Origin: Bacteroidaceae bacterium
Lineage (GTDB): Bacteria; Bacteroidota; Bacteroidia; Bacteroidales; Bacteroidaceae
Length of the DNA: 44,462 bases
Direction: 5' to 3'
Assembly: GCA_017628845.1 (NCBI GenBank)
Contig: JAGBYI010000002.1
Span: 1 to 44,462, forward strand
Shown: piece after piece, positions 1-44,462 of the stretch
Position numbering within the stretch: position 1 is the stretch's first letter
Layout: each line of letters begins with the position of its first letter
The notes under the pieces: model-generated
Database searches by the model: none
Seen by the model: the letters and a program-made list of their open reading frames with translations, nothing else
What the model was told of the DNA's origin: nothing
Made by a program: the position numbers and the translations under genes

Positions 1-170
1 AGTGTGTCTGCCAGTTCCCATCCTACAATCTTGCGCGAATAGGCGTCCGTTATCAGATGCAGGTAGCATACATCTCCCGTATTGAGCATGACATAAGTGA
101 TGTCTGCCACCCACAGTTGGTTTGCAGCCATGGGAACGATGCCCTTTATGAGGTTTGTCTTGTTACAAGC
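1..170 (-). pseudogene. IS3-family transposase (DDE integrase core) fragment, runs off window start
   Basis: The minus strand reads NLIKGIVP followed by NQLWVADITYV, then LHLITDAYSRKIVGWELADT up to the window edge. ADITY and ITDAYS carry the first two acidic residues of the DDE catalytic triad typical of IS3 OrfB transposases; the third (Glu) would lie outside the window. Going upstream the same frame soon loses resemblance to the family and reaches a stop near position 250, while another frame has a short open stretch (MSLNRFREKYSQ...) that ends at about 165. This suggests a frameshifted or decayed N-terminal half, or an OrfA/OrfB junction. Family assignment is firm for the last 50 residues; the extent of the element is not known. 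Confidence 0.7.
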
Positions 171-345
171 AGAATGCCATATAGGCAGGCAGGTATAAAA
201 CACCGTTCTCGTCCTTAAGGTTTTTGGGATGGATAATGTAACTCCCCCCTATGCGCTGGCTGTATTTCTCCCTGAATCTGTTCAAGGACATAGTGGAATA
301 CCGTTAGCTTAGCTTAACGCCTACGAAATTAGGGTGTTACGGATG

Positions 346-353
346 CAAAGATA
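346..353 (-). promoter_or_regulatory. Possible -7 box (TATCTTTG) reading toward the transposase fragment
   Basis: The minus strand has TATCTTTG, the Bacteroidetes -7 consensus TAnnTTTG, about 50 bases before the first ATG of the decayed transposase region. No convincing -33 box is visible; the 34-base tandem repeats begin just upstream. Confidence 0.35.
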
Positions 354-366
354 GGGCAAAAAACAT

Positions 367-452
367 AATGCGCAGGTATGGAAGTGCCATTTTTACCTGT
401 AATGCGCATGTAAGGAGGTGCCGTCTTACCCTGCAATGCGCAGGTATGGATG
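367..452. repeat. 34-base tandem repeat, about 2.5 copies
   Basis: Units start at 367, 401 and 435, each with AATGCGC followed by AGGTATGGAAGTGCC or a close variant. The spacing is 34 bases both times. The rest of 300-574 holds no gene I can support: one end is the decayed transposase leader, the other is the 3' side of the DUF4954 gene. Confidence 0.75.
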
Positions 453-574
453 TTCAAATGCTTACATTATTCTGCCGTTTTTCTGTTCGCTCAGCAGGAA
501 AGAGTACACATATCTTGGACTTTGGAAAAAGAGATGTGTGGCTCCGTCCTGCAGACGTTGGTAAGTGTCGGAAT

Positions 575-2542
575 TCATTTTTCCAACACTCCCAGCCACT
601 TCTCTGCCAGTGCTGATTTGATGTGGATGTGCTCTTCCACTGCCTTGACGAAGGGATTGGACTCGAACTGGCCGCGGACTTCGCTGAAGTCCAGGCTTTG
701 CACCGTGCTGTCCTGTCCGTCGAATCCGAATCCTGTACGGGCGCTTAGCGAGAATTCCTTGCGTGCATCCTTCCACAGCATCTGGTCCAGTTCCACCACA
801 GAGTCCTTCCATTTCCTGATTATATCGGACAGGAGGGCAGGGGTAATCTCCTTGTTCTCATCAATGCCGTAGAAGTCCAGCATTATGCGGTATGCCCATT
901 GCCATTCCAGGTCGTAGTAGTTCTGGTGCAGGGTGGCGAGTTCGGCATTGACCTCTTCCAGCGAGGCAATATTGCCGTTCTGTATCCTGTCCAGCAGGGG
1001 GATGAGCAGTTTCTTGGGCGCTATCAGTCCGCACAGGTCCACCCAGTCGCCCGTAGCCTCCTCGCTGGTGGGACGGAAGTGCTCCAGCTTGCCCTCCACC
1101 TTCTCCAGACGAGAGATGACGCTGTTGCCCAGGAACTTGTTTATTGCCATGGTGTACAGGCTGATGCCCTTTTCCATGGCACTGCCGGTGATGCGTGCGC
1201 TCTGGTAGGCATAGGTGTCGGAAGTGGCGCCAGAGATTTCCTTCAGCTGCTTCAAGGTCTTCAGGCCGCGCAGCATCTTCTGTATGGTGTAGGGCGAGAG
1301 CAGGTTGAAGTTCACGTAGTCCAGCCGTCCTTCGGTGGACCTTCTGTCGCGCTTAGGCCATTTCTGCGCATCGCGTATGGTGCCCACGCTGCGTAGGGCA
1401 ACGGCAGGGGCAAGGTATGTGACACCGTCCTTTTCTATCAGATAGCTGAAGGGCATGTCCGAGGTGTCGGGGTTGGTGGTATGTCGGCCCATAACCAGAG
1501 AGAAGGCACCTATGCGTGCCGGCCACAGGATATAGGAGTCGCTGGCAGTCTTGGCGCCACGCTCCATGGCCCCCTGGTGTATGGGTCCCAGTTTGTACAT
1601 GTGGTTGCTCTGGTTACTGCCGCTACCTGCATTCATGAACGAGAACATGCCGGCAATGAGCAGCGTGCTCTTGTGGTGCGTAACCGTGAACGGACCGGCA
1701 AAGATGGAACATGCCTCGCCGTTCTCCTCGTGGCAGTTGCAGAAGAACAGCGAGTCCGAGGCACTGTAGCCGTGCTTGAAGGTACATGCCTGGCCCACGA
1801 AGCACCGTGTCAGCGTGGTGCAGTCCTCAATGCTGCTGCCGTCCTGAACGATGAAGTCGTCGGCAATCACGCCATAGCCTATGTGTATGGGAGAGTCTGT
1901 TCTGGACATCAGCGAGCCGTTCTTCAATCGCCCGGCACCTTCTATCTTGCAGCCAGGCCCCACGTAGACGTTCTTTATGTAGCCCGTGTCCACCACGGTG
2001 CAGTGTGCCGCAATGGTGCCACGTGTGCTGCTCCTTTCCTTGGCGCGCTCCATAGCCATCTCCTTCATGCGCTGTATCAGCACAGGACGGTGGCGGTACA
2101 TGGCGGTGATGTATGCCTCGTGAGCCGTCAGGCGGTCGTGTATGGCTACTTCGCGTCCCCCGGTTTCGCAAAGTACGGAAACCTCTGTGCCGCAACCAAA
2201 ACTTGTCTCGCCGTCCACCAGAATGATGTCGCAGTTCTCAATGAAGCAATCCTCCTCTATGTCGTAGTTGGCAATGTAGTTCTTGATGTTCTCTATGCAG
2301 CAGTTGTTGCCCACGCTGACATTGTGCAGTGTGGCATGGAAGATACCGCTATGTTTGCGCATGCCACCGGGCATAAGGAAGGACTTGTCGAACTTGCCCA
2401 GGCGGCATGTGCCAGAGAAGCGTACTTCGCGCACGTATTTCAGGTCCGCTTCGGGGTGGACGAGTATCGTGTTCCAGTCCTCGGCTGTGCAGTGTTGGGA
2501 TTCCAATTGCGCTATCTGTTGGGGAGAGAGGGGGATGTGCAT
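575..2542 (-). CDS. DUF4954 family protein, left-handed beta-helix type
   Basis: A 655-residue protein of the DUF4954 family, common in Bacteroidales and of unknown function. The first 330 residues have the hexapeptide-like spacing of small hydrophobic residues and glycines seen in left-handed beta-helix (UDP-acyltransferase-like) folds, for example around VSVGNNCCIEN, VYVGPGCKIEGAG and IGYGVIADDFIVQDGSS. A conserved block rich in His, Ser and Asn follows (THHKSTLLIAGMFSFMNAGSGSNQSNHMYKLGP), then a mostly helical C-terminal third. There is no signal peptide, so it is probably cytoplasmic. It lies 40 bases downstream of gluQ on the same strand and is probably cotranscribed. The fold suggests transferase ancestry, but no substrate can be named from the sequence. 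Confidence 0.85.
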   Translation of the reverse strand: MHIPLSPQQIAQLESQHCTAEDWNTILVHPEADLKYVREVRFSGTCRLGKFDKSFLMPGGMRKHSGIFHATLHNVSVGNNCCIENIKNYIANYDIEEDCFIENCDIILVDGETSFGCGTEVSVLCETGGREVAIHDRLTAHEAYITAMYRHRPVLIQRMKEMAMERAKERSSTRGTIAAHCTVVDTGYIKNVYVGPGCKIEGAGRLKNGSLMSRTDSPIHIGYGVIADDFIVQDGSSIEDCTTLTRCFVGQACTFKHGYSASDSLFFCNCHEENGEACSIFAGPFTVTHHKSTLLIAGMFSFMNAGSGSNQSNHMYKLGPIHQGAMERGAKTASDSYILWPARIGAFSLVMGRHTTNPDTSDMPFSYLIEKDGVTYLAPAVALRSVGTIRDAQKWPKRDRRSTEGRLDYVNFNLLSPYTIQKMLRGLKTLKQLKEISGATSDTYAYQSARITGSAMEKGISLYTMAINKFLGNSVISRLEKVEGKLEHFRPTSEEATGDWVDLCGLIAPKKLLIPLLDRIQNGNIASLEEVNAELATLHQNYYDLEWQWAYRIMLDFYGIDENKEITPALLSDIIRKWKDSVVELDQMLWKDARKEFSLSARTGFGFDGQDSTVQSLDFSEVRGQFESNPFVKAVEEHIHIKSALAEKWLGVLEK

Positions 2543-2582
2543 GAGATAATGAGTCTTTATGCTTTTGTAGTATCTATAGTAT

Positions 2583-3743
2583 CTATAGATTTAGCTGATT
2601 GTCTAATATAATGTCCTCTGTGGGCACCTTGTCCCACGAGAAGAGGGGGATGAGTTCTTGTGGAGTGATGGGGGCAGGGGTGTCGGTCAGTCCGGCAAGG
2701 TGTGCCTGCAGACCTATGATTTCGTTGGCCTGGGTGCCTTTGTCTCGCAGATAGCCCAGGTCCATGCTCTTGTCGCGCTTGCAGAGGCGCTGGCCCTCGG
2801 CGTTGCAGAGGAGGGGGTGGTGTAAGAAGTTAACGGTGAGGGGTGAGTGCTGAGCGGTTAATCCACCCCCTCCGCTTCGCTCGTCCCCCTGCAGGGGGAC
2901 AGTCTGAGGGGTGAGCGAGGTGGCTGTAGGGACGCTGCGTGCAGCGTCCGTAATAGTTTTCCGTTTTTCGTTTCCTATTTCCTGTTCTCCAAACAGGAGT
3001 TCTCTAAGGTGTATCTGTTGGGGGGAGGACAGGAGCAGGTCGCGGCCACGCACTATTTCCGTAACGCCCATCAGGGCATCGTCCACAACAACTGCCAGTT
3101 GGTATGCCCAGGCACCGTCTTTTCTCCTTATTATATAGTCGCCGCAATGCTCTGCCAGGTTGATGTCGTGCCTGCCATAGTGCCCGTCGGTAAAGGGGAT
3201 GATGCAGTCGGGAACGATGAGGCGGGTGGTGGCGGGTGGAGCGGTGAGCGGTGAGCGGTGAGTGGTTAATCCACCCCCTCCGCTTCGCTCGTCCCCCTGT
3301 CTCAGGGGGACAGTCTGAGGGGTGAGCGAGGTGGCTGTAGGGACGCTGCACGCAGCGTCCGTGTATTTAGGCCGGCATGTCCCCTTGTACACCACTCTGC
3401 CGTCGGTTTCGTGTGGGGCTTGGGTTGCCATTATGTCGGCACGGGTGCAATAGCAGGGGTAGGTGAGGCCTATTTCCTGCAGACGGCGCAGGTATTCCTC
3501 GTAGATGTGCCCACGCTGGCTTTGCCAAACGGGTTCACCATCCCAGGGAAGGCCCAGCCACTGCAGGTCGTCCATCAGTTGAAGGGCATACTCCCTGCGG
3601 CTTCGCTGAGGGTCAAGGTCCTCTATGCGCAGAACCCACTCGCCACCCTTGCTCTTGGCGGAAAGCCAGGAGAGGAGGGCGCAGAAAACGTTGCCCAGAT
3701 GCATGCGCCCGGTAGGGGAGGGCGCAAATCTGCCTCGTGTCAT
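2583..3743 (-). CDS. gluQ: Glutamyl-Q tRNA(Asp) synthetase-like protein with two in-frame repeat insertions
   Basis: This is a truncated-type glutamyl-tRNA synthetase paralogue lacking the anticodon domain; the family attaches glutamate to queuosine in tRNA(Asp). Visible motifs are RFAPSPTG with the HIGH equivalent HLGN (15-18), a zinc site CYC...YKGTC (C97, C99, Y119, C123) and a KMSKS equivalent KRDKS (322-326). I start at 3743 because the family begins just before RFAPSPTG; the open frame continues upstream into what looks like promoter sequence. At 386 residues it is far longer than the usual 300 or so. The excess is two related inserts, about 129-173 (after the zinc site) and 266-305 (before HHPLL). 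Both begin DAA(C/R)SVPTATSLTPQTVPL and are encoded by the REP/hairpin repeats. Without them the length is about 300, so the enzyme may still fold. Confidence 0.85.
   Translation of the reverse strand: MTRGRFAPSPTGRMHLGNVFCALLSWLSAKSKGGEWVLRIEDLDPQRSRREYALQLMDDLQWLGLPWDGEPVWQSQRGHIYEEYLRRLQEIGLTYPCYCTRADIMATQAPHETDGRVVYKGTCRPKYTDAACSVPTATSLTPQTVPLRQGDERSGGGGLTTHRSPLTAPPATTRLIVPDCIIPFTDGHYGRHDINLAEHCGDYIIRRKDGAWAYQLAVVVDDALMGVTEIVRGRDLLLSSPQQIHLRELLFGEQEIGNEKRKTITDAARSVPTATSLTPQTVPLQGDERSGGGGLTAQHSPLTVNFLHHPLLCNAEGQRLCKRDKSMDLGYLRDKGTQANEIIGLQAHLAGLTDTPAPITPQELIPLFSWDKVPTEDIILDNQLNL
2829..2950. repeat. Composite repeat insertion (heptads + hairpin element + REP) inside gluQ, copy 1
   Basis: On the plus strand the order is GGTGAGC-like heptads (about 2832-2859), a hairpin element (2863-2923) with outer arms CCACC/GGTGG and central palindrome CCCCCTGCAGGGGG, and a REP (2926-2950: GTAG, the 20-base palindrome with GT loop, G). 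It encodes residues 266-305 of GluQ without a stop or frameshift. Confidence 0.85.
3225..3361. repeat. Composite repeat insertion (heptads + hairpin element + REP) inside gluQ, copy 2
   Basis: Same order and orientation as copy 1: GCGGTGA heptads (about 3238-3266), hairpin element (3271-3334, centre CCCCCTGTCTCAGGGGG) and REP (3337-3361, loop AC instead of GT). It encodes residues 129-173 of GluQ in the same relative frame as copy 1. Small differences between the copies (CTGCAGG versus CTGTCTCAGG, AC versus GT) show that they are not a very recent duplication. Confidence 0.85.
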
Positions 3744-3829
3744 GCCACAAAGGTAAGGCTTTTTTCTCAAATACATACAATATGCACATTTAGGAGTGCC
3801 AAACCAATGGCGAATTGGATTATAATGTG

Positions 3830-3837
3830 TACTTTTG
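3830..3837 (+). promoter_or_regulatory. Possible -7 box (TACTTTTG) for the M16 protease gene
   Basis: TACTTTTG fits TAnnTTTG and lies 44 bases before the ATG at 3882. No clear -33 box is seen at 19-21 bases upstream. Confidence 0.4.
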
Positions 3838-3881
3838 GTGCGCAAAATGATACATCAACATAAAACAAGCGAACACAAAGT

Positions 3882-6791
3882 ATGAAAAAGAACCTTCTAA
3901 CCATGCTGTCGGTGGCAATGATTGCCCTGCTGATGGCATCTTGTGGCGAAAAACGAAGCTACGAGACAGTGAAAGGCGATCCTATGCAGAGCCGTATCTA
4001 CACGCTGGACAACGGTATGAAAGTCTATCTGACGGTCAACAAGGAAGCGCCCCGTATCCAGACCTACATCCCCGTTCGTGTGGGTGGCAAGAACGACCCT
4101 GCCGAGACAACAGGTCTGGCGCACTACTTCGAGCATCTCATGTTCAAGGGCACGGAGAGTTTCGGTACCCAGAACTATGCCGAGGAGAAACCGCTGCTGG
4201 ACCAGATTGAGGCACTGTTTGAGGTTTACCGCACCAAGACCGACGAGGCAGAGCGTGCTGCTATCTATCATCAGATAGACAGTATCTCGTACGAAGCTTC
4301 CAAGTTATCAATTCCCAACGAGTACGACAAACTCATGTCTGCCATCGGTGCCTCTGGTACTAATGCCTATACTGGTTACGATGTAACATGCTATGTGGAG
4401 GATATTCCCTCTAACCAGTTGGACAACTGGGCAAAGATACAGGCAGACCGTTTCAAGAACAACGTGATACGCGGTTTCCATACCGAACTGGAAACAGTGT
4501 ACGAGGAGAAGAACATGAGTCTTACTAATGACAGCAGAAAGGTCATTGAGGCTATTCTTGGCTCTCTGTATACCAAGCACCCTTATGGCACGCAGACCGT
4601 ACTGGGCAGTCAGGACCATCTTAAGAACCCCTCTATCACCAATATCAAGAACTTCTACAAGCAGTGGTATGTGCCCAACAACATGGCCATCTGTATGTCG
4701 GGCGATTTCGATTACGATGAGGCAATGGATGTGATAGAGAAGTATTTCGGCGACATGCAACCCAACAAGGACCTGCAGATGCTGGACTTCGCAGCAGAGG
4801 AGGAGATTACCGCCCCCGTGGAGCGTGAGGTTCTGGGTCTGGAGTCGGAGAATGTTACCATCGCATGGCGCTTGCCAGGTGCTGCTTCTGATGAGGCTTT
4901 GATGCTGGAAGTGGCAGATGCCATCATGAACAATGGCAAGGCTGGTATCATTGACATCAACATCCTTCAGGAGCAGAAACTGCTCTCAGCCTACTCCTTC
5001 CCATACACAATGAGCGACTATACTTCCTATATCCTTCAGGGCGAACCTAAGGACGGACAGAGCTTGGAAGAGGTCAAGGCCATGCTGCTTGCCCAGATAG
5101 ACTCTCTGCGCCAGGGCAATTGGGACGAGTCGCTGCTGGCGGCAGGCATAGCCAACTACAAGCTGGATTTGCAGAAGATGCTCGAGGACAACGAATCACG
5201 TGCCGACCTCTTTGTGCAGGCTTTCGTCAACAACCAGCCATGGGCAGATGTTGTGAAGCGCATGGAGAAGATGGAGAAGATCACCAAGGCTGACGTGGTG
5301 GCATTTGCCAACGCCTATCTGAAGGACAACAACTATGCCGTGGTGTACAAGCGCCAGGGCGAGGACCCAAATATCAAGAAGGTGAACAAGCCCGCCATTA
5401 CGCCAATCTTCATGAACCGCGACACTACCAGCGCATTCCTGCAGGAGATACAGGCTTCTGTGGTTGCTCCTATAGAGTCTGTGTTCGTGGACTTCGGTAA
5501 GGATATGAGTCAGGGAACTGTGGGCAAACTGCCTCTGCTTTACAAGAAGAACCAGACAAACGATCTCTTTACTCTGCAGTACATCTATGATTTCGGTACA
5601 GCCGAGATGAAGGAGATTGGCTTGGCTGCCTCCTATCTCGATTACCTTGGCACGTCCGACATGTCGGCAGCAGAGGTAAAGTTGGCATTCTATAACCTGG
5701 CATGCAACTATCGTATTAGTGCAAGCAAGGATAGAGTCGTTGTCAGTCTGAGCGGTCTGGCAGAGAACATGCCCAAGGCAATGGAACTATTGGAGAAGGT
5801 TCTTGCCGATGCGCAGCCCAACAAGGAGGCTTACGACGGACTTGTGGACGATATAATGAAATCACGCCTCAATAGCAAGGCCGACCAGCAGGCCAACTTC
5901 AGACGCTTGCAGACCTATGCTTTCTATGGTCCCAACAATCCTTCAAACACAATCCTCAGCGAAACGGAACTGAGAAGCATGGCTCCCGAGGCGTTGTTGC
6001 AGCGCATCTCGCAGTTGTCCACAATGGAGCATCGCGTGCTGTACTACGGTCCTTTGGGCATGGATGAGGTTTCCTCTACGGTCGCTTCATTGCACAAGGT
6101 GCCCGAGAACCTTACCCCCGTGCCCGAGAACGATGTGTTCAAGTTGCAGACAGTGAATGAAAATGTCGTTTACATCGCCCCATACGACGCCAACCAGATT
6201 TACATGATAACCTACGCTTCCAAGGGCGAGAAGTATGATGTGCAGAAGTCGCCCGTGCTGAACATGTACAACGAATACTTCGGTGGCGGAATGAACAGTA
6301 TCGTGTTCCAGGAGATGCGCGAGGCACGTGGCCTGGCCTATAGTGCATACGCCCTTGCCATGGAACCTGCACGTCTGGAGGACCCCTACGGCTATTTCTC
6401 AATGATTGCTACCCAGAACGACAAGATGATAGATGCACTCACTGCATTTGAGGAAATCATCAACAATATGCCTCTGAGCGAGCAAGCATTTGCAATTGCC
6501 AAGGAGGCCATCATCAGCAGATTGCGCTCGGAGCGAATCACCAAGGAAGAAGTGCTGACCTATTACCTCGACCAGGAGGAACTGGGACTCACCGAGGATA
6601 CCCGCAAGCAACTGTTTGACGTCGTGCAGGGAATGACCCTGGACGATGTTAAGGCTTACCAGCAGGCAAATGTAAAGGAGCGCAAGGCCGTTACTGCTAT
6701 CCTCGGTCGTGAGAGCGACCTTGACATGAAGTCGCTGGAGAAGTGGGGCAAGATTGTACGCCTTACACAGAAGGATATCTTCGGTTATTGA
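3882..6791 (+). CDS. M16 family zinc metallopeptidase, lipoprotein
   Basis: A 969-residue two-half M16 (pitrilysin/insulinase type) peptidase. It begins with a lipoprotein signal ending in the lipobox LMASC (C21), so it is probably anchored in the envelope facing the periplasm. The inverted zinc motif HxxEH is at H81-YFE-H85 (LAHYFEHLMFKGT), and a downstream Glu in the TELETVYEEKNM region is the likely third ligand. The C-terminal half (after about 500) has the M16 fold signature GGGMNSIVFQEMREARGLAYSAYA but no HxxEH, as usual for the non-catalytic half. Its length fits the two-domain family. It is monocistronic between the divergent gluQ operon and the convergent groSL operon. The natural substrate is unknown. 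Confidence 0.92.
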   Translation: MKKNLLTMLSVAMIALLMASCGEKRSYETVKGDPMQSRIYTLDNGMKVYLTVNKEAPRIQTYIPVRVGGKNDPAETTGLAHYFEHLMFKGTESFGTQNYAEEKPLLDQIEALFEVYRTKTDEAERAAIYHQIDSISYEASKLSIPNEYDKLMSAIGASGTNAYTGYDVTCYVEDIPSNQLDNWAKIQADRFKNNVIRGFHTELETVYEEKNMSLTNDSRKVIEAILGSLYTKHPYGTQTVLGSQDHLKNPSITNIKNFYKQWYVPNNMAICMSGDFDYDEAMDVIEKYFGDMQPNKDLQMLDFAAEEEITAPVEREVLGLESENVTIAWRLPGAASDEALMLEVADAIMNNGKAGIIDINILQEQKLLSAYSFPYTMSDYTSYILQGEPKDGQSLEEVKAMLLAQIDSLRQGNWDESLLAAGIANYKLDLQKMLEDNESRADLFVQAFVNNQPWADVVKRMEKMEKITKADVVAFANAYLKDNNYAVVYKRQGEDPNIKKVNKPAITPIFMNRDTTSAFLQEIQASVVAPIESVFVDFGKDMSQGTVGKLPLLYKKNQTNDLFTLQYIYDFGTAEMKEIGLAASYLDYLGTSDMSAAEVKLAFYNLACNYRISASKDRVVVSLSGLAENMPKAMELLEKVLADAQPNKEAYDGLVDDIMKSRLNSKADQQANFRRLQTYAFYGPNNPSNTILSETELRSMAPEALLQRISQLSTMEHRVLYYGPLGMDEVSSTVASLHKVPENLTPVPENDVFKLQTVNENVVYIAPYDANQIYMITYASKGEKYDVQKSPVLNMYNEYFGGGMNSIVFQEMREARGLAYSAYALAMEPARLEDPYGYFSMIATQNDKMIDALTAFEEIINNMPLSEQAFAIAKEAIISRLRSERITKEEVLTYYLDQEELGLTEDTRKQLFDVVQGMTLDDVKAYQQANVKERKAVTAILGRESDLDMKSLEKWGKIVRLTQKDIFGY

Positions 6792-6870
6792 TAAGGAAGG
6801 CTATGGCATCATAGTCTCTATAAACTCTATAGTCTCTATAGTCTCTATGACTCTCTGACAGAGAGGAAAC

Positions 6871-6908
6871 AAAAAGCCCCGCTGGCCTGTGATGGTCAGC
6901 GGGGCTTT
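6871..6908. terminator. Rho-independent terminator between the M16 gene and groL, probably bidirectional
   Basis: GCCCCGCTGGCC and GGTCAGCGGGGC form a GC-rich hairpin around the loop TGTGAT, with a T run on the groL (minus) side and TTTGTTAT on the plus side. Just upstream (about 6808-6850) is a run of TCTATAG-like repeats of no evident function. Confidence 0.85.
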
Positions 6909-6929
6909 GTTATCTATGTGCTGTTGGCA

Positions 6930-8588
<1,659 letters not shown>

Positions 8589-8605
8589 TTAATTCGTTTT
8601 CTGTA

Positions 8606-8878
8606 TTAGCCCAGGATAGCCACCACGTCGCTCTGGCGCATGATGAGGTACTTCTTGCCCTCGTGCTCTATCTCGGTGCCGGCATACTTGCCATAGAGAA
8701 CCTGGTCGCCCTCCTTCAGGATCATTTCCTCGTCCTTGGTGCCACCTCCCACGGCAACGATGGTGCCCTGCAGGGGCTTCTCCTTTGCTGTGTCGGGAAT
8801 GATGATGCCACCGATGGTCTTTGTCTCTGCTGCAGCGGGTTCGATGAGAACGCGGTCTGCCAATGGTTTGATGTTCAT
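8606..8878 (-). CDS. groS: Co-chaperonin GroES
   Basis: A 90-residue GroES lid subunit. [14 protein letters not shown], the mobile loop [17 protein letters not shown] and the ending SDVVAILG are diagnostic. It is the first gene of the groS-groL operon. No CIRCE (HrcA) operator is visible upstream; a TAATTTTG -7 box is about 135 bases before the start. Confidence 0.97.
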
Positions 8879-9013
8879 AGTATTCTTGTGTATTTATTAT
8901 GTTAATGTATTCTTTCCACTGCTTTACTTATCGCCAAGAGTGTGCCAAGGCGGGGAGAACGGACAAAATGTCAGTATTCGCGGCATTTGTATGCCCCACG
9001 TGTGACAATATTG

Positions 9014-9033
9014 CAAAATTATTCCTATCTTTG
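9014..9033. promoter_or_regulatory. Overlapping divergent -7 boxes between groS and the HD-domain gene
   Basis: The plus strand carries TATCTTTG (9026-9033), 35 bases before the ATG at 9069. The minus strand carries TAATTTTG (9021-9014) pointing to groS. Both fit TAnnTTTG, but neither has a perfect -33 box. Confidence 0.45.
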
Positions 9034-9068
9034 TTCGCACAGAGATATAATATAAAGGTAGAGACGCT

Positions 9069-9926
9069 ATGCAGAAAGAGTTCCTTGTTATTGGCCGCGC
9101 CAATGCCACCACACGTCAGGGCAGTCCCTATGCCCTGTTGAAGGTGGCAGATGCCGAGCAGTCCTTCTCCGTTTCCGTGTGGGACGTGGCTCCCGATATG
9201 GCTCCCTTCCCCGGGCAGTTGGTACAGTTCATGCAAGTGAAGGACTTCGGTGGCAAGAAGTCATGTGCGCTTACGGATATGGTGTTGGGCCTGATGGCAG
9301 ACGAGAAGCATCCCCTCTATGGGCTGATACCGCGCCCCATAAACCGCAAGGTGTGGGACGATACCATTGCCAACCTGCTGTCATACTGTACGGATGCAAC
9401 GCTGGTACCCATCATACAGGACTTTGCCGGCAAACTCTACAAGCCTTATAGCGAATACCCTGCGGCAACCACCGTGCACCATGCCTATCAGGGTGGTCTG
9501 CTGAACCATACCCACCAGATGTTGCACATGCTGGAGGGCCTGTATCCATGCCTGCCTTACCAGATAAAGGTGGAGCGCTGCATCCTGGCCATACTTTTCC
9601 ACGACTATGGCAAGGTATATGAGTACAACCGTCAGGGCGATACCCAGTCCGACATGTACCTGTTAGGGCATATCTACATTGGGGCGCACAAGTTGCAGAA
9701 CGTGCTTGAGCAGCACGGCGTGGAACCCGAGGAGGTGAAGCGCATAGTGCACTGCGTCCTGGCTCACCATGGCCAGCGCGAATACGGCAGTCCTGTGCTT
9801 CCCTGCATTCAGGAGGCTGCCATAGTAACCTATCTGGACAATATCTCTGCCAAGGTAGATACCATGGAGGCCACTCCCGAGGGAGAGTATGTGCCAGCCT
9901 TAGGTACCCATGTGCAAAAGGGTTGA
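9069..9926 (+). CDS. OB-fold/HD-domain protein, YhaM-like 3'-5' exoribonuclease
   Basis: A 285-residue protein with an N-terminal OB-fold nucleic-acid-binding domain (about 1-90, with YALLKVADAEQSFSVSVWD) and an HD phosphohydrolase domain. HD metal-ligand motifs are HHAYQGGLLNHTHQM, LFHDYGKVYEY, LLGHIYIGAH and LAHHGQREYGSP. This arrangement matches the YhaM/CBF1 family of 3'-5' exoribonucleases that trim RNA 3' ends in the cytoplasm. There is no signal peptide. It is a single gene with its own TATCTTTG box, followed by repeat-rich regulatory sequence for the next gene. Exact substrate preference is inferred from the family only. Confidence 0.85.
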   Translation: MQKEFLVIGRANATTRQGSPYALLKVADAEQSFSVSVWDVAPDMAPFPGQLVQFMQVKDFGGKKSCALTDMVLGLMADEKHPLYGLIPRPINRKVWDDTIANLLSYCTDATLVPIIQDFAGKLYKPYSEYPAATTVHHAYQGGLLNHTHQMLHMLEGLYPCLPYQIKVERCILAILFHDYGKVYEYNRQGDTQSDMYLLGHIYIGAHKLQNVLEQHGVEPEEVKRIVHCVLAHHGQREYGSPVLPCIQEAAIVTYLDNISAKVDTMEATPEGEYVPALGTHVQKG

Positions 9927-9936
9927 GGAGCGACGT

Positions 9937-9987
9937 GTCATGCGCTTGTCACGCAGAGGTCACACAAGTGTCACGTCCTGCCGTGAC
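9937..9987. repeat. Four GTCA(C) repeats spaced exactly 11 bases, plus inverted GTGAC: operator-like array
   Basis: GTCA(C) starts at 9937, 9948, 9959 and 9970, one helical turn apart, and an inverted GTGAC lies at 9983. The array ends about 20 bases before the -7 box of the beta-galactosidase gene, where activator or repressor sites are usually found. Confidence 0.6.
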
Positions 9988-10007
9988 GGAAAGTGCTCGG
10001 GAATGTT

Positions 10008-10015
10008 TATCTTTG
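10008..10015 (+). promoter_or_regulatory. -7 box (TATCTTTG) of the GH2 beta-galactosidase gene
   Basis: TATCTTTG matches the consensus exactly. The resulting leader would be about 160 bases and would contain the 22-base tandem repeats at 10038-10103. The -33 region is not a good match, consistent with control through the adjacent GTCAC array. Confidence 0.6.
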
Positions 10016-10037
10016 CAACCGAAAACGCAACGTGACG

Positions 10038-10103
10038 CGATGTCCTTCGCCTCGTGAGACGAAGTCTCTTGCCTCGTGAGGCGATGCCCTTCGCCTCGTG
10101 AAG
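10038..10103. repeat. 22-base tandem repeat, three copies, in the leader of the GH2 gene
   Basis: Units at 10038, 10060 and 10082 follow the pattern CGATGTCCTTCGCCTCGTGA plus two bases; the middle copy is diverged (CGAAGTCTCTTGCC...). The repeat lies between the -7 box and the start codon, so it would be transcribed. Confidence 0.8.
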
Positions 10104-10186
10104 CGTTTCAGCAACGCAAAATAAGTCCCACTGGCACACCTATGAATAGAGAAGTAAAACCTAAATAAAATAACTACTAAAAGCAA

Positions 10187-13100
10187 ATGAAAAGAATCCT
10201 AATCTTACTGAGTGTGATACTGGCCACCGCCAGTGTCTATGCCCAGAACTTCCGCAAGGGTGCCCTTTATCAGGTAGACGGCATCCCCACGGAGTACAAG
10301 GGTCAGTTGTTCATCATGGATGAATTGTCAGGTTCATGGCGATTCATCGATCCCTTCAAGCAGCGTGCTTTGCGCGTGGGCGACAAGGGCATGGAGTATG
10401 GCGAGGTGAACGGTAGTGACGAGTTGCAGAAATGGACTTTGAAGGAGATTGCTCCAGGCAAGTACAGTGCCGTGCCCACCAACCAGACTTCCTTCCAGGC
10501 ACTGAAGAAGGGCGTTACCATCACCGAGGCCGATGCCTTCGGCAGCGATGACAACTGTACCTATCGTTTCCGTAGCGTCCAGGACCCTGCAATGGTTTTG
10601 GGCAATGGTGACGACGGAGGCAACAATGCACGCATTCGTGCCGAGAAAATGGATACCGTGAACCGTGGCCAGTACTGGAGTATCAAGACCCTCTCGCTGG
10701 GCCGTCACCTCATCGGTGGTGCTTTCTACGACAACCATTTTGATGATGGCGGCAACAACCAGAGCATCACATGGCTGCTTCAGTGGACAGCAAACCCAGC
10801 CAACCCTGGCAATGCACTTATGAGCCTGGAACCCGTAAAGGGACAGAAGGGCGTGTACCGCGTTGTTTCTGCCAACAAGAAGAAGATGTTCCGCATTGAA
10901 GGCAACCAGATGAAGATTGCCGACATCGACGAGGCCGACAAGGCTTCATGGTTCACCATTGAGCAGGTGGAGAAGCCCAAACTGTCTTCTCCCATATGGG
11001 AAGATGAAACCGTCTTCGAGATAAACAAGCTCCCCGGTGTGGCAACCTATATGCCCTATGCCAGCGAGGCGGAGATGAAGGCCGACAAGGCTTATTATGC
11101 AACCCCCTGGACAGAGCCTAAGAGCACTCTCTACAAGACTCTGGACGGCACATGGAACTTCTGGTTTACCGAAGTACCCGAGAAGGGTAAGGTGGCTGGA
11201 GATGTGGAAGTGATGGATGTGCCTGCCTTCGAGGCAGCCCAGTCTGCCGCTAACGGCAACGTCACACGCAAGCCCGATGCCATCCCCGTTCCTTCTTGCT
11301 GGGAGATGCAGGGCTACGACCGCCCCATCTATTGCAATGTGGAGTATCCTCACGGCAACACTCCTCCCTTCATCAAGGCTCGCCCCGGTTACAACGACGG
11401 TGGCAAGAACTATGCCATCAATCCCGTGGGTACATATCACCGTAGCTTCGACCTGCCCCAGGGTTGGGACAAGCAGCGCACCATCATACACTTCGGCGGT
11501 ATCTACTCTTGCGCACAGGTTTGGCTCAACGGCAAGTACGTGGGTTATACCCAGGGTTCCAACAATGTGGCAGAGTTCGACTTGACTCACCTTTTGCGTA
11601 CAGGCAAGAACGACCTCGTGGTACAGGTTCACCGCTGGTGCGACGGTTCATACCTGGAGTGCCAGGACATGTTCCGCATGTCTGGTATCTTCCGTAGCGT
11701 ATATATATATAATGTACCCAAGAAGAGCATCCGCAACCATGTGGTGCAGACCAATATCAGCGGTAAGGACGGTATTGTGAATGTAAGCGTTGACGCCGAT
11801 GTGGCTTCCGTTGCCAAGCTGTACACCCCCGAGGGTCAGCTTGTGGCAGAGCAGGCATTCAAGGGTGGCAAGGCCAAGTTCCTGGTTCCCAATGCCAGCT
11901 TCTGGACAGCCGAGACTCCTGCTCTCTACACCTTGGACATCGTGCAGAAGGACCAGAGCGGCAAGGATGTGATGGCATTCTCCACCAAGGTTGGTATCCG
12001 CGAGGTGAAGATCGTCGGTTCTCTGCTTTATGTCAACGGCAAGCGTGTCATCCTGAAGGGTGTAAATCGCCACGACACTAACCCCGTAACAGGTCGTACT
12101 GTTACTACCGACAACATGCTGGAAGACGTTCTGTTGATGAAGCGCAACAATATCAATACCATTCGTACCAGCCACTATCCCAACGATGCACGCATGTATG
12201 CTATGTTCGACCACTATGGTTTGTATTGCTGCGATGAGGCCGACCTCGAGGACCATGCCAACCAGTCAATCTCGTACATGAAGTCATGGATTCCTTCCTT
12301 TGTGGACCGTATCGACCGTATGGTGAGCCGCGACATCAACCATGCCAGCGTAATCATGTGGTCTTTGGGTAACGAGGCAGGTGCCGGTACCAACTTCAAG
12401 GATTGCTACGAGGCTGCCCACAAGATGGACCCCACTCGTCCTGTGCACTACGAGGGAACGCGTATCGACCGTGACTTCGGTGGTAGCGCCTACTCCGACT
12501 TCTACTCCAAGATGTACCCCTCTATGGACTGGATGGCAAAGAATACCAGTAATATGGACAAGCCCATGTTCCTCTGCGAATATGCTCATGCTATGGGTAA
12601 TGCCATCGGTAACCTGCCCGAGTATATGCAGAGTATGGAGGAGAGCAACGCCACCATCGGTGGTTGCATCTGGGACTGGGTGGATCAGGCTATCTACGAA
12701 CCTCTGGAACTGAAGAAGGGTGTTCGTCGTCTGCACACCGGTTATGACTATCCCGGTCCTCACCAGGGCAACTTCTGCTCTAATGGCGTAGTAACTGCCG
12801 AGCGCCGCCAGACAGCCAAGTTGGCAGAGGTGAAGTTTGCTCATCAGTTCATCAAGTTCCAGTATGCCAAGGGTACTCTCACCCTGCGCAATGCCTACGA
12901 CTTCCGTTCGCTCAAGGATATGAAGGTGGAGGCTAAGATCATGGTAGACGGCAAGGTGAAGAAGACTGTAACCGCCATGCTCGGCGATGTGAAGCCCGGT
13001 GAGACAACCACTATCGATATTCCCGTTTCCAAGTATGTCAAGAATACTGTTAAGAAGACCAAGACGGTTATTGTAAATGGAAAGACGGTATACAGCAGCA

Positions 13101-13900
13101 GTAAGTCATCAGGCCAGCATGTTGTACTCAATGTGGTTGTCATCGATACCAAGGCATCGCTGTCTACTCCTGCCAACCACATCGTTGCACACTATGGTGT
13201 GGATATTGCGAAGGGTGCTGTCCTGCCTGTCCTTGCCAAGGGCGAGAAGACCGAGCATCCCCAGTTCGCCTTCCAGAACCACCGTTGGATCGAGAACGAC
13301 CGCTTCGGCGACACTAATAGCGAGAACAAGGCAGATTGCGATATTACCTACGACTACCTGAAGGATGGTAGCATAGACATGATAGTGAAGGTTACTCCCA
13401 AGGATGGTAACCTGCGTCGTGTGGGTGTGGCTGCAGAGCTCGATACTGCTTTCTGCAATGTCAACTACTATGGTTATGGTCCCTACGAGAACTATCCCGA
13501 CCGTATGGCTGGCGTGCTCGTGGGTAACTACAGCGGCAAGGCTCTGCCTTTCAATGCCGACGGCACTCTGCCCGAGGGTACTTTGATGGAACCCTACATG
13601 AAGCCTCAGACCACCGGCGACCGTCTGGTGTACAACGTAACTCTTACCGATGCCAAGGGGCATGGTTGGCAGATAGAGTGCCCCGAGGGTATCTACTTCA
13701 GTGCCAACCGCTACACCGATGCTGACCTGATGAATGCCCAGCATACATGGGACATCAAGGCACGTCCCTACATCTGGTTGCAGTTGGGTATGGACATCCG
13801 TGGTCTCGGCAATGCTTCCTGTGGCCCTGGCCCCATGCAGAAGTACGTCATCGACGGCAAGCAGACCTACGAGTTCCGCGTACGAATGAAGAAGATTTGA
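10187..13900 (+). CDS. Secreted GH2 beta-galactosidase with N-terminal extension
   Basis: A 1237-residue glycoside hydrolase family 2 enzyme with a Sec signal (cleavage likely after ASVYA). GH2 proper starts near 280 (IWEDETVFEINKLPG, then KTLDGTWNFWF). The acid/base is E730 in WSLGNEAGAG and the nucleophile E798 in FLCEYAHAMGN, both intact; CDWVDQ-like GGCIWDWVDQ and the C-terminal beta-sandwich (YYGYGPYENYPDR) are also typical of LacZ-type enzymes. Residues about 22-275 are an extra domain with repeated WSI/FRI motifs that may be a beta-trefoil carbohydrate-binding module; this is inference. It would release terminal beta-galactose from glycans in the periplasm or outside. Together with the GH92/GH125/GH110 genes nearby it suggests host glycoprotein trimming. 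Confidence 0.92.
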   Translation: MKRILILLSVILATASVYAQNFRKGALYQVDGIPTEYKGQLFIMDELSGSWRFIDPFKQRALRVGDKGMEYGEVNGSDELQKWTLKEIAPGKYSAVPTNQTSFQALKKGVTITEADAFGSDDNCTYRFRSVQDPAMVLGNGDDGGNNARIRAEKMDTVNRGQYWSIKTLSLGRHLIGGAFYDNHFDDGGNNQSITWLLQWTANPANPGNALMSLEPVKGQKGVYRVVSANKKKMFRIEGNQMKIADIDEADKASWFTIEQVEKPKLSSPIWEDETVFEINKLPGVATYMPYASEAEMKADKAYYATPWTEPKSTLYKTLDGTWNFWFTEVPEKGKVAGDVEVMDVPAFEAAQSAANGNVTRKPDAIPVPSCWEMQGYDRPIYCNVEYPHGNTPPFIKARPGYNDGGKNYAINPVGTYHRSFDLPQGWDKQRTIIHFGGIYSCAQVWLNGKYVGYTQGSNNVAEFDLTHLLRTGKNDLVVQVHRWCDGSYLECQDMFRMSGIFRSVYIYNVPKKSIRNHVVQTNISGKDGIVNVSVDADVASVAKLYTPEGQLVAEQAFKGGKAKFLVPNASFWTAETPALYTLDIVQKDQSGKDVMAFSTKVGIREVKIVGSLLYVNGKRVILKGVNRHDTNPVTGRTVTTDNMLEDVLLMKRNNINTIRTSHYPNDARMYAMFDHYGLYCCDEADLEDHANQSISYMKSWIPSFVDRIDRMVSRDINHASVIMWSLGNEAGAGTNFKDCYEAAHKMDPTRPVHYEGTRIDRDFGGSAYSDFYSKMYPSMDWMAKNTSNMDKPMFLCEYAHAMGNAIGNLPEYMQSMEESNATIGGCIWDWVDQAIYEPLELKKGVRRLHTGYDYPGPHQGNFCSNGVVTAERRQTAKLAEVKFAHQFIKFQYAKGTLTLRNAYDFRSLKDMKVEAKIMVDGKVKKTVTAMLGDVKPGETTTIDIPVSKYVKNTVKKTKTVIVNGKTVYSSSKSSGQHVVLNVVVIDTKASLSTPANHIVAHYGVDIAKGAVLPVLAKGEKTEHPQFAFQNHRWIENDRFGDTNSENKADCDITYDYLKDGSIDMIVKVTPKDGNLRRVGVAAELDTAFCNVNYYGYGPYENYPDRMAGVLVGNYSGKALPFNADGTLPEGTLMEPYMKPQTTGDRLVYNVTLTDAKGHGWQIECPEGIYFSANRYTDADLMNAQHTWDIKARPYIWLQLGMDIRGLGNASCGPGPMQKYVIDGKQTYEFRVRMKKI

Positions 13901-13910
13901 TCAATAAAAA

Positions 13911-13942
13911 CAATCAGGCGAGCCTCCAAGCTCGCCTGATTG
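13911..13942 (+). terminator. Terminator hairpin after the GH2 gene
   Basis: A perfect 13-base inverted repeat (CAATCAGGCGAGC / GCTCGCCTGATTG) with loop CTCCAA begins 11 bases after the stop codon; a short T-rich stretch (TTGCTT) follows. The first REP starts 10 bases further on. Confidence 0.75.
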
Positions 13943-13951
13943 TTGCTTCCG

Positions 13952-14142
13952 GTAGGGACGCTGCGTGCAGCGTCCGCCAAGAAACCAAACAGAAGTTATG
14001 TCATCCTCTCGGTAGGGACGCTGCGTGCAGCGTCCGTATCATGCGACTCCACATTGTTTTGTCGGACGCTGCACGCAGCGTCCCTACTGGTGGATGGTGG
14101 TATTTGTTGTTCTGCTGATGTCTCGGATGCTGCCAGCGTCCG
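13952..14142. repeat. REP cluster 1 (forward, forward, reverse, degenerate reverse), 3' side of the RAYT gene
   Basis: Four REPs: 13952-13976 forward, 14012-14036 forward, 14063-14087 reverse, 14124-14142 reverse and degenerate (GGATGCTGCCAGCGTCC). Forward copies read GTAG, then GGACGCTGCGTGCAGCGTCC, then G. The degenerate one is 17 bases from the RAYT stop codon. The part from 14012 to 14161 is duplicated at 14798-14948. Confidence 0.95.
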
Positions 14143-14159
14143 AAACATGCAGAGTGTAA

Positions 14160-14708
14160 TTATTGTTCCTCCATATCATAGAAGCAATCCAATACCCAAT
14201 TAGCAACATTATACTCAATGTATAGAGAAATGTTATTTCCATCAACCACTCCTCTTATTGCATGGTCATGGTAACGTGGTTGCCATGCGAAGTCCGGGTT
14301 AATAGAACGGGCATATCTTGTAACAGCAGATTTCAGAGAACCGATATAGGTGGAAAGGGCCGTACGTGCAGAACCTTTTCCACATCCAGACATTCGCTCC
14401 TCTCTCGTAGGGACGCTGCGTGCAGCGTCCGAAAGGATAGGCAAGGATGGACTAATGTCAATGATAGCATGGAAGTGGTTAGGCATTACTACATATTGTA
14501 AAACCTTTACGTTAGCATGATGGGAAACGACGTTCTCCAATTCATTGAGCAAGAATGTACCTATTGGGGAATATTTCATTACGTCGCCCTCAATTTCCCC
14601 AAAGAAATGTCTATGTCCTTGAGTGCAGACGGTAATGAAGTATCTTCCGTCATTGTATTCTAACCACCAGGCACGAGGTGATTTCCTTTTGGGCAATTCG
14701 CTCTTCAT
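14160..14708 (-). CDS. REP-associated tyrosine transposase (RAYT), Y1/IS200-like, with a REP inside its own gene
   Basis: A 182-residue Y1 HUH-family transposase. The metal-binding HUH motif is HFH (78-80) in YVVMPNHFHAII, and the catalytic tyrosine is probably Y163 (or Y166) in ISLYIEYNVANW after the family block YHDHAIRG. The family acts as single-strand endonuclease on REP hairpins with a GTAG foot. It is flanked on each side by four REP copies and lacks a partner tnpB or IS ends, as expected of RAYTs. Residues 93-101 (SDAARSVPT) are encoded by a full REP (14407-14431) in a variable loop between the HUH motif and the tyrosine helix, without frame disruption. Both active-site motifs are intact, so activity is plausible. 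Confidence 0.9.
   Translation of the reverse strand: MKSELPKRKSPRAWWLEYNDGRYFITVCTQGHRHFFGEIEGDVMKYSPIGTFLLNELENVVSHHANVKVLQYVVMPNHFHAIIDISPSLPILSDAARSVPTREERMSGCGKGSARTALSTYIGSLKSAVTRYARSINPDFAWQPRYHDHAIRGVVDGNNISLYIEYNVANWVLDCFYDMEEQ
14407..14431. repeat. REP embedded in frame in the RAYT coding sequence
   Basis: A perfect 25-base forward REP (GTAG, palindrome with GT loop, G). Read on the gene's strand it gives S-DAARSVPT, the same peptide as the REPs in gluQ. Confidence 0.95.
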
Positions 14709-14754
14709 CGGTTTTCCAAGTAAAGATTATTTTATTAAACAAGGTGTCTTCCAA

Positions 14755-14933
14755 GTAGGGACGCGTGTCCGAAATGATTAATTGTATCTCTTTTGCCGTA
14801 GGGACGCTGCGTGCAGCGTCCGTATCATACGGTTTCCTGTTGTTTTGTCGGACGCTGCACGCAGCGTCCCTACGATTGGATGGGTTACAAACTGTTCTGC
14901 TGATGTCTCGGACGCTGCACGCAGCGTCCCTAC
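14755..14933. repeat. REP cluster 2 (degenerate forward, forward, reverse, reverse), 5' side of the RAYT gene
   Basis: Copies: 14755-14771 forward with an internal loss (GTAGGGACGCGTGTCCG), 14798-14822 forward, 14849-14873 reverse, 14909-14933 reverse. Again the degenerate copy is the one nearest the RAYT gene. The stretch 14798-14948 is the direct-repeat partner of 14012-14161; the gaps between REPs also match (26 bases, then 36 versus 35). Confidence 0.95.
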
Positions 14934-14959
14934 ATGCAGAGTGTAATTGCCATTCCTTT

Positions 14960-15730
14960 TTACTTTATCCCCCTTGCCTTGAATATCATTTCCTTGGCAT
15001 TGTTGATTTGCTGGAACTTTTCTTCTGCTGCTTTTTTGACGTCTTCGCCAAGGGTTGCCACCTTGTCGGGGTGATGTTTGAGCGCTAACTTGCGGTAGGC
15101 TTTCTTTACTTCTTCGTCAGAGGCAGAGGGATCGATTTCAAGAACCTTGTAGCCCTGTTCCAATGTCTTGCCACCCAGATTCAGCATTGACTCCACCTCT
15201 TCGGCAGAGAGTCCCATGGCTATGGCCACCTCTTTCAAGGCCTCAATCTCAGCCTGGCACACGTTGCCATCGCTCTGTGCTATCTTGGCAAGGAAACTGA
15301 GCAGCTGAAGGCGTTGCTCATAACTCATGTTCTGCTTTATCTGCACACCGCACTCGTAGATGGCGTTCTTGAATGCCGAAGGATTCTTGGCATCCATCTG
15401 CTTGCGTTGCTCAAAAAGGTTAAGCAGAATCTGATTGCCCTCGCTTACAGCCGCTTCTCCGAAATTTACACGAAGGAACTGGCGTACAAATTCCATTTCG
15501 CTGTGCATCACCTTGCCGTCGGCCTTGATGATGTACGATGCCATTACCAGCAGTGAGAACAGGAAACTGTTCCTTTGCCCATAAGTGGGGTCAGTATGTG
15601 TGTACTGCCCGTTGTCGGTGTAGGTATTGCCGCCTTCCAGCAGTTTGCCCAAGGCATAACCTGCCAAGGCACCTAAAGGCCCTGCCGCCATGAAACCGAC
15701 AATGCCACCAATCCATTTTCCAAATCCCAT
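14960..15730 (-). CDS. TerB/J-domain co-chaperone (DjlA-like)
   Basis: 256 residues from the start I prefer. The N-terminus [31 protein letters not shown] is a glycine-rich membrane-interacting segment, the middle (about 55-170) is a TerB-like helical domain ([23 protein letters not shown]... [19 protein letters not shown]), and the C-terminus is a J domain with the HPD motif ([18 protein letters not shown]). J domains stimulate Hsp70 (DnaK) ATPase, and this arrangement resembles DjlA, probably at the inner membrane. An in-frame ATG ten codons upstream exists, but a TAAGTTTG -7 box overlaps it, so 15730 is the likelier start. Its stop lies 12 bases from REP cluster 2. Confidence 0.88.
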
Positions 15731-15757
15731 AATATGTGTTCTTGTTTGATTTGGGTG

Positions 15758-15765
15758 CAAACTTA
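15758..15765 (-). promoter_or_regulatory. -7 box (TAAGTTTG) of the TerB/J-domain gene
   Basis: Minus-strand TAAGTTTG fits TAnnTTTG and lies 27 bases before the ATG at 15730. This position decides the start: the upstream in-frame ATG at 15760 would fall within the box. Confidence 0.55.
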
Positions 15766-15854
15766 CAGAAAATATTTCATTTATCCGTATTGTCGGGTAG
15801 CCTTTCTTGCTTCTCCAAACTACGAATGCTATATTTCCCCAGAAACACTCTCTC

Positions 15855-15922
15855 GAGGACCGGGGTGAGACAACCCGAGGACCGAGGCGAGAGTACCGGG
15901 AACTCTCGCCTCGGTCCTCGGG
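15855..15922. repeat. 22-base repeat unit twice, then a 21-base perfect inverted repeat
   Basis: GAGGACCG starts at 15855 and 15877, 22 bases apart. The second unit forms the left arm (15874-15894) of a perfect 21-base inverted repeat whose right arm is 15902-15922, loop ACCGGGA. The hairpin is very stable and has no T run at its plus-strand end. It lies between the TerB/J promoter and the protease terminator. Confidence 0.8.
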
Positions 15923-15941
15923 AGGAGCAAAAAAGGGTATG

Positions 15942-15976
15942 AAAAAGCCCCGAATCGCTACGATTCGAGGCCTTAT
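15942..15976 (-). terminator. Terminator of the zinc protease gene
   Basis: On the minus strand AAGGCCTCGAATCG, TAG, CGATTCGGGGCTT and a T run make a rho-independent terminator about 75 bases after the protease stop. A second hairpin-like element (AACCCCAA at 15983, TTGGGGTT at 16021, with inner GGTC/GACC) lies between it and the stop. Confidence 0.7.
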
Positions 15977-16050
15977 GCTTATAACCCCAAATCGGTCGCG
16001 CTCAACGGCCTAATGACCAATTGGGGTTAAATGGTATTTTATGCAGGAAT

Positions 16051-18432
16051 TTACTTCACCACCAGGGCACGTTCTATCTGGTCGGAGAGGTTCTGGAAGT
16101 GTGCACGGCTCTTGGCATCGGCACCTGCATTCTTGATTTTGCTCTGTATGCTCTTCAGGGCAAGCAGAGCCATGGCACGAGGCTCGGAAGCAATGGTGCC
16201 GCTCAGAGTCTGGAAACGGTTGATGAGCAGGACGGTCAGAGTACTCTGCAAAGTCTGGCGGTAGTTGCTCACGCTCTTGCCGTTCTGTGCCTCGGCAAAG
16301 CAGATGCGAATGATGTCAGCAATGTACTTGTCGGCAGGGTAGAGGTCGTTCAGACCGTTCAGGCGAGTTACGAGCAATGAAGCTGCCTGAGTTGCTACGG
16401 GCTGGGTCAGAGTGCGTGTGTCGCGAGTCATTGTCTTGCAGTAGTCAAACTCGCGCATCCATGTGGGCTCGTTCAGCACGTTCTTTTCCAGCCACTGGAG
16501 AGACTCCTTCTGCTTCTTCAGGGGAGTGGGCTCGAAGGTTGTACCGCCCTGGGCACGAGTGTAGTATGTCTGGTATGTGCCACCGATGTAGCCGGCAACG
16601 TGTCCGGCATAGCGCAGGAGCTGGCCACGCATCTGTCCGTACATGGTAGCGAGGTTCTCGTCGTGGATGTCGTTCTCGTCATAGGTCCACTTGGCCAACT
16701 GTGCCATCTCGCGCTTCAGGTTCATTACACCGTAGGTGCTTGACTTCACAGCATCATCTCCCAGGTCCTCGGTCTGACGACGGGGGTCAACACCACGCAG
16801 GCCTTCACCGTCGCCCCACCACAGACGGGGGTTCTTCTGTGCCTCCTGTGTCATAGCCTCCAGAGCCTTGTGGTCCTCCATGGGAGTCTTAGCGTCGAGC
16901 ATGGGACGGTAACCCCATTCGATGACCCACATGTCGTAGTCGCCAATGCGGGGGAAGATACCCTTTTGTGTGATACCGTCCTCGGGCTGAGCCACATAGT
17001 TGAAGCGTGCATAGTCCATGATAGAGGGAGTGTGGCCGTGCTTCTCTACCCATGCCTTGTTGCGCAGACTGTCGGTGGGAACCATGGCAGAAGAACCGAA
17101 GTTGTGGCGCAGACCCAGTGAGTGACCAACCTCGTGGCTTGATACGAAACGAATCAGTTCGCCCATCAGTTCCTCGCTGTAGTGCATTTTGCGTGCAGCC
17201 TCGTCTATGCTGCTGGCCTGTACCATGTACCAGTCGTGAACCAGAGACATTACGTTGTGGTACCAGCAAACATGAGCCTCCATAATCTCGCCTGTACGGG
17301 GATCGGAGATATGGGGACCGTAGGCATTGGCAATTGGGCTTGCCAGATAGCGGATCATAGAGAAACGTGCATCCTCCATGCTCATGGTGGTGTCGTTCTC
17401 GGGCCACTCCTCGCCACGGATGGCGTTCTTCCAGCCGGCTTTCTCAAAGGCAGCCTGCCAGTCGTTCACGCCCATGATGAGGTACTTGCGCCACTGCTTG
17501 GGAGTAGCAGGGTCGATGTAGTAGATGATGGGCTTCTTAGGCTCGATGAGTTCGCCACGGCACATCTTCTCGGCATCCTCGGCATTCTTGGGCTCCAGAC
17601 GGAAACGAGAAATCATAACCTGCTTGCCAACGCGCTGCTGCTCGTCGCTGAACTGGTTGAAGCCATGTGTGAAGTAGCCTACACGCTGGTCAAACAGACG
17701 GGGCATCATGGGTTCCTCTGGCAGAAGCACCAGGCTGATGTTCAGACCGAAGGTCACCTTGCCGGTGTAGGCAGAAGCGGGCAGAGACATGCTGCTGCTA
17801 TTGTATGTCTTTACCAGACGGATCTCGGTGTTTGTGGGGAAGGTCTTGATGTCCTCGACATAAGACAGGGAACCATCCTGCATGCCCAGGGTGAATGACT
17901 TCTTGTAGTATGACATGATGCCAAGGGGGTTGTCGCTATTGAGGAACTGTGTTACCTTGATACGTGACAAACCATTCTTGTGCTTCTCCACCTTGAAAGC
18001 ACCGATGATGGGAGCTTCGTTGCTCACATTGATTGCCTTGGAGATGGCGTTTGTGCTGTCAGCAATATTTATAGTCATACGAGAGCGCAACAGTATTGTG
18101 CTGTCGGGGTTCATCTGGAAGAATACAACCTGTTCGTTGCATTCCTCACCACCGAACTTGCCTGAGCTTGAGGGAGTAGAAGTGTAACGTGTTACCGCCA
18201 GGATGTCCTTGCCCAGCAGGCTGTCGGGAACCTCCAGGAACCAGTCTGTGCCTACTTTCTCCACATTCAGCATGCCTTTGCGTGAGATGCTTGGCTTTAC
18301 TTCCTTTTTCTTGGGAGCGGCAGCAGGAACTTCAGTCTGTGCCTTACCCTTCTTTTTCTTGTCCTTTTTCTTTGCCTCCACAGGCATGCCCATGAGGGCT
18401 GCTGCCATCAATAGCAGTAATACTTTTTTCAT
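16051..18432 (-). CDS. Secreted metzincin-like zinc metalloprotease (DUF5117/DUF5118 type)
   Basis: 793 residues starting at a Sec signal (MKKVLLLLMAAALMGMPVEA) followed by a Lys-rich stretch. The extended zinc motif HEVGHSLGLRHNF has ligands H433, H437 and H443 with catalytic E434, and a Met-turn-like SIMDYARF follows, as in metzincins. The N-terminal half (GTDWFLEVPDSLLGKDILAVTRY...) and length match Bacteroidetes zinc-dependent metalloproteases with DUF5117/DUF5118 domains. The open frame extends about 130 codons further upstream but contains the promoter, so it is not coding there. It likely degrades proteins in the periplasm or outside. Substrate unknown. Confidence 0.9.
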   Translation of the reverse strand: MKKVLLLLMAAALMGMPVEAKKKDKKKKGKAQTEVPAAAPKKKEVKPSISRKGMLNVEKVGTDWFLEVPDSLLGKDILAVTRYTSTPSSSGKFGGEECNEQVVFFQMNPDSTILLRSRMTINIADSTNAISKAINVSNEAPIIGAFKVEKHKNGLSRIKVTQFLNSDNPLGIMSYYKKSFTLGMQDGSLSYVEDIKTFPTNTEIRLVKTYNSSSMSLPASAYTGKVTFGLNISLVLLPEEPMMPRLFDQRVGYFTHGFNQFSDEQQRVGKQVMISRFRLEPKNAEDAEKMCRGELIEPKKPIIYYIDPATPKQWRKYLIMGVNDWQAAFEKAGWKNAIRGEEWPENDTTMSMEDARFSMIRYLASPIANAYGPHISDPRTGEIMEAHVCWYHNVMSLVHDWYMVQASSIDEAARKMHYSEELMGELIRFVSSHEVGHSLGLRHNFGSSAMVPTDSLRNKAWVEKHGHTPSIMDYARFNYVAQPEDGITQKGIFPRIGDYDMWVIEWGYRPMLDAKTPMEDHKALEAMTQEAQKNPRLWWGDGEGLRGVDPRRQTEDLGDDAVKSSTYGVMNLKREMAQLAKWTYDENDIHDENLATMYGQMRGQLLRYAGHVAGYIGGTYQTYYTRAQGGTTFEPTPLKKQKESLQWLEKNVLNEPTWMREFDYCKTMTRDTRTLTQPVATQAASLLVTRLNGLNDLYPADKYIADIIRICFAEAQNGKSVSNYRQTLQSTLTVLLINRFQTLSGTIASEPRAMALLALKSIQSKIKNAGADAKSRAHFQNLSDQIERALVVK

Positions 18433-18486
18433 GTCGTTTATGTTAATGTGTAAATTTAAAATGATGTCTGTTAACCCAAATCGGGG

Positions 18487-18494
18487 CAAAGTTA
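18487..18494 (-). promoter_or_regulatory. -7 box (TAACTTTG) of the zinc protease gene
   Basis: Minus-strand TAACTTTG, 55 bases before the start at 18432, back to back with the GH92 promoter. Confidence 0.5.
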
Positions 18495-18515
18495 TAAAAA
18501 AAGGATGGAATAGGG

Positions 18516-18545
18516 TTGCCGTTATATATATAATTTGTATCTTTG
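18516..18545 (+). promoter_or_regulatory. Promoter of the GH92 gene: TTG-N19-TATCTTTG
   Basis: TTG at 18516-18518 and TATCTTTG at 18538-18545 are separated by 19 bases, an excellent match to the Bacteroidetes primary promoter. The start codon at 18580 is 34 bases downstream. Confidence 0.75.
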
Positions 18546-18579
18546 AACTCAGAATTAACCTACTTAATAGTAATACATA

Positions 18580-20763
18580 ATGAGAAACTACATATATGTT
18601 CTGTTTGCCATGATGCTCTTTGTGTCGGGCAATGTCTCGGCGCAGTACGCGGACGCTGTTGACCCTCGCATAGGTAGTGGAGGGCATGGTCATGTCTTTG
18701 TCGGAGCCAATGTTCCTTGGGGTATGGTCAATGTTGGTCCTGTCCAGCCATATCACGGTTGGGACTGGTGTAGCGGGTATCATGAGTCGGGAGACAGTAT
18801 CGTCGGTTTTTCCCATACCCATTTGAGCGGTACTGGATGCAGTGATTTAGGCGATATAACCCTGATGCCCATCTATGGTTATGCCCGCACGGCAGGACCT
18901 CGGGCAGATTTTATAAGTGACATCGCTTCACGTTATCATCATGAGCACGAGGTGACGGAACCTGGCTATTATAGCGTTTTGTTGGACAAATGGGGCATTC
19001 GTGCCGAGATGACGGCAACAGAGCGTACCGCCATTCACCGTTTTACATTTCCTAAGGGCAACAGATATGCCAATGTAGTTCTGGATTTAGAAGGGGGCAT
19101 AGGCGACCGTGCAACGGAAACACGCGTCTTACCATATGACATGCACACTTTGGTGGGTTATCGTACCAGTAGGGGCTGGACAAATCATACGGTGTACTAT
19201 GCTATCAGTTTTGACCAGCCAATCAAGGACCTTGCCTGGGATAGCATAGATGCCAGGTATTGCCAGATATTCTTTGATGTGGAACCAGGTGCTGTAGTCC
19301 ATGCTCATGTAGCCTTGTCTCCTGTAAGTGAACTTGGGGCCTTGCTTAATATGCAAGCAGAATTGTATGACAAGGATTTCAATGCTGTACGTGCCGAGGC
19401 CAAGGAGCGTTGGAACAAGGAACTGGGACGTATCCGTGCCAAGTTCGACAATCCAAAGGACAGCACCATCTTCTATACAGCCATGTACCACTCTCTCTTT
19501 GCTCCCCAGTTGTGGAACGACGTTACTGGTGACTACATGGGTGCCGATGGCATGATACACCGTTCGCCTGATTTTCAGAACCATACCACATGGAGTCTGT
19601 GGGACACATACCGTGCCATGCACCCCCTGGCCACATTGGTCATGCAGGACAGGCTTACTGATTGGGCTAAGACGATGATGGCTATCTGCCGTGAGCATGG
19701 TGAACTGCCGGTTTGGCATCTGCATAGCACTGATACATATTGCATGGTGGGCGAACCTGGTGTGCCCGTTTTGGCAGACATGATTCTGAAAGGAGTGAAG
19801 GGCTTTGATTATGAAAAGGCCTTCCAATATATGAAGCAGAGTATGGGCGACCCGGATACAGAACCTGAGCGCCGCAGGTTCCAGTACCGCCGCATCCCCG
19901 ACCGTGGCAAGACAGAACTATGGAAATACGGTTACCTGGCATTCGACGGTTCAGAGGGCGAGACCGTGTCCAAGAGCATGGAGTACTATCTGGCAGCATG
20001 GTGTGTGGCCAAGGTGGCCGGTCGTCTGGGTCATAAGGAGGACAGCGTGCGCTTCCACAACCTGAGCATGTGCTACAAGAAGTTGTACGATACGGAAACC
20101 CGGTTTTTCCGTGCCAAGGATAAGGCTGGCAATTTCCGTACATCCGAAGGTTTCAACCCCTTGCACCAGACGGGCGACTATACGGAAGGTACGCCTTGGC
20201 AGTACCTTTGGCTTGTGCCACATGACGTGGACGGTTTGATAGAACTTCTGGGAGGCAAGGAAATGGCAGAGGCACGTCTGGACAGTCTGTTCATGGCCGA
20301 TAGCAGACTGAATGCAGATGCTAATCCCGACATCTCCGGACTTGTCGGTCAGTATGCTCATGGCAACGAACCTTCCCACCATACCTTATATATATATAAT
20401 TATATCGGTCAACCTGACAAAACCAGCAGACGTGTCCATGAGATACTCACTACCATGTACACTGATAAACAAGATGGAATCTGTGGCAATGAGGACGTTG
20501 GCCAGATGTCGGCATGGTACGTGATGTCTGCCATGGGACTGTATCAGGTGGAACCCTGTGGCGGCGTCTATCAGTTGTCTGCTCCTTTGGTACGCGAGGC
20601 TTCATTTGATGTGCCTGGGGGCAAGACCTTCACTATCCGTACCAAGGGCAAGGGCACGGCAGTGAAGCGTTGGAAATTGAATGGCAAGCGCCTTGAGAGA
20701 ACCTTCATAACCCACGGCGAAATTATGGCAGGTGGTGTTCTGGAAGCAGAGCTTGGGAGGTGA
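18580..20763 (+). CDS. GH92 alpha-mannosidase, secreted
   Basis: A 727-residue glycoside hydrolase family 92 enzyme; the family consists of calcium-dependent exo-alpha-mannosidases acting on high-mannose N-glycans or mannans. Signal peptide is MRNYIYVLFAMMLFVSGNVSAQ. Family hallmarks are the start YADAVDPRIGSGGHGHVFVGANVPWGMVNVGP, GFSHTHLSGTGCSDLGDI, DTYRAMHPL and the catalytic segment GNEDVGQMSAWYVMSAMGLY with E638. Length fits the family. It stands before GH125 and GH110 on the same strand but with 400 bases of repeats between, so each may be transcribed separately. Linkage specificity (1,2, 1,3 or other) cannot be read from sequence. Confidence 0.95.
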   Translation: MRNYIYVLFAMMLFVSGNVSAQYADAVDPRIGSGGHGHVFVGANVPWGMVNVGPVQPYHGWDWCSGYHESGDSIVGFSHTHLSGTGCSDLGDITLMPIYGYARTAGPRADFISDIASRYHHEHEVTEPGYYSVLLDKWGIRAEMTATERTAIHRFTFPKGNRYANVVLDLEGGIGDRATETRVLPYDMHTLVGYRTSRGWTNHTVYYAISFDQPIKDLAWDSIDARYCQIFFDVEPGAVVHAHVALSPVSELGALLNMQAELYDKDFNAVRAEAKERWNKELGRIRAKFDNPKDSTIFYTAMYHSLFAPQLWNDVTGDYMGADGMIHRSPDFQNHTTWSLWDTYRAMHPLATLVMQDRLTDWAKTMMAICREHGELPVWHLHSTDTYCMVGEPGVPVLADMILKGVKGFDYEKAFQYMKQSMGDPDTEPERRRFQYRRIPDRGKTELWKYGYLAFDGSEGETVSKSMEYYLAAWCVAKVAGRLGHKEDSVRFHNLSMCYKKLYDTETRFFRAKDKAGNFRTSEGFNPLHQTGDYTEGTPWQYLWLVPHDVDGLIELLGGKEMAEARLDSLFMADSRLNADANPDISGLVGQYAHGNEPSHHTLYIYNYIGQPDKTSRRVHEILTTMYTDKQDGICGNEDVGQMSAWYVMSAMGLYQVEPCGGVYQLSAPLVREASFDVPGGKTFTIRTKGKGTAVKRWKLNGKRLERTFITHGEIMAGGVLEAELGR

Positions 20764-21166
20764 AATGTGAAAGGTGAAAACGGAAAACTGTCCACCCTCT
20801 TTCTCCCCCTGCAGGGGGAGTCCCAAAGGGGAGGGGGTGGATTAGAACGGAAAGCGTAAAACTGAAATCGGAAAAGTATCCACCCCCTCCGTCGCTACGC
20901 TCCTCCCTTCGGGTCCAGCGTCGCACTGGGTAGTGCTCCCCTCAGAGGGCACAGAATGACATTCAGTCATTCTTCTAAAGACCCTCTTCGCCACCCTGTT
21001 TCAGGGGGACAGAGTAAACGGAAAACTTAACAGTAGGGACGTAGCGTGCTGAGTCCGAAACAAAGACACAACAGAATACCTCATAGCGGACGCTGCACGC
21101 AGCGTCCCTACAAATGTCCTCGGTTAAATACCTACTACCTAAACAAACAGCCTAAGTAATATCAAT
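20764..21166. repeat. Repeat-rich spacer between GH92 and GH125 genes
   Basis: No gene. It holds a hairpin element of the family found in gluQ (20792-20840: CCACCC, central CCCCCTGCAGGGGG, GGGTGG), a diverged and rearranged second one (from 20880, CCACCCCCTCCGTCGC), a palindrome GAATGAC-ATTCA-GTCATTC (20954-20972), a fragment with TTTCAGGGGGACAG near 21000, and an inverted REP pair at 21033-21111. No convincing promoter box for GH125 is visible. Confidence 0.75.
21033..21111. repeat. Inverted REP pair upstream of GH125
   Basis: Forward copy 21033-21057 is a degenerate variant (GTAG, GGACGTAGC, GT, GCTGAGTCC, G). Reverse copy 21087-21111 is canonical. The spacer is 29 bases. Confidence 0.9.
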
Positions 21167-22591
21167 ATGAGAATAAAGTCATTCCTGTTTCTCTGTGCCT
21201 TTGCTACTGGTGCAATGGCTTCACATATGCAGGAGCAGGTACCGGTGCCTGTACAGTCACCGGATACATTCTATCACCGCCCTCCCGTGGAGAAGCGTTG
21301 CTTCACCAGTAGGGCTGTGGAGCAGCAGATAAAGGAGATGCACTCCCGATTGTTGACGGTCTCTCCCAAGTTGTGGCAGATGTTCCAAAACAGTTTTCCC
21401 AACACTCTGGATACCACCGTATTCCCAGAGGAAGACCGCACATTTGTTATTACCGGAGATATTGATGCCATGTGGCTCAGGGACTCTGGAGCACAGGTGT
21501 GGACATACATTCAGTATATCAAGGACGACCCAGAGCTGGCCAAGTTGATTCGTGGTGTCATACTCCAGCAACTTGAGTTCATCTGTCTGGACCCCTATGC
21601 CAATGCCTTCCTGAGCGACACAGCAAAGGTAAGCCATTGGGCATCGGATTACACTGTTATGAAGAAGGGTGTGCACGAGCGCAAGTATGAGATAGATTCA
21701 CTTTGCTATCCCATACGTCTGGCATACCAGTATTGGCTGCTGACAGGCGACACCAGTATCTTTGGCGACTTGTGGAAGCAGGCTATGGGCGAGATTCTGG
21801 CTCTTTTCCGCGAGCAACAGCGTGCCAATGGTCCCAAGACCAGTTACAAGTTCCAGCGCACCACACATTTCCTGCATGATACGTCCAGCAACTATGGCTA
21901 TGGGCATCCTGCCAAGCATTGTGGCATGATAGCCAGTGCCTTCCGTCCTTCGGACGATAGCCAGATATTCCCTTTCCTCATTCCCAGCAACTTCTTTGCC
22001 GAGAGCGTGTTGCGCAAGGCAGCCGTAATCCTGCGCAAGGTAAACAAGGATGAGGCTACGGCAAAGGAGTGCATTGCCATTGCCGACGATATCCGTCAGG
22101 GATTGGAGAAGCATGCTACTGTAGTGCACCCAAAGTATGGCAAGGTATATGCCTTTGAGGTGGATGCTTATGGTTCCCACCTGCTTATGGACGATGCCAA
22201 TGCGCCCTCGCTCCTGTCGTTGCCCTATCTGTGTCCCGAACTTGTTTCGGCGGACGACCCCGTTTACCAGAATACACGTCGTATGATATGGAGCGAGGAC
22301 AACCCGTATTTCTTCACAGGTATGCTGAATGGTACCAAGGTGGGAGCCATAGGTTCGCCCCATACGGGATTGGGCATGGTGTGGCCCATGAGCATCATCA
22401 TGAAAGGACTTACCAGCAATGACCGTATGGAGCAACAGGAATGTGTGCGCCTGCTTGTCGAGACCGATGGAGGAACGGGCTACATGCACGAGAGTTTCAA
22501 TCCCGACAACCCTGCCAAGTTTACCCGCTCCTGGTTTGCCTGGGCCAATGGCCTGTTTGGCGAACTTGTCATCAAGGCATACGGACGTTGA
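21167..22591 (+). CDS. GH125 exo-alpha-1,6-mannosidase
   Basis: A 474-residue GH125 (formerly DUF1237) enzyme. Hallmarks are TGDIDAMWLRDSGAQ near 95-110, ASAFRPSDDSQIFPFLIPSN, GSHLLMDDANAPSLLSLPYL and the C-terminal TDGGTGYMHESFNPDNPAKFTRSWFAWANGLFGELV; the acid (Asp in the first block region) and base (Glu of the MHES/related segments) lie in conserved regions, though I do not assign them individually. The N-terminus is a Sec signal (MRIKSFLFLCAFATGAMAS). The family removes non-reducing alpha-1,6-mannose from N-glycan cores or mannan, complementing the upstream GH92. The gene is bracketed by inverted REP pairs on both sides. Confidence 0.93.
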   Translation: MRIKSFLFLCAFATGAMASHMQEQVPVPVQSPDTFYHRPPVEKRCFTSRAVEQQIKEMHSRLLTVSPKLWQMFQNSFPNTLDTTVFPEEDRTFVITGDIDAMWLRDSGAQVWTYIQYIKDDPELAKLIRGVILQQLEFICLDPYANAFLSDTAKVSHWASDYTVMKKGVHERKYEIDSLCYPIRLAYQYWLLTGDTSIFGDLWKQAMGEILALFREQQRANGPKTSYKFQRTTHFLHDTSSNYGYGHPAKHCGMIASAFRPSDDSQIFPFLIPSNFFAESVLRKAAVILRKVNKDEATAKECIAIADDIRQGLEKHATVVHPKYGKVYAFEVDAYGSHLLMDDANAPSLLSLPYLCPELVSADDPVYQNTRRMIWSEDNPYFFTGMLNGTKVGAIGSPHTGLGMVWPMSIIMKGLTSNDRMEQQECVRLLVETDGGTGYMHESFNPDNPAKFTRSWFAWANGLFGELVIKAYGR

Positions 22592-22898
22592 GAACGGAAA
22601 TCTGCGAGTAGGCGAGAGCATAAACAAAGTTCACTTTGATTAGTGCCGAGCATGAGCAGGTTCAAGACGACGAAGTCGGATTAAAGGTGAAGTGTGAAAA
22701 CGATACACCCAACAGTAGGGACGCAGCGTGCTGCGTCCGGAATCAAGAGGAATGCCCTAAAGCGGACGCTGCACGCAGCGTCCCTACATCCAAAACTTAA
22801 ACCATATAATATCTCATCGTTAACCCCTCACCGCTCACCCCTCACCGCTCACTGCTCACTGCTCACCCCTTAACCCCTAAATTTAATTAACCAACTAT
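22592..22898. repeat. Spacer between GH125 and GH110 genes: REP pair and heptad minisatellite
   Basis: No gene. It contains an inverted REP pair (22715-22787) and six 7-base units CTCAC(C/T)(C/G) at 22827-22868 bordered by TTAACCCC on both sides. The same heptads in reverse occur beside the REPs inserted in gluQ. No clear promoter box seen. Confidence 0.8.
22715..22787. repeat. Inverted REP pair downstream of GH125, forward copy with compensated stem
   Basis: Forward copy 22715-22739 has arms GGACGCAGC/GCTGCGTCC: the inner stem bases differ from the canonical GGACGCTGC/GCAGCGTCC on both sides, so the palindrome stays perfect. Reverse copy 22763-22787 is canonical. Spacer 23 bases. Confidence 0.93.
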
Positions 22899-24758
22899 AT
22901 GAACATGAAGAAAACAATCCATTTGTGCCTGATGGCGCTCGTATGCTGTGCATTGCCTGCTTTGGCAGAAAATAGGGTATATAAGGCTGCCGATTTGGGC
23001 CTTGTCCCCAATACGGGAAAGTCCATGTCTGCCCAAATGCAGAAGGCCATTGCCACTATACGCACTGAAATGAAGAAAGGTGACAAGGCCACCCTTGTCC
23101 TTGAGAAGGGCCGCTACGACTTCCATCCTCAGGATGCGGCCACTCGCAACTATTACGTTTCCAATCACGACCAGCCCCAGCCACGCCCTGTTGGCATACC
23201 CTTGGAGGACATGCACGATTTCGTCCTGGATGGTCAGGGTGCAGAACTTGTGTTCCACGGTCGTATGATGCCCATGTCGCTGGTTCGTTCTACGGATTGT
23301 ACCTTGAAGGACTTTAGCATAGACTTTGCCAATCCACAGATTTCACAGATTGCCATTGTGGAAAGCAGTGCAGAGAAGGGCATCACCTTCAAGCCAGCGC
23401 CTTGGGTTAAGTACCGCATTTCAGACAAGGGCGACTTCATTACCTATGGCGACGGTTGGGCTTTCCGCCATCAGTATGCCATTGCTTTTGAGGGAGATAC
23501 TCGCCACATCGTTTATAATACAGCCGACATGTATTGTCCCATTGCCAATGTTAAGGAAGTAGGGGAGGGATTGCTGAATGCTCCTGGTTGGAAGGATTCC
23601 CGACTGAAGCCAGGCACGGTGCTGGCACTGAGAAGTTGGGAACGTCCCTCGCCAGGTCTTTTCGTTACTCATTGCAAGGACACCAAGTTGCATAACATCA
23701 AGATGCACTATGCCGAGGGCATGGGATTGCTTGCTCAGATGAGCGAGAATATTGATTTGGATGGCTTCTCTGTTTGCCTGAAGGGCGACAACGATGCCCG
23801 CTACTTCACCACTCAGGCAGATGCTACCCATTTCTCTGGCTGTAAGGGCAAGATAACCTCAGTAAACGCTCTTTACGAGGGCATGATGGACGATGCCATC
23901 AATGTGCATGGCACTTACTTGAAGGTTGTAAAGCGTGTTGACGATTATACCTTGGAGGGCCGCTACATGCACTCTCAGGCATACGGTTTCGATTGGGGTT
24001 ACAAGGGTGACAAGGTTCAGTTCGTGCGTTCCGCCACCATGGAACTTCTTGATGGAGAAAATGAGGTCGTTGAGATTACTCCCCTGGATGCCACGGTAAA
24101 GGAGCAGGGAACAGGTATGGACGGTGCCAAGACCTTCCGTATCCGTTTCAAGAAACCCGTGCCCGGAGAAATCTCCGAGAAGGCAGGCTATGGCATAGAG
24201 AACCTGACATGGACCCCTGAGGTGTATTTTGCCAACAATACCATCCGCAACAACCGTGCCCGTGGTACTCTGTTCAGCACACCCAAGAAGGTGGTGGTGG
24301 AGAACAATCTCTTTGACCACACCTCTGGTTGCGCGATCCTGCTTTGTGGTGATTGCAACGGATGGTTTGAGACCGGCGCTTGTCGTGACGTGACTATACG
24401 CAAGAACCGCTTTGTCAATGCTTTGACCAGTCAGTTCCAGTTTACCAATGCCGTCATCTCCATTTATCCCGAGATTCCTAACCTGGACGGGCAGAAGAAA
24501 CTCTTCCATGGAGGCAAGAAGACCGCCGTCCGCATTGAGGACAATGTATTTGAAACCTTCGATGCCCCCATCCTCTATGCCAAGAGCATTGACGGCCTGC
24601 TGTACCGTAACAACAAGGTTGTGAAGAACACCGACTACAAGCCCTTCCATTGGAACAAGGAACAGTTCCTGCTCCAGCGTGTCAACAACGTAGAGATTGA
24701 AGACCTCTTCTTCTATCGTGGTGGCAACATCATCAAGGAGGTGAAGTTGAACAAGTAG
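22899..24758 (+). CDS. GH110 alpha-1,3-galactosidase-like right-handed beta-helix protein
   Basis: A 619-residue secreted protein (signal about 1-25, ALPALAE) with parallel beta-helix repeats. It matches the GH110 alpha-1,3-galactosidases of Bacteroides, including ADATHFSGCKGKI, LYEGMMDDAINVHGTYLKV (paired Asp in the active-site region), NNTIRNNRARGTLFSTPKKVVVENNLFDHTSGCAILLCGD and GWFETGACRDVTIRKNRF. The family releases terminal alpha-1,3-galactose from blood-group B or linear B (alpha-Gal) epitopes. The neighbouring mannosidases and beta-galactosidase fit a host-glycan role. Whether it prefers branched (A-type) or also linear substrate cannot be told. Confidence 0.9.
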   Translation: MNMKKTIHLCLMALVCCALPALAENRVYKAADLGLVPNTGKSMSAQMQKAIATIRTEMKKGDKATLVLEKGRYDFHPQDAATRNYYVSNHDQPQPRPVGIPLEDMHDFVLDGQGAELVFHGRMMPMSLVRSTDCTLKDFSIDFANPQISQIAIVESSAEKGITFKPAPWVKYRISDKGDFITYGDGWAFRHQYAIAFEGDTRHIVYNTADMYCPIANVKEVGEGLLNAPGWKDSRLKPGTVLALRSWERPSPGLFVTHCKDTKLHNIKMHYAEGMGLLAQMSENIDLDGFSVCLKGDNDARYFTTQADATHFSGCKGKITSVNALYEGMMDDAINVHGTYLKVVKRVDDYTLEGRYMHSQAYGFDWGYKGDKVQFVRSATMELLDGENEVVEITPLDATVKEQGTGMDGAKTFRIRFKKPVPGEISEKAGYGIENLTWTPEVYFANNTIRNNRARGTLFSTPKKVVVENNLFDHTSGCAILLCGDCNGWFETGACRDVTIRKNRFVNALTSQFQFTNAVISIYPEIPNLDGQKKLFHGGKKTAVRIEDNVFETFDAPILYAKSIDGLLYRNNKVVKNTDYKPFHWNKEQFLLQRVNNVEIEDLFFYRGGNIIKEVKLNK

Positions 24759-24826
24759 TAAGTTAGGCAATCAACGGACTTCAAATTCCTGTGTTTCAGG
24801 TCTTCAGGAGTTCTTGCCCTAAGGAT

Positions 24827-24868
24827 AAAGGAGGTGCAGCGCCATCAGGGTTCTGCACCTCCTTTGTC
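24827..24868 (+). terminator. Terminator after the GH110 gene
   Basis: A perfect 13-base stem AAAGGAGGTGCAG / CTGCACCTCCTTT with a 13-base loop, followed by GTCTCTTTTTGC. Confidence 0.8.
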
Positions 24869-24917
24869 TCTTTTTGCTTTCTATTTGCAACCCGTTTAAT
24901 GCCATCTGGAAGCATGA

Positions 24918-25005
24918 CCAGTACCATAGTGTTATTACTCCAGTACCATAGTGTTGTTACTCCAGTACCAGCACGTTGTTACTGCAGTACCGATATTGCT
25001 ACATT
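24918..25005. repeat. 22-base tandem repeat, four copies, in the 528-base spacer before the ABC transporter
   Basis: Units at 24918, 24940, 24962 and 24984 start CCAGTACC (the last GCAGTACC); the first two differ at one base, the last is diverged. An inverted GGTACTGG follows at about 25011. A related stretch (ACCCGAGTACCGAGGCAGGCACTCC) near 25071 resembles the repeat at 15867-15893. The rest of 24759-25286 holds the GH110 terminator and the ABC promoter; no gene seen. Confidence 0.8.
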
Positions 25006-25166
25006 AAAAACGGTACTGGAACTGCGCTTTTGCCTAATCAAATGATAGCGGTTGTCACCCCAATGAGACATACCCGAGTACCGAGGCAGGCACTCCAGTT
25101 CTTGCATATCTTTCTTCGGGAGGATATATATCAACATTATCTAAAATTCAGTTTCTAAATCTTTTC

Positions 25167-25197
25167 TTGTTTTTCTCAAGGGAATTATGTATCTTTG
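25167..25197 (+). promoter_or_regulatory. Promoter of the ABC transporter gene: TTG-N20-TATCTTTG
   Basis: TTG at 25167-25169, 20 bases, TATCTTTG at 25190-25197. The start codon is 89 bases further on, so the leader is moderately long. Confidence 0.7.
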
Positions 25198-25286
25198 CAC
25201 TGACGGACGTACTATCGTCAAGGTATAGAAACATTAACGAACAGCGAGTAACAGAAACTCGCAGCTAAACCATATAACAAGAGAAC

Positions 25287-27122
25287 ATGATAAAGCAGTT
25301 CCTGGGAATAGTAAAGAGATATTTCCAACCCTACAAGATTTATATCCTCTGGTCCATTGTGCTCAACTTCGTAGCGCAGTGGTTGAACGTATTCTCCTTC
25401 GTGGTGCTTATACCCATCCTGAATATCCTCTTCAAGATAGACCAGAACGTCTATACCTATCAAGAATGGACGTGGAGCACACTGAACAAGGACCTGCTGG
25501 TGAACAATGCCTATGCTTGGGTACAGGAAATGATTGTTAACCATGGAGCATTCCTTACCTTGTGCCTGATGGGTGGAATAATGATTTTCATGACCTGCCT
25601 GAAATGTACCGGCTATTGGGCTGCCGCCAACATCATGATGCCGTTGAGCACCGGTGTTGTACGCGACATACGAATGGATATGTATAAGAAGATCATGAAT
25701 CTTCCCCTCAGTTTCTTCTCTGCAGAGCGCAAGGGTGACATCATCGTTCGTATGAGTAACGACGTACAGGTTGTAGAAAACTCCGTCACCTCCGCCATCT
25801 CTACACTTATACAGCAACCCATTGCCATCGTCATCTGCTTCATCACATTGTTTACAGTCAGCTGGCAGCTCACTGTCTTTGTGCTCATCGTGGCACCTCC
25901 AGCAGCATGGCTTATGGGAACGATCAGCAAGCGGCTCAAGAGTCAGTCGGCTAACGTGCAGGCTGGCCTATCCGAAATAATGGCACAGATTGAAGAAACC
26001 CTCAGCGGCCTGCGCATAGTAAAAGCCTTCATCGCAGAGGAGAAGATGGCACGCCGCTTTAACTTCATCAACAACGAGTTTCGTCGTGGCATGATAAGCA
26101 TGATGATGCGCATCAATGCTGCCCATCCGGTATCCGAATCCATGGGCACACTCATTATTATAATAGTGCTTCTCTTTGGCGGCTGGCTCATATTGAATGG
26201 CAATGGCTTCATTGACGCCTCCACATTCATCTTCTACATGGTAATCCTGTACAGTGTAATCAATCCCATAAAGGACCTTACACGCCAATCCTACATGATA
26301 CCTATGGGACTTGCATCCATGGAACGTATAGATTACATCCTCCAAGCCGAGAATCCCATCAAGGAAATAGCAGAACCAAAGCCTCTTGACAACTTTGAGC
26401 AGGCAATAGAGTTCCAGGACGTAACCTTCTATTACAACGAAGGCAGGGATGTCCTCAAAAACATCAACCTTACCGTACCTAAAGGCAAGACCGTAGCCCT
26501 CGTAGGACAATCTGGTTCCGGAAAATCTACACTTGTAGACCTCATTCCCAGATACCACGATGTGCGCCAAGGAAGCATCCTTATGGATGGCAAGGACCTC
26601 CGGGAAGTACGCATCCATGACCTGCGTGCACTCATAGGAAACGTTAATCAAGAAGCTATCCTATTCAACGACACCTTCTACAACAACATCACCTTCGGAG
26701 TGGAGAATGCCACAATGGAGCAAGTGATAGAAGCAGCGAAGATAGCAAATGCTCATGACTTCATTATGGATACCGAACGTGGTTACGATACAATGATTGG
26801 TGACCGAGGAGGCCGTCTCTCTGGTGGTCAGCGCCAACGCGTCAGCATCGCCCGTGCCATTCTCAAGAATCCTCCCATCCTCATCCTTGACGAAGCCACC
26901 TCTGCTCTTGATACCGAGAGTGAGCACCTCGTTCAGGAAGCCCTTGACCGTCTGATGAAATCCCGTACAACCATAGCCATAGCCCACCGCCTCTCCACCA
27001 TCAAGAGTGCCGACATCATCCATGTCCTGCACGAAGGCCAGATTGTGGAAAGTGGCCAGCACGACGAACTCATCGCCAAGAACGGCTACTACAAACGCCT
27101 CTACGACATGCAGCAGTTGTAA
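25287..27122 (+). CDS. ABC exporter, fused permease and ATPase (MsbA-like)
   Basis: A 611-residue half-transporter with six expected membrane segments in the first 320 residues (for example ILWSIVLNFVAQWLNVFSFVVLIPILNILF) and a C-terminal ATPase domain. Walker A is GQSGSGKST (from 407), signature LSGGQRQR, Walker B ILILDEATSALD and switch histidine IAHRLST. The family flips lipids such as lipid A/LPS across the inner membrane. The following glycosyltransferases and the LpxL-like gene make a role in lipid A or glycolipid export plausible. It starts the envelope region and is 23 bases ahead of the next gene, so both may be cotranscribed. The specific cargo is inferred. Confidence 0.88.
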   Translation: MIKQFLGIVKRYFQPYKIYILWSIVLNFVAQWLNVFSFVVLIPILNILFKIDQNVYTYQEWTWSTLNKDLLVNNAYAWVQEMIVNHGAFLTLCLMGGIMIFMTCLKCTGYWAAANIMMPLSTGVVRDIRMDMYKKIMNLPLSFFSAERKGDIIVRMSNDVQVVENSVTSAISTLIQQPIAIVICFITLFTVSWQLTVFVLIVAPPAAWLMGTISKRLKSQSANVQAGLSEIMAQIEETLSGLRIVKAFIAEEKMARRFNFINNEFRRGMISMMMRINAAHPVSESMGTLIIIIVLLFGGWLILNGNGFIDASTFIFYMVILYSVINPIKDLTRQSYMIPMGLASMERIDYILQAENPIKEIAEPKPLDNFEQAIEFQDVTFYYNEGRDVLKNINLTVPKGKTVALVGQSGSGKSTLVDLIPRYHDVRQGSILMDGKDLREVRIHDLRALIGNVNQEAILFNDTFYNNITFGVENATMEQVIEAAKIANAHDFIMDTERGYDTMIGDRGGRLSGGQRQRVSIARAILKNPPILILDEATSALDTESEHLVQEALDRLMKSRTTIAIAHRLSTIKSADIIHVLHEGQIVESGQHDELIAKNGYYKRLYDMQQL

Positions 27123-27145
27123 ATCTTGAAATAGCAATATTCTGT

Positions 27146-28276
27146 ATGAAAATACTATTAGGCACCCATTATCTGGCAAAGACTGGCGGAACTGAAAGTT
27201 ATACTTATGCGCTGGCCATGGAACTTAAACGTTTGGGGCACACTGTGGAGTATTTTGCCATAGTGAGAGGAAATGTTTCAACCATGCTGGAAGAAAAAGG
27301 GGTGCCGTTTATGTCTGCAGATTACTATGATTTGATTCTTGCAAATCATACAACAGTTGTTGAGAAAATATGTAGATTTGGATATATCGTGCAGACATGC
27401 CATGGTAACATAGCCGAATTGGAACAGCCTTCTCCTTATGCAGATGCCTACATAGCTATTTCCGAAGAAGTAAGAAAGCACTTGCTAAACAAAGGTTTTA
27501 CTTCCCTTGGCATTATTCCAAATGGCATAGATTGTAAACGCTTTTTTCCACGGAATCCCGTTTCAGAGAAACTTACAACCGTTCTGTCGCTATGCCAATC
27601 CAATGAAGCAAATAAATTTATTAGGAAGTGTTGCGAAAAGGCTGGTCTTAAATTTATTAGCAGCAATAAGCATACCGATAATGTGTGGTCTATAGAAGAA
27701 CTTATAAACCAGAGCGATTTGGTCGTAGGTTTAGGGCGCTCTGTTTACGATGCTATGGCATGCGGACGTTGTGTTTTAGTATATGACTATCGCGAATACA
27801 TGGGTGAGTTTTTGGGTGACGGAATGCTAACACCTGACAGTATCAATAAAAGCATGACCTGTAACTGTTCTGGTAGGGCAAATCGGTTGAAATACAATGA
27901 GCAGGATTTCATTGCCGAGATGCAGAAGTATAGTCCTCAGTTGGCAACTTGGAGTCGAGATTTCGCTATTCAGAATCTAAATATAGAACAAGCGGTAGAT
28001 AAGTATTTGAGCATATGTGATAACATAGACTATAAACGTCAGTATTGTGAATTGAAGTTGGATTTGTTTGGCGTGAAGACAAAACAGGCTTTAGACTTAA
28101 ATATTGATGTTAAAAGTGGATTGAAGTCAAAACTAACTAATCATCTACAGGAAACAGCAAATATTATTGCCAGCTATAGGGCCAAGGGGCAGAAACATCT
28201 TAGAGTTATTCGTTTCTTACTTTGGCTATGCATCATTTTGCTTATAATCATTCTACTTCTTGTTTTTGCAGTTTAA
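27146..28276 (+). CDS. Glycosyltransferase, GT4/GT-B type, with C-terminal membrane anchor
   Basis: A 376-residue GT-B fold protein. The N-terminus ILLGTHYLAKTGGTESYTYALAMELKRLGHTVEYF is the acceptor-side glycine-rich motif of GT4 enzymes; AYIAISEEVRKHLL and IIPNGIDCKRFFP are also typical. The usual C-terminal nucleotide-sugar motif is reduced (SDLVVGLGRSVYDAMACGRCVLVYD). The last 25 residues form a hydrophobic helix (FLLWLCIILLIIILLLVFAV), an unusual tail anchor. The gene is more AT-rich than the flanking genes, suggesting transfer. It follows the MsbA-like gene and ends 35 bases before an IS982 remnant, which does not appear to truncate it. Confidence 0.8.
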   Translation: MKILLGTHYLAKTGGTESYTYALAMELKRLGHTVEYFAIVRGNVSTMLEEKGVPFMSADYYDLILANHTTVVEKICRFGYIVQTCHGNIAELEQPSPYADAYIAISEEVRKHLLNKGFTSLGIIPNGIDCKRFFPRNPVSEKLTTVLSLCQSNEANKFIRKCCEKAGLKFISSNKHTDNVWSIEELINQSDLVVGLGRSVYDAMACGRCVLVYDYREYMGEFLGDGMLTPDSINKSMTCNCSGRANRLKYNEQDFIAEMQKYSPQLATWSRDFAIQNLNIEQAVDKYLSICDNIDYKRQYCELKLDLFGVKTKQALDLNIDVKSGLKSKLTNHLQETANIIASYRAKGQKHLRVIRFLLWLCIILLIIILLLVFAV

Positions 28277-28329
28277 AAGGAATGTTTATCAAATCCAAAT
28301 CCCAATTTAAATAACGTGAGTTCGACGAA

Positions 28330-28781
28330 TTTAAAATAGAGTAAGCTGTGCCCCTCTGTGCTATGCCTTTAAATGTCCTGTGGATATGTATCCTTTGGTT
28401 ACGGCAGACGCGAATCGGAGTACTGTCAACAAAACTGATTCCGGTACACTTGCCCAAAAGCACTTTCTTGATGAATAAGGCTAAGGGAATTGCTACTTCT
28501 TTTTCAAGTTCAAAGAAACGATTATATGAAACCACTTTTGGAAAAAGATGGCGAAGATGTTTACAGACATTATCAAGATAGAAATGCTTGAAGCAACGGT
28601 ATCCAGAATCATGAAACAGTATGATGATAAGCATGATTTCTGCCTTTGAGAGGGTTGATTCTTGATGATAAGGACGTTTACCTGTGTTCTTTAGCGTATA
28701 TCTTGCTATCATCCTGTCAAAAAACTTGCAAAAATCATCTGCCATAAAAAATAATTCTGTAACTTTGTCCTCGGTGAGCAT
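28330..28781 (-). pseudogene. IS982 transposase, C-terminal half deleted
   Basis: From the ATG at 28781 (preferred over the in-frame one at 28817 because the promoter spacing fits) the protein reads MLTEDKVTELFFMADDFCKFFDRM, then KAEIMLIIILFHDSGYRCFKHFYLDNVCKHLRHLFPKVVSYNRF and LLGKCTGISFVDSTPIRVCRNQRIHIHRTFKGIAQRG, all IS982 hallmarks including the first catalytic Asp (FVDST). After GIAQRG the homology stops and the frame runs into the inverted repeat within about 20 bases. The rest of the catalytic domain is missing, so the protein should be inactive, though the element could be mobilised in trans. Confidence 0.88.
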
Positions 28782-28819
28782 AGCGATTATTGTTTGTAAT
28801 ACTTTGTAATTGAGCACTA

Positions 28820-28850
28820 TAAAGATACAACATTTTCGCTAATCACCAAA
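28820..28850 (-). promoter_or_regulatory. Promoter of the IS982 transposase remnant: TTTG-N19-TATCTTTA
   Basis: Minus-strand TTTG (28850-28847), 19 bases, TATCTTTA (28827-28820), one mismatch from consensus. Confidence 0.5.
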
Positions 28851-28898
28851 TCTACAAGCAGTTATATTTCGTCGAACTCACGTTAGAATATAATTACA

Positions 28899-29915
28899 AT
28901 GATTTCTCTGATTATCTGCTCTACTCAATCAGATTTGTCAAAATCTCTGAAAGAAAACATACGCAGTTCCATTTGTTCCAAATATGAGATTGTTCACATT
29001 GATAATTCCCAACGTAGATACAATATCTTTGAAGCATACAATATAGGTGTAGAACGTTCATCAGGAGAATATCTCTGCTTTATGCATGAGGACATCGTGT
29101 TCCGTAGACAGGGATGGGGAAAAATCATTGAACAAACGCTTTCACATAATGAAGTTGGAGCTTTAGGTGTGGCAGGTGGTCATGTCGTGCTAGATCAACT
29201 TGACTGGAGATTTTATGGTTTTCTTGATGTTTGCTTAATACAAGGCAATACATCTGTTGAACCCAATCCCATATATTACCGTTCCTCACATGCGCGTTCA
29301 AATGACTATAAAGGACTAAGACACGTAGCTGTAATCGATGGAGTTTGGATGTGCATGCGTAAGGAACTATTTAATATAATTCGTTTTGACGAGCAAACCT
29401 TTCATGATTTCCATCTATACGATTCTGATATATGTATGCAAATTAACAAGCAGGGTTATGGAGTTTATGTGACACATGACGTCTTATTGGAGCACCGGTC
29501 AGAAGGCACCTTCTCTGAAGGTTATCAACACAGTTTGAATTTGTTCTTCAAAAAATGGGGGGATTCTTTACCCTTTATTAGGGGCCTTGTCTTGAGCAAA
29601 GAAGAAATATCGAAGAAGTTACCTAAGGCACGCCAACTATTTGCTGAACGTTTAAAACGTGATGCAATTGCAATTGGTATCAGGAAACTAATACAACAAA
29701 GACGTTCAGGAGTTCCGTCTCGAAGTTTTACAGAAGAAGAGAAAGAGGTCATGGACATTTCGTCTTTTATTGCTCGCAAGGCAATTATCAAAGACAAATT
29801 AGTCTCAACAAGAGTTGCCTGGAAATATACCTTAGAATACTTGAGGTATCCATTTGTACGTCATAGGGGAAAACTTCTGAGCAAATTTTTCTGGTATCGC
29901 TTTATCAAACGCTAA
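28899..29915 (+). CDS. Glycosyltransferase of the StrF-like GT2 group
   Basis: A 338-residue protein with the GT-A-like features of the StrF-type (Glyco_transf_2_5) group: MISLIICSTQSDL at the start, EAYNIGVERSSGEYLCFMHEDIVF (acidic pair in place of DXD) and the C-terminal FDEQTFHDFHLYDSDICMQINKQGYGVYVTHDVLLEHRSEGTF. There is no signal or membrane segment. It probably adds a sugar to an envelope glycan. The start lies 13 bases from the IS982 right end, so the insertion may have replaced its original leader. The gene overlaps the convergent DUF5672 gene by 11 bases. AT-rich. Confidence 0.8.
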   Translation: MISLIICSTQSDLSKSLKENIRSSICSKYEIVHIDNSQRRYNIFEAYNIGVERSSGEYLCFMHEDIVFRRQGWGKIIEQTLSHNEVGALGVAGGHVVLDQLDWRFYGFLDVCLIQGNTSVEPNPIYYRSSHARSNDYKGLRHVAVIDGVWMCMRKELFNIIRFDEQTFHDFHLYDSDICMQINKQGYGVYVTHDVLLEHRSEGTFSEGYQHSLNLFFKKWGDSLPFIRGLVLSKEEISKKLPKARQLFAERLKRDAIAIGIRKLIQQRRSGVPSRSFTEEEKEVMDISSFIARKAIIKDKLVSTRVAWKYTLEYLRYPFVRHRGKLLSKFFWYRFIKR

Positions 29916-30705
29916 TATACTTGCTCCAAAAGTCGTCAAAGTCATATTTACGCCAAGCATGACATCCGAAAGGCAACTCTTTACCAGTGAGAGAGAATAA
30001 GTATGATGGGGATCTTTCAAAAGAGAAGTGTGCTGCAATCTTTGGTTTCGGTACATTCAATGCATGGTGCGTCTCAGACAAGTCTCCACAGAAGAAAAAG
30101 TCTTCCCAACTTCCTGCAAGGTGCTGGATGAACCATCCCATGTTGTTGGGATACCTAAAATATCTTATTATGTTGCGCAAGACATGCCTGTTTGCGTGAA
30201 AAATGATTCCTCGTATTGTGTATACGGGAGCATTCGGTGTAGTACATTCGATAAACTTTCTCACTTTTCGTAGTGACAACCCACCATTTCCACATTTCCA
30301 AAGCCTCTTCCCCTCTTCGTATGAACCGAATTTTTCAAACCAGGGTGCACCAATATAATCATATCCTTGATCGCACCAATATTCCAATTCGTCCTTAAAC
30401 ACCCATGCATCAAGTTGGTAGATTAGCATATATTCATAGGCACTATATCTGGCATAAAAAGCATTCTCGCGCATGAGTGCATTATAACCGTCAATCCCCT
30501 TGAAAAAACAATCAGCAAAACGCTCTTTTAAAAATGGTTTATTGGTTATTGCGTCATATGATGACATATCTAATGACTCTGGACATACAAAACGCATTTC
30601 CCAACAACCCAAAATGTGCTCAAGTTGACGTAATGATGCCATCTCGTCTACCGATGGGATTTGTTTATATACGGGTATTAGAATTACACATCTATTTTTC
30701 TGCAT
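29905..30705 (-). CDS. DUF5672 family protein, probable sugar transferase
   Basis: A 266-residue DUF5672 protein. Conserved blocks are RCVILIPVYKQIPSVDEMASLRQLEHILG, YMLIYQLDAWVFKDELEYWCDQGYDYIGAPWF, GNGGLSLRKVRKFIE and GSWEDFFFCGD. YQLDAW and the ED pair resemble GT-A metal and base positions, and genes of this family often lie in polysaccharide loci, so a transferase role is likely but unproven. I start at 30705 because a good promoter overlaps the upstream ATG at 30735. It is the only minus-strand gene among plus-strand neighbours here, with its 3' end overlapping the preceding gene. Confidence 0.8.
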   Translation of the reverse strand: MQKNRCVILIPVYKQIPSVDEMASLRQLEHILGCWEMRFVCPESLDMSSYDAITNKPFLKERFADCFFKGIDGYNALMRENAFYARYSAYEYMLIYQLDAWVFKDELEYWCDQGYDYIGAPWFEKFGSYEEGKRLWKCGNGGLSLRKVRKFIECTTPNAPVYTIRGIIFHANRHVLRNIIRYFRYPNNMGWFIQHLAGSWEDFFFCGDLSETHHALNVPKPKIAAHFSFERSPSYLFSLTGKELPFGCHAWRKYDFDDFWSKYISV

Positions 30706-30732
30706 ATACTTACAATGATTCAATAGTTCTTG

Positions 30733-30765
30733 CAAAACTAACTTTCAACGACAAAAATACGCAAA
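30733..30765 (-). promoter_or_regulatory. Promoter of the DUF5672 gene: TTTG-N21-TAGTTTTG
   Basis: TTTG (30765-30762), 21 bases, TAGTTTTG (30740-30733) on the minus strand. It fixes the start at 30705. Confidence 0.6.
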
Positions 30766-30853
30766 AACATTCTTAAACTATGTAAAAGAACACATTATAT
30801 ACTGGTTCAAACCCTAAAAACGTGAAAAGGAGCATTATTTCGGTATATTTTGC

Positions 30854-30861
30854 TATATTTG
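30854..30861 (+). promoter_or_regulatory. -7 box (TATATTTG) of the next glycosyltransferase gene
   Basis: TATATTTG fits TAnnTTTG and lies 18 bases before the ATG at 30880, which argues against the in-frame ATG at 30850. Confidence 0.5.
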
Positions 30862-30879
30862 CAGTTCAAACACAAAAAT

Positions 30880-31716
30880 ATGAAAAATATAGCGGTATTG
30901 ACGATGGTTCGCAACGACGACTTCTTCCTGCGCAAGTGGGTAGAATATTACGGTCGTGAACTTGGAAAGGAGAACCTATACATATATTATGATGGGGAGG
31001 ACCAAACGATTGCCGACTTTTGTCAGGGAACAAATGCCTTTTTGCATCCCAAGATTGGAACACAGGTGGTTGCGGCGGAGAAAGCAAGGCTGAAATTCCT
31101 CTCTGAACGTGCCGCTGAACTTTTTGCAAAGGGATATGATTTGGTCATAGGGGTAGATGCCGATGAGTATATTGTTGTAGACCCTAAACTTGGCATAGGA
31201 CTTAAAGAATACCTTTCCCAACAGAATATTGATGTTAGTCTCTCACCTCTTGGACTTGACTTTGGACAGAAGTTGGGGGAAGAGGGCGATCTTTCTCATG
31301 ATAGCACGTTCCTTTCACAGCGGCACTATGCCCAAATAGGAACTCGCTATACAAAACCATCCATTATAGCAGAACCGTGCAGATGGGGTAGCGGTTTCCA
31401 TCGTATCAAGGGACATAACTTCCATATTGCTACTAATCTGTATCTTATGCATTTTGGTTATTCAGACAGCAAGATTCTTGAATCGCGACTTGCAGATGCA
31501 GACCGTGTGGCTCAGGGATGGGAAAAGCATATTTATAAGCGTAGCCGAACTATAAGGCTTGTAACAGAACAAAAGGCGCATGATTTTGACAGATGGACTT
31601 GTTTTGCGCGCAATTGCCAAACTTTCTGTCGTCCGATATATGCATTCAATAAGCCTGCGATGTTTGAATTGAAAATTGTTGTTAAGATTCCAGAAAGATT
31701 TGCCAATGTCCTTTGA
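30880..31716 (+). CDS. Glycosyltransferase family 2-like protein (Glyco_tranf_2_4 group)
   Basis: A 278-residue GT-A protein: MKNIAVLTMVRNDDFFLRKWVEYYGRELG at the start is the group's nucleotide-sugar segment, and DLVIGVDADEYIV contains the DXD-type metal motif (DADE). GFHRIKGHNFHIATNLYLMHFGYSD follows. No membrane segment. The next gene starts within its last codons (11-base overlap), so the two are probably translationally coupled. Role in envelope glycan assembly is inferred from the location. Confidence 0.82.
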   Translation: MKNIAVLTMVRNDDFFLRKWVEYYGRELGKENLYIYYDGEDQTIADFCQGTNAFLHPKIGTQVVAAEKARLKFLSERAAELFAKGYDLVIGVDADEYIVVDPKLGIGLKEYLSQQNIDVSLSPLGLDFGQKLGEEGDLSHDSTFLSQRHYAQIGTRYTKPSIIAEPCRWGSGFHRIKGHNFHIATNLYLMHFGYSDSKILESRLADADRVAQGWEKHIYKRSRTIRLVTEQKAHDFDRWTCFARNCQTFCRPIYAFNKPAMFELKIVVKIPERFANVL

Positions 31717-32686
31717 TTTCTCTTCTTCCAATTCATTTCAGGATGCTGTTAGTCTTAAACCTGCCAGTCCTGATGTAGCGACTCATCCCCTCATAAGTGT
31801 TGTTACTGCATGCTTCAATCCTTTGAAGGATGGGCGCAAGGATTTGTTTCTTAAAAGTCTTGATTCGGTACAGCAGCAGATAGGTGTAAGCTTGGAACAC
31901 ATCATCGTGGATGGGGCTTCAACCGATGGTACATTAGAATTTCTGCAAGCATACAACAACAAACATCATGACATACGTATCCTCTCCATGCCCGACTCTG
32001 GCATATACGAGGCTATGAATCGTGGAATTGCCCTTTCACGGGGAAAGTATGTCATATTCCTCAATACAGACGACTTCTATCATCGACAAGATGGACTTTC
32101 AGTTAGCGCAAAAGTACTGGAGCAAAATGATTGCAGTTTCACCTTTGGACCAATAAAACCACAGGGACCCCACACGCGCTTTACCCATTACCATCATCCC
32201 CAACAACGTCTGCACAAACTTTTCGTTACAAGCGTCATACCCCACCCTTCCATGCTGTATCGCCGAACTGCACTTATGCAAATTGGCGGTTATGACCAAA
32301 CGTACAGGATTGTCGCAGATTATGACATGACCTTACGTTTAATTGCCACAGGGCATCAGGGTTTTTATATCAATAATTGTTTCGCAACCTTTGTCATCGG
32401 AGGCCTGTCAACACAGGCCGAGAACCGAGAGCTTGACATTAAAGAAAAAAATCGCTCAGTCAGAAATGCCCATTATAAGGCCTTTGGAATAGAACTTTCC
32501 GAACAAGAGTCAGAATTCCTTGTCGTCAAGGGATGGTATCCGCACAAGTACCTGCCCGTATTCTTGGCTTCCCAAAAGTTGATATTCAGTGCAATCCATG
32601 GACTTCCCCAAGACACATTCTATCAACTTGGACGACACTTCAATTACCTAAAGTATTATCTCAAGTGTCTGTTTACGGCAAAATGA
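31706..32686 (+). CDS. Glycosyltransferase family 2
   Basis: A 326-residue GT2 enzyme with ISVVTACFNPLKDGRKDLFLKSLDSVQQQ, IIVDGASTDGT and the DXD motif in VIFLNTDDFYH, then IPHPSMLYRRTALMQIGGYDQTYRIVADYDMTLRLI, which holds the probable catalytic-base region. The first 30 residues (SFDFSSSNSFQDAV...) precede the catalytic fold. The start at 31706 is chosen because it overlaps the preceding stop region (ATG within CCAATGTCC), a typical coupled arrangement. It converges with the minus-strand glycosyltransferase operon, 14 bases apart. Confidence 0.87.
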   Translation: MSFDFSSSNSFQDAVSLKPASPDVATHPLISVVTACFNPLKDGRKDLFLKSLDSVQQQIGVSLEHIIVDGASTDGTLEFLQAYNNKHHDIRILSMPDSGIYEAMNRGIALSRGKYVIFLNTDDFYHRQDGLSVSAKVLEQNDCSFTFGPIKPQGPHTRFTHYHHPQQRLHKLFVTSVIPHPSMLYRRTALMQIGGYDQTYRIVADYDMTLRLIATGHQGFYINNCFATFVIGGLSTQAENRELDIKEKNRSVRNAHYKAFGIELSEQESEFLVVKGWYPHKYLPVFLASQKLIFSAIHGLPQDTFYQLGRHFNYLKYYLKCLFTAK

Positions 32687-32700
32687 ACCATTATTAGTTT

Positions 32701-33570
32701 TTAGGATTTTATCTTACGCAACTTCTTTTCCAGATAATGCATGAATGGAGCAAGGAAATGTTTTTCCCACAATTTCTTCTTCTCTGTAGGCGCTTTGCTA
32801 TATATTTTTCTGGAAGCAATGATGCTCTGCTCAAGATGGTACGCTTGCATTTCAGCATTTGAGGACAGCAGGAAACTTTTGGGGTTTGGATAGTAATAGT
32901 AAAGGGGCAAATTAAGGATTGAGCAACGTCCTACGTGCAATAAGACTTCGCTCCACCAAGGGAAATCCTCAAATCTTATTCCCTCGATGAAAGGAATATT
33001 TTTAACTATATCCGTCCTATACATCCTGAAACACGGCTGACAGTGTTTTATTGCCCACTTTCGGTCAATATCCTTGGGGTGGGAGTATTCTGTAGCATAG
33101 TCAAAAACATTGTCTGTTGTCACATATTTGACACTACCATATTTCTTAAAGCAAGGTTTACATTCAGGCAGATGCAACGAATGCAAAACCTTATTTATTG
33201 TCCTATAAAAATGATGGTATGTGAAGGTTACCATGTCGGCCGCCTCCTTTTCTGCGACTTCAACACATAACTCCATCAGTTGCGGATGGAAAAAGTCATC
33301 TGGATCGAGAAAAAGCAAATACTTTCCACGAGCTTCTATCATAGCGATATTCCTGGCTTTAGAAACGCCTTCGTTGACCTTATGAATGACCTTAAAGCGA
33401 CTGTCTCGCAAAGCATATTCATCTGCGATGGCACCACAGGCATCAGGACTTCCGTCATCAACCAAAATAGCCTCCCAACCAGCATAGGTCTGAGTCAAAA
33501 GACTATCCAAAGCCCTATGCAAATAAGGTTCTACATTATAGATGGGTATTATTACCGATATCAGTTCCAT
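32701..33570 (-). CDS. Glycosyltransferase family 2, paralogue of the upstream gene
   Basis: 289 residues: ISVIIPIYNVEPYLHRALDSLLTQTY, ILVDDGSPDACGAIADEYA, and LLFLDPDDFFHPQL with the DXD motif at 89-92, then FEDFPWWSEVLLHVGRCSILNLPLYYYYPNPKSF. The start is set by TAATG, in which the preceding gene's stop overlaps this ATG by one base; the open frame upstream of it is the preceding gene's tail in another frame. Length and long shared motifs show that it arose by tandem duplication with the gene upstream. Last gene of the lpxL-like operon. Confidence 0.88.
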   Translation of the reverse strand: MELISVIIPIYNVEPYLHRALDSLLTQTYAGWEAILVDDGSPDACGAIADEYALRDSRFKVIHKVNEGVSKARNIAMIEARGKYLLFLDPDDFFHPQLMELCVEVAEKEAADMVTFTYHHFYRTINKVLHSLHLPECKPCFKKYGSVKYVTTDNVFDYATEYSHPKDIDRKWAIKHCQPCFRMYRTDIVKNIPFIEGIRFEDFPWWSEVLLHVGRCSILNLPLYYYYPNPKSFLLSSNAEMQAYHLEQSIIASRKIYSKAPTEKKKLWEKHFLAPFMHYLEKKLRKIKS

Positions 33571-34439
33571 TATCTGTCGCTTTTCGTTTTCTTCCTTAGT
33601 TTTTCTACAAATGGGATCATGAAATTCCGCTCCCACGCTTGCCGTTTATCTTCAGGTACATTGGCATAGATCAGTTTGCTCGCCTCTATGGCCTTTCTTA
33701 AACTTTCTATTTTTTGTGTGTTTGTTTTAGAAAATATGTAACTTCTTGGGTTGGGATAGTAGAAATATAATGGCAGATTAAGTATGGTGCAACGTTGGAT
33801 ATTAAGCAAGACTTCGCTCCACCAAGGGAAATCCTCGTATATAATATCCTTGACAAATAATATATTGCGTATATTAGAAGTTTTATACATGCACCGCCAT
33901 GCCTGACAATGTTTTACGGCCCAACGGCTATCTATATCTTTGGGGTTAGAGTGTTCGGTAGCATATTCAAATATGTTATCCGTCACAAGATAAGGGGGAT
34001 TTTTGTATGATCGGTAATGTGGACGAGATTCTGGCAGATGCAAAAAGTGTCGGATTAGATTCTGTGTGCGGTAACAGCGATCATAGGTAAAGGCTACAGT
34101 ATCTGATTTGTCGCGTTGTACAGCCTGCATGCAAAGTTCCATTAGTTGCGGATGCAGGAAATCGTCTGAATCAAGGTATAGCAAGTATTCTCCTTCTACA
34201 TGCCTCATGGCTGTATTACGAGCTTCTGATGCACCTTCGTTATCTTTGTGTATTACCTTGAAGCGGTTATCATTTATAGCATATTCATCTGCGATACTGC
34301 CACTCCTGTCTGTACTGCCGTCATCCACCAGGATTGCTTCCCAATCGTGGTATGTCTGGGCAAGTATGCTGTCAAGGGCCCTTGACAAGTATCTTTCGAC
34401 GTTATATACAGGAACAATGACTGAAATCATAGTTGGCAT
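33570..34439 (-). CDS. Glycosyltransferase family 2, paralogue of the downstream gene
   Basis: 289 residues, the same length as its neighbour: ISVIVPVYNVERYLSRALDSILAQTY, ILVDDGSTDRSGSIADEYA, LLYLDSDDFLHPQL with DXD at 90-93, YEDFPWWSEVLLNIQRCTILNLPLYFYYPNPRSY. The ATG follows the stop of the LpxL-like gene after one base, so the operon is tightly packed. The middle part (about 105-190), likely contacting the acceptor, differs more between the two copies than the ends do, suggesting different acceptors. Envelope polysaccharide role inferred. Confidence 0.88.
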   Translation of the reverse strand: MPTMISVIVPVYNVERYLSRALDSILAQTYHDWEAILVDDGSTDRSGSIADEYAINDNRFKVIHKDNEGASEARNTAMRHVEGEYLLYLDSDDFLHPQLMELCMQAVQRDKSDTVAFTYDRCYRTQNLIRHFLHLPESRPHYRSYKNPPYLVTDNIFEYATEHSNPKDIDSRWAVKHCQAWRCMYKTSNIRNILFVKDIIYEDFPWWSEVLLNIQRCTILNLPLYFYYPNPRSYIFSKTNTQKIESLRKAIEASKLIYANVPEDKRQAWERNFMIPFVEKLRKKTKSDR

Positions 34440-34440
34440 G

Positions 34441-35328
34441 TTAGTAGTTGGCTAAGTCCCATTTTTCCCAACGATTATGTGACCAAAGCCACAATTCTGG
34501 TTGTTGTTTAACGTTATCTTCCAACATCCGGAAAAATGATAAAGTAAGAGGGAAACGACATTCGCCAAACTCTGCCGGAACATGCATCTCCTTAAAAGTA
34601 AAACGGTAGTGCCCACGCACAGGTCTTTCCACATTAAGGTATACCAACTCGGCATTCACCTTTTTGGCAATCTCCTCTGCACCAGGAGCGAACCACGTTT
34701 GCTGGTTTAGGAATGTGGTGCAATCTTTTGCCTTTACGTAAGGCCTTTGGTCGCTGATAAATCCACATAGAAAAGGTTCTTTTTCTGCACTCCAACGCAA
34801 TAGGCTGCGCAAAGTTTGCTTCATCTCTATCTGTTCCGTATTCCATCGGCTGCGGACTTCGTGCATCAGCGAGGAGAAGTAGGGACTTCCTATTTGCTTA
34901 TATATCTCCGCACTTTTCTTGGGATTCTTGTACCTGACACATACCTCTTGCACCCACTCCCAACAACCGCAATGCCCGAGAAGCATAAACACGTTCTTGC
35001 CTTCTGCTGCTATGCGTTCCGGAAGTTCATAGTTTACGACTTCAACACGGCGGAGCATTTCCTTGTCTGATATGTTCAGGCACTTGAAGGATTCTATGAA
35101 TACATCGCACAGGTTTCTATAGAAGGCCTTCTCTATGCGGACAATCTCTTCCTTGCTCTTTTCCGGAAATGAACAAGTCAGGTTTTCCCTGACCAGACGG
35201 CGCCTATACCTTATTATATAATATATTGTGTAATATGCAAGATTGCTAATCAGATACAGGACTTCTAAGGGCAAGCCTGCAATGAATCGCATTATGTGGT
35301 GTTTCTTTTTTGTTCCGTTCTTATTCAT
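34441..35328 (-). CDS. LpxL/HtrB-like lipid A acyltransferase
   Basis: A 295-residue late acyltransferase of lipid A synthesis. It has an N-terminal membrane segment (LPLEVLYLISNLAYYTIYYIIRY), the HX4(D/E) catalytic motif at H119...E124 (LLGHCGCWEW), and the family's C-terminal WLWSHNRWEKW. LpxL-type enzymes transfer an acyl chain to the lipid A precursor at the inner membrane. It heads an operon with two GT2 genes, in a region that also has an MsbA-like exporter. Donor chain length cannot be predicted here. Confidence 0.9.
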   Translation of the reverse strand: MNKNGTKKKHHIMRFIAGLPLEVLYLISNLAYYTIYYIIRYRRRLVRENLTCSFPEKSKEEIVRIEKAFYRNLCDVFIESFKCLNISDKEMLRRVEVVNYELPERIAAEGKNVFMLLGHCGCWEWVQEVCVRYKNPKKSAEIYKQIGSPYFSSLMHEVRSRWNTEQIEMKQTLRSLLRWSAEKEPFLCGFISDQRPYVKAKDCTTFLNQQTWFAPGAEEIAKKVNAELVYLNVERPVRGHYRFTFKEMHVPAEFGECRFPLTLSFFRMLEDNVKQQPELWLWSHNRWEKWDLANY

Positions 35329-35635
35329 TTACTTATGGTTTCGCCAAATGTTTCCTTAGCAAAGTTACAAAAAAGAAATGAACAAGAGAGCCGTACTCAT
35401 CGTTTTTTTTGCCTAAAAGTAAATTGCACTGCTTGTTTGTAACCTGTGCAGGCCACTTTCGCATCATTACGTATTTTCTCTGGACTGTTTTCTTTCCCGA
35501 GCTTCTTGTTTGCCGTTCATTATGTAGATTCCTCGTTTCGGGGTGTCGTGTTTGCGGAGACCTTGTAAACCGTACACTCGTTTTGATAATAGAGATTTTT
35601 AGCAAGTGTCCTAAACCCCGATCGACCATTTGGGA
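35329..35635. other. Spacer upstream of the LpxL-like operon, no gene seen
   Basis: A minus-strand TAACTTTG (35367-35360) is a plausible -7 box, 31 bases before the acyltransferase start; no good -33 box. The remainder shows no repeat, RNA or coding signal I can support. Confidence 0.5.
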
Positions 35636-36604
35636 TTATTGCCATCCCCATGCTGCGAGGTTGTAGTTGGACTCTACGATCTTCTCGAGGTTGTCCGGCA
35701 TATTGCAGAAGAAATCTATGCCCGTCTTCTCTTCTAACTCGTCTATGCTGATGGCATATTTTCGGGCAATGGCTTTGCCGGCCGTAGTGTCATCTTCGGT
35801 GTGGGGTATCCATAGGGCAATGGCCTTGTATCCGCCCTGGGTCTGCGATTTTCCTGTCTTGTATAGCAGTGCCATGTAGAAATATTTCGGTACGATGATA
35901 TTGCTGGTACTGCTATTGCTGGTATAACCCATAATCTGTGTGGCTTTGTCTATGGTGCCGCCTTTCACTACGTATATTGTGTCCGTGGCATTGTTGGCAG
36001 GGCGCCAATTCTGATATAGTTTTCTGACAAACCCTTCGGCATTCACCCACACATAGCTGCCATTGTCGTCATATCCGTTGAAACGTCCAAATTGTGGATG
36101 CATGTTGGTCATATAGAAGGTCTGTGCATTTGCCGATACAGAGCACTGCCGGTCTTCGCTTGCAAGCATATGCCCACGCTGGTAACCTTTGAAATAGCCG
36201 TTCCCGACTCGGTATTTGGCTGGTACGTCTGGATCTGCTGCAAAGTCGCCTGCCCGTCCGCAATTGCTGTCGTATGTGTTGTCTATGTCCCAACGGAAGG
36301 CTGTCCATCTGCTGGCTTTCTTCAGTTGGTCGTACTCCATGCAGAAGTTCACGAACATTTTGTTGCTGTTGTCCCTGAGTCTGGCATGTTTTACTATAAA
36401 CTGGTCGTATGTCCCACCTTTCAGGCGAGGGATTTCCATACGGTTTGCCTCTATGATGGCAGTGCTGTTGGCATTCTCGTTTATTTTGTCCAAAGGCGTG
36501 TCAGGACTGGGAATCTCATTGTTGCATGAAATGAGATAAAGGCATGCTGTGATGACTATCCCCATGTTATACCAAAGGACAGATGGTAATTTTCTTTTCA
36601 TCAT
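35636..36604 (-). CDS. DNA/RNA non-specific endonuclease (NUC family), lipoprotein
   Basis: 322 residues from the first of two adjacent ATGs (36604, 36601). The signal ends in a lipobox LISC (C27), so the enzyme is lipid-anchored in the envelope. The NUC core is visible: YQRGHMLASEDR with catalytic H145 (the family usually has DRGH, here QRGH), and QTFYMTNMHPQFGRFN with N167 and the Mg-binding Asn N176. It would cut DNA and RNA in the periplasm or at the surface. The longer open frame upstream runs through the rpmE2 terminator and is not coding there. Genomic context (TonB receptor and a second nuclease nearby) suggests nucleic-acid scavenging. Confidence 0.88.
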   Translation of the reverse strand: MMKRKLPSVLWYNMGIVITACLYLISCNNEIPSPDTPLDKINENANSTAIIEANRMEIPRLKGGTYDQFIVKHARLRDNSNKMFVNFCMEYDQLKKASRWTAFRWDIDNTYDSNCGRAGDFAADPDVPAKYRVGNGYFKGYQRGHMLASEDRQCSVSANAQTFYMTNMHPQFGRFNGYDDNGSYVWVNAEGFVRKLYQNWRPANNATDTIYVVKGGTIDKATQIMGYTSNSSTSNIIVPKYFYMALLYKTGKSQTQGGYKAIALWIPHTEDDTTAGKAIARKYAISIDELEEKTGIDFFCNMPDNLEKIVESNYNLAAWGWQ

Positions 36605-36627
36605 AGACGGACCTTGTACTAAAGACA

Positions 36628-36661
36628 AAGAAGATGTGCCATGAACATAGCACATCTTCTT
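36628..36661 (-). terminator. Terminator of rpmE2
   Basis: A perfect 12-base stem AAGAAGATGTGC / GCACATCTTCTT with a 10-base loop, followed on the minus strand by TTGTCTTT. Confidence 0.75.
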
Positions 36662-36696
36662 GTTAAAAATCTTGATAAAGCCAAAAGCAAAGCAGA

Positions 36697-36948
36697 TTAC
36701 TTGCGAGTCTTTGCGTAGCGGCTCATGAACTTGTCCACACGACCAGCGGTGTCCACCAACTTGTTCTTACCAGTGTAGAAGGGGTGAGAAGTGTTAGAGA
36801 TTTCCAACTTAACTACGGGGTACTCCTGACCTTCGAAAACTACGGTATCAGTAGCCTTGCAGGTAGAGCGGCTCAGGAACATGTCGCCATTGCTCATGTC
36901 CTTGAACACAACGGGACGATAATTCTCGGGATGAAGTCCTTTTTTCAT
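36697..36948 (-). CDS. rpmE2: 50S ribosomal protein L31 type B
   Basis: 83 residues: MKKGLHPENYRPVVFKDMSNGDMFLSRST, VVKLEISNTSHPFYTGKNKLVDTAGRVDKFMSRYAKTRK. It has the type B length and lacks the zinc-binding CxxC pairs of type A L31, so it is zinc-independent. The start at 36948 is set by the conserved N-terminus; the upstream open frame is the leader. It has its own promoter and terminator, so it appears independent of the neighbouring operon. Confidence 0.96.
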   Translation of the reverse strand: MKKGLHPENYRPVVFKDMSNGDMFLSRSTCKATDTVVFEGQEYPVVKLEISNTSHPFYTGKNKLVDTAGRVDKFMSRYAKTRK

Positions 36949-37026
36949 ATCTTTTTTCTTATTTATTATTATCTGTTGGTTATATAGCTGGTAACTATAT
37001 GTGTAATGGAGTGCTATTTCGGAGTG

Positions 37027-37058
37027 CAAAGATACGGCATTTTATCTTCATGACCAAA
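37027..37058 (-). promoter_or_regulatory. Promoter of rpmE2: TTTG-N20-TATCTTTG
   Basis: TTTG (37058-37055), 20 bases, TATCTTTG (37034-37027) on the minus strand, a perfect consensus. The leader is about 75 bases. Confidence 0.8.
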
Positions 37059-37080
37059 CTTTTACGGAATAAAGTTATAA

Positions 37081-37113
37081 AAAAGCCGCCAAGCGAGTGA
37101 CTTGGCGGCTTTT
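37081..37113 (-). terminator. Terminator of the TonB receptor operon
   Basis: A 13-base stem AAAAGCCGCCAAG / CTTGGCGGCTTTT with loop CGAGTGA, followed by a T run on the minus strand, 22 bases after the stop of the DUF6359 gene. Confidence 0.88.
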
Positions 37114-37135
37114 ATGCTAGTATGATTTTCAACAG

Positions 37136-38944
37136 TTACTCTGCATAGGTTATTTCGAACTGTTCAATACGTACTTGTGATGGGGCACCAGTATTAGTGC
37201 TGGTATTTGTTAAAGTTAGAGTCTTGTCATAAATGTCGTTGATAATAATAATGGGGTCTTCAACAGATGTTGTCCCCTTGTCTGTTTCTACGTCTCCACT
37301 TGCGACATAGCCAGAAGTGCATGTAAGTTTAATGCGTTTAATAGTTCTTTCAGTTGAAAAGGTAATTTCATTCTGGGGATACATACGTAGGTTGCTTCCA
37401 TTGTTATAATACTTGGGAGAGTTCTGGTTGCCTCCGCCATCCACAGAAATGGTTACGCCTTGTACGGTAACCTCGGAAAAAGCCGTACCATTGCTTAACC
37501 CCAGGTCACTTGCTTTGAAGTTTGATACATTACTTCCTGTATCTTCTTCCAGGTCATCATCCTCTTGGTCACCTTCGCCTTCATCATCGCCAGGAGTGTC
37601 TCCATCAATGTCCTGACCGTTGCGCTTCTGTGAGTAGATGATGCCGTCCTTTGCTGTTTCAGGAGTATTTCCGTAGTAGTTCACGAGTTGTGCGTATACC
37701 ACCACTTCGTCGCCTACCTGAACGTCATCCACAGATGTAATGTCCGCACCATTCAAACCCTTTGTGCGGAAAATGAGGAACTGAGTGCTGTTAGCACTGC
37801 CATCATCCGAGATATGGAAAGTAGCGTTCTTGTACTCTGTGTTGATATCCATCTTGCTGCTTTCACAGACGATACCCTTGACATAGAACTTCTCCGATGT
37901 TGCCTGATCGGCAGGCAATGCGGCGGTGTAGTTATATGCAGCGGCGGCATTGAAAGGATTCTCCAAAGAACCATCACCTTGTGCTCCCTCAACAGGTTCG
38001 TCGCCACTTTCTTGTTCCTGGTCATCTTCTGCGGTAGGAGCAGTCAGGGTGTACTTGCTGATTTCCCTCAAGCCGGGAGCACCGAAATATGTGGTAGCCT
38101 TACCTTTCAGCCAAACCTCGACTCCCAATTTGCTGGGGTTATTCATCAGGTTAAGATCGGTACGTGCATCTGAACCGGCAGGCAACTGTACGGGTGCACA
38201 GTTAGCATAGTTTGTTTCATCGGGAACGTCTGCGATGCAGATGTTGGTACCGGATGCACCATCGGCAGTGAAGGTCATGTTCTCTAGTACAAACGGTGAT
38301 ACATCTGCGGGGATAGAACCAACGATGTAGCCGTGTACCCATACCTCCTTGCCGGTCTGGTTGGCGATGGCCTGGGCAACAGTGTATGGCTTGTCCCATG
38401 TGCCTCCATCTGCAGGAGTGTCAGGTGTATCGGATGCACTGCCATCCAGCACGGTATCACCACGTTTCTGCCAATAGATATAGGCCTTTCCTTGTGTGGT
38501 TTCAGGCGTGTTGCCTTTATAGTTAACGACATTGCCATATACGATAACCTCGTCGCCAACCTGAACATCATCCTCTGATTTGATGTTTTGGTTGTTGAGA
38601 CCTTTTGCTCTGTATACGGTGAATTTCTCACCTGCCAATTCACCATCGGCGCTGATGTCGAAGGTGGCATTGCCGAACTGGGCAGATATCTCCTTTGTTG
38701 AGCACACAATGCCCTTGATATATACTTTCTCAGGTGATTCTACGTCAGCCCCCAAATCCTGTACGTATTTTATAACTGCAGCAACATTGAAGGGTTCTTC
38801 CAATGTTCCATTGCCTTCTGCCCCTATAACTTCACCTTCACCCGGTTTTTCTGGTTCAATGAAAGGAGCGGGAACGTCCTCACAACTTGCCAGACCGAAA
38901 GCGGTGACGGCGGCAAGCATCATGGTTTTAAGAATCTTATTCAT
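37136..38944 (-). CDS. DUF6359-type surface lipoprotein with three OB-like repeats
   Basis: 602 residues with a lipoprotein signal (FGLASC, C21). Two closely related domains at about 45-165 and 325-445 both show G(N/D)GTLE(E/N)PFN, VYIKGIVC or FYVKGIVC, NATF(D/H)IS, VQVGDEV(I/V)VY and NYxGNTPET. A related but more diverged one lies between them (GTWDKPYTVAQAIANQTGKEVWVHGYIVG). An acidic linker (DDEGEGDQEDDDLEEDTG) leads to a C-terminal beta-sandwich-like domain. DUF6359/OB-like domains are thought to bind nucleic acid or other ligands; that is inference. Third gene of an operon after the TonB receptor and DUF5689 gene, 40 bases from the latter. Confidence 0.82.
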   Translation of the reverse strand: MNKILKTMMLAAVTAFGLASCEDVPAPFIEPEKPGEGEVIGAEGNGTLEEPFNVAAVIKYVQDLGADVESPEKVYIKGIVCSTKEISAQFGNATFDISADGELAGEKFTVYRAKGLNNQNIKSEDDVQVGDEVIVYGNVVNYKGNTPETTQGKAYIYWQKRGDTVLDGSASDTPDTPADGGTWDKPYTVAQAIANQTGKEVWVHGYIVGSIPADVSPFVLENMTFTADGASGTNICIADVPDETNYANCAPVQLPAGSDARTDLNLMNNPSKLGVEVWLKGKATTYFGAPGLREISKYTLTAPTAEDDQEQESGDEPVEGAQGDGSLENPFNAAAAYNYTAALPADQATSEKFYVKGIVCESSKMDINTEYKNATFHISDDGSANSTQFLIFRTKGLNGADITSVDDVQVGDEVVVYAQLVNYYGNTPETAKDGIIYSQKRNGQDIDGDTPGDDEGEGDQEDDDLEEDTGSNVSNFKASDLGLSNGTAFSEVTVQGVTISVDGGGNQNSPKYYNNGSNLRMYPQNEITFSTERTIKRIKLTCTSGYVASGDVETDKGTTSVEDPIIIINDIYDKTLTLTNTSTNTGAPSQVRIEQFEITYAE

Positions 38945-38984
38945 ATATGAATGTGTTTTATGTTATTACTTGTTTCTTGTGTTT

Positions 38985-39863
38985 TTATTCGCTAACGTGT
39001 TCCACCATGTCGCTGTTGGTGCGCATCAGTATCTGCCATGTGCCGTTGTAGTAGGTGCAGACGCCGTAGATGTCCACCTTGCCTGCGGGGATGGGGCGTG
39101 AAGCGAAATCGCTGTATGTGCTTGTACGCAGGACGATATCCTTTGCCTCTGTGCCCTTGATATTGCGGTTGGCGCAATTACTTGTCAAGCGCACGCTGCC
39201 GTCTTCGGGAGCCAGGGTTTGTGTGCCTTCGCCGGAGATTTCCACGTTGCTGATTTTCACGATGCGTCCAATCATGGAGTTATGGTCCTTGGGAGCGCTG
39301 AAATCTATGGTGTCGGCCTTTGCCGTCATCTGTATAGTCGTGGTTTCATCGCCATTGGTGGATGTGAACTCGTCGCCCACCAAGCGTACGCTCTTTTCCC
39401 AGATACCTTGCTCCATGCGGCCCATACCTCCGTTGTATTCTGCACCGAGTTGTGCCATCTTGCCATAACCGCCGATGTAAAGGCCTTTCAGGTTTATTAC
39501 AATCTTCTGACCGACTGGCATGAAGGCATACAGGTCTGTGGCGTTTATGCCCACGATGATGCCGCCGGTTTCGTCCTGAATGGAAATCTGCTTGTAGAGG
39601 TTGCCCCCCTGGTCGTTGCCGTTCACCACGGCATGCAGTTGCAGGTCATCCTCTATGAGCTTGTACCCGTTGGAGGTAATCACGCTGGCATATTTTGTCT
39701 TCAGCTCAGCGATGGTTGTCTGGACAGCCTTGTTTGGGACTATTTCGTTGTTGCCGTATGGAGGGTTGTCTCCGAAGTCGGGTGCTTTCCAGTCTTCGTC
39801 CATGCACGAACCCAGACAAAGGGCACCCAAAACAAGTGCTATGTATATTCTTGTCTTTTTCAT
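38985..39863 (-). CDS. DUF5689 domain lipoprotein
   Basis: 292 residues with a lipobox (LGSC, C20). The DUF5689 domain fills most of it (IAELKTKYASVITSNGYKLIEDDLQLHAVVNGNDQGGNLYKQISIQDETGGIIVGINATDLYAFMPVGQKIVINLKGLYIGGYGKMAQLG). The pattern of strands suggests an OB-fold-like domain followed by a second, related unit (IGRIVKISNVEISGEG ... ASRPIPAGKVDIYGVCTYYNGTWQILMRTNSDM). It is probably surface-exposed and a binding partner of the receptor encoded 27 bases upstream. Function unknown; often beside TonB receptors and nucleases. Confidence 0.85.
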   Translation of the reverse strand: MKKTRIYIALVLGALCLGSCMDEDWKAPDFGDNPPYGNNEIVPNKAVQTTIAELKTKYASVITSNGYKLIEDDLQLHAVVNGNDQGGNLYKQISIQDETGGIIVGINATDLYAFMPVGQKIVINLKGLYIGGYGKMAQLGAEYNGGMGRMEQGIWEKSVRLVGDEFTSTNGDETTTIQMTAKADTIDFSAPKDHNSMIGRIVKISNVEISGEGTQTLAPEDGSVRLTSNCANRNIKGTEAKDIVLRTSTYSDFASRPIPAGKVDIYGVCTYYNGTWQILMRTNSDMVEHVSE

Positions 39864-39890
39864 GTCTTCTTACACCTTATATATTATATA

Positions 39891-42455
39891 TTAGAAACGG
39901 TAGTTTATGTTCAGCATGAAGTTGAACCCCTGTGAATAGTACTTCTTGGGGTTCTTCAGGAAGTTGTATGTACGGCTGGACATCTCACCGTCGTTCACGC
40001 TGTAGTTGGCACGGCTCTGTTCGTAACCGCCGGTGCACAGGCTTGTGTTGTTGGTGATGTTGCTCAGGTTCAGGTTCACGCTCAAGGGGTTCTTGCCTAA
40101 ATAGAACTGCTTGCCTATGGAAGCGTCCAGCACGAAGCCGCCGTTGCCCTTGGCCTGTTCGGGGATGGCATATACTGGTGTGCCATCAACATCTATGAAT
40201 GCACCACCATAGTTGTTGGCAGCCCACAGTTCCTGTACGCTCTGCAGACGTGTCACGGGGGTATAGCTCAGATATATGCGGTCGTAGTAGTTGCCAGTCA
40301 GTCCTAAGTACCAGCCGTTCACGCGGTAGTTCAAGGCCAGGCTTGCGGCAGCCAAAGGAGTGCCGCTTTCGCGCATGCCGTTGGCAAAGCAGGTCGTGCG
40401 CTTCAGAGTACCGTCGTCTGAAAGCATGTAGTCCACATTGGTGTTGCCCACGATTTCAGCCTCGGAGTATGTGCCCAGCAGTGTTATGTCGAAGTTGCTC
40501 GTAACCTTGAACTTGGCGCCCAGTTCTACGCCATAGTTGCGTTTTGTGATGTTCTGCGAACTTACGTATACAAAACTGCTCTCGTTGTCGTCGTAGAAGC
40601 AGGACCATTCTGTTCCGTCATACTTGTAATTGAAGTAGCCGGTCAGGTTCAGGCGGAGCCAACTGTTGTTCAGGGCGTAACTGAGTTCAGCACTTGCTAT
40701 TTTCTCGTTTTTCAGGTTGTACACGAAGTCGTTCATCTTCTCGGGGCAGATGAACGCATCACGTGCGCTTGGGGTCTTTGCTTCGAAACCGCCACCCACG
40801 CTCAGGGAGTGGCCTCTGCCCAGATTCAGTGTGCTTGCCAGTTTCACACCACCGTCTAAGAAACTTGCCTTTCGGCTTGTACCGTAGCTGTTATTGGCAA
40901 ACAGACCGTTGCGCATGTGTCCCACGCGGTACATTGTTGTACTGGTTGAACGTGCTGCTATGTAGTTGTGGCTTATGCCTATGTTTTTGGTGTATGCTGC
41001 ATATATGCCCATTTTGTGCACGTTGATGTCGTAGTCGTAGGCATAGCGGTCGCCAACATTCACTGTGCGTTTGGGATTGTTCAGGTCATAGTCGGCCTTG
41101 GGGTCATTCTCCTGATACGTACCAACCAGATGCCTGTCTATATTGTGGAAGTTTTCGCCGCCCAGCATGTCTTCCAATGTCTGGTAGTGCATGCCCTTTG
41201 TCAGGTTTGCCTGCACACCAATGTTTAGTTTGCTGGTGTTGTCTATGGTCCAGTTGAAGTTGCTGCTCAGCGCTCCAGTCAGATGGTCGTTGTGGCGTGC
41301 CTGTATCCAGTATATGGCATCGCTGCCTGTCTTGTTGAGCTGCTGGTTGGCAAAGTACAGTTCGTCAAAGTTTATCTGGCGTGCCTGCGGACCGCTCATC
41401 CAGTAATCCTTGGCAGTGTTGTATGCATCCCAGTTGTTGTTGCTGCCGTCTGTCTCGCCCCACACGTCATAGTTGTATGAAGGGAAGTTCTTCCAATAGT
41501 CTGGAGCAGGGTTTGTTCCGCTATAGTCCAGTTTCGTGCTGCTGTACAGTTGGTAGCGCACCATTGCACTGGTTGTCATCTTCAGGTCGTCCTTTATCTG
41601 GTAGTCCCATGTAAGCAGAGCTGTAGGTGCGAAGTCGTTTACTATACGGCTGGCACGCTTCTTGCCGTTCTGGTATCCCCAGTAGGGGTTGTACATGCGG
41701 TCGTTGGCCAGCCAGTATGCCTCGTCCGTACTTGCGCCCTGCTGTGCTCGTTCAGTGGGATTGCCCCATACTGCCAGGTTCAGGGAGTGCCTGTTGTTCC
41801 ACTTTTTCTGTACCGACATCAGGAATGAAAGGCTGTTGTAGAACGTGCCGTCCACGGCCGCTGTTTCCATATTGCCCCATCTGTATGCCAATGATCCATA
41901 GAAGGCCCAGCCATTCTTGCTCAGACCTGTTCCGTGCGAGAACATGCCTCGCACTGTGTAGTTGCGGTTCAATCCGCTCAATGTTATCTTGCTGCCGGTG
42001 CTCATGCTTGAAGCGCGGAAATCGTAGTTCGTTGCTCCGCCCAGTCCGGGCATGGCAAAGGTATTGCTTTCAAATGGATTTGCCGCATCCTTGTTTCGAG
42101 CCGCATCGTTCATGCCGCCGATATTTGAGAACTGGAAGCGTCCGTTCTCCACTTGATTGGCCTGCACACCGTTGATGTAGACATCGTTGTACTTGTTGTC
42201 CAGTGCGCGGAACTTGAAGCGTGCTGCGCTCCATGTCCAACCGATGTTGTTGGTGTAAAGATTGTTGGAGGAACCCACCTGTATGACATCTGATGTCATG
42301 TCGTCATCATCGCCCAGCTGCGACTCCGAAATGGTAAAGTCGCCAGCATCGATGACCATGATGGTGGAGTCCGCTTCCGACTCTTGGCTGCTTTGGGCAT
42401 AACTGCATGTTGCCGCCAGCAGGACAAACGCCGTCAGTTGAAACTTTCTTTTCAT
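39891..42455 (-). CDS. TonB-dependent outer-membrane receptor
   Basis: An 854-residue outer-membrane beta-barrel receptor: Sec signal (LLAATCSYAQ), short N-terminal region, plug domain (about 50-180) with SDVIQVGSSNNLYTNNIGWTWSAARFKFRALDNKYNDVYINGVQAN, a barrel, and a C-terminal strand ending INYRF with the terminal Phe. It lacks the CarboxypepD-like domain that SusC-type receptors carry, and no SusD follows; instead two OB-like lipoproteins do. First gene of the operon; only a weak -7 box (GAACTTTG, 42497-42490) is seen. A divergent gene encodes a secreted nuclease. Import of nucleic-acid breakdown products or another ligand is inferred. Confidence 0.9.
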   Translation of the reverse strand: MKRKFQLTAFVLLAATCSYAQSSQESEADSTIMVIDAGDFTISESQLGDDDDMTSDVIQVGSSNNLYTNNIGWTWSAARFKFRALDNKYNDVYINGVQANQVENGRFQFSNIGGMNDAARNKDAANPFESNTFAMPGLGGATNYDFRASSMSTGSKITLSGLNRNYTVRGMFSHGTGLSKNGWAFYGSLAYRWGNMETAAVDGTFYNSLSFLMSVQKKWNNRHSLNLAVWGNPTERAQQGASTDEAYWLANDRMYNPYWGYQNGKKRASRIVNDFAPTALLTWDYQIKDDLKMTTSAMVRYQLYSSTKLDYSGTNPAPDYWKNFPSYNYDVWGETDGSNNNWDAYNTAKDYWMSGPQARQINFDELYFANQQLNKTGSDAIYWIQARHNDHLTGALSSNFNWTIDNTSKLNIGVQANLTKGMHYQTLEDMLGGENFHNIDRHLVGTYQENDPKADYDLNNPKRTVNVGDRYAYDYDINVHKMGIYAAYTKNIGISHNYIAARSTSTTMYRVGHMRNGLFANNSYGTSRKASFLDGGVKLASTLNLGRGHSLSVGGGFEAKTPSARDAFICPEKMNDFVYNLKNEKIASAELSYALNNSWLRLNLTGYFNYKYDGTEWSCFYDDNESSFVYVSSQNITKRNYGVELGAKFKVTSNFDITLLGTYSEAEIVGNTNVDYMLSDDGTLKRTTCFANGMRESGTPLAAASLALNYRVNGWYLGLTGNYYDRIYLSYTPVTRLQSVQELWAANNYGGAFIDVDGTPVYAIPEQAKGNGGFVLDASIGKQFYLGKNPLSVNLNLSNITNNTSLCTGGYEQSRANYSVNDGEMSSRTYNFLKNPKKYYSQGFNFMLNINYRF

Positions 42456-42571
42456 AATGTTTTGGGTTTAATAAATGATTTGTCACGTACAAAGTTCGGA
42501 AAAATATCTGTAAAACCGCCACGCGACCTTATTTTTTTAAACAAAACCATACGAGTTGTTCAAAAAAACGT

Positions 42572-42579
42572 TAACTTTG
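42572..42579 (+). promoter_or_regulatory. -7 box (TAACTTTG) of the EEP nuclease gene
   Basis: TAACTTTG, 63 bases before the ATG at 42643, in the 187-base divergent spacer. Confidence 0.5.
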
Positions 42580-42642
42580 CACTGTGTGATTACTATGGGA
42601 GATTGTATCCCGAATGTTGTACGCTATATGTAATAAGACCAA

Positions 42643-43689
42643 ATGATGAAGAGAGTATCTCTGTTCTTCTGTTCTATTGCTTTGCTTTTTGCCATGCATG
42701 CTCATGCCCAGGAGCGCAAGTTGCAGATGCATGCTGTGGCTTTCTATAATCTGGAGAATCTTTTCGATACCTGCCACGATGCCGGCAAGATTGACTGGGA
42801 GTTCCTCCCCGACGGCACCTATCATTGGACCAAGGTGAAGTACGAGCACAAGTTGGCCAACATGTCGCGTGTGCTCTGCGAACTCGGTACCGACAAACTT
42901 CCCTACGGTGCCAGCATCATCGGTGTCAGCGAGGTGGAGAATTCCAAGGCTTTGGATGACCTCATTGCTCAGCCTGCCATGAAGAAGCGCGGTTTCCGCT
43001 ATGTCCATATTGAAGGACCAGACAAGCGTGGCGTGGACTGTGCCCTTATCTATAATCCACGTGCGTTCCATGTTACCAAGGCATTCAACAAGGACTATGT
43101 CTACGAGAACGGTGATACTGTTCGTCGCACCCGTCCTTTCCTGTGTGTCCAGGGCAAGTTGGCTGGTGACAATGTCACAGTTATCGTCTGCCACTGGCCC
43201 AGCCGTGCTGCCGAAGGTATCTTCCGCGAGTACGGAGGCCGGCAGGTGCGTGCCCTTGCCGACAGTATCGGCGAGGCCGATCCCAGTCAGCACATCCTTG
43301 TCATGGGCGATATGAATGACGACCCCGACAATGCTTCCATGGCACAGTGCCTTGGTGCACGTCGCAAGGTCTCAGAGGTGAAGAAGGGCGACTTCTACAA
43401 TCCCTGGTGGGATATACTGCGCAAGAAGGGGCAGGGGACCCTCAGTTATCAGGGAGCATGGAACCTGTTCGACCAGATTGTGATGAGCCGCAGTCTTGTG
43501 GAGGAGTACAAGGCAAATACCTACAACGGTCTCACCCTTCACTCCTATCACATCTTCAAGCGTGATTACCTGTTCCAGACCGAGGGAGCCTACAAGGGCA
43601 CTCCCAAGCGCACCCACTCCCGTGGTGTATGGCTGGACGGTTTCAGCGACCACCTGCCCGTGGTGGTCTATCTTGTAAAGAAGAGTTGA
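42643..43689 (+). CDS. Secreted endonuclease/exonuclease/phosphatase (EEP) family protein
   Basis: 348 residues with a Sec signal (ALLFAMHAHAQ). EEP motifs in order: FYNLENLFDT (metal-binding Asn/Glu), GVSEVEN, KRGVDCALIYNP, VCHWPSRAAEG, VMGDMNDDPDN (GDxND) and FSDHLPVVVYL (catalytic SDH). This is a metal-dependent phosphodiesterase or phosphatase, most likely a nuclease, exported to the periplasm or outside. It is transcribed divergently from the TonB receptor operon and shares its regulatory spacer, suggesting a joint role. The exact substrate is not determinable: some relatives act on phospholipids or inositol phosphates. Confidence 0.88.
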   Translation: MMKRVSLFFCSIALLFAMHAHAQERKLQMHAVAFYNLENLFDTCHDAGKIDWEFLPDGTYHWTKVKYEHKLANMSRVLCELGTDKLPYGASIIGVSEVENSKALDDLIAQPAMKKRGFRYVHIEGPDKRGVDCALIYNPRAFHVTKAFNKDYVYENGDTVRRTRPFLCVQGKLAGDNVTVIVCHWPSRAAEGIFREYGGRQVRALADSIGEADPSQHILVMGDMNDDPDNASMAQCLGARRKVSEVKKGDFYNPWWDILRKKGQGTLSYQGAWNLFDQIVMSRSLVEEYKANTYNGLTLHSYHIFKRDYLFQTEGAYKGTPKRTHSRGVWLDGFSDHLPVVVYLVKKS

Positions 43690-43748
43690 GGATCATACAT
43701 AAACATAAGATATAATTACCATAAACCCTTTAATAACAATTACAAAAA

Positions 43749-44462
43749 ATGACAAGTTACAAGGAATTGGGTCTGGTGAACACCCGTGAAATGTTCGCCA
43801 AGGCAGTAGCAGGTGGCTACGCTATCCCTGCTTTCAACTTCAACACAATGGAGCAGATGCAGGCTATCGTTCAGGCTGCTGTAGAGTGCAAGTCTCCCGT
43901 TATCATGCAGGTATCTAAGGGCGCTCGTGCTTATGCCAACGGTACTATCCTGCGCTACATGGCTCAGGGTGCTGTTGAGTACGCAAAGGAGCTGGGTTGC
44001 GAGAATCCCCAGATCGTTCTGCACCTCGACCACGGTGACAGCTTCGAGATCTGTAAGGAGTGTATCGACAACGGTTTCTCTTCTGTAATGATTGACGGTT
44101 CTCACCTTCCCTACGAGGAGAACATTGCTCTCACCAAGAAGGTTGTTGAGTATGCACATGCACACGACGTAACTGTTGAGGCTGAGCTCGGTGTATTGGC
44201 AGGTGTTGAGGACGAGGTATCTTCAGAGGTTTCTCACTACACCAAGCCCGAGGAGGTTGTAGACTTCTCTACACGTTCAGGTTGCGACTCTCTGGCTATC
44301 TCTATCGGTACCAGCCATGGTGCTTACAAGTTCACTCGTGAGCAGTGCACTGTAGATCCTCAGACTGGCAAGCTCGTTCCTCCTCCATTGGCATTCGACA
44401 TCCTGGCAGAGATCGAGAAGCAGCTGCCCGGTTTCCCCATCGTTCTCCACGGTTCTTCTTCA
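43749..44462 (+). CDS. fbaA: Class II fructose-1,6-bisphosphate aldolase, 3' end outside the window
   Basis: 238 codons open to the window edge. MTSYKELGLVNTREMFAKAVAGGYAIPAFNFNTMEQMQAI, LHLDHGD (catalytic Asp and zinc His), MIDGSHLPYEENI, VEAELGVLAG (zinc-site Glu) and SIGTSHGAYKF (His ligand and phosphate loop) are typical of class II zinc-dependent aldolases; LHGSS at the edge starts the last metal-ligand block. It interconverts fructose-1,6-bisphosphate with dihydroxyacetone phosphate and glyceraldehyde-3-phosphate in glycolysis. It lies 59 bases after the EEP gene; no clear promoter box or terminator is seen in between, so read-through is possible. Confidence 0.95.
   Translation, partial: MTSYKELGLVNTREMFAKAVAGGYAIPAFNFNTMEQMQAIVQAAVECKSPVIMQVSKGARAYANGTILRYMAQGAVEYAKELGCENPQIVLHLDHGDSFEICKECIDNGFSSVMIDGSHLPYEENIALTKKVVEYAHAHDVTVEAELGVLAGVEDEVSSEVSHYTKPEEVVDFSTRSGCDSLAISIGTSHGAYKFTREQCTVDPQTGKLVPPPLAFDILAEIEKQLPGFPIVLHGSSS

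Follow-up and report, generated by a model that had tools for sequence, protein, structure and literature searches.

The closest described relatives of the locus analysed here are TnpA-REP genes (RAYTs) accompanied by their own REPs. In Quentin et al. 2018 (PMC6006769), TnpA-REP subclasses 2.4 and 2.6 are placed in Bacteroidetes. Subclass 2.4, marked there as Bertels group 4, is given as abundant in both Bacteroidetes and Cyanobacteria. Its genes have REPs on their flanks and, between the HUH and Y motifs, in-frame REPs as well; the in-gene region is modelled as a peripheral extension, where an insertion may affect the protein little. A previous sequence-only reading of the locus had supposed that such systems were little described in this phylum, a view that is contradicted by these subclasses and by the in-frame REPs of subclass 2.4 genes. 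For group 2 and group 3 enzymes, cutting at CT, the use of GTAG as a guide and a dependence on the loop have been reported (PMC8266576), and E. coli genomes with a RAYT hold more REPINs than those without one (PMC8049555). Nunvar et al. 2013 (PMC3686654) termed the change of REP class at syntenic RAYTs an ‘orthoswitch’ and also reported REPs that outlast their RAYT.

The window (the whole 44,462-nucleotide stretch of Bacteroidaceae DNA that was analysed) contains a locus that resembles subclass 2.4 in its Bacteroidetes host, its NHFH and WQ motifs, its flanking GTAG REPs, its in-frame REP between HUH and Y, and the double-foot REPs of its relatives. It differs from that subclass in its Tyr motif, which ends in NV or NI instead of NP both in the genus members and in many Bacteroidales rows of the alignment, and in the base of the REP stem, which in the window is G-C, G-C, A-T as against three G-C pairs. 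The window REP has neither the three-G-C stem base nor the double foot that marks subclass 2.4, a double foot being found in 23 of the 64 loci with an internal REP. The assignment of the window RAYT to this subclass is provisional.

The short, perfect palindromes of the Stenotrophomonas and Pseudomonas group 3 REPtrons (8 bp in S. maltophilia) and the class switching at their syntenic RAYTs are also similar to what is described below; those systems, however, belong to subclass 2.5, and no in-gene REP is reported in the parts of those papers drawn on here (PMC8266576; PMC3686654). As in the REPINs of PMC3116915, the repeated unit is an inverted REP pair with a spacer, although the spacers here are mostly about 18-28 nt and the mobility of the units is putative. 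REPs within coding sequences have been noted in several species among the GTAG-tagged REPs of PMC3733652, whereas the repeats named for Bacteroidetes in the relevant part of that paper carry CGTC, not GTAG. A RAYT-REP partnership with an in-gene REP is thus of an already described kind (Quentin et al. 2018), and what is added here is the match of the in-gene REP to its flanking family and its constraint at synonymous sites. A search at the level of titles and abstract openings, largely outside subscription papers and preprints, found no published test of either property.

Anatomy of the locus

The locus (13952-14933) is bordered by a GH2 beta-galactosidase-like gene (10187-13900, forward strand) and by a TerB/DnaJ-domain gene (ORF 14960-15760, reverse strand), and comprises one Y1 transposase gene and nine REP-like elements (Table 1). 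The sequence-only reading had eight REPs, two of them degenerate, surrounding the transposase. The two degenerate copies stand; the total is nine, seven of them intact, and one of these (14407-14431) lies inside the gene. An intact REP consists of GTAG and the palindrome GGACGCTGCGTGCAGCGTCC, with low ends at 13952, 14012, 14064, 14407, 14798, 14850 and 14910. In the window, GGACGCTGCGTGCAGCGTCC was matched 23 times with up to three mismatches, most of these matches being palindromes scored on both strands, against an expectation of 0.00 from 100 dinucleotide shuffles.

Direct repeats of ~145 nt lie on both sides of the RAYT, each composed of a REPIN and a third REP, of which the left one is degenerate. 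When folded as single-stranded DNA, a REP forms an 8-bp stem with CGTG at its tip (-9.2 kcal/mol), and a REP pair (REPIN) forms one long hairpin (about -35 kcal/mol). An inverted repeat at 15874-15922 (CCCGAGGACCGAGGCGAGAG / CTCTCGCCTCGGTCCTCGGG), perfect-looking by eye, is situated upstream of the TerB/DnaJ gene.

Table 1. Positions of the RAYT gene, its motifs and the REP elements in the window
Feature	Position	Strand	Remarks
REP in frame in gluQRS-like gene	2926..2949	+	same as RAYT-locus REP
REP in frame in gluQRS-like gene	3337..3360	+	GTAG foot, flipped centre (AC)
REP, outer left	13952..13976	+	
REP, left REPIN, first arm	14012..14036	+	
Left copy of direct-repeat block flanking RAYT	14012..14170	+	
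REP, left REPIN, second arm	14063..14087	-	
Degenerate REP	14125..14141	-	without foot, shortened centre
RAYT / TnpA-REP gene	14160..14708	-	182 aa, ATG start, without internal stop
Predicted catalytic tyrosine Y163	14220..14222	-	aligned to E. coli Y115; N167 to N119 (roles: PMC6006769, PMC8266576)
WQ, residues 142-143	14280..14285	-	aligned to E. coli TnpA-REP W94-Q95; then D148, H149, R152
In-frame REP within RAYT gene	14407..14431	+	antisense to gene; encodes DAARSVPT
NHFH (HUH) motif, residues 77-80	14469..14480	-	
Degenerate REP	14755..14770	+	foot kept, centre deleted
REP, right REPIN, first arm	14798..14822	+	
Right copy of direct-repeat block flanking RAYT	14798..14957	+	
REP, right REPIN, second arm	14849..14873	-	
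REP, outer right	14909..14933	-	
Dispersed REP copy	21088..21111	-	
Variant REP (GCAGCGTGCTGC centre)	22715..22738	+	paired with 22764..22787
Dispersed REP copy	22764..22787	-	

The predicted enzyme

The 182-aa protein matches Pfam Y1_Tnp (PF01797) at 28.5 bits (cut-off 23) and the NCBIfam family REP_Tyr_transpos (NF047646) at 48.3 bits (9e-13), which is below the cut-off of 80; the RAYTs of four relatives likewise fall under that cut-off (44.8-67.3 bits). A profile of the five genus RAYTs had a single match in the PDB at E <= 0.001, which was E. coli TnpA-REP (4er8; whole-sequence E 1e-4). In that alignment W94, Q95, H101, R104, Y115 and N119 of the E. coli enzyme have the identical counterparts W142, Q143, H149, R152, Y163 and N167, while E100 is replaced by D148 and P120 by V168. 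The residues for GTAG recognition (W, Q, E/D, H and R) are all present, as W142, Q143, D148, H149 and R152; this role, like those of the catalytic Tyr and the metal-site Asn, is taken from PMC6006769 and PMC8266576. The HUH-Y core and the GTAG foot are also shared with the E. coli REPtron. Apart from the two substitutions, the systems differ in that the window REP is a near-perfect short palindrome and that of E. coli is bulged and long.

The intact HFH and tyrosine motifs described from the sequence were confirmed, with NHFH at residues 77-80 and an Asn (N167) at Tyr+4 of Y163, as is a hallmark of RAYTs. The Tyr motif itself reads YIEYNV, not the hallmark Y---NP (YIxNNP). Its P position is occupied by V or I in all five genus members; among 35 rows of the alignment, most of those from Bacteroidales have V/I there and others have P. 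One RAYT copy was found in the draft genome. Judged by its motifs and profile matches, the predicted protein, a domesticated transposase, is a RAYT/TnpA-REP of the HUH/Y1 family.

The REP family in the genome

The genome of the window (G000; genomes and loci are cited below by G and L numbers) is a 2.67-Mb draft, 84.6% complete, of which the window forms contig 183. The exact 20-mer palindrome occurs in it 56 times and its reversed control not at all, and the GTAG-footed 24-mer occurs 52 times. The element is thus plentiful in the rest of the genome, where its absence would have counted against the sequence-only reading, and the RAYT is flanked by GTAG REPs of a genome-dispersed family. REPs are strongly intergenic and avoid long frames: in 21 stretches of G000, stop-to-stop frames of at least 150 codons contained 6 of 54 REPs, compared with 8551 of 10500 random points. 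Other dispersed repeats of ~50-250 nt, with dozens of matches per genome, were seen near REPs (L228:3600-7600, and many places in G000, G048 and G042), and the REP-rich G048 contig terminates among such repeats.

Two in-frame REPs (encoding DAACSVPT and DAARSVPT) are carried in two hypervariable loops of a gluQRS-like tRNA glutamyl-Q(34) synthetase gene (2583-3845, reverse strand; NF004314 at 263.5 bits, cut-off 256; TIGR03838 at 269.4 bits, below its cut-off of 276.7). In six relatives (G048, G026, G014, G042, G038 and G128) the gluQRS-like gene is without a REP and has shorter or unrelated inserts, which is a sign of REP gain in the G000 lineage. At 3337-3360 in the window, and at G000:C46:30406-30429, the GTAG foot is kept and the two bases at the centre are AC in place of GT, which is what an inversion of the hairpin centre would give.

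REP abundance and the presence of a RAYT

A RAYT of this clade (E below 1e-55) was found in five of the 139 genomes of the genus, and matches to GTAGGGACGC-N8-GCGTCC numbered 68 in G000, 7 in G013, 19 in G026, 19 in G043 and 185 in G128. Among the 134 non-carriers there were no matches in 121, one or two in ten, and 8-21 in three (G131, G042 and G048). At least five copies were therefore present in 5/5 carriers and 3/134 others (Fisher p 1.4e-7, overstated as the genomes are related). In the family set of 399 genomes, scored for the GTAGGGAC class only and with RAYT carriers taken at E <= 1e-20, the corresponding counts were 8/20 carriers and 3/379 others (p 1.3e-9, overstated for the same reason). 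The three non-carriers were G131, G268 and G312, with 12, 6 and 80 copies. Twelve of the 20 family carriers score 0-3, and their REPs may be of other classes that escape the GTAGGGAC pattern. Y1 matches at E 1.0e-15 to 1e-3 were seen in a further 64 genomes of the genus; most of them lie in longer frames, and all were excluded from the clade RAYTs. Two more distant Y1 genes of the genus, L036 (G082) and L038 (G085), with 28-30% identity, are flanked by GTAG hairpin families of their own (GTAGGGGCATAC... and GTAGGGAATTTG...).

The type of REP was also followed in 11 genomes. The G000-type 24-mer was counted 52 times in G000, 13 in G048, 11 in G026, 7 in G043, 4 in G042, 3 in G013, once each in G014, G038 and G040, and not in G128 or G312. 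The G026/G043-type 24-mer was counted 72 times in G048, 42 in G026, 4 in G000, 2 in G043, once each in G042 and G014, and not in the rest. In G000 and in G026, the more numerous of the two types is that of the resident RAYT. The two copies of the RAYT-type REP in the genome of G043 are both at the RAYT, and the presence of a RAYT therefore does not guarantee that its REP spreads.

REPs without a detected clade RAYT were found in G048 (72 G026-type and 13 G000-type), G312 (80 of the GTAGGGAC class), G042 (9) and G131 (8), all four of which are incomplete assemblies. A wider RAYT profile gave no matches in G048, G042, G312, G268, G281, G346, G038, G040 or G014, and in G131 it gave weak matches only (E 1.8e-14 and up, in frames of 354-461 codons). 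It looks as if G048 recently had a G026-type RAYT, or as if that RAYT sits in an assembly gap. The G048 REPs were rejected as proof of RAYT loss: at the site of the G026-type RAYT the contig ends 252 nt beyond the aligned flank, and the completeness of the assembly is 88%.

Within the genus, the number of REPs tracks the RAYT, with G048, G312 and G043 as exceptions. Nor is the element equally abundant in relatives without a RAYT of this clade, which would have counted against the sequence-only reading: 131 of the 134 genus non-carriers have 0-2 matches. The proposed pairing of GTAG-footed REPs with a RAYT is supported by this co-occurrence, the genome-wide palindrome count and its control, and the NF047646 and 4er8 matches.

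Sites with and without a RAYT

In G048, the same junction between the GH2 and DnaJ genes holds a single REPIN and no RAYT. This REPIN is 88% identical to the left block of the window (over 77 nt) and 84% to the right block (over 76 nt). In G042 and G040 a different gene, the translation of which looks like a glutaminase, occupies the junction, and there is no match to the intergenic sequence of the window. The G026 RAYT shares 58% protein identity with that of the window, yet the DnaJ gene of G026 is 86% identical in DNA. This RAYT is located at a different site, which in G000 lacks a RAYT and contains a REPIN whose arms are of the G000 type, and in G048 contains a REPIN with G026-type arms, soon after which the contig ends. 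In two places, therefore, a REPIN-only site faces a REPtron, reciprocally. Both loss through recombination between the flanking REPINs and gain beside a REPIN would account for this arrangement.

A REP within the RAYT gene

The in-frame REP at 14407-14431 lies between the HUH motif and the predicted catalytic Tyr of the RAYT gene, within the peptide SDAARSVPT. An internal REP was detected in 64 of 82 distinct RAYT loci (the best 80 of 494 named loci, plus five genus loci, minus three duplicates), a set that leans toward in-gene REPs because the named-locus query itself carried the REP peptide; the identity of these relatives with the query is as low as about 31-45%. The three duplicates repeat the RAYT genes of G013, G128 and G043, and their records are Bacteroidaceae MAGs from the cecum of dairy cattle and of water buffalo, together with one MAG of an uncultured Prevotellaceae. 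Most internal REPs lie between HUH and WQ, and L100 and L140 have an additional one near the start of the gene. The 64 comprise 15 that are antisense only, 6 that are sense only, 20 inverted pairs and 23 with a double foot. Autoregulation through a strand-specific RNA signal in the gene is disfavoured, since the orientation varies.

The internal REP usually belongs to the family of its own locus. It was identical to a flanking copy in 31 of the 52 loci that have both, where 2000 permutations gave a mean of 1.7 and a maximum of 6, and the mean identity of internal to flanking REPs was 0.945 within a locus and 0.62 between loci.

The codons of the REP peptide were examined in every V/I-P/S-T tripeptide between HUH and WQ, so that nothing was selected by nucleotide; this yielded 48 occurrences in 44 loci (five in L084). 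Val was GTC in 45/46 tripeptides and in 68/496 (13.7%) outside the interval in the same genes; the corresponding figures were 20/21 and 94/388 (24%) for Pro as CCT, and 26/27 and 61/320 (19%) for Ser as TCT, counts from related loci for which exact p-values carry no weight. The V and T are set by the search itself, whereas the synonymous letters are not. Across the 42 loci with Val, nine stem pairs are kept in 28, eight in 9, seven in 3, five in 1 and none in 1. The 31 unique sequences have 20 different inner arms and a mean of 8.19 of nine stem pairs, compared with 5.89 (maximum 6.58 in 2000 runs) after arms were exchanged between loci. The four middle residues of the peptide vary freely, giving 28 peptides in the 42 loci. 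The in-gene REP is thus constrained at synonymous sites while its peptide varies. By these codon and pairing counts, the stretch is conserved as DNA, through selection, copying between REPs, or both, and it is apparently maintained for its nucleotide sequence and not for the protein that it encodes.

No internal REP was detected in 18 of the 82 loci, some of which retain a damaged one (L073, L078 and L082). Eight of the 18 nonetheless have at least six flanking REPs, and the internal REP is therefore not obligatory. Two of the 18, L116 and L118, combine a short loop with seven and six flanking REPs, respectively; an in-gene REP is thus not required for flanking REPs to exist. Related RAYTs with in-gene GTAG REPs were seen at L123, L132 and L138, whose MAGs bear the labels Gracilibacteria, Thermus/Deinococcus group and Anaerolineae, and one in which no REP was detected in the gene at L136, from a MAG labelled Cloacimonadota; transfer or binning error may account for these four.

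Comparison of REP sites among relatives

A syntenic clade, with 7-18 kb of aligned DNA for each pair listed, is formed by L082, L083, L086, L087, L089, L091, L096, L097 and L098. Its REP positions upstream of the RAYT, within it and downstream carry GTGCCATGGCGC, GGTGTGCACACC or the GTTGCGTGCAAC/GTAGCGTGCTAC pair and mostly switch together, with mixed downstream types in L087 and L091. Dispersed sites were compared among G000, G026 and G048, which are about 78-97% identical on shared alignments of more than 1 kb. The 25 comparisons, some of which are the same site from both sides, used stretches chosen for containing REPs, so REP-free sites are under-sampled. One dispersed REPIN (L216/L168/L191) carries the G000 arms in G000 and those of G026 and G048 in these two genomes, with the flanks aligned and the 18-nt spacer identical at 11/18 positions by a manual count. 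A single stem pair differs on both sides at L170/L186, together with one centre base. Nine other site pairs have the same REP type in both genomes, some with a one-base defect, and at a few further sites the REP is missing in the other genome but the local sequence aligns poorly.

Vacant sites were sought by joining the flanks of 265 REP clusters from the named and genus loci. Of the 90 matches that spanned a junction, 25 being the same genome twice, ten had fewer than 8 inserted bases; six of these were still REP-like and four vacancy-like. The latter were the in-gene site of L136 against L129, L132 and L137 (73-78% identity), which have the REP, L136 having stops in the matched range, and one dispersed double-foot REP of L097 against L089 (69%). 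Vacant REP sites are therefore rare among the sites compared (4/90, three of them the same L136 site). A gapped BLAST search for REP indels, with the closest pairs excluded, returned five poor cases.

Interpretation and alternatives

These observations make it highly probable that the locus is a REPtron, i.e., a single-copy RAYT (a TnpA-REP of the HUH/Y1 family) and the cognate family of REPs. The enzyme would be expected to bind a single-stranded REP through the GTAG foot and the 8-9 bp hairpin with CGTG at its tip, and to cut near it via Tyr163; REP pairs (REPINs) would be spread by the RAYT, and REPs and enzyme would co-evolve. With one in-frame REP between the HUH and WQ/Y motifs, the gene would hold a copy of its own substrate. 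From the intact gene and the near-identical REP copies we infer a functioning REPtron, and cleavage, mobility in vivo and a selection that keeps the in-gene REP beyond copying between REPs likewise enter the proposal as inferences.

Could the repeats be host elements, such as terminator or RNA-stability hairpins, with a RAYT among them by chance? Their strongly intergenic placement and the very stable REPIN fold would suit such a role. Seven intact copies within 1 kb at the sole RAYT found, and an abundance that tracks the RAYT and, in G000 and G026, also its type, make it very improbable indeed. It is also improbable, if a little less so, that the locus is an active insertion sequence of the IS200/IS605 type, able to move its own gene. 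The protein does belong to the Y1 transposase family, ~145-nt direct-repeat blocks flank the gene, and the RAYTs of G000 and G026 are at different sites, each of which is a gene-free REPIN in another genome. Such vacant sites are, however, explained by differential loss through recombination between flanking REPINs. Moreover, the draft yielded one transposase copy, where an element of this type would have several near-identical ones per genome, its neighbours are the GH2 and TerB/DnaJ genes, and Tyr+4 is Asn, not Gln.

The in-gene REP is harder to interpret. The proposition that it is an old insertion, carried passively in a loop that tolerates it and without a function of its own, with RAYT-driven or recombinational copying homogenising all REPs, seems to us evenly poised between right and wrong. 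It is in keeping with the peripheral extension of maybe little impact modelled by Quentin et al. (PMC6006769), the joint change of arms at upstream, internal and downstream sites of the syntenic clade, the in-frame REPs of the gluQRS-like gene, the RAYTs that have no internal REP, and the vacant site of L136 where L129, L132 and L137 have one. Presence in 64/82 loci down to about 31-45% identity would, however, be a long persistence for a neutral insert, and foot and stem are kept at synonymous sites. That constraint, with a free peptide, and the way in which the internal copy follows the REP family of its locus could instead reflect a selected control element: a site through which the RAYT binds the gene or the transcript that encodes it, or else a master copy that is protected. 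This is a credible suggestion that we nevertheless consider doubtful on balance: the same data are explained by concerted copying, and the varying orientation (43 of the 64 having both) makes a strand-specific RNA signal unlikely. More tentative still, and rather unlikely as a whole, is the proposal that RAYT genes of this subclass are built around their own substrate. The in-frame REP would be under nucleotide, not peptide, selection and be rewritten together with the REP family of the genome. Arms would be exchanged in place at fixed sites (in the gene, beside it and in dispersed REPINs, with spacer and flanks kept), and enzyme specificity and repeat family would be locked in one gene.

The biochemistry behind the spread of REPs and the benefit of a RAYT comes, in the papers considered, from proteobacterial enzymes. 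A Bacteroidales RAYT whose close relatives have reciprocal RAYT and REPIN-only sites, and whose gene contains a stretch conserved as DNA while its peptide drifts, offers a natural experiment on RAYT-REP co-evolution.
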